Source: Arthrobacter citreus (GTDB lineage: Bacteria; Bacillota; Bacilli; Bacillales; Bacillaceae_G). From it: DNA of 64,000 bases. The position numbers were made by a program, and so were the translations under genes. Below are positions 1-64,000 of the stretch, in pieces (the first letter of the stretch is position 1; each line of letters opens with the position of its first letter). The notes under the pieces were generated by a model, which did not search any database, was not told the DNA's origin, and saw nothing but the letters and a program-made list of their open reading frames with translations. The stretch is taken from the NCBI GenBank assembly GCA_013200995.1, contig CP053688.1, positions 3,658,001-3,722,000 on the forward strand. Direction: 5' to 3'.

Positions 1-738
1 TTCTGATACACCTAGGTTGAAGCCTTGTGCTTTATCATCATCAACTTTTCTATTTTTAATAACTGCTACATCAGTAGATAAGCCACCTATATCTTGGATT
101 AAGATTCTTTTATCAATAAGCGCCTTATTAATAATGTTTAAATCATTATCCATAACAAGATTAATGAATGCGGCAAATCCTTCTGGGTACACTTTAACTT
201 CTTCAAACTTAATATTTACCTTTACCCCTTGGTATTTAGGTGTTACTAAAAACTCGACTTGGTGCACAGAGCTTAGCAATCTTGAACGATACCCTACATC
301 CTTACCTTCTTTAACTTCTCTAAGTGGAAGACCTGTCCCTAAAATATATGTAGCATCAATAACATTATTTGAATTCTTATTATGTGTATTTTCCTCTCGT
401 GCTGCGTCTAATGCTAAAGCGGCAAACAACATAATTAGTGTTTGATCTTCTTCAGATTTATTGCTTCCTGGATCTAATTCTGACGCATTGCTGCTTTTTG
501 TTGCCAAATGTCCCACACGATAGATTGAATTATTTTCTTTTAAAGTAGGAGAGTGTACTCGAATATGAATACCATCAACCGGCTCTTGGTTGTCTAATTC
601 CTCTACCCCTATAATTGGACGATCCTCCGTATCCCTAGCAATAATATTAGGAATATTAATTTCATTTTCCATCTTCCCAAAAATCCCTTTGAGTGAATCG
701 TTTCCTACATCAATTGCCGCAATACGTGCCTTTACCAT
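1..738 (-). CDS. ParM/StbA-like actin-family ATPase, C-terminus beyond the left edge
   Basis: The reading frame is open from an ATG at 738 to the window edge, giving 246 codons without a stop. A GGGATG-type ribosome binding site lies upstream, so only the C-terminal part is missing. The actin/Hsp70 fold signatures are visible: a phosphate-1 loop with DVGNDSLK near residues 9-16 and a phosphate-2 loop DIGGLSTDV near residues 222-230. This matches the ParM/StbA/Alp group of filament-forming ATPases that move plasmid DNA, not chromosomal MreB, to which the loop context is less similar. The region upstream of its start carries a dense array of GTNNAC repeats that looks like a partition site or operator. 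The family call is good; a role in DNA segregation is inferred from the neighbouring repeats. The DNA-binding adapter that such systems use is not visible here and could lie left of the window. Confidence 0.8.
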   Translation of the reverse strand, partial: MVKARIAAIDVGNDSLKGIFGKMENEINIPNIIARDTEDRPIIGVEELDNQEPVDGIHIRVHSPTLKENNSIYRVGHLATKSSNASELDPGSNKSEEDQTLIMLFAALALDAAREENTHNKNSNNVIDATYILGTGLPLREVKEGKDVGYRSRLLSSVHQVEFLVTPKYQGVKVNIKFEEVKVYPEGFAAFINLVMDNDLNIINKALIDKRILIQDIGGLSTDVAVIKNRKVDDDKAQGFNLGVSE

Positions 739-801
739 CAAAATCATCCCTTTCATTAATAGGTTAAAAAGTTTACGTATTAATAGATAATTCTGATAAT
801 A

Positions 802-830
802 GATTAACTTAAATTTAGCCTTTTGGTCAA
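802..830 (-). promoter_or_regulatory. possible promoter of the actin-like gene
   Basis: On the minus strand TTGACC (830-825) is followed after 17 bases by TTAATC (807-802). The -35 box is good and the -10 box poor. It lies between the GTNNAC array and the gene, so array-bound protein would sit just upstream of polymerase. Confidence 0.35.
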
Positions 831-876
831 TGTTCAGCACTGAACTATCATAAAAATGTAATTAAATTGTCATCTT

Positions 877-1025
877 GTATACAAAACAGTAAACACATAA
901 ACATGTGTACAACTTTGTGTACAAGTATACTTTTCCGTATACAAAATGTTTACTTCTTGTAAACTTGTGTACAAATATGTGTACAACTGTTTACAAAACG
1001 TATACTTGTAAACAGAAATGTGTAC
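877..1025. repeat. phased array of 14 GTNNAC hexamers (centromere-like or operator array)
   Basis: Fourteen hexamers of the form GTGTAC, GTATAC, GTTTAC or GTAAAC occur in 149 bases, at 877, 889, 905, 917, 925, 937, 948, 959, 967, 979, 989, 1000, 1008 and 1020. Most are followed by AA or TT. Spacing is mainly 11-12 bases, about one helical turn, with an 8-base step at regular places. From 917 the order 8, 12, 11, 11 repeats as 8, 12, 10, 11 and then 8, 12, so there is a higher-order period of 41-42 bases. The array lies directly upstream of the ParM-like gene. Type II partition sites such as parC are also clusters of short phased repeats next to the operon promoter; the assignment here is by analogy. 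Confidence 0.75.
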
Positions 1026-1061
1026 AACTCACTTAAAAACTACAATTATTAAAAATTAATC

Positions 1062-1163
1062 TGTAGATAAATCGCTCCCACCTCTCAACTTGTGGATAGC
1101 TAAAAAAGATAATCAGCTTGTGGATAATTTATAATTGCAAAACCAAAGGCTAAGTTATCAACA
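1062..1163. other. cluster of DnaA-box-like 9-mers in AT-rich DNA
   Basis: Four sites related to the DnaA box TTATCCACA are close together: TGTAGATAA at 1062 (one mismatch, reverse), TGTGGATAG at 1091 (one mismatch, reverse), TGTGGATAA at 1119 (perfect, reverse) and TTATCAACA at 1155 (one mismatch, forward). They sit next to the GTNNAC array. The DNA from 1164 to about 1520 is AT-rich and holds no gene I can support. No dnaA, dnaN or rep gene is in the window, so this is not the normal chromosomal origin region. It may be a remnant plasmid-type origin or a DnaA-titrating site. Confidence 0.5.
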
Positions 1164-1521
1164 AAACAAAAAATCTGACTCGTAATTTGTCGTTTGAAAT
1201 AGAACTTTGTTGTTTACTAACAGAAAATGAAATAAATTCTACGCAATTAATCAGAGCTTTCTATTTAAATAAACATCAGGTTTGATCCCTGCTACTCCTA
1301 GTCAGAAATTGCTTGTGAAATACAAACAACCTTTAGTAATAGCCCTTTTTCAGAATATAAATTACTGTGATACTAATTGTTTGATGAATGAATTTAATTA
1401 TTTATTAATAAGTAAAAGATTTACAGATATTCGCAAAATTACTGAGTATCTAATTTATGTTTTCTCGAACTAAAAGGGATTAATAAGGTGCTGTATTCCA
1501 TGATTTTTTATTTTGAAGAAG

Positions 1522-1622
1522 TTGGTTGGAACGGAAGGGTTCTCGACTCCTATGGGAAATGCGGGAAGGCTTAGGTCTCGCCCCATGGAAAGCGAGAATC
1601 CTGTAGTGGAAATCAACCACAT
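1522..1622. repeat. Bacillaceae-type intergenic hairpin repeat
   Basis: About 100 unusually GC-rich bases between AT-rich flanks can fold on themselves. The ends GGTTG (1523) and CAACC (1614-1618) pair, TTCTCG (1540-1545) pairs with CGAGAA (1593-1598), and TATGGG pairs with CCCATG. The phrases GAAAGCGAGAATCCTG and GGAAATCAACCA resemble a noncoding element that I recall as scattered in many Bacillaceae genomes. It has no ORF and no known function. Recognition is from memory of the family pattern. Confidence 0.6.
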
Positions 1623-1726
1623 ACCGCTTCCTTTACATGGAAAAAATTATTGATTAATTGACAAGTTCATTTTCAACAGCGGTTTACTACTCAAATATGA
1701 AAATTTTTACTTTCCTACAAAAGTTT

Positions 1727-1755
1727 TTGTTCTTTTAAGATGAAACGATTATAAT
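1727..1755 (+). promoter_or_regulatory. promoter of the preQ1-queCDEF transcript
   Basis: TTGTTC (1727-1732) and a perfect TATAAT (1750-1755) are separated by 17 bases. Transcription would start near 1762, about 75 bases before the preQ1 aptamer. Confidence 0.65.
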
Positions 1756-1815
1756 GGGAATTATGATTGTACTTTCCTAGTACAATTAGATAGAAAGAAA
1801 ATTTAATAAAAAAAT

Positions 1816-1873
1816 CCATAAGTTAGATTGCTTATGGTAGAGGTCGCAAACCCCCCTCTACAAAAAAATAAGG
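1816..1873 (+). promoter_or_regulatory. preQ1-I riboswitch aptamer with an extra 5' hairpin
   Basis: P1 is formed by GTAGAGG (1837-1843) and CCTCTAC (1855-1861), with a C-rich loop. It is followed by the A-rich tail (1862-1870 and the next bases) that docks into the P1 groove in class I preQ1 riboswitches. Its place before queCDEF is the classic one. A second hairpin immediately upstream, CCATAAG (1816-1822) with CTTATGG (1831-1837), shares its last base with P1 and could compete with it. A terminator-like hairpin follows, so control is probably by premature termination when preQ1 is present. Confidence 0.88.
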
Positions 1874-1875
1874 CA

Positions 1876-1907
1876 AAAACAATATTGTCATATTGTTTTT
1901 ATTTTTG
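1876..1907 (+). terminator. attenuator hairpin of the preQ1 riboswitch
   Basis: AAAACAATA and TATTGTTTTT form an AT-rich hairpin followed by further T residues, just after the aptamer tail. It is expected to form when preQ1 is bound, reducing queCDEF transcription. The stem is weak in GC, so efficiency is uncertain. Confidence 0.7.
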
Positions 1908-1956
1908 TTATTCGGGATGCCCTCTTCTTTTTAAACACGTAAAGGAGAGAAGAAAT

Positions 1957-2622
1957 ATGAAAAATGAAAAAGCAATCGTTGTATTTAGCGGTGGCCAAGA
2001 TAGTACTACTTGTTTATTCTGGGCTATGCAACAATTTGGTGAGGTTGAGGCTGTTACGTTCAACTACAATCAACGTCATAAACTAGAATTAGATGTAGCT
2101 GCAGATATTTGTAAGGAATTAAATATTCCCCACCATATACTTGATATGTCCTTGTTAAATCAACTTGCTCCAAATGCTTTAACAAGAACAGACATTGAGA
2201 TTACTCATGAAGAAGGTGAATTACCTTCTACATTCGTCGATGGACGTAATTTATTATTCTTATCTTTTGCAGCAGTACTTGCTAAACAAAAAGGCGCGAA
2301 ACACATTATTACTGGTGTTTGCGAAACTGACTTTAGCGGATATCCTGACTGCCGAGATATCTTTGTTAAATCATTAAACGTAACTCTTAATCTATCAATG
2401 GATTATCCATTTGTTATTCATACTCCACTTATGTGGATTGATAAAGCTGACACTTGGAAGTTAGCTGATGATTTGAATGCATTTGAATTCGTTAAAAATA
2501 AAACGTTAACTTGCTATAATGGTATTATTTCTGACGGTTGTGGAGAATGTCCTGCATGTGAGCTTCGTCAAGCTGGTTTAGATCGTTATCTACAATCGAA
2601 AGGAGCCGCAAAGCATGTTTGA
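1957..2622 (+). CDS. queC: 7-cyano-7-deazaguanine synthase QueC
   Basis: QueC converts 7-carboxy-7-deazaguanine to preQ0 using ATP and ammonia, in the cytoplasm, in the queuosine tRNA-modification pathway. The PP-loop SGGQDST is at residues 11-17, and four C-terminal cysteines (C-x9-C-x2-C-x2-C, including CGECPAC) form the zinc site. The protein is 221 residues, the usual length. The frame is open further upstream into the riboswitch, but the ATG at 1957 follows AAAGGAGAG at good spacing and gives the conserved N-terminus [13 protein letters not shown], so this start is chosen. The stop overlaps queD by 8 bases. Expression should fall when preQ1 is plentiful. Confidence 0.97.
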
Positions 2623-3091
2623 TTTTCGCATCGTAGATCGACTTCATAAGATTGATGAGCACATCAAAAAAGAAGACTTAAAATACCACCATAAACGTGT
2701 TCTAGTGAATAAAGAATTTACTTTTGATGCTGCACATCACTTACATTGCTATGAAGGTAAATGTAAAAATTTACATGGACACACATATAAAGTCATGTTT
2801 GGAATTAGTGGTTTTGTTGATGAGATCGGCTTAGTCATTGATTTCGGTGATATTAAACAGATTTGGAAGGAAAAAATTGAAATCTATTTAGATCACCGTT
2901 ATTTAAATGAGATGCTACCTCCAATGAATACAACAGCGGAAAATATGGTTGTTTGGATTTATGAGCAAATGGAAAATGCACTTAAAGCTCATACAAATCC
3001 GGCGCAAGATATTCGTGTAGAGTTTGTTCGTTTATTTGAAACGCCTACTTGCTACGCTGAAGCTCGTAGGGAGTGGATGATTAATGAGTAA
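2615..3091 (+). CDS. queD: 6-carboxy-5,6,7,8-tetrahydropterin synthase QueD
   Basis: QueD turns 7,8-dihydroneopterin triphosphate into 6-carboxytetrahydropterin, an early step of queuosine synthesis. The zinc ligands are visible as HH at 41-42 and as H54 and H56 in NLHGHTY; the catalytic cysteine is probably C50 in [10 protein letters not shown]. The 158-residue product has about 30 residues before the core fold begins at [12 protein letters not shown], which is a modest N-terminal extension. The ATG at 2615 follows AAAGGAG inside the end of queC, and the 3' end overlaps queE, so translation is probably coupled. Confidence 0.96.
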
Positions 3092-3800
3092 AATTCCTGT
3101 ACTTGAAATATTTGGACCTACTGTACAAGGTGAAGGTATGGCAATCGGTCAAAAAACGATGTTTATTCGTACTGCAGGTTGTGATTATTCTTGTAGTTGG
3201 TGCGATTCTTCTTTCACATGGGATGGTAGTGAAAAAGAAAATATTAAATGGATGACCGCAGAAGAAGTTTTGGAGAATTTAGTGACCTTAGGTGGCGATA
3301 CATTCTCACATATAACAATTTCTGGTGGAAATCCGGCCCTACTTCCTTCATTAGGACCTGTAGTAGAGTTATTAAAAGAAAAAAATATGACTTTAGCTCT
3401 TGAAACCCAAGGTAGTAGGTGGCAATCATGGTTACCTTCTATAGATGAAGTAACCTTATCACCTAAACCACCTAGTAGTGGCATGAATACTGACTTCGAT
3501 ATGTTAGGAAGCATTATTCAAAATTTAGAAAATCACCCAAAGTTTTGCTTAAAGGTTGTTATTTTTGATGAAAAAGACTTAGCTTATGCAGAAAACGTTC
3601 ATCAAAAATTCCCACATGTTCCGTTCTTTTTACAAGTCGGAAATAGCTGGTTAAATGCGGATGATGGAACTTTATTACAATACATGCTAAAACGTTATGA
3701 ATGGCTTATAGATGAAGCAATGAAATCAAAAATCTTTAAAAACGTAAAAGTTTTACCTCAATTACATGCATTTGTATGGGGAAATAAGAGAGGAGTTTAA
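3084..3800 (+). CDS. queE: 7-carboxy-7-deazaguanine synthase QueE (radical SAM)
   Basis: QueE is a radical S-adenosylmethionine enzyme that contracts 6-carboxytetrahydropterin to 7-carboxy-7-deazaguanine. The N-terminal GPTVQGEG (11-18) is typical of the family. The cluster-binding cysteines C33, C37 and C40 form CX3CX2C within [10 protein letters not shown], and SGGNPAL is the glycine motif that contacts SAM. At 238 residues it is of normal Gram-positive length. It overlaps queD by 8 bases and lies 5 bases before queF, consistent with one transcript from the preQ1-controlled promoter. Confidence 0.96.
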
Positions 3801-3805
3801 TCAAA

Positions 3806-4303
3806 ATGGTAGGAAGATCAAAAGGTTCACTTGAAGAAGTATCATTACTTGGCAGCAACAACACAAAATATTTATTTGAATATGACCCAGGAATTTTAGA
3901 AACATTTGATAATACTCATCCTGATCGTGATTATTTCGTAAAATTTAATTTCCCTGAGTTTACTTCACTTTGTCCAAAAACTGGTCAGCCTGACTTTGCG
4001 ACAATTTATATTAGCTATATTCCAGAGCAAAAAATGGTTGAAAGTAAATCATTAAAGCTTTACTTCTTTAGCTTCCGTAATCACGGAGACTTCCATGAGG
4101 ATTGCATGAATATCATTATGGATGATTTAATCAAATTAATGGATCCTCGTTATATTGAAGTTTGGGGTAAATTCACTCCACGTGGCGGTATTTCAATCGA
4201 TCCATATTGTAACTATGGCCGTCCAGGTACAAAATACGAAAAGATGGCTGAACATCGTATGATGAATCACGATTTATATCCTGAAAAGATTGATAATCGT
4301 TAA
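3806..4303 (+). CDS. queF: NADPH-dependent preQ0 reductase QueF
   Basis: QueF reduces the nitrile preQ0 to preQ1 with two NADPH, giving the ligand of the riboswitch that heads this operon, so the operon is under end-product control. The product is the short, single-domain type of 165 residues found in Bacillus. The nucleophilic cysteine is C56 in [10 protein letters not shown] with D63, and the [20 protein letters not shown] segment carries the substrate and cofactor residues. The ATG at 3806 follows GAGGAG at 3790-3797. A strong terminator follows the gene. Confidence 0.97.
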
Positions 4304-4340
4304 GAATTGATACTTGTCATTTTCATGATGACCTAATACT

Positions 4341-4378
4341 TATAGCCTCCGTGTTCTATACACGGAGGCTATATTTTT
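4341..4378 (+). terminator. intrinsic terminator after queF
   Basis: A perfect 13-bp stem, TATAGCCTCCGTG (4341-4353) with CACGGAGGCTATA (4361-4373), is followed by TTTTT. It ends the queCDEF transcript; the opposing tail is weaker. Confidence 0.9.
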
Positions 4379-4430
4379 AAAATTTTAACAAGCTCGCATT
4401 AAAATATTAGTTTATTTCCAATATAATAGT

Positions 4431-5081
4431 TTACTGATATTGCATAGTAACAACACCAGAATATTGCGATAAGTTCTCTGAGTTAATGTCTAATATTCCT
4501 ACTTCAGTTGATCTCTGACCTGTAGCTTTAATGAATTTATCTGCTTTTTCGAATAGCAACATCCCTATGATTGATAATGCCTTCGTCCGGTAATGCATGG
4601 GAATGGTAATTGTGGGATTTAGCTGTTGCACCACTTTTGTGGCCTCTTCACCATTTAACGTCATTTTGCCGCCGACTGGGATCATTAGAACGTCCACCTT
4701 ACCAATGTCTTTAATAAGGTCCTCCGTCAAAAGATGGCCTAAGTCTCCACAATGGCAGATCGTCAAACCATCCACTTTAAACCTGAATAGAATATTTTCG
4801 CCCCTCTTTTTGCCATTTACTTTATCATGGTACGTCTTGAATCCACTTATCTGTACGTCACTGCAATTGTACTCTTTTGCTTCATTGACAAGTTCATAAT
4901 TTCCAGTTGCAACATGAATTTTATTGTGGTCTCCATGATCATGTGTGACTGCAACAATATCAGTTTCGATGGGCTTAGGCATTTTATATCCAAGGAAGCG
5001 ATCAAATGGATCGATTAGAATCTTTTTCCCAGCTTCTGTAGTTACCAAAAAGGCAGATTGACCAAACCATTTAATTTGCAT
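4431..5081 (-). CDS. UlaG-like metallo-beta-lactamase-fold metal-dependent hydrolase
   Basis: The 216-residue protein has the metal motif HDHGDH at 47-52, a later GDLGH and a terminal PMHYRT histidine, which together form a two-metal centre of the metallo-beta-lactamase fold. The start IKWFGQSAFLV and ILIDPF are typical of the UlaG/UPF0173 branch of small cytoplasmic hydrolases, whose substrates are mostly unknown. The frame allows a GTG at 5090, but that codon abuts the ribosome binding site; the ATG at 5081 is correctly spaced from AGGGGATG. It follows a TetR gene by 45 bases on the same strand and is probably its co-transcribed partner. A role in detoxification is only a guess. Confidence 0.85.
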   Translation of the reverse strand: MQIKWFGQSAFLVTTEAGKKILIDPFDRFLGYKMPKPIETDIVAVTHDHGDHNKIHVATGNYELVNEAKEYNCSDVQISGFKTYHDKVNGKKRGENILFRFKVDGLTICHCGDLGHLLTEDLIKDIGKVDVLMIPVGGKMTLNGEEATKVVQQLNPTITIPMHYRTKALSIIGMLLFEKADKFIKATGQRSTEVGILDINSENLSQYSGVVTMQYQ

Positions 5082-5126
5082 AATAAGCACATCCCCTAAT
5101 TATTTTTGTTTTATATTCAAACCTTG

Positions 5127-5729
5127 TTAAGTTCTTAACTCCTCATAAAAACTATCCCACAAAACTTTTGTTCTCGAAGCAATTTCAATTTGACTATTGT
5201 ATAATCTACTTCTCTTCGTTATTCCATTGGATATATTTACGAAAATTTCCGCAATATGTTGAGCGGGCATTTTTGTTCGAATTTCCCCAATCTCAATAGC
5301 TCGCTCAACAATCTTAATCCATCCATTTAACTCATTTTCATGCAATTTGAGAAGGACATCTGTAAATTCAGGAAATAGTCTGTTAGCCTCGGTTAGCAGT
5401 GTTGTGAATTTTATGCGATTTGTTGGAGAATTACCGATAATTCTCATAAATGTGGATTCCGACTTAGTCTCCTGAATTAGTGACAAATAATTTTCATAAA
5501 ATTGCTTTAATGTTGTCTGTTGGATTTGGTCAAAATTAATATGACTAATTTCAGCAGCCGTGTTCACTACTTCACGGAATAGCCCTTCTTTGCTATCAAA
5601 ATAATGATAAAATGCCCCTTTAGACATTCCACTCTGCTTAACTAATTCACTCATCGTTACCTCTTTAAAGCTTTTCTGCAAAAACAGCGTTAAAGCCGTA
5701 TTGATGATGTGCTCTCTTGTATTTACCAT
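5127..5729 (-). CDS. TetR/AcrR-family transcriptional regulator
   Basis: The 200-residue protein begins with the family DNA-binding domain (about residues 5-50): TREHIINTALTLFLQ, then a helix-turn-helix with TMSELVKQSGMSKGAFYHYFDSKEGLF. The rest is an alpha-helical ligand-binding and dimerisation domain of low similarity to anything specific. The ATG at 5729 follows AAAGGTAG. A palindrome overlaps the predicted transcription start, so autorepression with release by a small molecule is likely. The downstream metallo-beta-lactamase-fold gene is the only obvious target. Confidence 0.88.
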   Translation of the reverse strand: MVNTREHIINTALTLFLQKSFKEVTMSELVKQSGMSKGAFYHYFDSKEGLFREVVNTAAEISHINFDQIQQTTLKQFYENYLSLIQETKSESTFMRIIGNSPTNRIKFTTLLTEANRLFPEFTDVLLKLHENELNGWIKIVERAIEIGEIRTKMPAQHIAEIFVNISNGITKRSRLYNSQIEIASRTKVLWDSFYEELRT

Positions 5730-5758
5730 ATTCTCTACCTTTCCATTCCAACCAACAT

Positions 5759-5787
5759 ACCGTCCGGTCGGTTTTTTTAATATTATA
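5759..5787 (-). promoter_or_regulatory. TetR promoter with overlapping palindromic operator
   Basis: On the minus strand TGGTATAAT, an extended -10 box (ATTATA on plus at 5782-5787), is preceded by a TTTACA at short spacing. The near-perfect palindrome ACCGTCCGGTCGGT (5759-5772) covers the expected transcription start. It is GC-rich in AT-rich DNA, as TetR-family operators often are. Confidence 0.6.
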
Positions 5788-5912
5788 CCACTAATTTAAT
5801 TTTGTAAAGAGGTTATTACATAGAGAAAAAACTACTTGAGGAACCATCTCCACAGTGTGTACATATCGTAGTAAAAACAAGTTGAACTTGTCTTTGCTGA
5901 AATTTTTATAGA

Positions 5913-6836
5913 TTGGATGTGTCACTAATTCTGTATTTTAAGTATAGTCCAGAAAATAATGAAGGATTATGTAACCAGCTAATGGCCTTTTTTAGAGTAA
6001 TTGGTGAGTCATTATACTTTTCTAAACAAGGGAATAAAGTCGGCATTATTATAAATGATTTTCAAACAAGAAATTCAAGTGATATCGTTGATTTCGACAT
6101 TAATTTTTCTAAGATTAGTTTTGACGCCTTTGTTGATTTAAAAGAGCTTACTCAATTATTATCAAAAAAAAATATTTTAGTTAATCTACCAGAAAATATT
6201 GATAGTACTAAGCAGGATATTGTTTTCTGTAGTCGATTTTTAAATAGAATTATTACAACAGAAGAGAACAAAGAAAATGGAGCTTTTATAGCAAATCATT
6301 TCCCATTTGCAAAAAAAGTATTAACGATCTCAAATACCATAATTGACTCAATGTCATCATATTCAAATTGGAAGGCAATTCATTTAAGAATTGAAGATGA
6401 ATTAGTGAATTTCCATTCAGATTCCACAACAGATTTTGATGGTTATATCGAAAATCAATTATTACAAGCTATTGATATGATTAATACACCAGACTTATCA
6501 GCAGTCTATATTGCAGCAGGTATTAAAAAGGAAAAATTTAATAAAATTGCTCAGATATTTAGTCATAAACTACCTAACTTATTTATTTTAAATAAACTAG
6601 ATGTTCTGAAAAGCCAGCCTGATCTACTAAAACAGTTAAATGATTTAAGCTTAGAAGAGCAGGCATTGGTTGACTGGCTTGTCTGTATTAGTGCACCCCA
6701 CTTCTCTGGTCTGCATGCCTCTTCATTTGCTTATCTGGCTGGTTATATACGTCATTATCGTGGTTTTGATAAAGTAACAACTCAACTTTGGCCAACTTAT
6801 CAACCTCTTTGGGAATTGTGGTTTCCTCGAATTTAA
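5913..6836 (+). CDS. orphan protein with fucosyltransferase-like motifs
   Basis: I do not recognise a characterised homologue. The 307-residue frame carries GLCNQLMAFFRVI near residues 18-30, an HLRIEDELV motif near the middle (about 158-166) and HFSGLHASSFAYLAGY near the C-terminus. N-terminal GxxNQL, central HxRxxD/E and a C-terminal G-x-x-x-S-S/F pattern occur in the fucosyltransferase superfamily with the GT-B fold, so a sugar-transfer role is possible. The start is doubtful: the frame opens with TTG at 5913 or GTG at 5919, and neither has a good ribosome binding site. The 5' end may therefore be degraded or the start may differ. No signal peptide or membrane helix is visible. It is flanked by unrelated genes. 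Confidence 0.55.
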   Translation: MDVSLILYFKYSPENNEGLCNQLMAFFRVIGESLYFSKQGNKVGIIINDFQTRNSSDIVDFDINFSKISFDAFVDLKELTQLLSKKNILVNLPENIDSTKQDIVFCSRFLNRIITTEENKENGAFIANHFPFAKKVLTISNTIIDSMSSYSNWKAIHLRIEDELVNFHSDSTTDFDGYIENQLLQAIDMINTPDLSAVYIAAGIKKEKFNKIAQIFSHKLPNLFILNKLDVLKSQPDLLKQLNDLSLEEQALVDWLVCISAPHFSGLHASSFAYLAGYIRHYRGFDKVTTQLWPTYQPLWELWFPRI

Positions 6837-7033
6837 TTTACTCATTTTGTGTTTGAAATGTAATTTATCGAAAATAAACTTTAAACCCTTTTCAATTATG
6901 ATTAGGGTATTTTTGTCGTACTTTCCTACTATTACTTTTTCACTATCATTTTAGTAAAATTTTTCGTTTGTAGCGCACAATATGATTATAATTTACAATG
7001 ATGAAAAAGAATTAAAAAGAGTGGTGAATAGAT

Positions 7034-7720
7034 TTGTTTAAACTATTACTCATTGAGGATGATTCTTCTCTATTCTCTGAAATTGAAGATCGCCTAACTG
7101 GATGGTCCTATGAGGTATTTGGGATAACAGACTTTAGTAAAGTAATTCAAGAATTTACTGAGATTAAACCAGACTTAGTCATCATTGATATCCAACTTCC
7201 AAAATACGATGGTTTTCATTGGTGTCGCATGATTCGTTCCCATTCAAATGTCCCAATTATCTTTTTATCTTCAAGAGACCACCCTTCAGATATGGTCATG
7301 TCGATGCAGCTTGGCGCAGATGACTTTGTTCAAAAGCCGTTCCATTTTGACGTTCTTATCGCCAAGATTCAAGCTACTTTACGTCGAGTTTATAACTATA
7401 ATACTGAGAAAATCGCACTTAAAACTTGGTGTGGTGCCACCGTCGACTATGAAAAAAATACTGTTTCAAATGAAAGCGGAGCAATTGAACTCACAAAAAA
7501 TGAGATTTATATTTTAAAACTGTTAATTGAACAAAAGAATAAAATTGTTAGTCGAGAGGAATTAATAAATGGACTTTGGGAAGATAAGCGTTTTATTAGT
7601 GATAATACTTTAACGGTAAATGTAAATCGTTTACGAAAAAGACTTGATGAAATTGGATTAGGACAATTTATTGAAACTAAAGTAGGGCAAGGATACGTTG
7701 CTCTAGAAGAGGAATTCTGA
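7034..7720 (+). CDS. BceR-like response regulator (OmpR family)
   Basis: The 228-residue protein has a receiver domain with acidic pocket E8, D9, D10, phospho-acceptor D52 (IIDIQLP) and K101 (QKPF), followed by a winged-helix DNA-binding domain (about 130-225) ending ETKVGQGYVAL. Its length and sequence fit the BceR/PsdR/YxdJ group that activates antimicrobial-peptide ABC transporters. The TTG at 7034 follows AGAGTGGTGA. The stop overlaps the start of the sensor kinase gene. It probably binds the inverted repeat at 8722-8735 before the transporter genes. Confidence 0.9.
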   Translation: MFKLLLIEDDSSLFSEIEDRLTGWSYEVFGITDFSKVIQEFTEIKPDLVIIDIQLPKYDGFHWCRMIRSHSNVPIIFLSSRDHPSDMVMSMQLGADDFVQKPFHFDVLIAKIQATLRRVYNYNTEKIALKTWCGATVDYEKNTVSNESGAIELTKNEIYILKLLIEQKNKIVSREELINGLWEDKRFISDNTLTVNVNRLRKRLDEIGLGQFIETKVGQGYVALEEEF

Positions 7721-8724
7721 TGATTAAAACCTTTCTAATTGAGCGAATTAGTTGGATTCTTTTTTTTCTACTATTACAGGTATTCATTTTATTTGTTTCT
7801 TTTATTGATTCTTCTATACCTTTAACTTCACTCCTTTATATTGTCTTTTTATCACTATTATTGTTTATCATTTTTTTAGTCGTTCGGTATCCAAAAGAAA
7901 CTAGATTCTATAAGAGTTTGATCGATCGTGAAGATGATCTTGATTTGACAGGAGTTGTAGATTCTAATAGTCCATTTGAAGAAATAGTTGAAAACAGTTT
8001 AACAAATCAAACAATCTTATTAAAAAAAGTAGCGGTTCAAAATCAAACCCATTTAGAAGAAGAAAAGGACGATCTTCTATCTTGGATTCATGAAGTGAAA
8101 ACGCCTTTAACTGCAATGAACTTAATGATTGATCGAATGAAGGATGAGAGGTTAAAGTCAAACTTAACATTCGAATGGTTGCGTATCCACTTATTACTAG
8201 ATCAGCAACTCCATCAAAAAAGAATACCTTTTATTGAAAACGATCTTTATATCGAAAAAATTCAACTTGAAGATGTACTATTTCCGGAAATTAAAACGTT
8301 ACAGTCATGGTGCATACATAAAGGAATCGGTTTTGATATTGAACTTGAGGAGTTAGAAGTTTATAGTGATGCAAAATGGCTTTCGTATATCATAAGACAG
8401 CTTTTAACAAATGCAGTAAAATACTGTACCTCCTCTGACATACAAATTACAAGTAAACAAAGAAATGGGCAAGTTATTCTTGAAATTGAAGACTTTGGTC
8501 GCGGCATACATTCAAAAGATTTACCGCGCATTTTTGAAAAAGGCTTTACTTCTACCACCCAACATCAAGATAACGCCTCAACAGGCATGGGCTTATATTT
8601 AGCAAAAAAGGCTGCACTTTCCTTACATATTACGTTTCAAGTAAAATCAGAACTAGATAAAGGCTCAATTTTCACGTTGATTTTCCCGAAAAGGAATGAA
8701 TTTGTAAAAATAACAAGCATGTGA
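7720..8724 (+). CDS. BceS-like intramembrane-sensing histidine kinase
   Basis: The 334-residue protein has two N-terminal membrane helices (about 9-29 and 36-56) with almost no extracellular loop. This is the mark of intramembrane-sensing kinases that detect peptide antibiotics through their partner transporter. The phospho-accepting histidine is H124 in SWIHEVKTPL. The ATPase boxes include NAVKYC (N), DFGRGI (G1) and STGMGLYLAKK (G2). The gene overlaps the regulator stop. Its own TGA (8722-8724) lies within a palindrome that may serve as operator for the next two genes. Confidence 0.9.
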   Translation: MIKTFLIERISWILFFLLLQVFILFVSFIDSSIPLTSLLYIVFLSLLLFIIFLVVRYPKETRFYKSLIDREDDLDLTGVVDSNSPFEEIVENSLTNQTILLKKVAVQNQTHLEEEKDDLLSWIHEVKTPLTAMNLMIDRMKDERLKSNLTFEWLRIHLLLDQQLHQKRIPFIENDLYIEKIQLEDVLFPEIKTLQSWCIHKGIGFDIELEELEVYSDAKWLSYIIRQLLTNAVKYCTSSDIQITSKQRNGQVILEIEDFGRGIHSKDLPRIFEKGFTSTTQHQDNASTGMGLYLAKKAALSLHITFQVKSELDKGSIFTLIFPKRNEFVKITSM

Positions 8725-8740
8725 CAAAATTGTCACATGC
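8717..8740. promoter_or_regulatory. 10-bp palindrome: BceR-type operator and possible terminator
   Basis: GCATGTGACA (8717-8726) and TGTCACATGC (8731-8740) form a perfect inverted repeat with a four-base centre. Its core TGACA-N4-TGTCA is close to the TNACA-N4-TGTAA site described for BceR-like regulators. The same repeat followed by TTTTGTTTATTG could also form a terminator after the kinase gene. The kinase stop codon lies inside it. A -10 box TATACT is at 8789-8794 with no good -35, as expected for an activator-dependent promoter. Confidence 0.65.
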
Positions 8741-8829
8741 TTTTGTTTATTGTTCGGTTAATCAAAGGAAACAATAGAAGGAACCTTTTATACTTACTTT
8801 ATCAAATGAAAATAAAGGGGTGTACGGAA

Positions 8830-9591
8830 ATGAATATTTTAGAAGCAAAGAAAATTCATAAAAGTTACGGAAATAAATTTAATAAACAAGAAGTTTTAAG
8901 TGGAATAGATATAAACATCGAAAAAGGTGAATTCGTTAGTATTATGGGTGCATCTGGATCGGGTAAAACAACTTTATTAAATGTTCTTTCGTCGATTGAT
9001 AAGATTAATACTGGCATGATCGCAATTGAAGGTAAGGATATTACGGATATGAAAGAAAAGCAGTTAGCAGAATTTCGTAAAAACTATTTGGGTTTTATCT
9101 TCCAAGAATACAATTTACTAGACACATTAACAGTAAAAGAAAATATTCTTCTTCCCTTATCAATTACTAAAACGTCACCTAGTGAAGCAAATCAAAAATT
9201 TGATGTTATTGCTAAAGAGCTTGGTATTTTTGAATTAAAAGATAAATATCCGAATGAAATCTCTGGGGGTCAAAAACAACGTACTTCGGCTGCTAGAGCA
9301 TTTATTCATGAACCTAGTATCATTTTCGCGGATGAGCCAACAGGTGCTTTAGATTCAAAGTCTGCATCAGATTTATTAAATAAATTAAGCGAATTAAATG
9401 AAAAAAGAAATGCCACAATTATAATGGTTACACATGATCCAGTAGCAGCAAGCTTTTGTAATCGCGTTATCTTTATTAAAGATGGACAAATTTATTCACA
9501 ACTTCACAAAGGCGATGAAACAAGACAGAATTTCTTTAAAGATATCATGAAAACCCAGGGTGTATTAGGTGGTGTTCACCATGAGCATTAA
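8830..9591 (+). CDS. BceA-like ABC transporter ATP-binding protein
   Basis: The 253-residue protein has Walker A GASGSGKT (40-47), a signature ISGGQKQR and Walker B IIFADEPT, followed by GALDSKSA and the H-loop VTHD. Length and sequence fit the MacB/BceA branch that acts on cell-wall peptide antibiotics such as bacitracin. The frame is open further upstream, but the ATG at 8830 follows AAGGGGTG and gives the expected N-terminus [14 protein letters not shown]. The end overlaps the permease gene by 11 bases. The promoter lies in the 105 bases after the kinase gene. Confidence 0.92.
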
Positions 9592-11524
9592 TCACTTGAT
9601 TTTCCGAAATTTAAAAAAGAATATAAAGAATTATTATCTTTATATTTTTGCTTTAGTTTTTAGTGCTGCATTATACTTCTCGTTTGTTACCCTACAGTAC
9701 GATCCATCCATGGACGCCACAAAGGGTTCAATTAAAGGTGGAGCTGCAATTCGCTCAGCGTCAATTTTACTTGTTGCAATTGTGTCGATTTTCCTTTTAT
9801 ATGCAAATATGATTTTTATTAAAAGAAGAAGTAAAGAAATTGGTTTGTTTCAATTAATTGGAATGACGAAAGATAGGATTTTTCGAATTCTAACAGTTGA
9901 AAACTTTATTCTTTATTTTAGTTCATTGGTTTTTGGGATCTTATTAGGTTTTTCAATTTCAAGACTAATCATTATGATTTTATATAAAATCACAGGGGTT
10001 AAAGCAATTGCTAGTTTGCAATTTTCAACACAAGCATTAGTTCAGACAATTATTGTTTTTGTTGTGATTTATGTATTCATTATGTTAATGAATTACGTTT
10101 TTATTAAAAGACAAACTATTTTATCATTATTCCGAGTGGTCTCATCGACTGAAGGAAAACTTAAAAAAATGTCTGTATTTGAGATTTCTATTGGAGTTTT
10201 AGGTATTTTATTAATCATCTCAGGTTATTTTTTATCATCAAAACTATTTGATGGTGATTTTACTACGATGACTGAGCTATTTTCAGCAATGATCTACATT
10301 TTAGCGTCAGTTATTATTGGAACTTATTTAGTATATAAAAGTTCAGTTCGTTTTATTTTAAACATCATTCGCAAAAAGAAAAATGGCTATTTAAATATAA
10401 ACGATGTCCTATCATTATCTTCAATCATGTTTAGAATGAAGTCTAATGCTTTATTATTAACGATTATTACAACTGTATCAGGTCTTGCTATTGGCTTATT
10501 ATCTTTAAGTTATATATCTTACTATTCTGCTGAAAAAACGGCGGAGAGCCATGTCCCTTCTGATTTTTTCTTAGGCAATCAGAAGGATTTACAAACTTTC
10601 ACATCCGCTTTAGATAAAAGTGGCATTAAATATACAGAAAAACACATCGAAGTTCTTCAAGTTAATGCAAATATAAAGAATATACTAGATAAAGAGTTAG
10701 AAGGAATGATGAAGGATGCAGATAAGTTCCCTCTAGCGGTCGTAAACGAAAAAGCGGCTAAAGTGAATCTTGCTTCAAATGAAGTACTATTTACCGGTTA
10801 TGACGATATGCTTCAAAAATTTATGACATTGAAGGATTCAGGAAATCTTGAAATATCTAGTACAAAGAAAACATTTAAGCTAAACTATTTAGGTTTAAAA
10901 CGTGATAAAATTATCCCTTCATACTTCACAAATGGAGGATTTCCTACAGTTATTGTAGATGATCAAGTTTATAAAAGTATAAAACAGAATCTCGATTCAT
11001 CTCTTCAAAAAAAATCTACTGAATATAACGGCATTAATATAAGTGATGAGAATTTAATTGAAAAGGCAAATGACATCTATATGGATCATCAATTGGATAA
11101 AAATTATCCTAATGATTCTCGACTTGAAATCGTTAATAGTCAGAAAGCAAATATGGGGCTTATTATGTTCATCGTCGGATTTTTAGGATTAACATTCTTA
11201 ATGACATCTGGATGTATTTTATATTTTAAACAAATGGATGAGAGTGTTGATGAAAAGCCTAACTATACAATTTTACGTAAGCTTGGTTTTTCTCATAGTG
11301 ATTTATTAAGAGGAATTCGATCTAAACAGTTGTTTAATTTCGGGATTCCACTCGTAATTGGACTAGTTCATAGCTATTTTGCTGTCCAATCTGGATGGTT
11401 CTTATTTGGTACTGAAGTTTGGACACCAATGATTATCGTCATGGTTTTATATGCCGTTCTATACTCTGTATTTGGTATATTATCCGTTCTTTATTATAAA
11501 AAAGTGATTAAAGAAGCTCTTTAA
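9581..11524 (+). CDS. BceB-like ABC transporter permease
   Basis: The 647-residue protein has about ten membrane helices: one at the N-terminus, three around residues 55-160, several at 195-310, and three at the C-terminus. A large extracellular domain of roughly 200 residues lies between helices 7 and 8, where BceB-type permeases bind their antibiotic-lipid complexes. FtsX-like stretches [18 protein letters not shown] and [16 protein letters not shown] flank the domain. The ATG at 9581 is preferred over that at 9569 because AGGTGGTG lies six bases upstream and the length then equals BceB. It forms the sensor and exporter complex with the kinase. Confidence 0.92.
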
Positions 11525-11548
11525 AAATCAGAAAATACCTACTAAATG

Positions 11549-11582
11549 ATAGAAGTTCGATTTGAGCTTCTATTATTTTTTT
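11549..11582 (+). terminator. intrinsic terminator after the BceB-like gene
   Basis: ATAGAAG (11549-11555) pairs with CTTCTAT (11567-11573), followed by TATTTTTTTATTT. It closes the Bce-type module. Confidence 0.75.
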
Positions 11583-11635
11583 ATTTCTTTTGATTTATAA
11601 TAGCTATATAAAAACTACTTTAAAGGTGAATCAAG

Positions 11636-12307
11636 ATGACAAAAACAATCGTTGAAAAGCTAAACTTAATAAAATATAAAAAAGCGACAGTTTTATTTCA
11701 ACCAAGTAATACAAATTATTTTACAGATTTACCCCATTTTGAAACAGATCTATTGAATTCTCCTTACGATCTAATATTTGCTTTCGTACTTAATATGGAC
11801 TCACTTAAAGAGCTCATGTCAAAGATTATAGATAATAACTACTTAAATAAAAATGGTTATATTTTTATAGCCTATCCTAAAAAGGGTAATAAAGTTTATC
11901 CTACATATATTCATCGCGACGATTTATTTGAAGGATTAGGTGCAGACGAGAGTGGCTACGTCGGTTCAAGCACCATTAAATTTGCTCGTATGGTGGGACT
12001 GGATGATGTTTTTACAGTAGTTGGATTAAAGGATGATTCGAAAACAAAAGCGGCAAACTCTTCAAAAGCTAGTCAATGTGTAGATGATTATATTGACCTC
12101 ATTCCAAACGTTGAAAAGGATTTAGAGGAAACGCCTGAACTGCTTACGATCTATCAATCTCTTACTCCTGGGTATCGAAAAGATTGGGCTCGCCATATAT
12201 ATAGCGCTAAGCAAGAAGCAACAAAAGCAAAAAGGCGTGAAGAAATGAAAGTGGTATTAGGTGCAGGGTATAAAACGCTGGATTTATATCGTAGAGATCA
12301 TAAATAA
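11636..12307 (+). CDS. YdeI/OmdA-family protein
   Basis: The 223-residue cytoplasmic protein ends in LTPGYRKDWARHIYSAKQEATKAKRREEM, the hallmark of the YdeI/OmpD-associated (OmdA, bacteriocin-protection) C-terminal domain. The first 130 residues are a less conserved domain with KKGYIFIAYPKKGNKVYPT-like features. The biochemical function of these proteins is unknown; some are linked to peptide or bacteriocin tolerance in other bacteria. The ATG at 11636 follows AAAGGTG. It is monocistronic between two terminators. Its position after a peptide-antibiotic module is suggestive only. Confidence 0.75.
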   Translation: MTKTIVEKLNLIKYKKATVLFQPSNTNYFTDLPHFETDLLNSPYDLIFAFVLNMDSLKELMSKIIDNNYLNKNGYIFIAYPKKGNKVYPTYIHRDDLFEGLGADESGYVGSSTIKFARMVGLDDVFTVVGLKDDSKTKAANSSKASQCVDDYIDLIPNVEKDLEETPELLTIYQSLTPGYRKDWARHIYSAKQEATKAKRREEMKVVLGAGYKTLDLYRRDHK

Positions 12308-12321
12308 TTGCGTATACACTG

Positions 12322-12358
12322 AAAAGCTCAGTCAGATATTCTGACCGAGCTTTTTTTC
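12322..12358. terminator. bidirectional terminator
   Basis: AAAAGCTCAGTCAG pairs with CTGACCGAGCTTTT (one internal mismatch) and T runs lie on both sides. It separates the YdeI-like gene from the convergent cstA-ybdD operon. Confidence 0.85.
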
Positions 12359-12359
12359 T

Positions 12360-12563
12360 TTAGCAGCAACGAGTTACTTTTCCACCTTTCGAATTAAAGC
12401 GGGATTCTTGTGCTTCGATAAAGAACTCTTTTCTCGTTTGAACTGGTTGCTCAGGATGGTGAGTTTTCATATGTTCTACGTATTTCTCATAGCTTGGTAC
12501 GCCAACAAGTAGACTAATGAACTGTTTATAATATTTTTTGAACTCCTTTATTTTATAATGCAT
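12360..12563 (-). CDS. YbdD/YjiX-family small protein
   Basis: This 67-residue protein belongs to the YbdD/YjiX (Sel_put) family, small cytoplasmic proteins nearly always encoded next to CstA-type transporters. Conserved features are LLVGVPSYEKYVEHMKTHHPEQP, PVQTRKEFF and a C-terminal GGKVTRCC with a cysteine pair. The start overlaps the end of cstA by 11 bases, so translation is coupled. Its role, perhaps modulating the transporter, is not established. Confidence 0.88.
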   Translation of the reverse strand: MHYKIKEFKKYYKQFISLLVGVPSYEKYVEHMKTHHPEQPVQTRKEFFIEAQESRFNSKGGKVTRCC

Positions 12564-14628
12564 AATTTTTAGAATCGCTTTCTTCTCGTTTTATATAAGG
12601 AGTTTCATGTAATTTTATTGGTTTATTAGACAATATATTGATCCAATTTCGTATCGAAGCAATTAGAACTAGGAGTACGATGAGCATAAATAATCCACAA
12701 ATCGTTGCATCTATATAGTCATTTAAAATAATTTGATTCATTTGTGCATGACTAGTTGCAGGAGCGAGAATAGTACCAGCATCTACATCTTTAAAAATTT
12801 TAGCATGTGCTAAGAATCCTATTTTTGGTGCTGGATGAAATATCTTTTGCCACCCTGCAGTCATTGTAACTACTAATATCCAAATTGTCGGCACTAGCGT
12901 AATCCATGCATAAGCTTTTTTCCCCATTTTCAACAAGATCGTTGTACCAAGTAATAATGCAATTGCCGCAAGCATTTGATTCGCAATACCGAATAAAGGC
13001 CATAAAGTATTGATTCCTCCAAGTGGGTCAATAACTCCTTGGTAAAGGAAATAACCCCATCCGAACACACAAATAGCGGTTGCAATTAGATTAGCAGGAA
13101 GGGAATCTGTTTTGCCAAATGGCTTGTACACATTACCCAGGATATCCTGCGTCATATATCGCCCAATACGAGTACCTGCATCAATTGTTGTTAAGATAAA
13201 TAGTGCTTCAAATAGAATAGCAAAATGATACCAAAAAGCCATTAATACTTTTCCGCCGATTACTTTAGAAAAGAGTGCTGCCATACCTATTGCTAAAGTT
13301 GGCGCACCGCCAGTACGTGAAAGGATTGTTTGCTCTCCAACATCTTTTGCTAGCGTAGACAGTTCGTGAGGCGTTATTGTAAATCCCCAACTCGAAACTA
13401 CTTGAGCCACTTGATTTACATCGGTTCCAATAATCGCAGGTGGACTATTTATAGCAAAGTATGCTCCTGGCGTTAATAAACACGCCGCAATCATTGCCAT
13501 TACTGCAACGAATGACTCTGTTAACATAGCACCATATCCAATGACACGGGCATGCGTTTCACGCTCCATCATTTTCGGTGTAGTGCCAGATGCAACTAAT
13601 GCGTGAAATCCAGAAACAGATCCACATGCAATTGTTATAAATAAAAATGGAAATAGATTTCCGGCGAATACAGGACCTGAGCCATCAATAAATTTTGTAA
13701 CAGCTGGCATTTGTAAATCTGGTGCCACAAAAATAATTCCAACCGCTAAAGCTAAAATCGTACCAACCTTCAAAAACGTACTTAAATAATCTCGTGGAGC
13801 TAATAAAAGCCATACTGGTAAAACCGATGCTATAAATCCATAGCCAATTAACATTAGCGCAATTGTTTCACCTTTGAATGTAAACATCGCTGCTAGCGTT
13901 GGACTTTCTGCAACATATTGTCCAGCAACTAAAGAAAGTAGTAGTAAAATCACACCAATAAATGATCCTTCCCCTACTCGACCTGGACGGATGTATCGCA
14001 TATAAATACCCATGAAAAGTGCGATTGGAATAGTTGCTGCAATTGTAAACATTCCCCACGGACTACCCGCAAGCGCTTTTACAACTACTAGTGCTAATAC
14101 AGCCAATAGAATAACCATAATGCCTAAAATGCCTATTAATGCAATGACCCCGGTTATTGGGCCAATCTCTTCTTTAATCATTTCTCCGAGCGATTTACCA
14201 TTTCTACGCGTCGAAGCTGCTAAAATAACAAAATCCTGTACTGCCCCTGCAAATACAACTCCTACAATAATCCAAATCGTACCAGGTAAGTAGCCCATTT
14301 GCGCAGCTAAAATTGGTCCAACTAGTGGTCCAGCCCCAGCAATAGCTGCAAAATGGTGACCAAATAATACCCATTTGTTTGTTGGTACAAAGTCTTTCCC
14401 ATCATTGTTTATTTCTGCTGGTGTTTTACGGTCTTCATCAAGTTTAAAAACTTTTTCGGCAATAAACTTACTGTAAAAACGGTAAGCTACCGCATATGTA
14501 CAAACAGCTGCTGTGAGGAGCCAAATCGCATTAATTGTCTCCCCTCTCTTTAAAGCTAATACAGAAAAACAGAAAGCCCCAAGTATCGAAATTAATCCCC
14601 AAACTATGATTGATTTTAAAGATTTCAC
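12553..14628 (-). CDS. cstA: CstA carbon-starvation protein, pyruvate/peptide transporter
   Basis: The 691-residue membrane protein has roughly 16-18 helices. Family signatures include FGHHFAAIAGAGPLVGPILAAQMGYLPG near residue 70 and GFHALVASGTTPKMMERE in the middle. CstA and BtsT import pyruvate, and CstA has also been linked to peptide uptake under carbon limitation. The frame allows TTG at 14634, but GTG at 14628 is nine bases from GGAGG and is chosen. The length fits the Gram-negative-like long CstA. It forms an operon with the ybdD-type gene. Confidence 0.92.
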   Translation of the reverse strand: MKSLKSIIVWGLISILGAFCFSVLALKRGETINAIWLLTAAVCTYAVAYRFYSKFIAEKVFKLDEDRKTPAEINNDGKDFVPTNKWVLFGHHFAAIAGAGPLVGPILAAQMGYLPGTIWIIVGVVFAGAVQDFVILAASTRRNGKSLGEMIKEEIGPITGVIALIGILGIMVILLAVLALVVVKALAGSPWGMFTIAATIPIALFMGIYMRYIRPGRVGEGSFIGVILLLLSLVAGQYVAESPTLAAMFTFKGETIALMLIGYGFIASVLPVWLLLAPRDYLSTFLKVGTILALAVGIIFVAPDLQMPAVTKFIDGSGPVFAGNLFPFLFITIACGSVSGFHALVASGTTPKMMERETHARVIGYGAMLTESFVAVMAMIAACLLTPGAYFAINSPPAIIGTDVNQVAQVVSSWGFTITPHELSTLAKDVGEQTILSRTGGAPTLAIGMAALFSKVIGGKVLMAFWYHFAILFEALFILTTIDAGTRIGRYMTQDILGNVYKPFGKTDSLPANLIATAICVFGWGYFLYQGVIDPLGGINTLWPLFGIANQMLAAIALLLGTTILLKMGKKAYAWITLVPTIWILVVTMTAGWQKIFHPAPKIGFLAHAKIFKDVDAGTILAPATSHAQMNQIILNDYIDATICGLFMLIVLLVLIASIRNWINILSNKPIKLHETPYIKREESDSKNYAL

Positions 14629-14661
14629 TAACAAGAACCTCCTTCTTCATTTATAACTGAA

Positions 14662-14692
14662 AGTATATCATCAATTCAGAATTTTTTGTCAA
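14662..14692 (-). promoter_or_regulatory. probable cstA promoter
   Basis: A consensus TTGACA (14692-14687) is followed after 19 bases by TATACT (14667-14662), or after 17 by GATATA. It lies 35-65 bases upstream of the cstA start. No catabolite-responsive site is obvious. Confidence 0.5.
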
Positions 14693-14836
14693 TTAATGGT
14701 AAAAAAAGTATAAAAACGACATTTTTACTGATTTTAACCTATCTATTCTACAAAAAAGTGGACGAAAGTTATATTGAACTTTACTAATTAGGGAATTTCA
14801 AGTGAAAATACAACTTGCAGCGATTGTAAACTTACA

Positions 14837-14876
14837 TAAAAAACCACCTTAGCATTTAAAAGCCAAGATGGTTTTC
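14837..14876. terminator. terminator after the TetR gene
   Basis: AAAACCATCTTGGCTTTTAA and its partner CTAAGGTGGTTTT form a stem with wobble pairs, and on the minus strand a run of T follows. It ends the tetR transcript before the cstA promoter. Confidence 0.75.
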
Positions 14877-14892
14877 ATTCATATTAAATTGA

Positions 14893-15783
14893 CTACTTAA
14901 CTTTTTGAATAAAATTAATGTCAATCAGTTCGTTCAGCCTTTGTAATTCTTGTTCCCCTAATAACATTTTTCCGTCATTTAAAGATACTAGAGCACTTTC
15001 AATTAAATATTTACGTGGTGTTTTTGACTGCAACAATTCATTTTGTAAAAAGTCTAGTAACTCATTGTACTTTTGTTGTTCATCACTATTTAGCGCAGAC
15101 TTTTTCATAATGCAAATAATACTACAAAGCTTTTGTTGAAGATTTTCTTCAGTCTTTCTTACTGGTAACCATCTATCTAAAAGCTCCAAATTAAATAATT
15201 GTTCTCCAGATTCCTCAACATCTTTAACGATCTTAATTATACGTTTAACACTATAACGGACAACTTGATCCATACTAGTATTGATATCCTTGGCAAGGTC
15301 ATAGTATCTCACATTATGGTGAATAATACCTAAAAACATAATGGCACTATCTAATAAAAAAACTTTTTTATCACTACCAAAAATGTCTAAAAATCGTGTA
15401 TACACCCAGTTCAATGTTTTGAAATTACCTTCTCTAATGAATTGCTTGATATCAAGGTCATTTATATAAATTACTTCTTCAAACAGAGAAATTAATTTAT
15501 TATCTCTATTTGCTTCCATTAATAAAGTTACTTGTTTAATGAAAATTTCAATATCAGAAGGACTCTGCCCAATTAATAACTCATTTCTTTCTTGTTCAAG
15601 TTTTTTATAAATCGTATTAAATAATGCGACTACTAAATCACTTTTAGATGAAAAATAATTATAAAATGTACCTTTAGAAATACCACTATAGTCTAGTATG
15701 TCTTGGATAGACGTCGATTGAAATCCCTTTTCTATAAACAATTCATGGGCTATTTTTACGACATGCTGTTTACGATCATTCAT
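14893..15783 (-). CDS. TetR/AcrR-family regulator, long form
   Basis: The 296-residue protein begins with the family DNA-binding domain: KQHVVKIAHELFIEKGFQSTS, then the helix-turn-helix IQDILDYSGISKGTFYNYFSSKSDL (about residues 24-48). It is about 100 residues longer than usual, with a helical C-terminal extension rich in charged and glutamine residues. The ATG at 15783 follows AAGGTG. It is divergent from an MFS exporter gene 210 bases away, the usual arrangement for a drug-responsive repressor controlling its pump. Confidence 0.88.
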   Translation of the reverse strand: MNDRKQHVVKIAHELFIEKGFQSTSIQDILDYSGISKGTFYNYFSSKSDLVVALFNTIYKKLEQERNELLIGQSPSDIEIFIKQVTLLMEANRDNKLISLFEEVIYINDLDIKQFIREGNFKTLNWVYTRFLDIFGSDKKVFLLDSAIMFLGIIHHNVRYYDLAKDINTSMDQVVRYSVKRIIKIVKDVEESGEQLFNLELLDRWLPVRKTEENLQQKLCSIICIMKKSALNSDEQQKYNELLDFLQNELLQSKTPRKYLIESALVSLNDGKMLLGEQELQRLNELIDINFIQKVK

Positions 15784-15897
15784 ATAATCACCTTGGTTCT
15801 AGTTAATTACTGCTTAAAAAACATAGTACATTATTTTAACACTTAAAACTAGTAAATATCTTATTAGATTATTAAAGATTTCTAATGGTTATTATAA

Positions 15898-15926
15898 TTG
15901 CATCTAATGAATGAATGGTATATCAT
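15898..15926 (+). promoter_or_regulatory. probable promoter of the MFS gene
   Basis: TTGCAT (15898-15903) and TATCAT (15921-15926) are 17 bases apart. The overlapping stretch GGTATATCATATTATGTTATAT is rich in short dyads and could hold the TetR operator. Confidence 0.5.
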
Positions 15927-15994
15927 ATTATGTTATATAGAAGATGGAAACACAGTTCAAAAAAATGAACTAGTTGTACAAAGGAGGGGGAATC

Positions 15995-17524
15995 ATGGAC
16001 CATTCCATGAGTAAATCGGTACGCCCACCATACGGGATTATTACAATCCTGATGATTGGGGCGTTTATTGCGTTCTTAAACAATACATTATTAAATATTG
16101 CCTTACCTTCAATCATGAAGGATTTGGACGTTGAGCCATCAACAGTTCAGTGGTTATCTACTGGATATATGTTAGTTAATGGGATCTTAATTCCAACTAC
16201 GGCTTTTTTAATCCAAAAGTATTCTGTTAGACATTTGTTTATAACAGCACTACTTTTATTCAATATCGGTACTTTTACCGCAGGTTTTGCACATATCTTT
16301 CCTTTATTATTAACTGGCCGTATGATTCAAGCTTCAGGTTCGGCTATTTTAATGCCATTATTAATGAATGTAATGTTAACTAGCTTTCCTGTTGAAAAAC
16401 GCGGAACTGCAATGGGCTTTTTCGGTTTAGTAATGATGGGTGCACCAGCAATTGGACCAACTTTATCTGGTTGGATTATTGAACACTATGATTGGAGAAT
16501 GCTTTTCCATGTAGTATCACCAATTGCATTAACAATTTTAATTATTGGCTTTTTCTTACTAAAAGATAAAAAAGAGAAATCAAATAGTAAGATCGATCTT
16601 CTTTCAGTTCTTTTATCAAGTTTAGGATTTGGTGGATTATTGTACGGATTTAGTTCTGCTGGAACTGATGGATGGGATAGCCCAAAAGCTTATGTGGCTT
16701 TAATTGTAGGGGTTCTTTCATTAGTACTATTTATCACTCGTCAATTAAAACTTGAGACACCAATGTTGAACTTTAGAGTTTATCGTTATCCTATGTTTGC
16801 TTTATCTTCGGCGATTTCAATCGTTGTTACAATGGCTATGTTCTCAGCAATGATGCTTTTACCAATTTATACTCAAACACTTCGTGGCATTAAACCGTTT
16901 GATGCGGGATTAATGCTATTACCTGGTGCTCTATTAATGGCTATTATGTCACCGATCACAGGTAAATTATTTGATAAAATCGGTGGAAGAATTCTTGCGA
17001 TGACTGGTTTAATCATTATGACGATTACTACTTATTTACTAAGTAAATTAACGATGGATACAACCCATACTCAAATTATTGTTTTATATGCATTACGTAT
17101 GTTCGGTATGTCAATGGTAATGATGCCAGTATCAACAAATGGTTTAAATCAGTTACCTAAACGATTCTATCCACACGGAACTGCTATGAACAATACATTA
17201 CAGCAAGTATCTGGTGCTATTGGAACTGCTTTATTAATTACGGTTATGTCAAATCGTACAGCATCGAAAGCTAAGGAATTATCTGCTGAAGCAATGAAGC
17301 ATGTAACAAGTAAACCAACACCTGATATGATTACTCAAATCAAACAAGAAATTACGATGAAAGCAATGCTTGAAGGTATTAATTTCTCATTTTATGTGAC
17401 AGTTTTCGTTATAGCAGTAGCGCTGATTCTTTCGTTCTTTATTAAACGATCAAAAGCAGCAGAAGAACCGGTAGTTAACGAAAATACGGATGTAAATTTT
17501 AAGAAAAAGTTAGTCGGGAATTAA
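15995..17524 (+). CDS. EmrB/QacA-type (DHA2) MFS multidrug exporter
   Basis: The 509-residue protein has 14 predicted membrane helices. DHA2 motifs are seen: LNNTLLNIALPSIMKDL in helix 1, STGYMLVNGILIPTTAFL, GRMIQASGSAILMPLLMNV and GPTLSGWIIEHYDWRMLF (motif C, helix 5). Such proton-driven pumps expel hydrophobic or cationic drugs. The frame allows an earlier start at 15974, but the ATG at 15995 follows AAAGGAGGGGG. The divergent TetR is the likely regulator. A terminator follows the gene directly. Confidence 0.92.
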   Translation: MDHSMSKSVRPPYGIITILMIGAFIAFLNNTLLNIALPSIMKDLDVEPSTVQWLSTGYMLVNGILIPTTAFLIQKYSVRHLFITALLLFNIGTFTAGFAHIFPLLLTGRMIQASGSAILMPLLMNVMLTSFPVEKRGTAMGFFGLVMMGAPAIGPTLSGWIIEHYDWRMLFHVVSPIALTILIIGFFLLKDKKEKSNSKIDLLSVLLSSLGFGGLLYGFSSAGTDGWDSPKAYVALIVGVLSLVLFITRQLKLETPMLNFRVYRYPMFALSSAISIVVTMAMFSAMMLLPIYTQTLRGIKPFDAGLMLLPGALLMAIMSPITGKLFDKIGGRILAMTGLIIMTITTYLLSKLTMDTTHTQIIVLYALRMFGMSMVMMPVSTNGLNQLPKRFYPHGTAMNNTLQQVSGAIGTALLITVMSNRTASKAKELSAEAMKHVTSKPTPDMITQIKQEITMKAMLEGINFSFYVTVFVIAVALILSFFIKRSKAAEEPVVNENTDVNFKKKLVGN

Positions 17525-17526
17525 AC

Positions 17527-17563
17527 AAAAGTTCAACCAATTTAATTGGTTGAACTTTTTTTA
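17527..17563 (+). terminator. intrinsic terminator after the MFS gene
   Basis: AAAGTTCAACCAA and TTGGTTGAACTTT form a perfect stem with a short T-rich loop, followed by TTTTTTATTT. Confidence 0.9.
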
Positions 17564-17740
17564 TTTAACCTTCAAACATAAAAAGTTATAATTTAATTAA
17601 TGAATTATTAGAATAAATCTTTATTATTTAATACTAACTTATTGGATGGTTTAAATGTGCTAAGAAAAATTATTTTAACTCTTTTAATCGCTTTTCTACT
17701 ATTTATGACAGGTAATCAGACCACGAAGGAGAACACTAGA

Positions 17741-18577
17741 ATGGATCAAGTTCAGTTGAATTACGGAAAATATGAGATTCCAAAAACACTAGCTAACGCT
17801 ATTAACTTACAAAGTGAATTAAAAAGTGAAGGAGTAACACAATTTGGAGAATTAGGTGGACTATTTTTCTCATATGAAAAAATCGATACTCGTTATTTAA
17901 ATACTCCGCTAGATGTTATCCAATTTGCAAGTACTGGTTCAGATGGAGTTCATTTTGGCTTTTTAACTGATTTTGGCCAAGTTAATGATTTAGAAAATGC
18001 ATATATTGTACGTGTTTCTCCAATGGACTCTGATGATCCAATACAAATCGTTGCTAGAAACTTACGTGATTTCTTAAGGCTACTATGCTATGCACCAGGT
18101 GCTGTAGAGATCGTTGACGTTACTACTGATGAGGATACATTTCACAGTGTCCCTGAAATAGCTGCAACTCAAACAATTGAAGGATATGATGCTGAAGTAA
18201 GAAAGGCTCTTCAACAAAGGTTTTCCCTTGAACCGATTAACTCAATCGAAGGCTATTTAAACGAAGTCAAAAATGAGCGAGAAAGTGAAATCTTATTACC
18301 GACTGAGGATAGCTTAGGGATCACAAATAAGTCTGCAACGATAATGGAAGAACCAAAAAATCAAAAATTATTTAAGTTTGATGATAACGCTCTATCATTA
18401 GATACTGACGAAGTAGTACACTTTTTTGAAACTTCATCAGTTGAAGCTAAATTGGTGTTTCTACGCGAAGCTCAATCGAAGGCATTACTATATGATGATG
18501 AAGAACTAAAACTTTATCTTTCAAAACAACTACACTTAATGAATTTGGAAGATGAGGCAGTAAGAATTAAATATTAA
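17741..18577 (+). CDS. unrecognised 278-residue protein, possibly SMI1/KNR4 (SUKH)-like
   Basis: I cannot name this protein. The segment FFSYEKIDTRYLNTPLDVIQFASTGSDGVHFGFLTDFG and the following PMDSDDPIQIVARNLRDFLRLLCY recall the SMI1/KNR4 (SUKH) fold, in which a short loop after GxDG(D/V)xxG is common, but the match is only by eye. The C-terminal third is acidic and helical. The ATG at 17741 follows AAGGAG and gives a cytoplasmic protein. The same frame is open to 17657 (GTG) and would then add a hydrophobic, signal-like stretch; that start has no ribosome binding site. The gene stands alone between terminators. Confidence 0.65.
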   Translation: MDQVQLNYGKYEIPKTLANAINLQSELKSEGVTQFGELGGLFFSYEKIDTRYLNTPLDVIQFASTGSDGVHFGFLTDFGQVNDLENAYIVRVSPMDSDDPIQIVARNLRDFLRLLCYAPGAVEIVDVTTDEDTFHSVPEIAATQTIEGYDAEVRKALQQRFSLEPINSIEGYLNEVKNERESEILLPTEDSLGITNKSATIMEEPKNQKLFKFDDNALSLDTDEVVHFFETSSVEAKLVFLREAQSKALLYDDEELKLYLSKQLHLMNLEDEAVRIKY

Positions 18578-18629
18578 GCAACTCTCTAATATTTTTATAC
18601 AAAGTAATTGAAAAACTAAATGTAAGTAT

Positions 18630-18676
18630 AAAGAGAGTGTCACAAAGATTCACTAAAATCTTCGGGACACTCTCTT
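18630..18676. terminator. bidirectional terminator between convergent genes
   Basis: AAAGAGAGTGTC and GACACTCTCTTT enclose a smaller inner hairpin (AAGATT with AATCTT). The plus-strand tail is T-rich, so it serves the unrecognised gene best and also the end of the xylose operon. Confidence 0.85.
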
Positions 18677-18678
18677 TA

Positions 18679-20283
18679 TTATTTTTTATAAATAAAATAA
18701 TCAAAATCAGCATGAAGCCCTTGCCCAGTTGTATCCTGACATTGCATTCCAACAAACGCACCCGTAAAGAATCCTCCGCCTTGAATATAATCATCAGACA
18801 ATTTATATGAGTAAAGTGTCACAGGTATCGTCGTCCACTCTTGTCCATCAAATGAGTAAGAGTACTGGTAACCATTCGTTTTTACATCTACTCGAAGATA
18901 CACATATTCAATATGTTCCGGAATAATAATTTCATTTCCTTGAAGAGGCTGATCGAATGTAAAATTATCACATGTTACTAATTCTAGAATTCTGCCCTTC
19001 TCTTCATTCCAAGTAATTTGGCATGAAGTCCAATTTTGAGTGTTATAGTAATTGACTAAACCAGCAGATTGATGGAATGTACTAGGATTAAATGCCACCT
19101 TTGTTTCTGCAGTAAAATTAAAATCTTGCCAACGTCTTGCTATAAATGACTGGGTAAATTTAGATGTAAGTGATTCTCTTCCATAAAGGCGTAGATGCCC
19201 TGGATTGTCTTTTAGCGAAACGATCTTCTCTCCTAACGGAATTCTCAAGTTTTGAAATTGAGGGTTTAATTCTTCTGAGTTAAAGTCATCCTTCTCTGGA
19301 TAATCGCTTTCCCATTTTATTTCATCAATTTTTGGACCTTCTATTTCAAGTGAAGGACTATTTCCCCCCACAACATATGGCCAATCGTTTTTCCACTCAA
19401 GCCTTTGAATTGCCGTTTCTCTTCCTAATGGACAAAAGCCTCTAGGATCTAACAACGGTTGACCTTCTCTTGGTAATGGTCTTCCTGTTAGATGGACAAG
19501 GAACCATTCATCGGTATGTGTTTGAACAATTGATGCATGTCCTGCTTTTTGAAGTGGAATTCTTGGAGCATGGAATGACGAAATTAACGGGTTTTCTGGG
19601 TGTACTTCATACGGACCTATTAATTGTTTTGATCTGGCAATCGTCGCTTGATGATCGTATTTCGTGCCGCCTTCTGCTGTTAATAAGTAGTAGTAATCAT
19701 TTATTTTATATAAATGTGGTGCTTCCGTCAGTTTAATATCCGTTCCTTTAAAAATTACATTTGCTTTTCCAATCAGTTTCCTTTCTTCTACACTGTACTC
19801 TTGTAGTGAAATGCCATAGAAGCTATGATTGTTTATACGGTGATCCCAAACCATATTGACTAAATATTTCTTTCCATCCTCATCATGGAATAGGGACGGG
19901 TCAAAACCTGTACTATTTAAGTAAACTGGATCTGACCATTCTCCATCAACTGTGTCACATGTTGCAAGGTAATTATGGCAATCCTTCCATTGACCTTCGA
20001 CTACCTTTACATCAGTGTAAATTAGCCAAAACTGCCCATCTCGATATGATAATGCGGGAGCCCAAATACCGCCTGAATCAGGATTACCCATCATGTTCAA
20101 TTGACTTAAACGGTTTAAAGGTCTTGATGCTAAGCGCCAATTTTTTAAATCCTTTGAATGATAAATTCCAACTCCGGGAAACCATTCAAATGTTGATACT
20201 GCAATATAATAATCTTCCCCAACTCGACAAATACTTGGATCCGGATTAAAGCCTGGTAAAATTGGATTGCTGATTATAGCCAT
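18679..20283 (-). CDS. xynB: glycoside hydrolase family 43 beta-xylosidase
   Basis: The 534-residue protein is a cytoplasmic GH43 enzyme, with no signal peptide, that splits xylo-oligosaccharides to xylose and may also release arabinose. The five-bladed propeller starts with [21 protein letters not shown], whose Asp is the general base. A second acidic residue lies in [12 protein letters not shown], and the proton donor is in LTEAPHLYK. The C-terminal part (about 320-534) is the beta-sandwich domain common to Bacillus beta-xylosidases. The start at 20283 follows GGAGGAG and gives the length of XynB. It is the last gene of the xylose operon. Confidence 0.93.
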
Positions 20284-20313
20284 TTTAAACTCCTCCATAT
20301 GAATCTTTATTTT

Positions 20314-21297
20314 TTAGTAAGCTCCTTTAATAAACTCAGAAACATTTTTTTGATAGAACAGCTCTAACTGATCCAACTCAGCTTTCGAAAAAGACTGGAT
20401 ATTCATTGCTTCTAAGTTTTCATTTACTTGGTTTTGGTTTCTAAATCCAGGAATGACGCACGTAATTTCCTTTTGATCTAAAATCCATCTAAGCGCTGCA
20501 CTAGCCATAGTTGACCTACCTTTAGTTATCCAGTTAATTCGATTCGCCAACTCTACGCCCTTTTTAAATCCCAATCCTGCAAATGTTTCTCCAATATTAA
20601 AGGCAACCCCATTTTCGTTAAAATTTCTGTGGTCATCTTCTTCAAAAATATGATCAGCCTTGTATTTACCAGATAATAGCCCGCTAGCCAATGGTAATCT
20701 TACAAGAATTCCTACTCCTTTTTTATAAGCTTCAGGAAGTAGGTCCGCTAATGGTTTTTGACGGAAAATATTAAAGATAATCTGTAGGCTTTTCACATTT
20801 GGATTCTCTAAACAAATTAACCCTTCTTCAACAGTCTCTACACTTACCCCATAATGACGGATTTTCCCTTCACTTTGTAAACGATCAAGCACATCAAACA
20901 CTTGTCCATCCTTTAAAATTTCAGTAACTGGACAATGAACTTGATATAGGTCAATCACATCACGATTTAATCGTTTCAGACTATCCTCACAATAGGATTT
21001 AACCGCTTCATATGAGTAATTTTCTGGTGCAAAGATGTCACCTTTTCGACAAAACTTTGTTCCAATATATATTTTATCTTCTAGCCCTTTTGTTGCTTTA
21101 GCTAGTAGCTCCTCACTATGTCCATCACCATAAACATCCGCCGTATCAAAAAAATTCACACCTTGATCTATCGCGTATTGCAATGACTTTAATGCTTCAT
21201 TATCGTCTGTTTTTCCCCACGCTCCACCAATAGCCCAAGTACCAAAGCTTACCTCACTAATCTTTAAACCTGTATTACCAAGCTCTCGGTAATTCAA
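20314..21297 (-). CDS. aldo/keto reductase
   Basis: The 327-residue protein is an NADPH-dependent aldo/keto reductase with a TIM-barrel fold. It has the N-terminal LGNTGLKISEVSFGTWAIGG, the catalytic FDTADVYGDGHSEELL (Asp and Tyr), the lysine in TKFC and the histidine in LYQVHCP, and ends with the cofactor segment IPGFRNQNQVNENL. The TTG at 21297 follows AAAGGAGGGGG. Inside a xylose operon it may reduce an aldose or a by-product, but the substrate cannot be told from the sequence. Confidence 0.9.
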   Translation of the reverse strand: MNYRELGNTGLKISEVSFGTWAIGGAWGKTDDNEALKSLQYAIDQGVNFFDTADVYGDGHSEELLAKATKGLEDKIYIGTKFCRKGDIFAPENYSYEAVKSYCEDSLKRLNRDVIDLYQVHCPVTEILKDGQVFDVLDRLQSEGKIRHYGVSVETVEEGLICLENPNVKSLQIIFNIFRQKPLADLLPEAYKKGVGILVRLPLASGLLSGKYKADHIFEEDDHRNFNENGVAFNIGETFAGLGFKKGVELANRINWITKGRSTMASAALRWILDQKEITCVIPGFRNQNQVNENLEAMNIQSFSKAELDQLELFYQKNVSEFIKGAY

Positions 21298-21325
21298 GTA
21301 GACCCCCTCCTTTTAGCTCTTTGTA

Positions 21326-22825
21326 TTACTTTCTAAATTCCGAAAGCATCATATTTAATTCCTTCGTTTTTGTATAAACCTGTTTATAAATTAAATAAAG
21401 CTTCTCATAACTTTTAACGTTTTCTTCAATTGGTTTATATGAAGTAATTGGTTTAATAAAATCTTCTGCACAAGCCTCTAATGATTCAAACCAACCGCAA
21501 CCATACGCAGCAAGCATTGCCGCTCCCATTCCAGGTCCTTGTTCACTCGAAAGTTTAATAATCGTTGCATTAAAAATATCTGCTTGCATCTGAAGCCATA
21601 CAGGATTCTTTGCACCGCCACCAATCGAAATAATTGAATCAATTTTCTTACCATTATGTCGGAAAATCTCAATTGACTCATTTAATGAAAAAGTAATTCC
21701 CTCCATAACAGCTCTTGCAAAATCATTTCTCTTATGCGATGCGTCCATCCCAATAAAACTACCTCTAATAATTGAATCCGCATGCGGCGTTCTTTCACCA
21801 ACCAAATATGGCGTAAACAGTAAACCATTTGAACCAATTGAAACTTGATCTACACTTTCTAGTAATTGTTCAAAATTCTCATGCTCTGCAAACGTATCCT
21901 TAAACCAGCTTAAAGAGAATCCCGCAGCAAGCGTTACACCCATTGAATAGAAAGCATCTTCCTTACCATGGTTAAAATAATGAACCTTACCTTTAAAGTC
22001 GTGGTCACCATGCTCTTCATAAGAAAGGACAACCCCTGAAGTACCAATACTACAAAGCGTATTACCCTCTTTTAAAATTCCTGAGCCAATTGCACCACAA
22101 GCATTATCTGCTCCACCTGCAAATACTTTTACTTCGTGACTAAGTCCTGTCAGTTTAGAAACCTCTTCTGTAATTGTTCCTACACAACTATGTGATTCAA
22201 CAATTGGAGGGCAAAGATGTAAAGGAATATCAAATTTAGTACATAAATCTTCACTCCACTGCTTTTCCTTTACGTTTAACAGCAATGTTCCCGCTGCATC
22301 TGAGTATTCAGCATGAATTTCACCAGTGAGACGATAGCGAAGATAATCTTTAGGTAACAAGAATACTGATGCTTGTTCAAAAATCTCTGGCTCAAATTCT
22401 TTCACCCAAAGAAGCTTTGGCAATGTAAAGCCTTCAAGAGCTGGATTTTTCGTTATCTCAAGTAAACGTTCTTTTCCTACGATTTCATTGATATATTCAC
22501 ATTGCTTAGTCGTTCTTGTGTCATTCCATAAAATAGCATTGCGAAGACTACTATTTTCTTTATTTAACAATACTAGGCCATGCATTTGTCCTGAGAAACT
22601 AATCCCTTCAATATCATTCGGATGTCCATTAAAATCTCTAACTAATTCGGTAATTCCATCGATTGTTTTTTCAACCCACTCTTCAGGATTTTGCTCGCTA
22701 TATCCAGATTTCTCTTGAATTAATGGATAGGAACGAGACACTTCTTGGCAAACCTCGCCGTACTGATTAACTAATAAAATCTTTACAGCACTTGTACCTA
22801 AATCAATACCTACTACATATTTCAT
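21326..22825 (-). CDS. xylB: xylulokinase
   Basis: The 499-residue FGGY-family kinase phosphorylates D-xylulose to xylulose 5-phosphate, feeding the pentose phosphate pathway. The nucleotide loop GIDLGTSAVKILLVN is at the N-terminus. The catalytic region includes SGQMHGLVLL, and FGGY signatures follow: GGADNACGAIGSG, then SIGGGAKNPVWLQMQADI near the C-terminus. The start at 22825 is preferred to 22834 because AAGGG is nine bases away. A hairpin lies between this gene and xylA. Confidence 0.95.
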   Translation of the reverse strand: MKYVVGIDLGTSAVKILLVNQYGEVCQEVSRSYPLIQEKSGYSEQNPEEWVEKTIDGITELVRDFNGHPNDIEGISFSGQMHGLVLLNKENSSLRNAILWNDTRTTKQCEYINEIVGKERLLEITKNPALEGFTLPKLLWVKEFEPEIFEQASVFLLPKDYLRYRLTGEIHAEYSDAAGTLLLNVKEKQWSEDLCTKFDIPLHLCPPIVESHSCVGTITEEVSKLTGLSHEVKVFAGGADNACGAIGSGILKEGNTLCSIGTSGVVLSYEEHGDHDFKGKVHYFNHGKEDAFYSMGVTLAAGFSLSWFKDTFAEHENFEQLLESVDQVSIGSNGLLFTPYLVGERTPHADSIIRGSFIGMDASHKRNDFARAVMEGITFSLNESIEIFRHNGKKIDSIISIGGGAKNPVWLQMQADIFNATIIKLSSEQGPGMGAAMLAAYGCGWFESLEACAEDFIKPITSYKPIEENVKSYEKLYLIYKQVYTKTKELNMMLSEFRK

Positions 22826-22865
22826 AACAATCATCCCTTATCATTTTTAATCCCATCGTATGAGA

Positions 22866-22903
22866 AAAATGTGCTGGAAATAGTGAACTTCCCAGCACAT
22901 TTT
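22866..22903 (-). terminator. intercistronic hairpin between xylA and xylB
   Basis: On the minus strand AAAATGTGCTGG and CCAGCACATTTT form a perfect stem followed by TCTCAT. The T tail is short, so it may act as a partial terminator or an mRNA stabiliser within the operon. Confidence 0.65.
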
Positions 22904-22911
22904 ATGGTCAT

Positions 22912-24246
22912 TTAAACCGTTGCGAATTCAGAAATCGCCTCTAATAAATATTGGTTTAATACTGCTTTTAGACGCTCTTCACGACCAGATTTATTTTGGA
23001 TTTCACCTAAATTTAACGCATATGCTTCAAGTGTACGGAAATTTGCTTTATTATCTACGATTTCCTTACCGATTCCATAAGTAAAGCTGCTATAACGATC
23101 TTCAATAAAGTTTTCAAATACTTTATCTTCAATTAATTTACTTGCAACTAATGCGCCAATTGCAAAGCTATCCATTCCAGCGATATGAGCATGGAATAAA
23201 TCCTCTACATCAAATGAGCCCCTTCTTACTTTCGCATCAAAGTTTAATCCGCCTTTTCCTAAACCGCCATTTTTTATGATTTCATACATCGCTAGTGAAG
23301 TCGAATATAGATCTGTAGGGAATTCATCCGTGTCCCAACCAATTAATTTATCTCCTTGATTGGCATCGACTGAACCAAGCATTCCATTAATTCGAGCAAC
23401 ACGTAATTCATGTTCAAATGTGTGTCCCGCAAGTGTTGCATGGTTTGCTTCAATATTGAATTTAAATTGTTTCTCTAAACCATTAGCTTGTAAGAAGGCT
23501 AGTCCAGTTGCTACATCAAAATCATACTGATGTTTTGTTGGCTCTTTTGGTTTTGGTTCAATTAGGAACTGGCCATCGAACCCAATTTCTTTTGCGTAAT
23601 CTACAGCCATGTGGAAGAATCGCGCTAGATTGTCTTGCTCAAGCTTCATATCAGTATTCATAAGTGTGTCATAGCCCTCACGTCCACCCCAGAATACATA
23701 GTTGATTGCTCCAAGTTCTTTCGCAATTTCTAATCCTTTTTTTACTTTCGCTGCTGAATATGCAAATACATCTGCATTGTTAGACGTAGCAGCACCATTT
23801 ACATAGCGAGGATGAGTAAACATATTTGCTGTATTCCAAAGCAATTTTGTTTTACTTGTTTTCATATATTCTTTCATCATTTCTACAATTACATCTAAGT
23901 TTTTATAAGTTTCACTTAATGTATTTCCCTCAGGTGCAACATCTGAATCGTGGAAGCAGAAGAAAGGAACATCTAACTTTTCATAAAACTCAAATGAAGC
24001 TTCCACACGTGCTTTGGCAAGATCTAATCCTGTTAAGTGATTCCAAGGGCGTTGCATTGTTCCTGCTCCAAATGGATCTGAACCGTCTGCAGTAAATGTG
24101 TGCCAGTACGCAACTGAAAATCGTAGTAAATCCTCCATTGTTTGACCATTGATGATTCTTTGAGGATCATAATATTTAAAGGAAAAAGGATTTTTTGATT
24201 TAGGACCTTCGAATTTAATTTTATTAATATTAGTAAAGTAACTCAT
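22912..24246 (-). CDS. xylA: xylose isomerase
   Basis: The 444-residue, class II xylose isomerase interconverts D-xylose and D-xylulose in the cytoplasm. The catalytic histidine is H99 with D102 in [13 protein letters not shown]. Metal ligands lie in [36 protein letters not shown] and [20 protein letters not shown]. The ATG at 24246 follows TAGGAGG. It precedes xylB in the same direction, as in most Bacillus species, but no xylR is nearby. Confidence 0.97.
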
Positions 24247-24279
24247 GTTTAATTCCTCCTAAAATAGTAGTTTTAAATT

Positions 24280-25251
24280 CTATGACTTATGTGAAATAAC
24301 AATCCATGTGCGCAATACTTTCATATCATCTGGCTCAATCCTTTGTATGCCAGTCAATTCCTCATTTACTTTAAGGTTTGGAGCATTGGTTACCCACGTA
24401 TAAGGCTCTGGGCATAAAAAACCGCTTCTCCCATCCTTGTTATAAACGACCCAGTGTTTGAAACTTTGATCAACGGTGTAGTTAATCTCAATTCCCGTTG
24501 ATTGATTCATTATTTGTGCTGTTTGGAGTCCACTAGCATTTGGACTAGATAGAAAAACATCGTCCAACTCTAGTCCATACAGGTTCATTCCTTCACTCAA
24601 CTCATCTTTGTATTCAATATCTTCTAGTTCCCCCGTTGGTAAGAATCGATCATTTAGTTTCCAACGTTTCTTAACTGGCAGTTTGAGAAATGACGTTTCT
24701 TCAGGGAATAAAAAGCTAGTATGGTATCCAAATCCTAACGGTAAAGGCTCATTACTTTTATTTATAATTTCTGCTTTTTTAGCAAATAAATTATCATTTA
24801 ATATATAGTTCATCCTGATCATAAAGTGATGTGGAAATTGAGCCATAACATCATCATGTTTACTTGAATCAAACTCAGTAACAACTTTTACTGTATGATC
24901 ATTAACTTCAATACTTACTACCTCCCATTTCCTTGTGTGAACAAAGCCATGGATGTGATTCTGTTTATCTAATTCATTAATTTCAAATTGGTAAGTCCTT
25001 TCATTAAAGCTAAACTTACCTCGATCAATTCGATTAGGTGGGAATAAAATTGGTGTACCAAACAGAACTGGATTGTTTAAATATTCCTTAGTAGAGGTCG
25101 GAACTCTTAAAAGCTCTGTATTTGAACCTTTATGAACTATGGAAATCAAATTCGAACCCCATCCAGGAATAATAATAATCTCCAATTCACTATTACCCGC
25201 TTTAATCGCTGGTTCGTCTAAAAAAGAGATTTCTTCAGCATAAGTACTCAT
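24280..25251 (-). CDS. aldose 1-epimerase family protein
   Basis: The 324-residue protein has the mutarotase fold, a broad beta-sandwich. It has the PILFPPNRIDRGKFSF and HIHGFVHTRKWEV (first histidine) segments, GYHTSFLF with the catalytic histidine, and a C-terminal PEPYTWVTNAPNL in which the glutamate acts as base. Such enzymes speed the alpha/beta interconversion of sugars, here probably xylose released by the xylosidase. The start at 25251 follows GGGGAATAAAG; upstream starts in the frame have no spacing for a site. Confidence 0.88.
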   Translation of the reverse strand: MSTYAEEISFLDEPAIKAGNSELEIIIIPGWGSNLISIVHKGSNTELLRVPTSTKEYLNNPVLFGTPILFPPNRIDRGKFSFNERTYQFEINELDKQNHIHGFVHTRKWEVVSIEVNDHTVKVVTEFDSSKHDDVMAQFPHHFMIRMNYILNDNLFAKKAEIINKSNEPLPLGFGYHTSFLFPEETSFLKLPVKKRWKLNDRFLPTGELEDIEYKDELSEGMNLYGLELDDVFLSSPNASGLQTAQIMNQSTGIEINYTVDQSFKHWVVYNKDGRSGFLCPEPYTWVTNAPNLKVNEELTGIQRIEPDDMKVLRTWIVISHKS

Positions 25252-25281
25252 CTTTATTCCCCGTTCTGTCATTTCTATATT

Positions 25282-25917
25282 CTAGACATTACTAATCTTA
25301 CTTTTTCTTACGTCTAACCGATCGAAGCTGTACATTCCACAAAACATGAAAACCCACGCAATTGATACAGCACTAAAGAATGGAGTTAATCCTGGTTCGT
25401 ACAGCAGTAAAAATAAAATGGCTACTAAGCTAACTAGCATTAGCAATGTAATATGAAAATGAAAGATACTTAAAAAGAATGCGTTTTTTATATATTCCTT
25501 CAGTTTGAAATCGTAATGTACATAGATTGGGAAAATATAAAGTAAAATCATTAAGTAAACAGCTGTAATGATTAATAAAGGAACGATTAGTATAAACTGG
25601 AACAGCCCTTCTACCGTTCGAATGTAAAACACATCAAAAGCTAGGAATATCCCGCTGAAAATGAAAACTAATCCAAGTTTGTTAGCGTTTTTAAATTCCT
25701 TAAGAAATACAGCGAGAAATGTTCTCCAAATCGGCAAATCCGCTTCTTTTAAAATCCATTTACGAACAATAGTAAAAAGGGCTACTGTAGCAGGGAAAAA
25801 ACCGAATATGATTAGTCCTGCGATTGAAAAGAGAAACCATAGTAGATTGACGTATGCTAATTTCATAATCCATTCACATATCGTAAACAGTTTTCCCATT
25901 GTTTTTCCGAGTATCAT
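25282..25917 (-). CDS. YesL-like DUF624 membrane protein
   Basis: The 211-residue protein has about five membrane helices and the N-terminal pattern MGKLFTICEWIMKLAYVNLLW followed by FGFFPATVALF, typical of DUF624/YesL. These proteins occur next to ABC importers for plant polysaccharide fragments, together with YesM/YesN-type regulators, exactly as here. The function is unknown; they may assist the permease. The ATG at 25917 follows AAAGGAG. Confidence 0.85.
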   Translation of the reverse strand: MILGKTMGKLFTICEWIMKLAYVNLLWFLFSIAGLIIFGFFPATVALFTIVRKWILKEADLPIWRTFLAVFLKEFKNANKLGLVFIFSGIFLAFDVFYIRTVEGLFQFILIVPLLIITAVYLMILLYIFPIYVHYDFKLKEYIKNAFFLSIFHFHITLLMLVSLVAILFLLLYEPGLTPFFSAVSIAWVFMFCGMYSFDRLDVRKSKISNV

Positions 25918-25964
25918 CTAATCACTCTCCTTTACGAAAACATTAATACCTTTATCTACCGTGA

Positions 25965-26864
25965 TTATCCTTTTACTGACCCAGACGCGATTCCTTCAAC
26001 GATTCGATTACTTAAAATAAAGAAAGCAATTAAAATTGGTAAAATACTGATCACTAACGTAGCTCCGATTGCTCCCCAATCAGTTGTATACTGACCAATA
26101 AAGTTTTGAATACCGACTGTTAATGTTTTAAATTTATCTGAGCTAATAAACGTATTAACGAAAACAAACTCATTCCAGTTGTAAATCATATTGATAATTG
26201 CAGCCGTAGCAATTACCGGTGATGTCATCGGTAACGTAATCCTAAAAAAGATATGGTTAATCGAAGCCCCATCCATTATTGCAGCTTCTTCCACTTCTCT
26301 AGGTAAAGCTTCATAAAATCCAATTAAGATCATAATCGTAATTGGTAGATTAAAAGCTGTGTACGCAAGAATTACCGAAAGTGGATTATCAATTAAATTA
26401 ATTTTCGTAAACGTATTAAATAATGGAATAAGTGTTGAATGGACTGGAATCATTAAACCTACCATAAATATTCCTAACACCCATTTACTTGCCTTCCAAT
26501 TCATTCTTGTAATTGCAAAGGTAACCATACTTGCTAGTACAACCGTTAAGATAACAGCAGCAATTGTATAGGTCACACTGTTAAAGAAGTACTGACTTAT
26601 GTTTCCTTCAGTCCAAACTTTTGTATAATTCTCCCACTTTGGACTTTCAGGTAAAGAAAAAGGAGACATATTAAAAACTTCTTGATTATTTTTTAATGAA
26701 AAAAGAAATAGCCAGATGATCGGAAAAATTTGAAAAATCGCTACGACTATAAGGAAAATGTACATGAGCCCGTAAGCAATTTTTCCTAACATTCTATTTG
26801 TACTACGGTCTGTGTTCCTCTCCGTTACAATAGCTTGAGATCCTGAAGCTCTTACCGTATCCAC
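25965..26864 (-). CDS. carbohydrate ABC transporter permease, MalG-type
   Basis: The 299-residue inner-membrane protein has six helices. The EAA coupling loop EEAAIMDGASINHIFFRITLP is at about residues 195-215, and the C-terminus IVEGIASGSVKG is typical of the MalG/CUT1 group. The GTG at 26864 follows AAAGGGGG. It pairs with the next-upstream permease and the lipoprotein. No ATPase gene is in this cluster, so a shared MsmX-type ATPase probably powers it. Confidence 0.93.
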   Translation of the reverse strand: MDTVRASGSQAIVTERNTDRSTNRMLGKIAYGLMYIFLIVVAIFQIFPIIWLFLFSLKNNQEVFNMSPFSLPESPKWENYTKVWTEGNISQYFFNSVTYTIAAVILTVVLASMVTFAITRMNWKASKWVLGIFMVGLMIPVHSTLIPLFNTFTKINLIDNPLSVILAYTAFNLPITIMILIGFYEALPREVEEAAIMDGASINHIFFRITLPMTSPVIATAAIINMIYNWNEFVFVNTFISSDKFKTLTVGIQNFIGQYTTDWGAIGATLVISILPILIAFFILSNRIVEGIASGSVKG

Positions 26865-26883
26865 CTATAATCCCCCTTTCTTT

Positions 26884-27759
26884 TTAGTAAATATCATTAT
26901 TTGATTCAGTAAATTTTCGAATAACCCAAGTAACAACTAAACAAATAATTAATAAGAAAAAGCCAATTGCGCTTGCATATCCAAAGTCAAAACCTTTAAA
27001 AGCTTTTTGATACATATAGGAAGCCATTACTTCACTAGAACCATTTGGTCCTCCGCCTGTCATAACATAAATTAAGTCGAAATACTTAAGTGACCCAACT
27101 ACCGCAAGAACAATCGTCACTTTAACAACATTCATAATTAATGGTAGTTTTATTTTTATTGCAATTTGTAATGGTGTCGCCCCGTCGATCCTTGCCGCTT
27201 CAATTAGAGATTCAGGAATATTTTTAAGAGCTGCATAGTAAATCAGAATATAAAAACCAGCATATTGCCAAATAATCGGTATTATAATCGCGTATAGCGC
27301 TAGGTTAGTTTCTGCTAACCACGCAGGAGGATTATGAACTCCAAGAGAAACAAGTATGCTATTTAATATCCCATTAGTTGGGTGATAAATTTTAAGCCAA
27401 AGCTGTGCAATTGCAACAGAGGCAAGTAGCATTGGTATTAGATAAATTTTTCTAAGAAGGTCTGCACCTTTAATTTTTCCAGCAAGTATAAATGAGATGA
27501 ACAGGTAACCAATTAAACTGACTGCCGAAAATACGGCTAATAAAAAGGAGTGGAAAGCACTTTTCCAAAATAGAGGATCATGTAATAAGTGGGAATAATT
27601 CTCTATGCCTATGAATTCCTTTTCCCCGATTCCATTCCATTTCATTAAGCCAAAGTATCCTGTTTGTACAATCGGAACGTAAATCAAAGCAAGAATTAAA
27701 AAAAGAGCTGGTGTAACATACAGCGCAATTATTTTTTTATTCGACATTGTTTTATTCAT
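26884..27759 (-). CDS. carbohydrate ABC transporter permease, MalF-type
   Basis: The 291-residue protein has six membrane helices and the EAA loop IEAARIDGATPLQIAIKIKLP near residues 185-205. The N-terminus lacks the long extra region of E. coli MalF, as usual for Gram-positive CUT1 permeases. The ATG at 27759 follows GGAAGGAG. It lies 85 bases after the binding protein gene, with a hairpin between them. Confidence 0.93.
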   Translation of the reverse strand: MNKTMSNKKIIALYVTPALFLILALIYVPIVQTGYFGLMKWNGIGEKEFIGIENYSHLLHDPLFWKSAFHSFLLAVFSAVSLIGYLFISFILAGKIKGADLLRKIYLIPMLLASVAIAQLWLKIYHPTNGILNSILVSLGVHNPPAWLAETNLALYAIIIPIIWQYAGFYILIYYAALKNIPESLIEAARIDGATPLQIAIKIKLPLIMNVVKVTIVLAVVGSLKYFDLIYVMTGGGPNGSSEVMASYMYQKAFKGFDFGYASAIGFFLLIICLVVTWVIRKFTESNNDIY

Positions 27760-27794
27760 TTCGTTTCAACTCCTTCCTCTTTAGTTAGTAATAA

Positions 27795-27830
27795 AAGGGC
27801 ATATGAGATTAAAAGCTATATGCCCTTTTT
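27795..27830 (-). terminator. intercistronic hairpin after the binding-protein gene
   Basis: AAAAGGGCATATAG on the minus strand pairs with TCATATGCCCTTTT (one mismatch), followed by ATTACTAAC. Such hairpins often raise the level of binding-protein mRNA relative to the permeases by partial termination or by blocking decay. Confidence 0.7.
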
Positions 27831-27844
27831 CATAAAGTCAGAAA

Positions 27845-29152
27845 TTACTTATCTTCTGCTTTTAAAGCTTTCTCTTGTTGTTTAGCAAAATCTTTTGGTT
27901 TCACTTCATTCCCAAATAAAGACTGAATTAAATTTAAGTGAGTTTCAGCTACAGAAGCACTCATTTGAACGTCTGCAAACAGTGTTAAGTTAGTCGCGTT
28001 ATTTAATTCGTTTAATACATCGATATATAGCGGTGGTAAGTTTACTTTTGAAGTATCAACTTTTGTTGCCGGAATTACGCCTGCCTTTTCAACAGATTGC
28101 TCTCCCCATTTTTGAACAAAGAATTTAACAAAGTCTTTCGCTTCTGCTTTTACCTTCGAATGTTCTGCTACAAATAGTCCCACTCCAGGTCCACCGACCC
28201 AGCTATTTATATTTCCTTTTCCACCTTCATATGTAGGGAATTTAAAGAAGCCTACATTGTCACGGAAATCTTTTGGAATTTCTTCGTTCGTTGTAAAGTT
28301 TGGTAACTCCCATGTTCCCATAAGATACATTGCTGCATTTCCATTTAAAAATTCAGATTTTCCTTCATCATTAGATAAACCATTAAATCCTTTATTAAAT
28401 GCATTTTCTTTTACTAAGTCTTGAACCTCTTGTGCTGCTGATACAAGCGCAGGATCTTCAAATGTTCCTGTACGATTAATTGCTTTGTTTAATACTTCAG
28501 ATCCACCAATTCGATCTGCTAAGTACATATACCAAAGTGAACCTGTCCAACGATCCTTATTTCCTAATGCGATTGGAGCAACACCTTTTTTAGCTAATGT
28601 TTTAACAACATTTTGGAACTCGCTATATGTTTGTGGTACTTGAAGATTGTATTTATTAAAGATTGCTTTATTGTAATAAATTGGAGCAATGTTTAATTCA
28701 AGTGGTAGACCATAAGTTTTACCGTCGATTGCATATGCTTCTGTTGTACCAGATACGAAAGAATCTTTTAATCCACTATTTAACACGTCATCTAAATCCG
28801 CAAAAAGTCCACCTTTTACGAATGGGGTCATATATCCTGCTGCCCAAGTAAATCCAACATCAGGTAATTCATTAGAAGAAGAAAGGACTTTAATCTTGTT
28901 TTTGTATTGCTCATTTTCAAGAACTTCTACTTCAATTTTTACATCCTTGTGTTCGGCTTCGTATTGTTTAATAATGTCTGATACAATTAGGTTTTGTTGC
29001 TTAGAACTTCCAGCTGGCCAAAGATGCATAAACTTAATTACTTTTTTGGAACCGCTTTCAGTAGAGGCATTATCAGAACTACCACAACCCGTTAAAGCAA
29101 CCATCAATATAAGAACTAGTGCTAACATTAATGAATACGCTTTCTTAAACAT
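27845..29152 (-). CDS. lipoprotein sugar-binding protein of an ABC importer
   Basis: The 435-residue protein has a lipoprotein signal peptide with lipobox LTGC (cysteine 23), followed by a serine/asparagine-rich linker and a family 1 solute-binding domain (KVIKFMHLWPAGSSK onward). It would be anchored outside the membrane and present a sugar to the two permeases. The operon context of xylA, xylB and a cytoplasmic beta-xylosidase points to xylose or xylo-oligosaccharides. The ATG at 29152 follows TGGAGG. Confidence 0.92.
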   Translation of the reverse strand: MFKKAYSLMLALVLILMVALTGCGSSDNASTESGSKKVIKFMHLWPAGSSKQQNLIVSDIIKQYEAEHKDVKIEVEVLENEQYKNKIKVLSSSNELPDVGFTWAAGYMTPFVKGGLFADLDDVLNSGLKDSFVSGTTEAYAIDGKTYGLPLELNIAPIYYNKAIFNKYNLQVPQTYSEFQNVVKTLAKKGVAPIALGNKDRWTGSLWYMYLADRIGGSEVLNKAINRTGTFEDPALVSAAQEVQDLVKENAFNKGFNGLSNDEGKSEFLNGNAAMYLMGTWELPNFTTNEEIPKDFRDNVGFFKFPTYEGGKGNINSWVGGPGVGLFVAEHSKVKAEAKDFVKFFVQKWGEQSVEKAGVIPATKVDTSKVNLPPLYIDVLNELNNATNLTLFADVQMSASVAETHLNLIQSLFGNEVKPKDFAKQQEKALKAEDK

Positions 29153-29199
29153 GTCAAACCTCCATTTTTTGAATTTTCCTTACAAATAAATTCTAGCAT

Positions 29200-29231
29200 T
29201 AAAAAAAAATCGCGGTAAGGTAACCACGATT
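29200..29231 (-). terminator. terminator or attenuator between the yesN-like and binding-protein genes
   Basis: AATCGTGGT (29231-29223) and ACCGCGATT (29216-29208) form a stem followed by nine T residues on the minus strand. The transporter operon may thus have its own promoter in the remaining 50 bases, or depend on readthrough. Confidence 0.8.
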
Positions 29232-29244
29232 GGATAAAATTCCA

Positions 29245-30039
29245 CTATTTTTGGATTAAATATTCATCAAGTTCAGAGACTTTTCTATATTTACTAGGCG
29301 TTATTCCCTCGTAATCCTTAAAGATTTTGATGAAATATTTAGCTGTCTGATAGCCCACTTCTAGGGCAATTTCTTCAATTTGTAAATCTGTCGTCAACAG
29401 ACGATTTTTTGCAATTTGTAGTCGCTTTCGAGTCAAATACTCACTAAACGTCAGTCCAACTTGTTCTTTAAACAAGACACTAAAATAACTTGCGTTTAAA
29501 TGTACTGCCTCTGCGACTTCTTTTAATGAAATCTGGTTGCTTATATTTTTATTAATAAATTTTTTTGCTTCCTTAATTGTATTAGACTGGCTACTCACTT
29601 GCTCTACTTTTAATAATTTTTTATCAGCGACTTTTTCTATATATTCAATGCGTTCAATGCTCGCTTCTTTTTCTAGCGCTTGTTCAATAGCCTCAATTAA
29701 CTTTTGTTTACTTACCGGTTTTAGTAAATAGTTTACAACACCTAGGCGGATCGCCTCCTGGGCATATTCAAAATCCGGGTGACCTGAAATAATAATAGAA
29801 ACAAATTTATACCCTTTATCCTTAAGACGTTTTAATAGATCTAACCCATTCATCTCAGGCATACAAATATCTGTGACTAGTAGATGAATTTTTGTCCTGC
29901 TCATTTGTTCAAATGTCTCTTGACCATTAGCCGCACTAAGAATTTCAAACCTTCCATTTGACCATTTCTCTAGTGTTTTTTTCAGACCTTGCCTAGTTGT
30001 TTGTTCATCATCGACAATTAGTATTGTTTTTGCATCCAC
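29245..30039 (-). CDS. YesN-like response regulator with AraC-type DNA-binding domain
   Basis: The 264-residue protein has an N-terminal receiver domain with phospho-acceptor aspartate in LLVTDICMPEMNG and lysine in LLKPVSK. The C-terminal AraC/XylS domain (about 160-260) contains two helix-turn-helix units, with ISLKEVAEAVHLNASYFSVLFKE and the family signature QIEEIALEVGYQTAKYFIKIFKDYEGITPSKYRK. The GTG at 30039 follows GGGGAATA. It would activate the xylose transport operon when phosphorylated by the adjacent kinase. Confidence 0.93.
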   Translation of the reverse strand: MDAKTILIVDDEQTTRQGLKKTLEKWSNGRFEILSAANGQETFEQMSRTKIHLLVTDICMPEMNGLDLLKRLKDKGYKFVSIIISGHPDFEYAQEAIRLGVVNYLLKPVSKQKLIEAIEQALEKEASIERIEYIEKVADKKLLKVEQVSSQSNTIKEAKKFINKNISNQISLKEVAEAVHLNASYFSVLFKEQVGLTFSEYLTRKRLQIAKNRLLTTDLQIEEIALEVGYQTAKYFIKIFKDYEGITPSKYRKVSELDEYLIQK

Positions 30040-30041
30040 TA

Positions 30042-31802
30042 TTATTCCCCACCTTTGTCTGGAACTTCGAATAATACAGTTGTACCTTTGCCGATCTCGC
30101 TTTCTAAACGAAGACCGTTTAATTCATACCCCTCGTAATATAATTTAATTCGTTTATTAACATTAGTGAGCGCCATTCCCATGCCTTTAAAGGATGACAC
30201 ATTATTGTTTTTAATTGCTAAATTAAGGCTACTTAGTGTCTCTTTATCAATTCCTGGACCATTATCTTTCACTGTGACTAAAATATTAGCTGAATAATCT
30301 ATCTTTTTAATTCCTACTAAAATAATCCCTTGGTCTCGATTACTTTCTATTCCATGCATAATTGCATTTTCTACTAATGGCTGAATTAACAGCTTAGGAA
30401 TTTTAATGTTTAATAGGTCAGGCTCAACTGAAATCTCCCATAATAAACGTTCTCCTAACCTCATTTTCATAATTTGCAAATAACGTTCAATTTGTTCTAG
30501 GGCAGCTTGAACCGTCACCCATTCGCTACTATTCTCATTTCCAATTGTATAGCGGAATAACCCTGACATTGCGATGACTATCTCCGCTAAATCATCCTCG
30601 CCTTTTTCATCCAAAGACCAGTAAAGCGCATTTAACGTATTATAAAGAAAATGTGGATCTATTTGAGCTTGTAAAGCTTTCAACTCAGTTTGGCTACGAA
30701 GTAATTCTTTTTCATAAACGACTTGAATTAAATGGTTCGTATTTTCGACCATTTGGTTATACGTCCTATTTAATTCAATAATTTCTAATGAAGCTGAGCT
30801 TTCCTTGTTAATTTTCAGCTCGTCCATCTTTGCATTTTTCATTGTATTTGTCAGCTTTTTAATCGGTCTGGTGATCATTGTCGCTAGAATAATTGAAGAT
30901 ACTACAAAGATAATAAATCCAATGGCTCCAGAGAAAAGAGTGGCTTTTCTTACTGGCGTTACCCGTTCATTTAAAAAGCTTGTAGGCTTTAAGATGACAA
31001 GTGTCCAGCCCGTTTTTGTAGATGGCTGTTTAACAATCATATATTGCTTTTTATTTACTTCTATCGTTTCATATCCGTCTAGTAAAAATTTTTGAATATT
31101 AATACCGTAATTGTCTGTTATTGGTGTTAAATCCCTATCAAGAAGCATCATATAATCCTTCTCTCCTGGAGCTAAATTGCTTTCTTCAACTTGAAAATAA
31201 CTATTTAATATCCTTACTACTAAATAGCCACCATTTGAAAACCATCGATCCATTAAGCTAACCCTTCTAATTGCATAAGAGTAATTACTATTTTTAGGAT
31301 CTTTACCTACCCACACTAATCTTCCTTTTTCTGCTTCTGCTTCCTTTATCCACTTTTCATCAATCACACTAGAGATATCTTTTTCTCCAAAAGGAAAAAT
31401 ACGTTTCCCTTCTGAGGAATACAGCTCAAAAGAGGAGATTCCATTTGAGTACGCTAAAAAGTTATTGATCACTCTAATTAATGACTGCCTTTTATCGAAA
31501 TCAACGTTCTCCCCATTCTTCAAGCCGAGTAATATTTGTTGAACTGTCTCATTTGTCATTAATTGATTTGATAACGTATCAATTTGTTTATACAAGGTTT
31601 CCATTCTTCCATTTGCTTCAACTGCCGTTTCTTTGATTTGTTTCTTTGTTGTATCTTTCATCAAAGTTCCAACTTGGTTATACACCATAATTGATACAAT
31701 GGATAAAACAATCATCATAACAATCAAGAAAACGGCCAATATTTGATTGCGTAAAGTATTTAGTTTTTTCAACCGTAGTCTAAAGTTGACGATTGTAATC
31801 AC
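30042..31802 (-). CDS. YesM-like sensor histidine kinase
   Basis: The 586-residue protein has an N-terminal helix (about 18-40), an extracellular sensing domain to about residue 290, a second helix and a HAMP domain. The His_kinase core follows, with LQAQIDPHFLYNTLNAL; its H is the phospho-acceptor and the pattern marks the LytS/YesM group. The ATPase core contains PKLLIQPLVENAIMHGI and DNGPGID. The start is uncertain: GTG at 31802 is too close to AAAAGG, but no better codon is evident. It is probably the sensor of extracellular xylo-oligosaccharide. Confidence 0.9.
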   Translation of the reverse strand: MITIVNFRLRLKKLNTLRNQILAVFLIVMMIVLSIVSIMVYNQVGTLMKDTTKKQIKETAVEANGRMETLYKQIDTLSNQLMTNETVQQILLGLKNGENVDFDKRQSLIRVINNFLAYSNGISSFELYSSEGKRIFPFGEKDISSVIDEKWIKEAEAEKGRLVWVGKDPKNSNYSYAIRRVSLMDRWFSNGGYLVVRILNSYFQVEESNLAPGEKDYMMLLDRDLTPITDNYGINIQKFLLDGYETIEVNKKQYMIVKQPSTKTGWTLVILKPTSFLNERVTPVRKATLFSGAIGFIIFVVSSIILATMITRPIKKLTNTMKNAKMDELKINKESSASLEIIELNRTYNQMVENTNHLIQVVYEKELLRSQTELKALQAQIDPHFLYNTLNALYWSLDEKGEDDLAEIVIAMSGLFRYTIGNENSSEWVTVQAALEQIERYLQIMKMRLGERLLWEISVEPDLLNIKIPKLLIQPLVENAIMHGIESNRDQGIILVGIKKIDYSANILVTVKDNGPGIDKETLSSLNLAIKNNNVSSFKGMGMALTNVNKRIKLYYEGYELNGLRLESEIGKGTTVLFEVPDKGGE

Positions 31803-31846
31803 CTTTTCAGCAGTAAATTATTGTAAGGGCTTTCCTTAAAGTTATC

Positions 31847-31862
31847 ATACTATATTTAGTAT
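31847..31862. promoter_or_regulatory. inverted repeat upstream of the yesM-like gene
   Basis: ATACTA (31847-31852) and TAGTAT (31857-31862) are perfect arms around four bases. They lie in the 280-base divergent region between the kinase gene and the oxidoreductase gene and could be an operator for either. Nearby TGTAAGGGCTTTCC (31822) differs from a catabolite-responsive site at two key bases. Confidence 0.3.
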
Positions 31863-32081
31863 TAGTCTGAATATTAAAAACGTCTATAGGGTAAAAAACA
31901 CGCGCAATGGGGAATAAGTGAAAAACTTCAGTAAATAAGTAGTTTTTAGAAAACTTTTCAAAAAAATTTAATATAGTACAATACTTAACAGATTTACTTA
32001 TTTTTTAGTAAAATTACATACATCTATCTATTTTATGGACTATTATTTTTCAATTTATAAAATGCAATGAGGTGTTTTTAT

Positions 32082-32993
32082 ATGAGAATCGGCATAATCG
32101 GTTTAGGTGATATCGCTAAAAAAGCTTATTTACCCGTTCTTTCAGAGAAAGAAAATATAGAATTAGTGCTTTGTACGAGAAATCAAGAAACATTAGACAG
32201 TCTATCAAAAAAATATCGAATTACAGATACCGCTAATTCAGTTGAAGAACTACTAAAGAAGAATATTGATGCGGCATTCGTTAGTACGGCCACTGGTGCC
32301 CATTTCGAAGTAACTCAAAAATTATTATTAAATGGCATTAATGTCTATATTGATAAACCTATATCGGTAAATTTTCATGAAACAAAAGAAATTGTAAGGT
32401 TAGCTGAAGAAAGTGGAAAAATAGCTATGGTTGGATTTAATAGACGTTTTATCCCTAGGGTAAAAGAGCTCACTTTACATGGAAAAGCCAACTTAATTAT
32501 CATGCAAAAAAATAGATTTAACTTTCCTGACTATTCTAGGAGGTTTGTTGTAGAAGATTTTATTCATGTGGTAGATACGCTAAGATTTTTAATGCCCTCT
32601 GACATAATTGATTTAAAAATAAACTTCTTAAAAAAAGACGGCTTACTTGAACATCTAGTCATCCAACTAATTGGTGAAGGATGCACGGCTATTGGAATAA
32701 TGAACAGGAACAACGGTGTCACAGAAGAAATTATTGAATATATGACACCTGAAAGTAAATTTGTTGTAAGTGGTTTAGTCGAGACTACTCGTTATCATAA
32801 TGGAGAAATTAGTTTGACTAAATTTGGTGATTGGGAGCCAACTCTATATAAGCGTGGTTTTTATCAAATAATAGATCACTTTCTCGACTGTATAAAACAA
32901 AATATTACACCGAATCCTTCAATAGACGATTCCTTGATCACTCATGAAATTTGCGAAAAGATCGTTCAGTATATCGATTCTAATGTAAACTAA
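32082..32993 (+). CDS. Gfo/Idh/MocA-family oxidoreductase
   Basis: The 303-residue protein has the NAD(P)-binding fold GIIGLGDIAKKAYLPVL at the N-terminus and DKPISVNFHETKEIV, where the lysine and proline mark the family active site. The C-terminal half is the alpha/beta dehydrogenase domain, slightly shorter than average. The ATG at 32082 follows GAGGTG; an earlier start in the frame lacks a site. It probably oxidises or reduces a sugar or inositol-type compound. It is divergent from the xylose operon and convergent with murP, and its pathway is not clear from context. Confidence 0.85.
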   Translation: MRIGIIGLGDIAKKAYLPVLSEKENIELVLCTRNQETLDSLSKKYRITDTANSVEELLKKNIDAAFVSTATGAHFEVTQKLLLNGINVYIDKPISVNFHETKEIVRLAEESGKIAMVGFNRRFIPRVKELTLHGKANLIIMQKNRFNFPDYSRRFVVEDFIHVVDTLRFLMPSDIIDLKINFLKKDGLLEHLVIQLIGEGCTAIGIMNRNNGVTEEIIEYMTPESKFVVSGLVETTRYHNGEISLTKFGDWEPTLYKRGFYQIIDHFLDCIKQNITPNPSIDDSLITHEICEKIVQYIDSNVN

Positions 32994-32996
32994 ATA

Positions 32997-33040
32997 AAAA
33001 ACCCGAATAATAGACTTGGCGTCCAGTTATTCGGGTTATA
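32997..33040. terminator. bidirectional terminator
   Basis: AACCCGAATAA (33000-33010) and TTATTCGGGTT (33027-33037) form a perfect 11-bp stem, with A and T runs at the two sides, serving both the oxidoreductase gene and murP. Confidence 0.9.
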
Positions 33041-33050
33041 TTCATGTTAT

Positions 33051-34466
33051 TTATTCTTGTTCAGCCATTGCGTCTTTTGGAGTTCCAAATAAATACGTAA
33101 GAACGAATCCTCCAGCATAACCTGCAAGTAATCCAATCACATATTTAAGCCACATTCCGTGTGCAATTAGTGGAACTAATGCTACACCTGAAGGACCAAT
33201 TGCGATTGCCCCAACGTTACCAAACATTCCAATTACTGCACCACCAATACCGCCACCGATACAAGCAGTTATAAAAGGTCGACCAAGAGGTAAAGTAACA
33301 CCATAAATTAATGGTTCACCAATACCTAAAATACCTACCGGAAGAGCACCTTTAATCATATTTGATAATGATTTATTCTTTTTGCAGCGTAACCATAGTG
33401 CTAAAGCTGCCCCAACTTGACCAGCACCTGCCATTGCAAGTATTGGTAATAATTCTGTAGCACCAGTTGTATTGATTAACTCGATATGAATTGGAGTTAA
33501 AACTTGATGTAAGCCTAGCATTACTAATGGTAAGAATCCCATACCTAGTATAAATCCTGCAAAAATACCGCCTTTTGCAATAACCCAGTTAATTGCGCCA
33601 ATTAAGTTGTCAGAAATAAATCCTGCAAATGGCATGATGAAGAAAATTGTAAGCAAACCTACTACCAGTAAAGCAATCATAGGTGTAATGATAATATCTA
33701 AAGAGTCTGGAACAATTTTGCGTAATTGTTTTTCTAAAACTGATAATAGATACACTGCTAGTAAAACACCAATAATACCACCTTGACCTGGAGCCAATGG
33801 ATCACCATTAAAGATGTTTTTAATTGGTTGTTCTGGAACCATACCCGTTAAAAGTGTTACACCACCAATTACTCCCCCAAGGGATGGTGTAGCTCCAAAT
33901 TCCTTCGCAGCATTAATACCAACGTAAATTACTAAATATGAAAAAATTGCATTTTTAATTACATTTAATACTGTTACATATTGTGACCAAGTTCCTGCAT
34001 CTAAATTATGTGCAGTTATATTGTTTGATAAAATCGATGCAATACCTGCAATTAAACCTGCCCCAACGAACGCTGGGATTAATGGAATAAAGATATTACC
34101 GACTTTACGTAAGAAATTTTTAAATGGAGTGTTATTTTTCTTTTTTAAATCGGCCTTCATATCAGCGCCTTTATCTTTTAAAGCTTCTGATGAAGTAGCT
34201 TTAGTCGTTCCTGTTGAAGCGTTGTCTAAAAGACCAAACTGTTCAGCTACTTTTGTTACCGTACCAGGCCCTAAAATGATTTGATAAGTCTCATCATCAA
34301 CAGTTCCTAGAACTCCGTTAATCTTTTTAACTTGTTCTTCATTGATCAAACTACGATCTGCAACATTGACACGAAGTCTTGTCATACAGTTCGTATACGA
34401 AACTACATTATCAGTACCACCAATAGCGTCTGCTATTTCAGAGGCCATTCTTTGATATTTATCCAT
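33051..34466 (-). CDS. murP: N-acetylmuramic acid PTS transporter, EIIBC (MurP-like)
   Basis: The 471-residue protein has an N-terminal EIIB domain with phospho-cysteine in SYTNCMTRLRVNV, followed by an EIIC domain of about ten membrane helices of the glucose-sucrose family, with GIGEPLIYGVTLPLGRPF near the end. It imports and phosphorylates N-acetylmuramic acid; the lack of EIIA is typical, as EIIA of the glucose system serves it. Co-location with murQ gives the substrate. The ATG at 34466 follows GGGGGA; the TTG at 34481 abuts no site. Confidence 0.9.
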   Translation of the reverse strand: MDKYQRMASEIADAIGGTDNVVSYTNCMTRLRVNVADRSLINEEQVKKINGVLGTVDDETYQIILGPGTVTKVAEQFGLLDNASTGTTKATSSEALKDKGADMKADLKKKNNTPFKNFLRKVGNIFIPLIPAFVGAGLIAGIASILSNNITAHNLDAGTWSQYVTVLNVIKNAIFSYLVIYVGINAAKEFGATPSLGGVIGGVTLLTGMVPEQPIKNIFNGDPLAPGQGGIIGVLLAVYLLSVLEKQLRKIVPDSLDIIITPMIALLVVGLLTIFFIMPFAGFISDNLIGAINWVIAKGGIFAGFILGMGFLPLVMLGLHQVLTPIHIELINTTGATELLPILAMAGAGQVGAALALWLRCKKNKSLSNMIKGALPVGILGIGEPLIYGVTLPLGRPFITACIGGGIGGAVIGMFGNVGAIAIGPSGVALVPLIAHGMWLKYVIGLLAGYAGGFVLTYLFGTPKDAMAEQE

Positions 34467-34486
34467 CTTTTTATCCCCCAAAAGAT

Positions 34487-35377
34487 TTATTTTTGTATCG
34501 CTTTTCGGACAAATCCATCTGACTTTTTCAATTGCTCAATTGCTTGTTCATAAGTGAATCCAGTAAGAATCATTACAATAGCTACTTTCGGACTTTGATT
34601 TGACTTCGTTAAATATTCTTCGGCAATTTCATACGTACAAGAAGTTGCTTCCATTACGATTCGCTTTGAACGCTCAACCAGCTTCTCGTTTGTAGATTGA
34701 ACATCTACCATTAAATTACCGTATACCTTTCCAATACCAACCATTGATGCTGTCGATAACATGTTGCAAATCAACTTTTGAGAAGTACCTGCCTTTAATC
34801 TTGTTGAACCAGTTAATACTTCAGGTCCATTCACTACTTCAATTGCAGTTTCTGCTTCTTGACCAATCTTTGAATCTTTATTACAGCTAACTGCCACAGT
34901 AGCTGCGCCAATTTCTTTAGCGTATTTTAAACCACCGATCACGTAAGGCGTACGACCACTTGCTGCGATTCCTACGACTATGTCATTTTTACTTAGCTTA
35001 ATTTCCTTTAAATCTTCGACGGCAAGTTCTTCGCTATCCTCAGCACCTTCAACGGCTTTTATAAAAGCTTTTTCTCCACCTGCAATCAACCCAACTACCT
35101 CTTCGGGACTTGTTCCAAATGTAGGAGGACACTCTACTGCGTCTAATAATCCGATACGGCCACTAGTACCTGCACCAATATATATTAAACGACCACCGTT
35201 CTTGAAAGCCGTTACAATTTTTTCAACAGCTTTTGAGATATTCGGAATTTCTTTTCGAACAGCAGCGGCAACTTTTGCATCTTCTTCGTTCATTACTGTT
35301 AAAAATTCCTCTATAGACATTTCATCTAAATTCATTGTTTTTTCATTTCTTGATTCAGTTGTTAAATTCTCAAGCAT
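34487..35377 (-). CDS. murQ: N-acetylmuramic acid 6-phosphate etherase
   Basis: The 296-residue SIS-domain enzyme splits the lactyl ether of MurNAc 6-phosphate, giving GlcNAc 6-phosphate and lactate for peptidoglycan recycling. Signatures are LTTESRN at the N-terminus, IYIGAGTSGRIGLLDAVECPPTFG (SIS phosphate loop and catalytic glutamate) and LTGSTRLKAGTSQKLICNMLSTASM. The C-terminal helical domain matches family length. The ATG at 35377 follows GAGGTG. It precedes murP by 20 bases; no murR or mupG is next to it. Confidence 0.96.
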   Translation of the reverse strand: MLENLTTESRNEKTMNLDEMSIEEFLTVMNEEDAKVAAAVRKEIPNISKAVEKIVTAFKNGGRLIYIGAGTSGRIGLLDAVECPPTFGTSPEEVVGLIAGGEKAFIKAVEGAEDSEELAVEDLKEIKLSKNDIVVGIAASGRTPYVIGGLKYAKEIGAATVAVSCNKDSKIGQEAETAIEVVNGPEVLTGSTRLKAGTSQKLICNMLSTASMVGIGKVYGNLMVDVQSTNEKLVERSKRIVMEATSCTYEIAEEYLTKSNQSPKVAIVMILTGFTYEQAIEQLKKSDGFVRKAIQK

Positions 35378-35427
35378 GTGTATTTCACCTCAAGTAATTA
35401 TTTTAAAGTAAATTTAATTTCATACTT

Positions 35428-35457
35428 ATTATAACTATTTTTGAAATAAAATTTCAA
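35428..35457 (-). promoter_or_regulatory. murQP promoter with overlapping perfect inverted repeat
   Basis: TTGAAA (35457-35452) and TATAAT (35433-35428) are 18 bases apart. The repeat TTGAAAT-AAA-ATTTCAA (35441-35457) covers the -35 box. Such a dyad would suit an RpiR-type repressor (MurR) acting by blocking polymerase, but no such gene is in the window. Confidence 0.7.
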
Positions 35458-35805
35458 CACTAAATATTTATAAGGAAGAATTTTCTTATTTAATGTTCAC
35501 GTTTTGTTAACATAGAATACATATTTATCAAAATTTATACTGTTATATTTTTTTAAAAAAATGCATAAATTTAATTGTTTTACATTTATTAGGCTGAACA
35601 TAAAAGTTTAAATTCAATTTACATTTTCAAAACATAATTAATAAACTAATGTGGTATTTTAAACCTAAGTATTTTAAATATGATTGTAATTTTAACCACA
35701 TCCAGTTTATAAATACATTCACTTTGCAAATAAAAACAGGCCACTAAAAACGTCATCCTCCCAATGATTAAGGATATTTATGTCACTTAACAAAAGAGGT
35801 ACACA

Positions 35806-37107
35806 ATGAAAAAGTTTATACAGGTTTACAAAAGTTTTTCTATATTAGAGAAAAGCATACTTCTTTGTTTTCTCTTACCTCCATTAGGTATGTTGTTACT
35901 ATTGGTTATTGGGCTACAAACACTTTATACTCATTGGTTTATTAATAAGCGTTTCATTTATTCAATTAGTTCGTATTTTTTCTTATGCCTTCTTATTTCT
36001 ACACTTGGTGCTGCTCTTTTAGATAGAAATGGTTTATATTTACTAGTCAGTATCCTAATTCTTGGCTACTGGGGCTTATATTGTAGGATTTTAGGATCGG
36101 AAAGAAGTCAATTATTTCAAAGGTTTCGTTTAATCATAATCTTCGGGGGCGTTTATAGTTGTGTAATAGGATGGATATCCAAATGGTTAGTATTTCCTAA
36201 GGCCATTGACTATTTATTAGGTACTGTATTGTTTTGGGATGCTAGACCAATACATTTTAACCGTCTGATTGGTTGTGCTTACAATCCAAATTTTAATGTG
36301 TATATTTTATTAATTGCTATTTCTTTTCTGTTCGGTAGCTTACTCGCTAGCATTCGAAAGAAACATTACAAATGTTTAGCTTGGCAGCTTCCAATTCAGC
36401 TCTTACTTAGTTACGGAGTTTTTCTAACTGGCTCTAGAGCTGGCTTTGCAACGATGATTTCAATTTATTTGCTATTTATCTTCAGACTAAATCGAGTACT
36501 TTTCTTTACATGCTCTTTCATTGGCCTTATCTTTTATAAATTTTTGATTTATATAATGCCAAGAGCAGATTCTGTTATCCAGGCAAGCCAAAAAAGAGTA
36601 GATATCTGGAAAAACTCATATAACATATGGGAAAACCACCCATTCTTTGGTGTGACGCCAATCGGTTTTGGTCGAGAATATTTCATGCAATATAATCAAT
36701 ACATACCACATGCCCATAATATATTACTTGGTATGTTTGCAGAATATGGAACATTAGGTGGGCTAGCTTTCCTAATACTTGCTAGTGTAAATATTGCAAA
36801 ATGCATTCATTTATTCTTTTTTAAACTTAATAAGAAGAGTTTAGTGAACAGCTTTATACTTGGATTGCCCATTATCTTGTTTACGGGGATTTTTGATGAG
36901 CCGATATTCTCTCCACAAATTGGCTTTTTAACGGTTGTCTTCCTCGGATGCTGGGATCATTATTCAAAACGTATTCAATATAATATAGAAATTTCTTCAC
37001 TCCATAGAAGTATTTACGGTAGCACGGCTAGAATCGTCGTCAGTTCTTACACAATATTTCATTATTTAAAATCAAAAATTATTAGTAATAAATATAATAA
37101 TTTATAA
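35806..37107 (+). CDS. O-antigen ligase/polymerase-like membrane protein
   Basis: The 433-residue protein has about 11 membrane helices. The motif LTGSRAGFATMISIYLLF and the later HAHNILLGMFAEYGTLGGLAFL are the two conserved parts of the Wzy/WaaL (O-antigen ligase) family, which join or polymerise lipid-linked sugars on the outer face of the membrane. Such proteins in Gram-positives act in capsule, teichuronic acid or exopolysaccharide synthesis. No glycosyltransferase genes accompany it. The ATG at 35806 follows AAAGAGG. The 350 bases before it are very AT-rich and hold only the murQP promoter and no gene I can see. Confidence 0.8.
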   Translation: MKKFIQVYKSFSILEKSILLCFLLPPLGMLLLLVIGLQTLYTHWFINKRFIYSISSYFFLCLLISTLGAALLDRNGLYLLVSILILGYWGLYCRILGSERSQLFQRFRLIIIFGGVYSCVIGWISKWLVFPKAIDYLLGTVLFWDARPIHFNRLIGCAYNPNFNVYILLIAISFLFGSLLASIRKKHYKCLAWQLPIQLLLSYGVFLTGSRAGFATMISIYLLFIFRLNRVLFFTCSFIGLIFYKFLIYIMPRADSVIQASQKRVDIWKNSYNIWENHPFFGVTPIGFGREYFMQYNQYIPHAHNILLGMFAEYGTLGGLAFLILASVNIAKCIHLFFFKLNKKSLVNSFILGLPIILFTGIFDEPIFSPQIGFLTVVFLGCWDHYSKRIQYNIEISSLHRSIYGSTARIVVSSYTIFHYLKSKIISNKYNNL

Positions 37108-37140
37108 GAAATAATGATGATTTAATTGAAATGAAAGTTC

Positions 37141-37176
37141 AAAAGACCCCAAACCTTGTTTCCGTTTGGGGTCTTA
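37141..37176 (+). terminator. intrinsic terminator after the ligase-like gene
   Basis: AAGACCCCAAAC (37143-37154) and GTTTGGGGTCTT (37164-37175) form a perfect 12-bp stem with a nine-base loop. Confidence 0.85.
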
Positions 37177-37231
37177 GTAGTGTAGGCATAGTCCACAAAA
37201 TTTGATTTTCAGACTGTTCTTTATAGATGAA

Positions 37232-38527
37232 TTATGATATTTTTTTCGTAGATTGCACTTCTACTACTACATCTCGCTTTGTTAAGAATAGATTTAAAAT
37301 AATTGCCGTTAATGACCCGGTTACGATGCCGTTTTGCATTAACATTTTTAAGAAGTCCGGTAGTTGATCAAACATTTGAGGTAGCGTTGCCGAACCTAAT
37401 CCAATTGCTATGCTACAAGCTGCGATTAGTAAGTTATCGCCTTTTCCTAAATCAACTTCTGAAAGAATTGATATTCCAGCAGCTGCTACAGAACCAAACA
37501 TAACAATCATTGCTCCACCAAGAACGGCATTTGGAATAACTGTCGTTAATGCTGCTAGTTTAGGTAATAATCCTAAAATGACCATGATACTTCCCGCGGC
37601 GTAGATCACTTCGCGAGACTTAACTTTTGTAAGTGAGATTAGACCAACGTTTTGAGAAAAAGCCGTGTATGGAAATGCATTAAAAATTCCACCGAGCATA
37701 ATCGCAAGTCCTTCTGAGCGTAAGCCATTTACGATCTGATCCTGTTTTACTTTTTGGTTAGTCGCTTTCCCAACTGCAAGATATACCCCAGTCGATTCCA
37801 CCATACTAACAATGCACACAATAATCATTGTAATTATGGCTGTATAACTGATTTTTGGAGCTCCAAAATAAAATGGTTGAGCAATACTAAACCACGAAGC
37901 TTCCGATACGCTCGAAAAATGAACAATCCCCATTGCGTATCCTGCGATTGTTCCAACTACTAAACCAACAAGTACTGAAATCGTGCGTAAAAATCCTTTA
38001 GCCCATCGATTTATGACTAAAATGACTACAAGTGTAAGAAGTGCTAATAATAAATTGTGTTCTTGGCCAAAGTCTGCACTCCCTTGACCGCCCGCTGCAT
38101 TATTCATAGCTACTGGTATAAGAGAAAGTCCAATAATCGTTACAACTGATCCTGTTACAATCGTAGGGAAAAACTTTAAAAGCTTTCCGTAAAAAGGCGC
38201 AGCTACTATAACAAATATCCCAGAAATAATAATTGCCCCATAAGCTGTTGGTAAATTTGAAGTAGATGCAATAGCTATAATTGGTCCTACCGCAGTAAAG
38301 GTACAACCTAAAACAACCGGTAATTTGCTACCAAAGTATTTTGTCCCCATACTTTGTAGGATTGTTGCGATTCCGCAAGTAAATAAATCGGCTGCGATCA
38401 GATAAGCAATCTGAGCAGGGCTCAGTTTAAGTGCTCCACCAATAATAAGCGGTACAACGACTGCACCTGCGTACATGGCCATTACGTGCTGAAAACCTAA
38501 TGTAAATGCTTTTTGTTTACTTAACAA
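37232..38527 (-). CDS. pbuX: xanthine/guanine-type nucleobase permease (NCS2)
   Basis: The 431-residue protein has 12-14 membrane helices of the nucleobase-cation-symport 2 family. Signatures are GFQHVMAMYAGAVVVPLIIGG at the N-terminus, STGVYLAVGK with VNGLRSEGLAIMLGGIFNAFPYTAFSQNVGLI in the middle, and TNQKVKQDQIVNGL. These match PbuX-type xanthine permeases more than uracil permeases. The TTG at 38527 follows AAAGGGAG. The leader contains a tandem guanine and PRPP riboswitch, which supports a purine substrate. Confidence 0.92.
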   Translation of the reverse strand: MLSKQKAFTLGFQHVMAMYAGAVVVPLIIGGALKLSPAQIAYLIAADLFTCGIATILQSMGTKYFGSKLPVVLGCTFTAVGPIIAIASTSNLPTAYGAIIISGIFVIVAAPFYGKLLKFFPTIVTGSVVTIIGLSLIPVAMNNAAGGQGSADFGQEHNLLLALLTLVVILVINRWAKGFLRTISVLVGLVVGTIAGYAMGIVHFSSVSEASWFSIAQPFYFGAPKISYTAIITMIIVCIVSMVESTGVYLAVGKATNQKVKQDQIVNGLRSEGLAIMLGGIFNAFPYTAFSQNVGLISLTKVKSREVIYAAGSIMVILGLLPKLAALTTVIPNAVLGGAMIVMFGSVAAAGISILSEVDLGKGDNLLIAACSIAIGLGSATLPQMFDQLPDFLKMLMQNGIVTGSLTAIILNLFLTKRDVVVEVQSTKKIS

Positions 38528-38600
38528 TCTGATTCTCTCCCTTTTCCTTGCTAAACCTATTTATATTTATTGGCGTACAACTCTTACTCTTTTATAAAAC

Positions 38601-38650
38601 AAAAAAAGACAGGCTCCACTTGAGTCTGTTTCTCTCAAGTGAAACCTGTC
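38601..38650 (-). terminator. riboswitch-controlled terminator before pbuX
   Basis: GACAGGTTTCACTTGAG and CTCAAGTGGAGCCTGTC on the minus strand form a long stem, followed by seven T residues. It lies directly after the PRPP aptamer and is the likely expression platform. Confidence 0.9.
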
Positions 38651-38750
38651 CTTCTGGGTTTTTATCCCTAATGGTGTAGCACTAATGTGCCCACATCGCT
38701 CGGACCAGCCATATGTCATAGACAAGTATGCGGAACCCTAGATGTGCTTT
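38651..38750 (-). promoter_or_regulatory. PRPP riboswitch aptamer (ykkC subtype 2b type)
   Basis: Read on the minus strand, it has the ykkC signatures CTAGGGTTCCG (38741-38731), GGCTGGTCCGAGCG, and GGGATAAAAACCC (38668-38656). CACATC and GATGTG form the basal stem, and GCAC-ATTA-GTGC a small hairpin. The ykkC family has guanidine, ppGpp and PRPP classes; a purine aptamer directly upstream is known for the PRPP class, so this class is chosen. The motif call is firm, the ligand is by context. Confidence 0.85.
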
Positions 38751-38751
38751 C

Positions 38752-38822
38752 ACTCATAGTCGGTCGATTATAGTGGTCGTCCGGTAGAAACTTATGGGCC
38801 ATATCCCCATGATTATATGAGT
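38752..38822 (-). promoter_or_regulatory. guanine-class purine riboswitch aptamer
   Basis: On the minus strand ACTCATATAATC, GGATATGG, AAGTTTCTACC and CGACTATGAGT occur in the order of the purine riboswitch. P1 pairs ACTCATA and TATGAGT; P2 is ATGGG with CCCAT; P3 is CGGACGA with TCGACCG (one mismatch). The J3/1 base that sets specificity is C (ACTATG), which means guanine, hypoxanthine or xanthine, not adenine. Confidence 0.93.
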
Positions 38823-38846
38823 TATTTATCTATTTGTACCTAAATT

Positions 38847-38875
38847 ATGTTACACAAGCTTTTCAATATTTTCAA
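38847..38875 (-). promoter_or_regulatory. possible promoter of the riboswitch-pbuX transcript
   Basis: TTGAAA (38875-38870) and TAACAT (38852-38847) are 17 bases apart, some 25 bases before the guanine aptamer. The -10 box is weak. Confidence 0.45.
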
Positions 38876-39002
38876 GTAGAAATGATAAAGAAAACTCGTT
38901 GTTTAACAAACCTTAGTCAGATACGCAATTACACCTATACCTAAATTTGGAATCTAAGTCAATTTTTCTTCAGAACTACCAATTTTTACTTTCTCACTAT
39001 AC

Positions 39003-39047
39003 AAAAAGAGGTGTTCCACTTGGAAACACCTAATTGGAACACCTTCT
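39003..39047 (-). terminator. intrinsic terminator after the ABC exporter genes
   Basis: On the minus strand AGAGAAGGTGTTCC and GGAACACCTCTTTTT form a stem with an inner hairpin (AGGTGTTTCC region). The T run follows directly. Confidence 0.85.
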
Positions 39048-39048
39048 C

Positions 39049-39852
39049 TTATGTTCTGCGCATATATGCTTTTACAGTTAATGGTGCAAATATTGCTACG
39101 ATTACAGCAGCACCAATTAATGAAATGATTAAATCTGAACCTGCAGTTCCAGTGTTCGTAAGATTTCTTACTGCAGTTATTAGATGAGAAACTGGGTTTA
39201 TTTTTACAAACCACTGAAGCCAATTTGGCATTGTATCTACTGGTACAAAAGCATTTGAAAGGAATGTTAATGGGAATAGTGCAAGCATTGATATCCCTTG
39301 TACACTTGAAGCCGTACGTGCAATTACTCCAAAAAAGGCAAAAATCCAGCTAATTGCCCAAGAGCATACAATGACAAGAAGTCCGGCTAATGCTACGTAA
39401 CCTAATCCGCCTTCTGGACGATATCCCATAATATATCCCATACTAAAAGTAAGTACAGTAGCAATCGTATAACGAATAGTATCTGCTAATAGTGCTCCTG
39501 CTAGTGGGGCAATACGTGCTATTGGAAGTGACTTAAATCGGTCGAATACGCCTTTGTCCATATCTTCCCGCAATTGTACACCCGTAACGATTGATGTAGT
39601 AATTACAGTCTGCACTAAGATCCCTGGTATGATTACTGGCAAGTAGCTCTTAACATCTCCTGAGATTGCTCCGCCAAATATATAAGTAAACATCAGTGTG
39701 AAAATAATTGGTTGTAGTGTAACATCAAACAATTGTTCAGGTGTCCGCTTAATCTTTAGAACTCCACGATAGGCCATTGTAAACGAGTTTTTTACAGTTT
39801 GCTTGAAACTCGTTCTATTTTTTAGCTCACGATACGCAGTTGAAGTACTCAT
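39049..39852 (-). CDS. DrrB-like ABC-2 type export permease
   Basis: The 267-residue membrane protein has six helices of the ABC-2 family, with the motif VQTVITTSIVTGVQLREDMDKGVFDRFKSLPIAR in the middle and PLTFLSNAFVPVDTMPNWLQWFVKINPVSHLI near the end. This is the DrrB/daunorubicin-resistance pattern. It overlaps the ATPase gene by four bases (ATGA) and forms a two-gene exporter with it. The substrate is unknown: it may be a drug or a lipid. Confidence 0.88.
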   Translation of the reverse strand: MSTSTAYRELKNRTSFKQTVKNSFTMAYRGVLKIKRTPEQLFDVTLQPIIFTLMFTYIFGGAISGDVKSYLPVIIPGILVQTVITTSIVTGVQLREDMDKGVFDRFKSLPIARIAPLAGALLADTIRYTIATVLTFSMGYIMGYRPEGGLGYVALAGLLVIVCSWAISWIFAFFGVIARTASSVQGISMLALFPLTFLSNAFVPVDTMPNWLQWFVKINPVSHLITAVRNLTNTGTAGSDLIISLIGAAVIVAIFAPLTVKAYMRRT

Positions 39853-40880
39853 GCTTTAACTCCCTCCATTTCTTTTGATTTATCAAACTCCTTTGAACCA
39901 TCATTTTCTAAACCATTTCCAGTAATAGTAAGGAATACTTCATCAAGCGTAGGCTTTTGTACGCTCATTTCTACTAATTGGATACCGGCATCACGTAAAG
40001 CAATTAGTAGATCAGTTACTAGGTCAGCGTCCGCCATAGGAGCCGTAATCTTTCCTTCTTCTGGTTTTACATTTGACTTTACTTTTAGAACTCGCTCTAC
40101 AGTTAGACGAGCTTCTTGAATATCCCTAACGTCTTGGATTTTTAATTGTAATGAAGAAGTTCCAACTGAAGCTTTCAATTCATCAACGGTACCTTCTGCT
40201 ACTACATGACCACGGTCAATAACAGCAACTCGATCTGCTAGTTCATCCGCCTCTTGAAGGTACTGTGTAGTAAGTAACACCGTTGAACCGCTTTTCACTA
40301 AACGACGAATTGTGTCCCACATTTGATTACGTGTACGAGGATCCAATCCAGTTGTTGGTTCATCTAAGAAGATAAGTGGTGGCTGAGCAATTAAACTTGC
40401 CGCCAAGTCTAGTCTACGGCGCATCCCACCTGAGAAATTTTTCAGTGGGCGTTTTGCAGCTTCCGTTAAATCAAACTCCTCTAATAAATCAGCTGCTTTC
40501 TTACGTGCCTCCGCTCTTCCTAAGCCAAGTAATCTTGAGAAAATAATAAGATTCTCCGTTGCACTTAAAGACTCATCAACTGATGCATACTGACCAGTAA
40601 CTCCAATTAATTGACGTACAATTTGAGCCTCTTTTAATACATCATATCCAAATATTTGTGCAGTACCTGCGTCCTGTCGAAGTAACGTAGCTAACATTCT
40701 AATCGTTGTTGTTTTCCCTGCTCCATTTGGTCCTAATACACCATAAATACTACCTGCACGAACATTTAAATCTACTCCGTCGACTGCACGATTTTCACCA
40801 AATGTTTTAACTAATCCGCGTGCTTCTACTGCCAAATCTCCATTATTTGGGGTAATTATTTTTTTGTTTATAAATTCCAA
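39849..40880 (-). CDS. DrrA-like ABC transporter ATP-binding protein
   Basis: The 343-residue protein has Walker A GPNGAGKTTTIR (about 53-64), the signature NFSGGMRRRLDLA and Walker B LIFLDEPTTGLD, with a C-terminal extension of about 110 residues ending SVQKPTLDEVFLTITGNG, the mark of DrrA-type ATPases. The TTG at 40880 follows GAAGGAGG. A clear promoter is not seen in the 350 bases upstream, which otherwise hold only the helD terminator. Confidence 0.92.
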   Translation of the reverse strand: MEFINKKIITPNNGDLAVEARGLVKTFGENRAVDGVDLNVRAGSIYGVLGPNGAGKTTTIRMLATLLRQDAGTAQIFGYDVLKEAQIVRQLIGVTGQYASVDESLSATENLIIFSRLLGLGRAEARKKAADLLEEFDLTEAAKRPLKNFSGGMRRRLDLAASLIAQPPLIFLDEPTTGLDPRTRNQMWDTIRRLVKSGSTVLLTTQYLQEADELADRVAVIDRGHVVAEGTVDELKASVGTSSLQLKIQDVRDIQEARLTVERVLKVKSNVKPEEGKITAPMADADLVTDLLIALRDAGIQLVEMSVQKPTLDEVFLTITGNGLENDGSKEFDKSKEMEGVKA

Positions 40881-41174
40881 TGTAGTTCCTCCTTCTCAAA
40901 TTCTTACTTTACGATTTTTTGATTGTTTTTGACTGATTACAAAATGAATATATCGATAAATTGTGAATTAAGTATGAACTATAATGTAAAAGTTTCTTTA
41001 AGAGTGTTTTTGAATTTTAATAAAGAAGTCCTAAAAATAGAGTCAATTTAAAATCGATTCAATTAAAAGTAAAAGTGGTAGAAAATTTTAGTTGCGGGTC
41101 TTTAGCTGGGCCGCAAATGTGTGTAGGACAATTGAAAATAAGGACGAGAGTTAGAGGTATAACTGTTCAATTAA

Positions 41175-41222
41175 AAAAGGAGCGCCCATCTGTCAAATAG
41201 CCTGACTGATGGGGTAGCTCTA
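41175..41222 (-). terminator. intrinsic terminator after helD
   Basis: On the minus strand GAGCTACCCCATCAGTCA and TGACAGATGGGCGCTCC form an imperfect stem, followed by TTTTTTA. The 41223-40881 side holds no further gene. Confidence 0.8.
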
Positions 41223-41228
41223 TTTTAG

Positions 41229-43580
41229 TTAATCATGCACAATCGTTTGATTTAGTAGTAAATCGGAAGAAACCCCACTTAAAAAAGTGGTCGCCTCACC
41301 TAAGCTATATAAATGTAATTGATGCATTGCTCTTGTACATGCTGTGTAGAATAATCTTCTCAGACGCTCATCTCCATATACTTGAGCCGATGCATCATAA
41401 ATAATAACGGCATCGAATTCAATTCCTTTTGCCAAATATGCAGGAATAATAACTACACCTTGTTCATATTCAACTGAGTTTCTCTTCACAAGCTTAATTC
41501 CTTCTATTTCTTTTAACGCTTCATATGCATCTATGCTTTCTTCAGTCGATTTACATATAACTGCGATTGTATTAAAGTCACTGTTTTTTAATTCCTCAAT
41601 TTTAGAAGCAATTTGGCTGTGCAGATCATCTCGATTTGATAGCTGTGTTAATACTGGCTTTTCTCCAGAACGTTCAAATGCATTAATTAGATTTCCTCCT
41701 GGTATGAGTTTTCGAGTAAACTCTACAATCGGTTCAGTTGATCTATAACTACGAGTCAGATTTATGACATTCGTTTCATCCGGCCCGTATAAATCTTTCA
41801 GAACATTAAAATCTCCCATTTCGCTGGCATGTGCAAAAATAGCTTGATTGAAGTCACCGAGTACTGTCATTTTTGCTGCTGGAAACAAGCGCTTCAAAAA
41901 CTCGAATTGAAACGGAGAATAATCTTGTGCTTCATCTACAAGCACAAATTTAATTGAAACATTCGATTGAAAACCTTGAATCAATTCTTTCAAAAGTAAA
42001 TACGGTGTAGCATCTTCATAAAACAATTTGCCTTCATCTAACATCTTTAATGTTAACTGACAAATATCTTCCCACTCTTTTGGCGTATCCCCTTTAATCC
42101 ATTGCTCAATTTGAGCCGGGTCAGAAAATAACTGTTTATAAACGCCCTTTATGTCAATGAAACGTAATGCTTTAACCCACTCACGAAGTGGCTTTAGCTT
42201 TTTACGTACAATCATTTTACTTAAGATCCTAGTTTCTTGTTCATAATCATCAAATGAGTCCTCTGTGGAGCCACGCTTTTTCTGTAAAAATTTATATGCT
42301 TTTTGATAATCATCTTTACTAAGCAATTCAATTTCATCTTGTACCCATGTTTTTTTCAATTCAGCTTTTTCTGTATCATTTATTATTTTGTTCAACCACT
42401 CAGTTAATTTCTCAAGTCTGTTGTTAAATTTAAAAGACGTATCGGTGCTATAAAATCTTTCAGAAATTTGCTTAGCCGTAACGACTGATTTTCCTCTGAA
42501 TTTAAATCCTCGAAAAACCATTCCAGACGATTCTAAAGATTGTCTATACGCTTTAATAGTCTCGAAAAAATGAGTTGAAGCTTTGAATCGGATACTCGCA
42601 GTTCTTGTCTTATAAGAAGGATCATCCATAGCTGTTAAAACGTATTCTAATTGTTCGTAATTATCCTCAACTTGGAAAGCATCGCTGAGCCTATGCACTA
42701 AGTATTCTTGGAATGTGACTTGTTGCATATTTTCTTCGCCTAGTTCAGGCAAAACTCTTGATACATAATTATTAAACATTGCATTAGGTGAAAATAAAAT
42801 TATTTGATCAGCCTTTATCCAATTTCTATACTTATAAAGTAAATAAGCAATCCTCTGTAAAGCTGCAGATGTCTTTCCACTGCCCGCTGCACCTTGAACA
42901 ATTAGCAATCGACCTTTGTCATAACGTATAATCTGATTTTGCTCTTTTTGAATACTGGCTACTATACTTCTCATATGCTTGTTTGTTCCTTTGCCAAGCA
43001 CATGCTGCAAAATTTCGTCCCCTATTGTAAGGCTAGTATCAAACATTGATTCAATGACACCATTACGAATAATGTACTGCCATTTTTGGTCTAATACGCC
43101 ACTTATTTTACCACCTGGTGTATCATATTCAGCCGGACCTGGTGGATAATCATAATAAACACTCGAAACTGGTGCTCTCCAATCGTAAATTAAAATATTT
43201 TCTCCAGTATCATCCATTAAGGTTGAAACGCCGACATAAACTTTTTCCGTTTCAGGAACACCATCTTCTTTGAAATCAATTCGACCGAAGTACGGTACGT
43301 CTTTCATTCGGCGTAGAGCAGATAAGCGATTGGAAGCTTGCTTATGGTTTATTTGACCAATTGCTAAGTATTGCGCCTGTTGTCTTAAACTAATAATTGT
43401 CTCTAGATAGTCATCAAAACTATCTGTATTAATTTTAACTTCATCCCAAAAGTTTTTACGAACGTTAATTACTTCGTTTTTACGTTGAGTTGTTTCGTCT
43501 GTTACACTGCTGATTCGATCAGTGATAATTTCTAATACATCATTTACTCTTTCTTGTTCTTTTTGAAGTTCGGTATTCAT
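41229..43580 (-). CDS. helD: RNA polymerase recycling motor HelD
   Basis: HelD binds stalled or post-termination RNA polymerase and, using ATP, releases nucleic acid. The 783-residue protein has an N-terminal coiled-coil arm (about 1-80), a UvrD/Rep-like superfamily 1 core with Walker A GAAGSGKTSAALQR, an inserted helical domain, LVDEAQDYSPFQ (Walker B) and LTRSYRST, and a C-terminal helicase lobe ending FYTACTRAMHQL. The ATG at 43580 is eight bases from AAAAGGAG; the GTG at 43589 lies within the site. It is monocistronic. Confidence 0.93.
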   Translation of the reverse strand: MNTELQKEQERVNDVLEIITDRISSVTDETTQRKNEVINVRKNFWDEVKINTDSFDDYLETIISLRQQAQYLAIGQINHKQASNRLSALRRMKDVPYFGRIDFKEDGVPETEKVYVGVSTLMDDTGENILIYDWRAPVSSVYYDYPPGPAEYDTPGGKISGVLDQKWQYIIRNGVIESMFDTSLTIGDEILQHVLGKGTNKHMRSIVASIQKEQNQIIRYDKGRLLIVQGAAGSGKTSAALQRIAYLLYKYRNWIKADQIILFSPNAMFNNYVSRVLPELGEENMQQVTFQEYLVHRLSDAFQVEDNYEQLEYVLTAMDDPSYKTRTASIRFKASTHFFETIKAYRQSLESSGMVFRGFKFRGKSVVTAKQISERFYSTDTSFKFNNRLEKLTEWLNKIINDTEKAELKKTWVQDEIELLSKDDYQKAYKFLQKKRGSTEDSFDDYEQETRILSKMIVRKKLKPLREWVKALRFIDIKGVYKQLFSDPAQIEQWIKGDTPKEWEDICQLTLKMLDEGKLFYEDATPYLLLKELIQGFQSNVSIKFVLVDEAQDYSPFQFEFLKRLFPAAKMTVLGDFNQAIFAHASEMGDFNVLKDLYGPDETNVINLTRSYRSTEPIVEFTRKLIPGGNLINAFERSGEKPVLTQLSNRDDLHSQIASKIEELKNSDFNTIAVICKSTEESIDAYEALKEIEGIKLVKRNSVEYEQGVVIIPAYLAKGIEFDAVIIYDASAQVYGDERLRRLFYTACTRAMHQLHLYSLGEATTFLSGVSSDLLLNQTIVHD

Positions 43581-43918
43581 ATCATACACTCCTTTTAAAA
43601 GATAAAAATGGGGGTTGACTTAAGAGGATTTGTATAGTAAAATTAAGATAGGGAAAATATGACCTATATCTTAAAATTAATTATATATACTGTATTAATC
43701 TACCACGTTTTTTTACTTTAAGCAATAGTCCTCATTTAAAATCATCATTATTTCGTCTCAATTAATCAGTTACATTGCCCATATTCACTAAAAAGACCCT
43801 CTAAAAATGACAATATGTCCACTTAAAGTAAGGTCAATTAATCTTTTATATTAACTTCTTCAATACATCCTTTAATTTGCTACTTCTGTAAAACTTTATT
43901 CAAACCCACTTTTACTTT
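43581..43918. other. intergenic region between helD and the deacetylase gene
   Basis: These 340 bases are AT-rich with many short runs. The helD promoter must lie in the first part, but I see no convincing -35/-10 pair, no hairpin with a T tail and no ORF with a ribosome binding site. Confidence 0.6.
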
Positions 43919-45073
43919 TCATTCTTGTTCATCATTTTCATAGACAAAATTTCCGTTTACAATCGTCGCTATAACATTGAATTTGCGATCAATTAAAACA
44001 ATATTTGCTTTTTTTCCTGGCTCTATGCTTCCAACCTCAGTGTCAATTTTAAGTAATTTTGCTTGGTTTAGACTTACCATTGGCAAAAGATCTTCTAAAG
44101 GTAACTCTAGTACCTTTTTAATATTTCTTAAACATTCCATTAAATTAGTTGTACTACCTGCTAAAGAACCGGTTTCCACCGTTCTGGCAATTTTATTTTC
44201 CACTATAACTTCTAATGAGCCAAGCGTATAATCCCCATCTGGTAAATCTGCAGCTGCCATTGAATCGCTTATTAAAATGATCCGATCTTTCCCTTTTGTT
44301 TTGTATAGGAGTTTGATTGCTCCAGGATGGACATGCTGTAAGTCAGCTATACATTCACAATAGCAATGATCATTTGTTAAAACGGCACCTAGACATCCCG
44401 GATCACGGTGATTAAATCCCCTCATACCGTTAAACGTATGAACTGAGATCATTGCTCCATTTTCGATAGCGTTGTTTGTTGTATCGTAATCGGCATTTGT
44501 ATGCCCCATCGATACATGAATATCATTTTCCGTTAAATATTTAACAGCTTCCTGGGCATGTTCCTTTTCTGGAGCAATTGTAATGACTTTAATTGTACGT
44601 TTTGAAATTTTTATTAACTCAGTTAACTCATCCATATTTAGCTCACGCATATACTTTACAGGATGCGCACCGCGGTGTTCGCTTGTAATATACGGACCCT
44701 CAACATAAGAGCCAATTATTTCTGCACCGCCTGTATGACCTATTACTTCACTTACATTCACGACTGCTTTTTTAATTTTTTCAAAATCATCTGTCAGTGT
44801 AGTCGGTAAAAAGCCTGTAACGCCATGGCGTGCAAGCGACAAAGATATTTCTTGCAAAGCATGGACACTACAATCCATCGTGTCATTTCCTGAAAGTCCG
44901 TGAATATGTAGATCAATCATGCCAGGAATAGCCTCAAAGCTTGAAAAATCTAAAATCTCACAAGAAGGTCTATTCTGTGTAACTTTACTAATTTTTCCAT
45001 TTTCAATTACTATATATCCATTATCAAATGCTTTCTCAGGTGTATAAATTTTTCCAGCCTTGATTGCCTTCAC
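43919..45073 (-). CDS. N-acetylhexosamine 6-phosphate deacetylase (NagA/AgaA-like)
   Basis: The 384-residue amidohydrolase removes acetate from GlcNAc 6-phosphate or GalNAc 6-phosphate. Metal-site motifs are DLHIHG (H56, H58), VEGPYITSEHRGAH (metal-binding glutamate), SMGHTNADY, VHTFNGMRGFNHRDPG and the catalytic ISDSMAAADLPDG. The start is GTG at 45073 after GGGGGGAG. The gene follows the kinase, isomerase and aldolase genes, with a terminator-like hairpin in between, so in this locus it probably acts as AgaA on GalNAc 6-phosphate; NagA activity cannot be excluded. Confidence 0.9.
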   Translation of the reverse strand: MKAIKAGKIYTPEKAFDNGYIVIENGKISKVTQNRPSCEILDFSSFEAIPGMIDLHIHGLSGNDTMDCSVHALQEISLSLARHGVTGFLPTTLTDDFEKIKKAVVNVSEVIGHTGGAEIIGSYVEGPYITSEHRGAHPVKYMRELNMDELTELIKISKRTIKVITIAPEKEHAQEAVKYLTENDIHVSMGHTNADYDTTNNAIENGAMISVHTFNGMRGFNHRDPGCLGAVLTNDHCYCECIADLQHVHPGAIKLLYKTKGKDRIILISDSMAAADLPDGDYTLGSLEVIVENKIARTVETGSLAGSTTNLMECLRNIKKVLELPLEDLLPMVSLNQAKLLKIDTEVGSIEPGKKANIVLIDRKFNVIATIVNGNFVYENDEQE

Positions 45074-45106
45074 TTAGCTCCCCCCATGTCATTACGTTAA
45101 GTAAGA

Positions 45107-45137
45107 ACAAAAGGCAACACTATGCAGAATGTTGCCT
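45107..45137 (-). terminator. hairpin between the ROK kinase and deacetylase genes
   Basis: AGGCAACA (45137-45130 on minus) and TGTTGCCT (45119-45112) form a perfect stem, followed by TTTGTTC. It may partially end the operon transcript before the deacetylase gene. Confidence 0.75.
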
Positions 45138-45151
45138 GTCAACTCGATCTA

Positions 45152-46084
45152 TTATACCTTTAAGTAGTTTAATTTTTTTAAAGTCATATAACATGCTCCA
45201 TACAATCCTGCATCGTTTCCAAGAATTGAAGCATACGCGATGGTATCTTGATTATAAATCGGCATAATTTCTTTTTTAATCTCAGAGTTAATGTCTTGTA
45301 TAAACTTGTCTCCTTGCTCAACAATTCCTCCACCGATTATAATGGCTTCCGGGTTTAGAAGATGGACAATATTTGATAAACCCACACTAATGTGGCATAT
45401 AAATTTTTGATAAACGGTTGATGCAACCGAGTCCCCTTCCTCAACTAAAGCTAGTATTTCTTCTCCTGAGATATTCTCTACAGTTATGCCTTCTTTCTTT
45501 TTTTCCTCAATAAAGTCATTTACGAAGGCTGATGTAGCGGCGTATCGTTCAAAACAGCCTCTACGACCACACCCACAAGAACGGCCACCGCTAACGATTA
45601 CAGTATGACCTAATTCTCCAGCTAAATGATGTGTACCACTCAAGATCTTCCCATCTACAATAATCGTACTTCCAATTCCAGTTCCTAACGTTAAAAACAC
45701 TACATTCTGTTTCCCTTGAATGGCACCCTTCCACATTTCTCCTAAGCAAGCACTCTTTACATCATTCTCGACACTAACCGGTAAATTAAATAAATCGGAA
45801 AGTATTTCAGCTAGCTTCATTCCTGTGTAGCCAGGTATATTATTAGAGAATAAAATTTCACCAGTTTCATGATTAACGAGTCCGCATGAGGAGATTCCAA
45901 TTCCTACAATTGAAAAGTCATTTTGGAGACTTTTTATTTTCTCGGCTAAAAGATCAGGAAGCAGCCTTTTTATATTACTTATAGGAGTCGGTACTTTATC
46001 TTTGAAAGCTAATTGACCATTACGATTTATTAATCCATATTTGATGAATGTACCTCCAATATCAAAGCAAACTACATATTCCAT
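45152..46084 (-). CDS. ROK-family sugar kinase
   Basis: The 310-residue protein has the ATP loop FDIGGTFIKYGLI at the N-terminus, the sugar-binding VENDVKSACLGEMW and TLGTGIGSTIIVDG, and the zinc motif CGCGRRGCFERYA of the ROK family. Bacillus ROK kinases act on glucose, fructose or N-acetylated hexosamines. Next to a deacetylase and tagatose-pathway genes it is probably a GalNAc (or GlcNAc) kinase of the AgaK type, replacing the PTS step. Its ATG at 46084 overlaps the end of the PfkB gene by 13 bases. Confidence 0.88.
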   Translation of the reverse strand: MEYVVCFDIGGTFIKYGLINRNGQLAFKDKVPTPISNIKRLLPDLLAEKIKSLQNDFSIVGIGISSCGLVNHETGEILFSNNIPGYTGMKLAEILSDLFNLPVSVENDVKSACLGEMWKGAIQGKQNVVFLTLGTGIGSTIIVDGKILSGTHHLAGELGHTVIVSGGRSCGCGRRGCFERYAATSAFVNDFIEEKKKEGITVENISGEEILALVEEGDSVASTVYQKFICHISVGLSNIVHLLNPEAIIIGGGIVEQGDKFIQDINSEIKKEIMPIYNQDTIAYASILGNDAGLYGACYMTLKKLNYLKV

Positions 46085-47019
46085 TCCTTCCCCCCTACTA
46101 ATTCCTCCACCTTAATTTGATTAAAGAAATGCTGAACTTGTGATAATTCAATAGAACCGGTCCGCTCTGACGCAGCATTTGACATTCCGCAGGCACATGA
46201 CCACTTGAAAACATCTTCAATGAGATAACCTTTAGAATGTGCAAATGTAAAACCAGCAAGCATGCTATCACCCGATCCAACTTGATGAACATTTGTCAAA
46301 GTGGGAATAATAGCTTTTAGTATTTTGTTTTCGCTTATTAAAAGGGCACCTTCTTTTCCTAGAGAAAGTAAGACGAATTTAGTACCCTTTCGGCAAATTT
46401 CTAAACTGTGATTAATCATATCCTCTAGCGAAACGTCATTTAACCCTATTAACTTGCATAACTCTTCTTTATTTGGCTTTATTAAAAATGGTTTCCCTTT
46501 AATGCCGTTTGCTAATGACTCTCCACTTGAATCTAATAGAAAGTATTTGCCTTTTTGATTTGTTTTTTCTATTAGTTGCCTATAGAAATTAGAATCAATT
46601 CCAGTTGGTAAACTACCAGAAGCTACAATATATTGATTCGAACCCAAAATAATATCGAAATTTTTCAAAAATTCTTCTCTTTCATTCTCCAATATTTCAG
46701 GTCCTTGTTCAAGAATTTCTGTATGCCCTTCTTTTGATTCGATTGCTAGACAAAATCTTGTCTCACCTTTTATCTTTACAAATTGATTTTCTAAACTCCA
46801 AATTGAAAGCTGTTCGGCGATCCACTCACCACTTTTCCCACCCAAAAATCCGGTACAAGTAACTGTAGCCTCGAGCTGACACAAGACGCGTGAAACATTT
46901 AGTCCTTTTCCGCCGGCAGTTTTATCTACGGATTGAACACGGTTTACTTCATCCAAATGAAAGGCAGGAAGATTATATCGAATATCAATTGCTGGATTTA
47001 TTGTTATCGTAGCAATCAT
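46072..47019 (-). CDS. PfkB-family 1-phosphofructokinase/tagatose 6-phosphate kinase
   Basis: The 315-residue ribokinase-fold protein begins MIATITINPAIDIRYNLP and has the substrate loop TAGGKGLNVSRVL, then the anion-hole signature VGSGDSMLAGFTFA, whose Asp is the catalytic base. These mark the FruK/LacC subgroup. In this operon, tagatose 6-phosphate from the isomerase is the expected substrate, giving tagatose 1,6-bisphosphate for the aldolase. The ATG at 47019 is close to the aldolase stop. Confidence 0.88.
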   Translation of the reverse strand: MIATITINPAIDIRYNLPAFHLDEVNRVQSVDKTAGGKGLNVSRVLCQLEATVTCTGFLGGKSGEWIAEQLSIWSLENQFVKIKGETRFCLAIESKEGHTEILEQGPEILENEREEFLKNFDIILGSNQYIVASGSLPTGIDSNFYRQLIEKTNQKGKYFLLDSSGESLANGIKGKPFLIKPNKEELCKLIGLNDVSLEDMINHSLEICRKGTKFVLLSLGKEGALLISENKILKAIIPTLTNVHQVGSGDSMLAGFTFAHSKGYLIEDVFKWSCACGMSNAASERTGSIELSQVQHFFNQIKVEELVGGKEWNM

Positions 47020-47023
47020 TTTT

Positions 47024-49083
<2,060 letters not shown>

Positions 49084-49106
49084 CCTTTTTCCTCCTACCA
49101 TACTGT

Positions 49107-49125
49107 TAATGTCATCATTACCAGT
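49107..49125 (-). promoter_or_regulatory. GntR-type operator before agaS
   Basis: The plus-strand 19-mer TAATGTCATCATTACCAGT matches three others upstream of gntR and of the importer. It overlaps the end of the long inverted repeat by two bases and lies 24 bases upstream of the agaS start. Confidence 0.7.
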
Positions 49126-49165
49126 AGAGTTAAAATAGATACTCAAGTATCTATTTTAACTCTAC
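49124..49165. repeat. perfect 20-bp inverted repeat between gntR and agaS
   Basis: The arms run 49124-49143 and 49146-49165 with only CA between them and no mismatch; the left arm starts GTAGAGTTAAAATAG. The gntR stop codon lies within it. It lacks a T tail, so it is not a normal terminator; it may slow RNA decay or, as DNA, act as a long operator dyad next to the GntR site. Confidence 0.85.
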
Positions 49166-49870
49166 CGTATAAGTGAATTTATCTCCTCTAGCAATCGAAA
49201 TCGTATACTCAATTACTTTGTTTTGATCATAAGTAATTCGCTTTAGCTTTAGGCATGGTGCACCCTCAATTATCTTCAACATATCGGATTCTACTTTATT
49301 TGCACTTACTGCCATAAAGCTTTCTAAAGCACTAGAAATGTTCACATTGTACTGAGTTCGAAAGATTTCATACATTGGCGTATGTTGCAATTCTTCACTT
49401 GAAAGATTTTTAAAATCCTGTACTGGTACATAAGAGGTTTCATATAACATTGGTTCCTCGTCTGCAAGCCTTAACCGAACAATCTTAAATACTTCTTCTT
49501 CGACCGGTATATTCATGACCTTTGCAACTTTACTACTACAGTTGACTTTTTCAAAAGAAACGACAGCTGTAGTAGGGGTCTTCCCTGCTTTTTTCATTTC
49601 CTCTGTAAAACTATAAAATTTTACAAGACTTTGGTTATACGTCCTTTGCGAAACAAATGTCCCCTTGCCATGTAGTTTATAAATATAACCTTGTTTTTCA
49701 AGCTCCTGCATTGTCTGTCTTACAGTTGTACGGCTAACTTGATACGTATCACATAATTCTCGTTCAGATGGTAGCTGATCATTTTCTGCCAGCTCACCTG
49801 ATTCGATTTTTTCTAATAAAATATCCATTAATTGATAATAAAGAGGAAGTCGTGAATCTTTTTCAACCAT
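49151..49870 (-). CDS. GntR-family regulator, HutC subfamily (UTRA domain)
   Basis: The 239-residue protein has an N-terminal winged helix (about 8-75: LPLYYQLMDILLEKIESGEL, then QLPSERELCDTYQVSRTTVRQTMQELEKQGYIYKLHGKGTFVS) and a C-terminal UTRA ligand-binding domain. This is the NagR/DasR/AgaR-like type that senses amino-sugar phosphates. The ATG at 49870 follows AAAGGAG. It lies first in the operon, and a copy of its putative operator lies 20 bases upstream of its start, which suggests autoregulation as well as control of agaS and the importer. Confidence 0.92.
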   Translation of the reverse strand: MVEKDSRLPLYYQLMDILLEKIESGELAENDQLPSERELCDTYQVSRTTVRQTMQELEKQGYIYKLHGKGTFVSQRTYNQSLVKFYSFTEEMKKAGKTPTTAVVSFEKVNCSSKVAKVMNIPVEEEVFKIVRLRLADEEPMLYETSYVPVQDFKNLSSEELQHTPMYEIFRTQYNVNISSALESFMAVSANKVESDMLKIIEGAPCLKLKRITYDQNKVIEYTISIARGDKFTYTVELK

Positions 49871-49889
49871 GATTAGCTCCTTTAGGTGG

Positions 49890-49908
49890 TATCTTTGTCA
49901 TAACCAGT
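49890..49908 (-). promoter_or_regulatory. GntR-type operator before gntR
   Basis: The plus-strand 19-mer TATCTTTGTCATAACCAGT shares the GTCATNACCAGT core of the other sites. A TATAAT box (49927-49922 on the minus strand) lies just upstream, so binding would block transcription start. Confidence 0.65.
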
Positions 49909-49971
49909 TAAATATACATATATTATACATAATATTGAAAAAGTTACCACATTATGTCGCAATAGATTTTT

Positions 49972-51234
49972 CTACAAAGCTTCCTCTTTTGTCATTTTTA
50001 TATTTTGCATATATTCTTTTAAAGAAATCATTGTTCCAGAAACTCTCGACTCCTCTGCTGCATAAGCAATCATATGACTTTTAGCTGATACGATAGCAGA
50101 GGTTAAGCTTCCATGATCCTTGTTCTTTACGCATTGTATGAAATCCTCCATGATACTTGTATCAGCCCCCATATGACCACCATCAACTGTCGAAGGTCTG
50201 ATTAATTCTTTTTTACCTGAAAAATAGTTAATTTCGATTTCATTTTTAGTATCATTTCCAATAATTTCGCCTTTTGTTCCCATAAGTTTAAAGTTACGGA
50301 AGGTTTCATTTGTAAAAGCAGTCATTGTGAATGCAACTGTTACATCATTTTCAAATAATAAATTAACTACTTGATGGTCTACAACATCATTATCACAATG
50401 ATATACACAGCGTCCGTATGGACCGTCTTGGATGGCTTTTAATCTACTTTCAAGACTAGTATTTGCCGATATAACGTTTGCTGGCCAAACATCTCGATCA
50501 TGTAAATACCATTTTGCCGCAGAGTACGCGCATTCTTTTTCAACCTTACACCCATCCAAACAGCGGTATGATGAACCTTCTGGAGCATTTTCCTTTTTAA
50601 AGTAAGTTAAACTTCCGTATGAAGAAACACTCTTACACTCTGTTCCAATTAACCATGCAAGCATATCCATATCATGACAGCTTTTTTGTAAAAGCATCGA
50701 GCTTGATTCAGCTGAATTTCTCCAATTACCACGTACAAAACTGTGGGCTTGGTGGAAATATCCAACATTCTCATTCCATTGGATCGAAACGATGTCTCCA
50801 ATCGCCTTTCGCTCAACTACTTCCTTTAATGCTTGATAAAATGGTGCATATCTCATAACATGGCAAACTGTTAATAATGTATTATGTTTTTTTGCTGCTT
50901 CAGCTATTTCCAATGTCTCAATTGGCTTTGGTGACATTGGTTTTTCTAACAAAATACTATAACCTTTTTCAATTGCTTGCATGACTGGCTTGTAATGGTC
51001 ACGGTCTGGACTACAAATTAAAAGAGCTTCACATAATTGTTCTTTTTCTAACAGTTCAGTCCAATCCTCAAATCTCATGTTCTCAGGTATATTATGTGCC
51101 TCTGCAAATTTTTCTCTTTTTTCTTTATTAGGTTCAGCTACAGCAATAAATTGAACTTCATGTGGATACTGTAGGGCATATGACCCATACGCATAAAATC
51201 CTCTACTTCCTGCACCTATTAATGCTGCTTTCAT
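49972..51234 (-). CDS. Gfo/Idh/MocA-family protein, possible GH109-like or sugar dehydrogenase
   Basis: The 420-residue protein has an NAD-binding fold (LIGAGSRGFYAYGSYAL at the N-terminus), LEKPMSPKPIETLEI with the family lysine, and a C-terminal domain containing a four-cysteine stretch (CLDGCKVEKEC) and DGGHMGADTSIMEDF. Proteins of this size with an internal cysteine cluster occur near N-acetyl-hexosamine genes; some members (GH109) cleave alpha-GalNAc by an NAD-dependent route. In this operon after an ABC importer, either a GalNAc-glycoside hydrolase or a sugar oxidoreductase fits. The ATG at 51234 follows GGAGG. Confidence 0.75.
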   Translation of the reverse strand: MKAALIGAGSRGFYAYGSYALQYPHEVQFIAVAEPNKEKREKFAEAHNIPENMRFEDWTELLEKEQLCEALLICSPDRDHYKPVMQAIEKGYSILLEKPMSPKPIETLEIAEAAKKHNTLLTVCHVMRYAPFYQALKEVVERKAIGDIVSIQWNENVGYFHQAHSFVRGNWRNSAESSSMLLQKSCHDMDMLAWLIGTECKSVSSYGSLTYFKKENAPEGSSYRCLDGCKVEKECAYSAAKWYLHDRDVWPANVISANTSLESRLKAIQDGPYGRCVYHCDNDVVDHQVVNLLFENDVTVAFTMTAFTNETFRNFKLMGTKGEIIGNDTKNEIEINYFSGKKELIRPSTVDGGHMGADTSIMEDFIQCVKNKDHGSLTSAIVSAKSHMIAYAAEESRVSGTMISLKEYMQNIKMTKEEAL

Positions 51235-51264
51235 AATCAGTTTCCTCCAACCCTCTTAAAGTTT

Positions 51265-52098
51265 TTATTTACTTCCTGTAATTGCAATTCCTTCAATAAA
51301 CTGTTTTTGCAAAATCATAAATAAAATAAGCATTGGTAAAATTGCTAAAAATGATCCTGCCATTAAAACTGGATAATTCGTTAAGTATTGACCTTGTAAA
51401 GAAGATAAACCGACTGATAATGTCATTGTATCTGGAGAGCTATTAACAATCATAGGCCACATTAATTCATTCCAGCTCCACAATGTTGTAAAAATACCTA
51501 AAGCAACTAAACCTGGCTTAGCTAAAGGAAGCATAATTCTCCAATAAATTTGAAAATGATTACAACCGTCTAGTCTAGCCGCTTCTTCCAATTCCTTAGG
51601 TAAGCCCATAAAAAATTGACGTAGTAAAAACGTACCAAAAGCGCTAAATAAACCTGGAACTACTACTGCTTGTAATGTATTTAGCCATCCTAATTTAACC
51701 ATGATCATATATTGTGGTAATAAAAACACCTGTCCTGGTACCATTAAAACCGATAAAGCGATTAAGAAAAGAAAATTTCTCCCTGGAAATTCAATTCTTG
51801 CAAAAGCGTAGGCTGCTAAAGAACATAAAAGTAATTGTCCACCAGTACGAATGACAGTGATAATTAGTGTGTTAAACATGAATTTAAAAAATGGTAGTAA
51901 ATCAAATACATCTTTATAATTCACCCATTGAAAGTTCTTTGGAATGAAAACAGGTGGTACATGAATCGACTCAGCATAAGTTTTTAATGAAGTGAGGATC
52001 ATCCATATGAAAGGGAAGACCATCGCCAATGAGCCGATAATTAGAATTAAATGGATTAGAATTGTTTTACTAGAAACAAGTTGTCTCGTTTTTTCCAA
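51265..52098 (-). CDS. carbohydrate ABC transporter permease, MalG-type
   Basis: The 277-residue protein has six membrane helices and the EAA loop LEEAARLDGCNHFQIYWRIMLPLAKPGL (about 175-200). The C-terminus FIEGIAITGSK is typical of the CUT1 group. The TTG at 52098 follows GGAGGAG. It pairs with the next gene upstream; the ATPase is missing, as usual, and a shared MsmX-type ATPase is likely. Confidence 0.93.
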   Translation of the reverse strand: MEKTRQLVSSKTILIHLILIIGSLAMVFPFIWMILTSLKTYAESIHVPPVFIPKNFQWVNYKDVFDLLPFFKFMFNTLIITVIRTGGQLLLCSLAAYAFARIEFPGRNFLFLIALSVLMVPGQVFLLPQYMIMVKLGWLNTLQAVVVPGLFSAFGTFLLRQFFMGLPKELEEAARLDGCNHFQIYWRIMLPLAKPGLVALGIFTTLWSWNELMWPMIVNSSPDTMTLSVGLSSLQGQYLTNYPVLMAGSFLAILPMLILFMILQKQFIEGIAITGSK

Positions 52099-52112
52099 TG
52101 GTTACTCCTCCT

Positions 52113-53060
52113 TCAATCATAATGAACCCATTTCTTTTGTAAAATCATTTGAATCGCTGTAATGATTAAAATAATAATTAATAATAAAACTGCGATTGCG
52201 GCTGCATAGCCTTTATCATTTAACACGAATGCATGCTGGTAAAATAAGTACACAATTGATTGAGTACTTTCCAAAGCTGTACTGCTTTTTCCAATCATCA
52301 TAAAAATTAAATCAAACACTTGGAATGCCCCAATAAAGGACATGATTGTTACGAAGAATATAACTGGGGAAAGTAACGGCAGTGTTATTTTAAAGAAGAC
52401 CCTGATTGGTCCAGCACCATCAATCTCCGCTGCTTCGTAATATGTTTTTGGAATTCCTTGGAGTCCAGAAAGAAAAATAACCATGTTATAGCCAAGTCCG
52501 CTCCAAATTGCTACAACAATTATAGAATATAATGCAATCTTTGGATCACTGACCCAGTGCGGACCTTTAATTCCAAAGATGGATAAGAGATAATTTAAAA
52601 GTCCAAAGTCGGAATTATATAGCCATCTCCAAACCATAGCGATTGCTGCTGGCATCGTAATAACGGGTAAAAAATACAATGTGCGATAAACAGATTTTCC
52701 TTTAATTTTTTGGTTCAAGAGAACGGCTATTAGAATCGATAAGAAAATACCGATTGGAACTGTAAATAGAATATAGATTCCCGTATTCTTAAAGGACTGC
52801 AACAGGTTAGAATCATGTAGCATTTGTTTATAATTAGCTAATCCAGTCCACTCATATTGTCCAAAAGCTCCCCATTCAGTAAAACTAAAGTAAATCGTTT
52901 GAATGATTGGCCATAGGTAGAAAATTGCTAAACCAATCATTGTAGGAGCGATCATTAAATACGCCCAAAAATAGTCTGAACGTTTCTTTGTCTTTGTTAA
53001 GTTTGGTGCCCTTAACTTACTTTTTGATTTCATTTCAACTTGTAGAGGCATTTCCTTCAC
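52113..53060 (-). CDS. carbohydrate ABC transporter permease, MalF-type
   Basis: The 315-residue protein has six membrane helices with a long cytoplasmic N-terminus and the EAA loop YEAAEIDGAGPIRVFFKITLPLLSPV (about 205-230). A GTG at 53069 is in the frame but lies within the ribosome binding site; the GTG at 53060, eight bases after AAAAGGAG, is chosen. It works with the binding protein just upstream. Confidence 0.92.
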   Translation of the reverse strand: MKEMPLQVEMKSKSKLRAPNLTKTKKRSDYFWAYLMIAPTMIGLAIFYLWPIIQTIYFSFTEWGAFGQYEWTGLANYKQMLHDSNLLQSFKNTGIYILFTVPIGIFLSILIAVLLNQKIKGKSVYRTLYFLPVITMPAAIAMVWRWLYNSDFGLLNYLLSIFGIKGPHWVSDPKIALYSIIVVAIWSGLGYNMVIFLSGLQGIPKTYYEAAEIDGAGPIRVFFKITLPLLSPVIFFVTIMSFIGAFQVFDLIFMMIGKSSTALESTQSIVYLFYQHAFVLNDKGYAAAIAVLLLIIILIITAIQMILQKKWVHYD

Positions 53061-53086
53061 TGTATTCACTCCTTTTAAGGAAATAA

Positions 53087-53126
53087 AGAGAAGAAGTAAG
53101 TTTCGTATGACTAGAGCTTCTTCTCT
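53087..53126 (-). terminator. intercistronic hairpin after the second binding-protein gene
   Basis: AGAGAAGAAG and CTTCTTCTCT form a perfect 10-bp stem around a 20-base loop, followed on the minus strand by TTATTTCC. As after the first binding-protein gene, it may raise the level of that mRNA over the permeases. Confidence 0.65.
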
Positions 53127-53135
53127 TCATTTTTT

Positions 53136-54386
53136 CTAGTTCTTAGATAGAGCCTCGTCCGCTTTCTTTGTTAACTCTTTTGCAGCGTCTTCAACACTCT
53201 CTTCATTACTCCAAGCCTTTTTCAAGATATCTGTTTCATACTGCCAGATTTCTCCTGTGTTTTTTACACTTGGTAATGGAACTGAATAGTCCACCCCATC
53301 AATAAACGCTTGAAGATTCAATGTCGGTACAGCCTTTAACCAAGCATCTTGCGTACCATTATAAGCAGGAATTACTGTGCCTGTTTTTGCGTATACTTCC
53401 GCCGCTTCTTTAGAACCTAAGAATTGAACAAATTTCCAAGCAGCATCCTTATGCTTCGTGTTTGCTGCGATCACGTTAGCTAAACCATGAATAGAAACAG
53501 CGCGCTGTTTTCCTTTAGGTACAACTGCTACATTTAGGTCAGGATTTTTCTTATATTCGGGTACCATCCATGGACCATCAAACATCATTGCAATCTTTCC
53601 AGAAGAGAATAACTCCGAAGGTGCTGTTTCTGTCATTTGAGCTTGAGTTGGAGATAAGCCATCTTTAATGAAACTAATATTATATTTAAGTGCTTCAATT
53701 GCTTCAGGTTGATCAAATCCGACAGACTTGCCATCATCAGAAGTAATATGTCCACCATTTTGCCAAATGAAGTCATAGTATCCACCTTGGTTACCCATCA
53801 AGGCAGCAAATCCATAAATTCCTTTATCTTTATTCGTAAGTTTCTTGGCAACCTCTTTTAATTTATTCCAGTCCCAAGTATCGTCTGGATATGGAACGCC
53901 CGCTTCATCAAAAATCTTTTTGTTATACCATAATCCCGTTGTATCAAAATCCTTTGGGATACCATATAAACTACCATCGACAGTGTAAAGATTGATTAGT
54001 GACTTAGGATAATTATCCAGGCTGTAGTTATCTTTTGAAGCTAAGTCGCTAAGAGGGACAATTACTTTACCTTCCGCATATTGAACCACATGTGGTCCAT
54101 TCATCCATAAAACATCAGGTAATGCTCCGCCAGTTGCTGCTGTTTCTAGCTTTTGAAAGTATTGTGCATATGGTGTAAGTTCAGTTTTTACTTTAATATC
54201 GGGATTTTTCTCTTGAAATAATTTTATAATTTCATTAATTGCAGGTACTTGTTTTTTATCCCAAAAACCATAAGTAATTTCAACTTTTCCATCTTTCGCA
54301 TCACCAGATGTACTATCACTGCCACATCCAGCTAAACCTAGTAGTCCTAAAGCTAAAGTTAAAAGCATAATAAGCCATTTTTTCAT
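53136..54386 (-). CDS. lipoprotein sugar-binding protein of an ABC importer
   Basis: The 416-residue protein has a lipoprotein signal peptide, MKKWLIMLLTLALGLLGLA, with lipobox cysteine 21 (LAGC), then a family 1 solute-binding domain with DGPWMVPEYKKNPDL and QFLGSKEAAEVYAKTGTVIPAY. It would sit outside the membrane and deliver an amino sugar or a glycoside to the two permeases. The two upstream operator copies link it to the GntR regulator. The ATG at 54386 follows AAGGGGAACGGG. Confidence 0.92.
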   Translation of the reverse strand: MKKWLIMLLTLALGLLGLAGCGSDSTSGDAKDGKVEITYGFWDKKQVPAINEIIKLFQEKNPDIKVKTELTPYAQYFQKLETAATGGALPDVLWMNGPHVVQYAEGKVIVPLSDLASKDNYSLDNYPKSLINLYTVDGSLYGIPKDFDTTGLWYNKKIFDEAGVPYPDDTWDWNKLKEVAKKLTNKDKGIYGFAALMGNQGGYYDFIWQNGGHITSDDGKSVGFDQPEAIEALKYNISFIKDGLSPTQAQMTETAPSELFSSGKIAMMFDGPWMVPEYKKNPDLNVAVVPKGKQRAVSIHGLANVIAANTKHKDAAWKFVQFLGSKEAAEVYAKTGTVIPAYNGTQDAWLKAVPTLNLQAFIDGVDYSVPLPSVKNTGEIWQYETDILKKAWSNEESVEDAAKELTKKADEALSKN

Positions 54387-54473
54387 CCCGTTCCCCTTCT
54401 CTCTCTTAAAAATTTAGTAGCCTTTTAAACTAAAAATTTCTTTCAAAAGACGTCCCTTGGAATTCAAGTGTTG

Positions 54474-54492
54474 TCATGATGTTATTACCAGT
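54474..54492 (-). promoter_or_regulatory. GntR-type operator, proximal copy
   Basis: The 19-mer TCATGATGTTATTACCAGT lies 88 bases upstream of the binding-protein gene. Confidence 0.65.
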
Positions 54493-54497
54493 TATTA

Positions 54498-54511
54498 TGT
54501 AAAGGCTTACA
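54498..54511. promoter_or_regulatory. catabolite-responsive element candidate
   Basis: TGTAAAGGCTTACA differs from the cre consensus TGWAANCGNTNWCA at one position (the central C). It lies between the two GntR-type sites before the importer genes, which is a sensible place for CcpA repression. Confidence 0.5.
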
Positions 54512-54578
54512 AATATATTGTTTGCCCCTCATATAAAAATTCTAACACCCCCTGTTATCCTTCAAAACAACTTATTAG

Positions 54579-54597
54579 TAATGATGTCATTACCAGT
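54579..54597 (-). promoter_or_regulatory. GntR-type operator, distal copy
   Basis: The 19-mer TAATGATGTCATTACCAGT also contains a perfect GTAATGA-TG-TCATTAC dyad. It is the most symmetric of the four copies. The two importer copies are 105 bases apart, about ten helical turns, so looping is possible. Confidence 0.7.
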
Positions 54598-54707
54598 TGT
54601 ATGTAGTATATCACCTCTTTTTTAAATCCTGAACCCCTTTTTAGAAATTTTCCGAAAATTTAAATCGACATATTTCATCATTTTTCTATGAACTGGCTTC
54701 TAAATAA

Positions 54708-54746
54708 CAAAAAAAGAACCTCTAATCAATGTCCATTAAAGGTTCC
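54708..54746 (-). terminator. intrinsic terminator after mqo
   Basis: AGGAACCTTTAAT pairs with ATTAGAGGTTCT (one mismatch), followed by seven T residues on the minus strand. Confidence 0.8.
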
Positions 54747-54761
54747 TAGTTATTTTAATAA

Positions 54762-56261
54762 TTAGCTATAAACCAATTCTTTTTGGATTAGCCCTAGCGT
54801 TTTTGATGTTGAAGCTTGAATTTCTTCTAAAAGCTCTCGGTTGTCTTCTAATGAAATGCCAAATGAAGGAATCATTTCTTTAATTTTAGGTACCCACTCA
54901 ATCATATGCTGCGGGAAGCATTTTTCTAATACTTCAAGCATTACATGAACAGCAGTTGAAGCACCAGGTGAAGCTCCAAGCAATGCAGCAATTGTTCCAT
55001 CTTGTGCACTAACAACTTCAGTACCAAATTGGAGCGTGCCTTTACCAGCCGCCGTGTCTTTAATAACTTGTACACGTTGACCAGCAACGACGATATCCCA
55101 ATCTTCGCTCTTAGCGTTCGGAATAAACTCACGTAATTCTTCGATGCGCTTTTCATTTGATAGTAATACTTGTTGAATTAAATACTTCGTTAATGCCATT
55201 TCTTTAACGCCGGCTGCTAGCATCGTCATTACATTATTTGGTTTAACAGAACTAATTAAATCTAAATTTGAACCAGTCTTTAAGAACTTTGGTGAGAACC
55301 CAGCAAACGGTCCAAATAATAATGACTTTTTATTATCAATATATCTTGTATCAAGATGTGGTACAGACATCGGTGGAGCACCAACTTTGGCTTTACCATA
55401 GACTTTTGCATGGTGTTGTTCAGCAATTTCTGGGTTGTTACATACTAAGAAAAGTCCACTAACTGGGAATCCTCCGATATGCTTTGACTCAGGAATACCA
55501 GTTTTTTGTAGTAAAGGTAGACTTGCTCCCCCACTTCCGATAAAAACAAATTTTGCAGTGTGGTATTCTGTTTTACCGGTGTTAAGATTATTAACCTTTA
55601 CACCCCAAGAGCCATCGCTAGTACGTTTAATGTCCTCAACACTATGTTTATAGTTTATCTCAACATTATTGCTTTCTAAGTGCTCAAACATCATACGTGT
55701 TAAAGCTCCAAAGTTAACGTCCGTTCCAGAGTCTATTTTTGTTGCCGCTATTGCTTCATTAGATGTGCGTCCTTCCATGATTAGCGGGATCCATTCTTTT
55801 AGCTTTTCAGCGTCTTCTGAGTATTCCATTCCTTTAAATAAAGGATTTTTAGAAAGCGCTTCAAAACGTTTCTTTAAAAATTCCACATTCTCTTCACCTT
55901 GTACTAAACTCATATGAGGGATTGGCATGATGAAGTCTTGTGGATTACGAATCAAATTGCTATTTACAAGATAAGACCAAAACTGTCTTGATAGTTGAAA
56001 CTGTTCATTTATATTTATTGCCTTACTAATATCTACAGATCCGTCAGCTTTCTCAGATGTATAGTTAAGTTCACATAATGCAGCATGTCCCGTACCCGCA
56101 TTATTCCATTCATTAGAGCTTTCTTCGCCTGCTTTTTCTAATTTCTCAAATACTTTGATTTCCCATTCCGGTGCTAATTCTTTTAGTAATGATCCCAAAG
56201 TCGCGCTCATGACTCCGGCACCAATTAAGATAATGTCTGTTCTAGTTTGTCTGTTGCTCAT
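54762..56261 (-). CDS. mqo: malate:quinone oxidoreductase
   Basis: The 499-residue FAD protein oxidises malate to oxaloacetate and passes electrons to the quinone pool at the membrane, a bypass of NAD-malate dehydrogenase. The FAD loop [19 protein letters not shown] is near residue 8. Also seen are [58 protein letters not shown] and the C-terminal [19 protein letters not shown]. The start at 56261 follows AAGGAAGG and gives the family N-terminus. It has its own promoter in the AT-rich region upstream. Confidence 0.96.
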
Positions 56262-56744
56262 AATAACCTTCCTTTTCCCCTTTATTTGCAAAAAAGTAGG
56301 TTTTCCTGCTTAGGTGTCACAAAAAGCAAGGCACCACCTAGGAACATACCTATTCTGTCTGAATCATATTTTAGTAATAGTATAACACATTTAATTGGAA
56401 TTTTAATTATAGTATATCACTATTTAATTATATCGCATTAATAGTATATTTCTATTACTATTTGCTAAAAAAAATTTTTTTATCTTTATCTGATAATTAT
56501 AAACTATTTAAAGAATGTACAAAAGTTAAATATCTATTATTAAGGTCTTATCTTACAAAAATAAATTCTAAAGTCCTACTGTTTATTTCCTCAAGTATAT
56601 AAATAGTATCGCATATCCATCATATGACTTGCATACGGTTTCAATTATCCCATAAATATGTTGCTTATTATTTCAGAATCATTTAATCAACCTTAAATTC
56701 AGTTTAATTTCGTGCCGATTATGAATTAAACTGTATATAAAAAT
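56262..56744. other. intergenic region between mqo and the subtilase
   Basis: This AT-rich region should contain the mqo promoter; several TATAAT-like boxes occur near 56380-56470 but no single one stands out. The stretch TAGGTGGTGCC with GACACCTA (56310-56345, minus strand) could form a weak hairpin in the mqo leader. I see no gene. Confidence 0.5.
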
Positions 56745-56796
56745 AGACTGCCGAGAAGGTCCCGACAGCCTTATTCGGCTCAAAAGAGCCTTTTTT
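56745..56796. terminator. terminator hairpins after the subtilase
   Basis: On the minus strand GGCTGTCGGGA and TCTCGGCAGTC form a stem with wobble pairs followed by TATTTTTATA. A second perfect hairpin, GGCTCAAAAGAGCC (56777-56790), precedes TTTTTT on the plus strand. Together they end the subtilase transcript. Confidence 0.75.
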
Positions 56797-56831
56797 GTTC
56801 TTCACTTGAAAAATTTTTTCAAATTATACTC

Positions 56832-59800
56832 TTATTTTTTCTTAAATGTTACGTAGATTGAATGGTCTTTTGTTACATTTTTAATTGTATACGTGTTATT
56901 CGTTACTTTTACTTTAACACCGTCTACTTTTAACGAAGAAATTACATAACCTTTCTTCGGTGTAATTTTGAACGTTTTGCTTGATCCATCAGTTATTGAA
57001 ACTTTTCCGATTGGGCTAATCGTTCCGTGCTCACCTGAAGTGACTTTAATAGTATGGACTTTCTTCTTGAACGTTACACTAATTGTATGATCTTTCGTCA
57101 CGTTATTAAAAGTGTATGTGTTGTATGTTAGTTTTGTATTCACTCCGTCAACTTTAAATGTAGCTACCTCATAACCTGTTTTCGGCGTGATTTTGAATGT
57201 TTTAGCTGTTCCTTCACCAACTGCAAGTCTACCATTCGGACTAATTGATCCATTACTTCCTGCAGATGCTGTAATTGAGTGTAGGATTTGCTTGAACGTT
57301 ACACTAATCGTATGATCCTTTGTTACATTCATAAATGTGTACGTATTGTTTGATAATTTTGCACTTGTACCATCTACAGTAAACGTAGCTATTTGGTAGC
57401 CTTTTTTCGGTGTAACTGTGAATGTTTGAGCCGCTCCATAATTCACAGAAACATTTCCATTAGGACTGATTGTGCCATTGCTTCCTGTTGTAGCTTTGAT
57501 TGTGTGTACAATTTGTTTAAATGTTACGCTAATTGAATGTTCTGTAGTTACTTTCGTAAATGTGTACGTATTGTTGATTAGTTTAGCATCTTCACCATCT
57601 ACTTTAAACGTTGCAACTTCATAGCCTTCGCTAGGCGTAATATAAAACGTTTGATCTGTTCCATAATTCGCTGTAATTCTGCCATTTGGACTAATTGTTC
57701 CATGGCTTCCGGCTGTTGCTGTGATAATATGAACGATTTGCTTGTACGTTACATTAATTGAATGATTCTTCGTTACATTCGTAAATGTGAACTCGTTATT
57801 TGTTAATTTTACTTCTTGTCCATCTACTTTAACGCTTCCAATCTCAAAACCGGTATTCGGTGTGATTTTAAACGTTTGATCCTTACCATGTTTTACCGCA
57901 ACGAAGCCGTTCGGATCGATTGTTCCATTACTATCAGTTGTTGCCGAAATCAAATGTGATAAATCATCACTAATAATAATCGTAAATGAAGTGTCAACAT
58001 AACCATTCGCTGAAATTGTAAACTTATAATCACCTAGATCCTTAAATAAAGATCTGTCAGCAAATGTCAATTCATTAGCTGTAAGAGTGTACTTACTAGA
58101 ATCAACCACTTTTCCATTTAATGAAACAACTGGTGATGCTGCAAGCCAATCTGAATCTTGTCCATGACTAATTGTAATCGGTGTATCTTCTTGAATATAA
58201 GCAATTTTTGAAACAAACGCTGGTGGATTGTTCTTAACTACTTGTGTAACTGTCGTATCTGGGAAGCAGAACGCTGTAAACTTAATTTCTTTATTTCCAG
58301 TTGCCGGGAATGCACTACCTGGAAGTGTAATCGTAATATTCTTATCATCTGAAGAAATCGTCGAATCCGCTTTAACTGAAACTCCTCCTACAGAAATATC
58401 ACCTGTTGCTGCTTTTGTAGCATTTGCCCATCTCATGTTTTCAGCGTTGTTAGGTACAGTAATAATGACTGACTTGCCAACTCCACTTGGTATCAAATTA
58501 GGCGTTGGCGCCGTTCTTTGAACAAATGGTTGTGCAATTGTAATTGGCGCAAAGTAAGGCGATACGAATTTAACATTCTTATTACCTGCAGCTGTATTCG
58601 ATTGAGTAGCATATCCGTCAATTGTTACTGTCCCAGTACCATTTTTTACAGTAGATGTTACATAAGGTTTTACTGATGTAACTGATGACATTTGAACAGT
58701 AACGTCACCATTATCAATTGATTGATCAGATGTTGGTGCAAGTAAAATTGAACTTCTCCATAATGGATTATCATCACCAGTTATTGAATAAGAAATGCTA
58801 TCACCAAACTGTGGTGTTCCTGCAGGTGCCGAAAGCGTAAGTGCAGGTGCAGTTTGAGGCGTAACAGTTACATTTGAATTATTGTCTGCATAACCTGGAG
58901 CTAAAATAATTAAACTCCTTGAAACTGCAGATCCACCGTTTGTTCTTACTAAATCATACGGAATCGTTAATGTTCCCGCAGCCTCATTGATGACAACACT
59001 TGTTTTAATTGATGGTGTCGATGAACTACCAAATTTGATCGTACCACCAGACTTCACTGCAGCAATCCAATCGGATGCAGTTGTACCTGGATTAAATGTC
59101 ATTACTAAGTCTTTACCTGCATAAATAGTACCTGTAGGACTTGTAAGTGTTACACCTTGTTTATAAAAAGGCTGAGCAACTGACATTGTAGTATAATTTG
59201 CAGCTATAACACTTATAGTAACGCTTCCTGGTGCCGTAATTAGTGATTTATCAATCTTTATCGGCGTTCCAGGTGCACCCACTGTAATATGACTAGCTTC
59301 AAAGTCTGCTCTATTAATCGTAGTGCTACCAACTTGAATAGCTGAAATTGCATCTCTCCACGCTTGGGTATCGTTTGTAGCGCCAACTCCAATCGAAATT
59401 GGGTTTAAATTACTATCATTAAAGTATCGATTTGGATCAGCTGTTAATGTTGGAGCTGCGAACGCATTAATTCTTTGTGTAAATAAATAAGTTGCGTAAT
59501 TGTCTGCCGCAAGCTCAATCTTCCAATCACTGAATCCTCCACCTGGATTCGCAATTGATGGTGATGAGAAAACGCCTGCTGGAATTGTAAAGTTAAATGT
59601 TGTCGCATTTGCTGGTGTCACCTGATTAAATAGTCCAGCAAGTTCAGCTCCCTTATAAACTTTAGCAACATTACCATTTGGATTAGTTATAGTGATTGAA
59701 GTAATGTTAGGCTGCCAACTATCACGATAATGTGCAGCTGTTGATCCTGTACCATCTGTACGACTAAATGTTAATGTTTTTCCAATTGTGTTAACATTAT

Positions 59801-62800
59801 TCGGTGCAGTTAACGAAAAACTATTACCTATGCCATCTTGCATCTTGAATTTCATTACTCGATCCATATACCCAGGAGCCTTAAACACAATTGTGTGAAC
59901 TCCTGTTTTTGCGAATAGCGATGGATCAAATTCATATTGTCCTTTGTTTGAGACAACATTTTCAAAAATTGAATTTGTGGAAACTCCGTTGTAATTATTC
60001 TTTGCCGTTTTACGATCAACGCCATCAATTAAGATTTTTCCACCATTGCCATCCAATGCTGCTCTCCAAGCTGTATCATCTATTTGTGTAATTGTAGTAG
60101 CCCCAGTTGTTATTTCTGGAGTTTTATAACTAACAGAGAATAATTGGAACGGATTTACTTTACCGTAATATACAAAAGCTGTGCTATCGCTTGTTTTGAT
60201 ATATGGTACTGGTTTTACAACCGTGTTAAATGCTGTTAAATCAGAACCACTTGGTATCTTACTAAATCCTGTTAGAGTAATATCTTTGCTAGTAGTTGTT
60301 GCTATTTTTCCTGCTAAATCTGTAGCATTTGGAGCAGTTGTATTGTATTTGCCAAAGTTTTTGACGATATATTCAAAATCCGAGTAATCAATTGAACCGT
60401 CAAAATTAATGTCCGCTGACCTTGTATAAGTTGATGGTGTCGCGACATAAGCATTGTAAGCAGTGCTTTCTGCTTCAATGTCCTTCATATCAATCACATC
60501 ATCGCCATTTACGTCACCAGCTAGCATAATAGCATTAGGGACAGAATAATTTCCTCCTGCTGCATATCCATACTGACCTGCTGCGTTTATAGCTATTGTT
60601 CCATAATAAGTTAAATGACCTGGCATTTTCATTGTAAAGCTGTAAGGTTTCGTGCCAGCCTGTATAGGTAAATCAGTTCCGAATAAACCAACCTGATTAA
60701 TACCTGGATTTGCACTTGAAGGACTAGTTGTTGCATCTTGAATATTCTGTATTTTAGAAGTAACTCCACCATTGTTAGGATCCTCAAATTTAATCTCTAC
60801 GCCAGATCCATCTGCCGTTATAGGGGTTGATCTACCAAATACACCCGCTGTAGCATAGTTTTGAAAGCCTTCTGGTCTAATACTTCCACTAACATATGCC
60901 CCACCTTTAACGAATAGGTGTTTATCTAGGAAAGTTGGTACTCGGTCTGATCCATTTTTTCCGCCACTAAACGTTGTAATTTCCGGAATTAAGGCAGATC
61001 CTTGAAGCCACATCGTATCCAATCCAGCATCATTTGTTACTTTGTATTTAATTGTAAAGATAGGCATTTCTTGAGCAACACCATTGCTCATCGTATCTGA
61101 AGAGTTTAATACTCCTTTAGCTTGAACATTTTCTGGTAAATTGAAATTCAAAATATAGTCATCATTAATGTCAGCACCTTTATGAATCCAATTTTTATCA
61201 GTTGTGATTCCTTTTGATGCTAAAAATGCTTTGTATTCATCACTAAAGTCAATATCCAAAATAGCTGCAAATGGAAGCTCATCGACATAGAACTTTGCTC
61301 CAACAAGGTTTTTAGGATATTTAACAGATAATGTTGATTTAAAGTTATCACCTTTAGCGACCAATGTCTTATCAGTAAGGAACGCTGGGTCAACCCCATT
61401 TAATGTTGTTGATCCTGGTGAATCAAGACGTGCAAATCGATTAACTACATACTCGTTACCTTTTTTAACAAAGTAATAATATTTACCTTGAGTTTCAAGA
61501 TTACCTGCAAATGAGTAATCTTCAGGGTAAATTCTGAACTGTACACCATAGTTTTCTTTATAAGGGTCAGCAGAAGTATTCACAAGGTCTTCTTTAGATA
61601 CACCAAATTTGAATGTTCCATCATCTTTCATAGGAGTAAAATAATTGACGTATGGTGCAGAGTTTGAGTCCCCTAGCATTCCATCAATTTTCCCTAAAGC
61701 TTGGCTTACTTTTGTATCTGTATCATAATTCGGTGGTGCGGGAACCTGTGTATCATGTCCAACGTTTTTCATATAATCAACGTTTGAATCGTAAGCTTTT
61801 CCTGAGAACCATTTTAAAGCACCGTCAGTCGAAGGACCATCAGCATCTATTTCATAAATTCCTGGTTCACTACCTTTATCCATATCTAATGTAGGAGCGT
61901 GGTTATCTACATAAACTGTGCTATTTTTCTCATATAGCTGTCCACTTGTAGCGTCCATTGCACGAGCTTGAATGATGTATCCACCTTCTTCGACTACTTT
62001 TTGAGTTGATAATATTTGAGTAAGCTTAGTAGTAAGGTTCGGATCATCTTTAGAAATAGGAGCACTATAAGGGTAGTAAGTTCCATTAAGTAAAAATGGT
62101 GCAAAAACTGTATTTCCTAGTGTTAAAAGATTTGGATTTAAAGTACCAATAAACCCTACATATTTAGTTCCAGTTATATCCATTACGTAAAGTTTAAGGC
62201 CAAAAGAAGGGTCAATTGGACTTTTCACTTTTATTTCTCCCCAAGATTGTGGAGTAATAGCAAACGTATTCGGATTAAATTCTTTGTCCCCGTTAAGTGT
62301 AAATGCCTTTCTTTGAACTCTGAAATCTACACCTCTACTTTGAATGTTAATAGCAAGAGGTAAACGATAAGTTTCAGAAGGGCTTGCTGAATTTCCAAAG
62401 TTAATATACGCCTCATAGTATCCACTTGCTGCTGAAGCAGGGGCTGTGAATTTTACTGTAAGATGAACCGTTCCACCTGCAGGAACAGTGATTGAATTTA
62501 TTTCTGTATCAGGTGATGTTGCGTTACTTATGCTTATTTTAGCGCCTTCTTTTGCACCATCTTGTCCTTCATTGACATACGTATCTTTAAAGAAAGCACT
62601 AGATGAATTAAAAGTCTTCGCAGCAGAACCATTATTAGTTATATACAAGTCACCTGTTTTCGTAACAGATCCGTCTACTGAACGAGACGTGTAGCCAAAC
62701 GAAAATGAACCCGTTGTATTTGAAATACTAACGATATTAGAACTAGATGATGTATCAGTTGATGTACGGGACTGAACATAATCTTTAACTTTGAATTGCA

Positions 62801-64000
62801 TATCCGTGTGCACAGCTTGATATGGATCTGATTTACCAGAACCGATTTGGAATACACTTTGTTGTGTACTGATAGGATCTGCAGTTGCCATCAGAGCCGT
62901 TTTAACATCCTCAGGTTTATAGTTCGGATGAGCTGACAAAATTAATGCAGCCATACCAGCAACGTGAGGAGTTGCCATTGATGTACCTGATAAAGTTTGG
63001 TAATTATTTGTATAATCCTTACTATTTGGTTCCCAAATATCATAAGGAGCTGTTGAGAAAACATCTACGCCAGGCGCAACAATGTCAGGTTTAATCGCTA
63101 CTGAACCTGTTACAGGACCTGTAGAGCTAAAGCCCGCAAGTGTATTACCACCCATTGCGAAGTTTCCAGCGTTTGAAACAGAGATTGTTTTAATCGTACC
63201 GCTCTTAAATGCATTATAGAATTTCGTACCTTCAGTTGAGTTTAATTGTAATGTGTAAACTACACCACCCACAGTACCAAAATAAAATGGATAATAACCT
63301 TGGTCATCGACAAGAAGATCTGGATTATCATTTGGTGTATACACAATCATAGCTTTAACATGCTCTGCAGCTGCATACGACATAAGTTCGTTCATGGCTG
63401 CGCCACCACGTTTAACTAATACAATTTTATCTGCAACACTGATGTTTTTATTTCTTAAATCATTGTACCAAGCAGGAGTACCATACCCAGCATCTACTAG
63501 GTCATATTTCGTTGTACCACTAAGCTTCGTATTCGTTTCCGTGAAATCTCTTCCGATTATACGTGAATTCACTATTGAATATGAATCTTGTCCTGATGCT
63601 CCATAAGAGTGAATGTCAAAGGTAGGAACTTGTTTTGGATAAGTAATTGCTCCTACTGTAATTGCCTTTGCTGAAGCAGCTGGAGTTCCTAGTGTTCCTA
63701 CAGACGGACCACTATTACCAGCAGCAATAACAGCTGTTACACCTAAGTCGGTAACATTGTTTATCGCAACTGCATTTGAAGTCAATGAATCGTTATAATT
63801 TGAACCAAGTGATAAGTTAATTACTTTACACCCATCTTTATACGATTGTTCGATTCCAGCGATAACAGCTTCATCGCTTCCGCCGTGAGGACCTAAAACT
63901 CGGTAAGCATATAATTGTACTTCTGGTGCAACTCCTCTAACTGCGTATGGAGAGCTACTTCTTGATTGACCCGCAATCGTACCCGCAACATGAGTACCGT
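56832..64000 (-). CDS. giant secreted subtilase (S8), N-terminus beyond the right edge
   Basis: The frame is open from 64000 to the stop at 56832, giving 2388 residues; the signal peptide, propeptide and catalytic Asp lie outside. It enters at the catalytic histidine motif (the last base pair of its codon, then GTHVAGT). The oxyanion asparagine is in AAGNSGP, and the catalytic serine in GTSMATPHVAG (about 62980). A PA-type insert (about 63530-63215) separates them, as in Vpr-like and C5a-peptidase-like subtilases. Next come beta-rich domains, a dockerin-like pair of calcium loops (60530-60350), about seven modules with a W-x-x-[AS] core (60090-58120), and five 75-residue repeats at the end. 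There is no LPXTG or S-layer motif at the C-terminus. It should be secreted and act on large proteins; binding by the modules is inferred. Confidence 0.92.
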   Translation of the reverse strand, partial: GTHVAGTIAGQSRSSSPYAVRGVAPEVQLYAYRVLGPHGGSDEAVIAGIEQSYKDGCKVINLSLGSNYNDSLTSNAVAINNVTDLGVTAVIAAGNSGPSVGTLGTPAASAKAITVGAITYPKQVPTFDIHSYGASGQDSYSIVNSRIIGRDFTETNTKLSGTTKYDLVDAGYGTPAWYNDLRNKNISVADKIVLVKRGGAAMNELMSYAAAEHVKAMIVYTPNDNPDLLVDDQGYYPFYFGTVGGVVYTLQLNSTEGTKFYNAFKSGTIKTISVSNAGNFAMGGNTLAGFSSTGPVTGSVAIKPDIVAPGVDVFSTAPYDIWEPNSKDYTNNYQTLSGTSMATPHVAGMAALILSAHPNYKPEDVKTALMATADPISTQQSVFQIGSGKSDPYQAVHTDMQFKVKDYVQSRTSTDTSSSSNIVSISNTTGSFSFGYTSRSVDGSVTKTGDLYITNNGSAAKTFNSSSAFFKDTYVNEGQDGAKEGAKISISNATSPDTEINSITVPAGGTVHLTVKFTAPASAASGYYEAYINFGNSASPSETYRLPLAINIQSRGVDFRVQRKAFTLNGDKEFNPNTFAITPQSWGEIKVKSPIDPSFGLKLYVMDITGTKYVGFIGTLNPNLLTLGNTVFAPFLLNGTYYPYSAPISKDDPNLTTKLTQILSTQKVVEEGGYIIQARAMDATSGQLYEKNSTVYVDNHAPTLDMDKGSEPGIYEIDADGPSTDGALKWFSGKAYDSNVDYMKNVGHDTQVPAPPNYDTDTKVSQALGKIDGMLGDSNSAPYVNYFTPMKDDGTFKFGVSKEDLVNTSADPYKENYGVQFRIYPEDYSFAGNLETQGKYYYFVKKGNEYVVNRFARLDSPGSTTLNGVDPAFLTDKTLVAKGDNFKSTLSVKYPKNLVGAKFYVDELPFAAILDIDFSDEYKAFLASKGITTDKNWIHKGADINDDYILNFNLPENVQAKGVLNSSDTMSNGVAQEMPIFTIKYKVTNDAGLDTMWLQGSALIPEITTFSGGKNGSDRVPTFLDKHLFVKGGAYVSGSIRPEGFQNYATAGVFGRSTPITADGSGVEIKFEDPNNGGVTSKIQNIQDATTSPSSANPGINQVGLFGTDLPIQAGTKPYSFTMKMPGHLTYYGTIAINAAGQYGYAAGGNYSVPNAIMLAGDVNGDDVIDMKDIEAESTAYNAYVATPSTYTRSADINFDGSIDYSDFEYIVKNFGKYNTTAPNATDLAGKIATTTSKDITLTGFSKIPSGSDLTAFNTVVKPVPYIKTSDSTAFVYYGKVNPFQLFSVSYKTPEITTGATTITQIDDTAWRAALDGNGGKILIDGVDRKTAKNNYNGVSTNSIFENVVSNKGQYEFDPSLFAKTGVHTIVFKAPGYMDRVMKFKMQDGIGNSFSLTAPNNVNTIGKTLTFSRTDGTGSTAAHYRDSWQPNITSITITNPNGNVAKVYKGAELAGLFNQVTPANATTFNFTIPAGVFSSPSIANPGGGFSDWKIELAADNYATYLFTQRINAFAAPTLTADPNRYFNDSNLNPISIGVGATNDTQAWRDAISAIQVGSTTINRADFEASHITVGAPGTPIKIDKSLITAPGSVTISVIAANYTTMSVAQPFYKQGVTLTSPTGTIYAGKDLVMTFNPGTTASDWIAAVKSGGTIKFGSSSTPSIKTSVVINEAAGTLTIPYDLVRTNGGSAVSRSLIILAPGYADNNSNVTVTPQTAPALTLSAPAGTPQFGDSISYSITGDDNPLWRSSILLAPTSDQSIDNGDVTVQMSSVTSVKPYVTSTVKNGTGTVTIDGYATQSNTAAGNKNVKFVSPYFAPITIAQPFVQRTAPTPNLIPSGVGKSVIITVPNNAENMRWANATKAATGDISVGGVSVKADSTISSDDKNITITLPGSAFPATGNKEIKFTAFCFPDTTVTQVVKNNPPAFVSKIAYIQEDTPITISHGQDSDWLAASPVVSLNGKVVDSSKYTLTANELTFADRSLFKDLGDYKFTISANGYVDTSFTIIISDDLSHLISATTDSNGTIDPNGFVAVKHGKDQTFKITPNTGFEIGSVKVDGQEVKLTNNEFTFTNVTKNHSINVTYKQIVHIITATAGSHGTISPNGRITANYGTDQTFYITPSEGYEVATFKVDGEDAKLINNTYTFTKVTTEHSISVTFKQIVHTIKATTGSNGTISPNGNVSVNYGAAQTFTVTPKKGYQIATFTVDGTSAKLSNNTYTFMNVTKDHTISVTFKQILHSITASAGSNGSISPNGRLAVGEGTAKTFKITPKTGYEVATFKVDGVNTKLTYNTYTFNNVTKDHTISVTFKKKVHTIKVTSGEHGTISPIGKVSITDGSSKTFKITPKKGYVISSLKVDGVKVKVTNNTYTIKNVTKDHSIYVTFKKK
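56835..57971 (-). repeat. five tandem 75-residue repeats at the subtilase C-terminus
   Basis: Units of about 225 bases, ending at 56835, 57060, 57285, 57510 and 57735, share the protein pattern H-x-I-x-A-x-x-G-S-x-G-x-I-S-P-N-G, then T-F-x-I-T-P-x-x-G-Y, V-D-G, N-x-Y-T-F-x-N-V-T-x-[DE]-H-[ST]-I-x-V-T-[FY]-K. This fits the divergent InlB B-repeat domain of bacterial surface proteins. The outermost (most C-terminal) units are richer in lysine. Confidence 0.88.
58120..60090 (-). repeat. about seven W-centred modules within the subtilase
   Basis: Segments with a common core recur every 90-120 residues: TAWRAALDG, DSWQPNITSI, QAWRDAISAI, SDWIAAVKSG, PLWRSSILL, MRWANATKA and SDWLAASPV, each followed by a G- or S-rich turn and a V/I-x-[IV] strand. 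By eye they resemble the Shr-like Hb-interacting (HID, formerly DUF1533) domain, which has a W-x-x-A-I core. A database search was not possible. Confidence 0.55.
60350..60530 (-). other. dockerin-like pair of calcium-binding loops in the subtilase
   Basis: Two D-x-[ND]-x-D-x-x-[DI]-x-x-[DS]-[DF] loops, GDVNGDDVIDMKDIE and ADINFDGSIDYSDFE, lie 35 residues apart, as in type I dockerins. No cohesin is visible. In Bacillus proteases such a unit may simply stabilise the chain with calcium. Confidence 0.8.

Follow-up and report, generated by a model that had tools for sequence, protein, structure and literature searches.

The leader upstream of pbuX in Arthrobacter citreus is very probably a tandem guanine–PRPP riboswitch that controls transcription of the gene through one shared terminator. 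The window analysed is a stretch of 64,000 nucleotides (contig CP053688.1, positions 3,658,001 to 3,722,000), and the element lies on its minus strand at the coordinates originally predicted, with a guanine-class aptamer, a ykkC-scaffold aptamer, a single strong terminator, and then pbuX. The two aptamers, the bases they share, the terminator, and the gene can all be read from the sequence itself. The RNA class is ordinary and its identification is solid by sequence; the gene context is moderately interesting. The features are as follows:

38847..38875, minus strand: candidate sigma-A promoter TTGAAA-17-TAACAT, from a consensus scan
38752..38822, minus strand: guanine-class aptamer, P1 to J3/1 (Rfam Purine RF00167; helices folded)
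38822-38816 with 38758-38752, minus strand: guanine P1
38635..38759, minus strand: putative ykkC subtype 2b (PRPP-type) aptamer with P0, P1, P1a/b, P2, and P3 (RF00442 below cut-off; model R1)
38748..38756, minus strand: P0 5' strand UGAGUGAAA, of which 38756-38752 is also part of guanine P1
38636..38644, minus strand: P0 3' strand UUUCACUUG, entirely within the terminator 5' arm
38601..38650, minus strand: intrinsic terminator, stem 38650-38634 with 38624-38608 and U-run 38607-38601 (seven U)
37232-38527, minus strand: pbuX, NCS2 family xanthine permease, 431 aa, TTG start (NCBIfam TIGR03173)

Two aptamers in one leader

The guanine-class aptamer of the original prediction is confirmed by an RF00167 match at 38840-38737(-) with 72.8 bits against a cut-off of 37. 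Its J3/1 reads GACUA, and the C in this motif, expected for guanine rather than adenine, disposes of the adenine variant. Two finer details of the prediction are also correct: P3 carries an A-A mismatch (GGACG/CGACC), common to all 10 aligned leaders of the genus, and the gap between guanine P1 and P1 of the PRPP aptamer is only 5 nt (38751-38747). Chance structure was ruled out by shuffling, with 0 of 200 shuffles reaching the folding energy of the whole leader (z -4.5) and with z -8.4 for the terminator folded with its flanks (-35.4 kcal/mol). The promoter scan returned 2 matches against 1.5 expected in shuffles, i.e., no better than shuffles; neither candidate hexamer varies among the 10 genus leaders. 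Comparison of the leader with plasmids gave one 41-base match and nothing more.

Guanidine-I (RF00442) is the only Rfam family that sees the second aptamer. The match, at 38752-38649(-), has 51.2 bits (E 3.5e-8) and is the sole one genome-wide at E up to 10; because the gathering score is 63, the aptamer is missing from a gathering-level Rfam scan. The covariance-model search that had been proposed for both aptamers thus bore out the first one above its cut-off and left the second below. A purpose-built model (R1), trained on 32 tandem sequences of which the window itself is one, scores 126.4 bits at 38759-38635.

Assignment to a ligand class depends on a few residues. A pyrimidine at position 49 marks subtype 2 as against guanidine-I, and G96 marks PRPP as against ppGpp, according to the account in PMC6031431. 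With residue numbers carried over through the spacing of the motifs CACC and AGG rather than from the crystal RNA sequence of that study, the equivalents in the window are C 38698, a pyrimidine as in subtype 2b, and G 38654, as in the PRPP subtype 2b. Across the 54 aligned relatives of alignment A1, the G96 equivalent never varies. Counterparts are present in the window aptamer for twelve contact residues named in PMC6031431 (A5, G6, G48, C49, C75, C77, C78, G96, A101, A103, G104, and G105).

A check free of numbering grouped parsed aptamers by gene context and compared the spacer separating the P3 strand from GG. All 53 parsed PRPP-side rows have four bases there, the second being G. These rows comprise the window, 7 from Gottfriedia, and 17 with xpt (25 of the xpt/pbuX kind in question, all with the signature), together with 28 other reference aptamers (28 of 28), namely, 8 codA-like, 10 of 11 pur tandems, 1 pur singlet, and 9 of 10 AzgA/PbuG-like permeases. 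The signature occurs in 0 of 10 parsed ilv-linked rows, the ppGpp context; these 10 (of 14) have three bases at the spacer, with G second in three of them (L194, L228, and L233). The three guanidine-I rows have A at 49. Rows left unparsed by the spacer regular expression are L039 and L183 (PRPP context), L195 to L198 (ilv), and the three guanidine-I rows. Among the reference gene names, ilvE (L231, L240), purD (L172), and purE (L176, L178) scored above cut-off, purC (L186) fell below it (121 versus 189.9 bits), and purL (L064, L073) has a Pfam basis. The codA-like ORF of L222, cut by the end of its locus, reached 234 bits versus 403 for cytosine deaminase. Names of the other pur and ilv genes, codA in the remaining seven loci, and the AzgA/PbuG label were given by similarity or by eye, and the four AzgA/PbuG-like permeases tested all match Pfam PF00860. 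The discriminating residues and the context-sorted relatives support, by sequence, the PRPP-type ykkC aptamer that had been predicted, rather than a ppGpp or guanidine type.

Guanidine-I was rejected on the RF00442 score and on the C instead of A at 49, and the ppGpp subtype 2a on the G in the window where that class is expected to lack G96. A ppGpp sensor, which would make a guanine–ppGpp gate, is improbable. Model R1 does pick up ilv-linked RNAs too, and the absence of G96 from ilv-linked rows hinges on the alignment because L194, L228, and L233 have G as the second of their three bases; against it stand the four-base spacer around G 38654, which the window shares with the codA, pur, and permease aptamers, and the lack of a guanine aptamer in the 80 to 100 bases upstream of 14 ilv-linked elements (by regular expression and by eye). 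A new subtype for some other ligand, marked by the 3' core AGAAGGACAGG, seems very improbable. The xpt/pbuX group does depart from the codA group and many pur tandems at positions 98, 101, and 102, often with an extra base before P3. In the codA-like tandems L220 to L227, taken to be of the Bacillus megaterium kind, the 3' core is AGGCGGGUAGG, with C and G at 98 and 101 where the window group has A at both, and with one base fewer between CACC and P3. However, each of the twelve contact residues listed above has its counterpart in the window, A101 also occurs in the purL tandems L064 and L073, and position 98 covaries with its partner (pair 138-157).

That the ykkC part has degenerated, leaving pbuX regulated by guanine alone, is hardly credible: the RF00442 score under its cut-off would fit decay, but across all 10 genus leaders core and tail show little or no change, in contrast to the P1b loop, and the G96 equivalent is kept throughout alignment A1. 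The second aptamer is taken as the PRPP type in what follows.

Shared strands and the proposed gate

The two aptamers and the terminator compete for the same bases. P0 pairs 38756-38748 with 38644-38636 and so uses five bases of guanine P1 (38756-38752) and nine of the terminator 5' arm; the five shared bases make P0 and guanine P1 mutually exclusive. A 4-bp P0 compatible with guanine P1 can be drawn, but its stability is lower (-43.2 for the cut transcript). Also inside the terminator 5' arm are the bases corresponding to A101 to G105. On a transcript cut before the terminator 3' arm, the energy is -48.3 kcal/mol for the P0-aptamer fold and -47.4 kcal/mol for the guanine-P1 fold, values that exclude ligand and tertiary terms; the unconstrained fold (-50.7) is exactly neither of the two competing states. 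With about 1 kcal/mol between the two pre-terminator folds, ligands can decide. Once the 3' arm is made, the terminator fold dominates by about 20 kcal/mol (-74.8 versus -54.7), and therefore the choice must fall during transcription. This is usual for switches of such type.

One terminator serves both aptamers and overlaps the PRPP aptamer, as had been predicted; none stands between them because the P1 stems are only 5 nt apart. A simple terminator scan of the leader called none, probably because its loop limit is 8 and this loop has 9. By a crude score, a terminator-like hairpin sits on the same arm in 64 of the 66 tandems described below, with at least four T in 52. In an alignment of 62 matches, fitted to the structure it tests and including L220 at 40 bits as a weak second match, 20 of 30 pairs changed on both sides, where shuffles gave 11.6 and slid controls 5 to 9; pairing in the two P0 helices held for 93.0 and 98.4 percent of cells. 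Exchange of P0 strands among 66 distinct relatives gave a helix length of 8.03 for own and 7.96 for swapped strands (7.58 and 7.33 across 36 distinct tail pairs). Covariation of P0 is weak within the xpt/pbuX group because the strands are so conserved that swaps hardly alter the helix.

These elements suggest the following switch. In the absence of PRPP, guanine binding would lock P1 and remove five bases from P0; P0 would then fail to hold the terminator 5' arm, so that the terminator forms and transcription stops. With PRPP bound, P0 and P3 would close, sequester the terminator 5' arm, and open the outer part of guanine P1, and transcription would go on even with guanine. The net logic would be that pbuX is off solely at high guanine and low PRPP. 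The identity of the two ligands, the sense in which each would act, and the IMPLY behavior are carried over by analogy from earlier studies of this riboswitch class. The physiological sense may be that xanthine import is kept up while PRPP, its salvage co-substrate, is plentiful.

The published IMPLY gate shows the same sharing among P1, P0, and the terminator, in agreement with the earlier assignment to a known logic-gate class; the guanine–PRPP tandem was the only natural RNA IMPLY gate known to a 2022 review (PMC9481103). In the published description of such riboswitches (PMC5912903) the P1 stems are typically 5 to 7 nt apart. With the B. megaterium codA tandem of that paper the window shares the aptamer order, the short gap (5 nt here), the P1/P0 overlap, and a single terminator overlapping the PRPP aptamer; the gene is codA there and pbuX here. 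With the Thermoanaerobacter mathranii PRPP riboswitch, also in tandem, the window shares the named contact residues, the P0 helix, and the mutual exclusion of P0 with guanine P1 set out in the model of PMC6031431.

Gene context and distribution of the tandems

The downstream gene matches TIGR03173 (pbuX) with 541.7 bits against a cut-off of 414.15. Among proteins with solved structures, it is related to uracil, uric acid–xanthine, and SLC23 permeases. The xanthine/guanine-type permease gene of the prediction is thus upheld, with xanthine as the putative substrate by family assignment. Upstream of the leader, 39049-40880(-) holds DrrB-like and DrrA-like ABC exporter genes, and downstream of pbuX a 433-aa ORF without an NCBIfam match lies on the opposite strand (35806-37107(+)).

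The single xpt match of the host genome lies away from pbuX with its own single guanine aptamer, at which a terminator-like hairpin can be seen by eye. In all, 11 purine aptamers were found in this genome, with 150 of 911 first-look candidates scored. One of them (L008, 1501-1600; G000:C1:4610671-4610770) has GAUUA in place of GACUA, presumably adenine-like, and precedes an amidohydrolase-like ORF; two others (L005 and L006) are followed by long leaders, the next ORFs being HD-domain-like and nucleoside phosphorylase-like (all by eye). In Bacillus subtilis, xpt-pbuX is under a single guanine riboswitch with guanine OFF control and no PRPP override. The window would share the guanine OFF control of this pathway, with a PRPP override predicted for the window only.

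Tandems with the same RNA signature as the window precede xpt-pbuX in Paenibacillus, Cohnella, Brevibacillus, Alicyclobacillus, and Tumebacillus (e.g., L023). The PbuX proteins of these loci are 63 to 86 percent identical to that of the window (35 loci with both genes). In the Paenibacillus-type tandems xpt lies between leader and pbuX, whereas in the window's genome it lies elsewhere with its single guanine aptamer.

Scanning genome contigs with a sequence pattern yielded 111 loci, and the counts from it are not population frequencies because the pattern overlooks variants, the codA-like group among them. Of 114 core matches (scan loci and window), 66 have an upstream guanine-type aptamer by regular expression, and all 66 bear the PRPP signature. 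The other 48 comprise 37 guanidine-I-like, 7 other, and 4 that bear the signature and fail the upstream test (L031, L062, L096, and L124), L062 having A at 49 and being guanidine-I-like. The first genes of the 66 tandems are xpt then pbuX in 35, xpt with the locus ending shortly in 4, pbuX alone in 9 (8 Gottfriedia-group loci and the window), an AzgA/PbuG-like permease in 9, purL in 2, purE in 1, and a Bmp-like or nucleoside-phosphorylase-like gene in 2 (L098 and L116); 4 are without assignment, 3 of them at a locus end. Thus xpt, pbuX, or another purine permease lies downstream in 57 of 66.

Model R1 gave a view by lineage. At 1e-12, 60 of 392 genomes matched in the order of L023's genome, read as Paenibacillales, and the 30 of these 60 loci inspected are all signature-bearing tandems before xpt and pbuX. 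In the order to which the window belongs, a threshold of 1e-9 gave 40 matching genomes out of 397. Nine of them are from the genus; of the remaining 31, 17 were inspected and comprise 8 codA-like tandems, 8 ilvE, and 1 ilvB-like. At 1e-3, 31 of 291 genomes matched in the class of a clostridial relative, ilv-linked and guanidine-type elements included. Seven loci were left out of reading (L199, L201, L203, L205, L206, L209, and L210). An order-wide RF00442 search matched in 168 of 299 genomes, mostly at guanidine-I grade. Such tandems had been called rare, and they are less rare than that: 127 were in print in PMC5912903 and 192 in the later count of PMC9481103, besides the 60 genomes of one order that match R1.

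The searches also brought up other ykkC relatives. L180 and L181, from the genome of the Tumebacillus flagellatus locus L121, have a different core and tail and precede a transporter-like and an ABC ATPase-like gene. Microbacterium elements (L029, L066, and L105) are ykkC-like with C after CCGAG (site 49) and a different 3' core. Two pur clusters each contain two PRPP-type elements about 880 bases apart (L186, 1501-1607 and 2387-2493; L188, 1501-1608 and 2383-2490).

Probable origin in Gottfriedia and a possible role of PRPP

Within Gottfriedia the leader occurs in 10 of 13 genomes, and an orthologous pbuX occurs in exactly the same 10, with 94 to 96 percent identity in the 9 further genomes. 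One of the three leaderless genomes has only a 55 percent PbuX relative, and the other two have none at E 1e-60. Alignment of the 10 leaders shows conserved aptamer cores, promoter hexamers, and most of the terminator stem, with a variable P1b loop. Among the best 120 of 7977 PbuX relatives, the named ones past the Gottfriedia group are Paenibacillus or Cohnella at 78 to 86 percent identity, many rows being without an organism name; the one exception is a strain labelled Bacillus, whose cluster is also named Paenibacillus agri. Identity and distribution fit a transfer of leader and pbuX without xpt.

The biological sense of the gate was argued in PMC5912903 from the de novo purine genes up to IMP, and the ATP-over-GTP rationale was restated in PMC5912904. 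The main texts of PMC5912903 and PMC9481103 make no mention of xpt, pbuX, or a permease; tandems in the xpt/pbuX gene context may already be listed, uncommented, in supplementary alignments. For the Bacilli examined, the case seems evenly balanced that the gate is chiefly a co-substrate check on xanthine salvage (xpt-pbuX, feeding XMP and GMP), so that the published explanation, that it spares guanylate-specific genes, would fail for the largest group in the scan, and that in Gottfriedia it moved with pbuX alone, probably from Paenibacillaceae, leaving uptake controlled apart from the salvage enzyme. The window's genome offers a clean comparison because xpt has the single guanine switch and pbuX the double one. 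Purine uptake rather than synthesis would be guarded here, and in the conserved group before xanthine salvage and purine permease genes, PRPP would act as the co-substrate that decides whether import pays.
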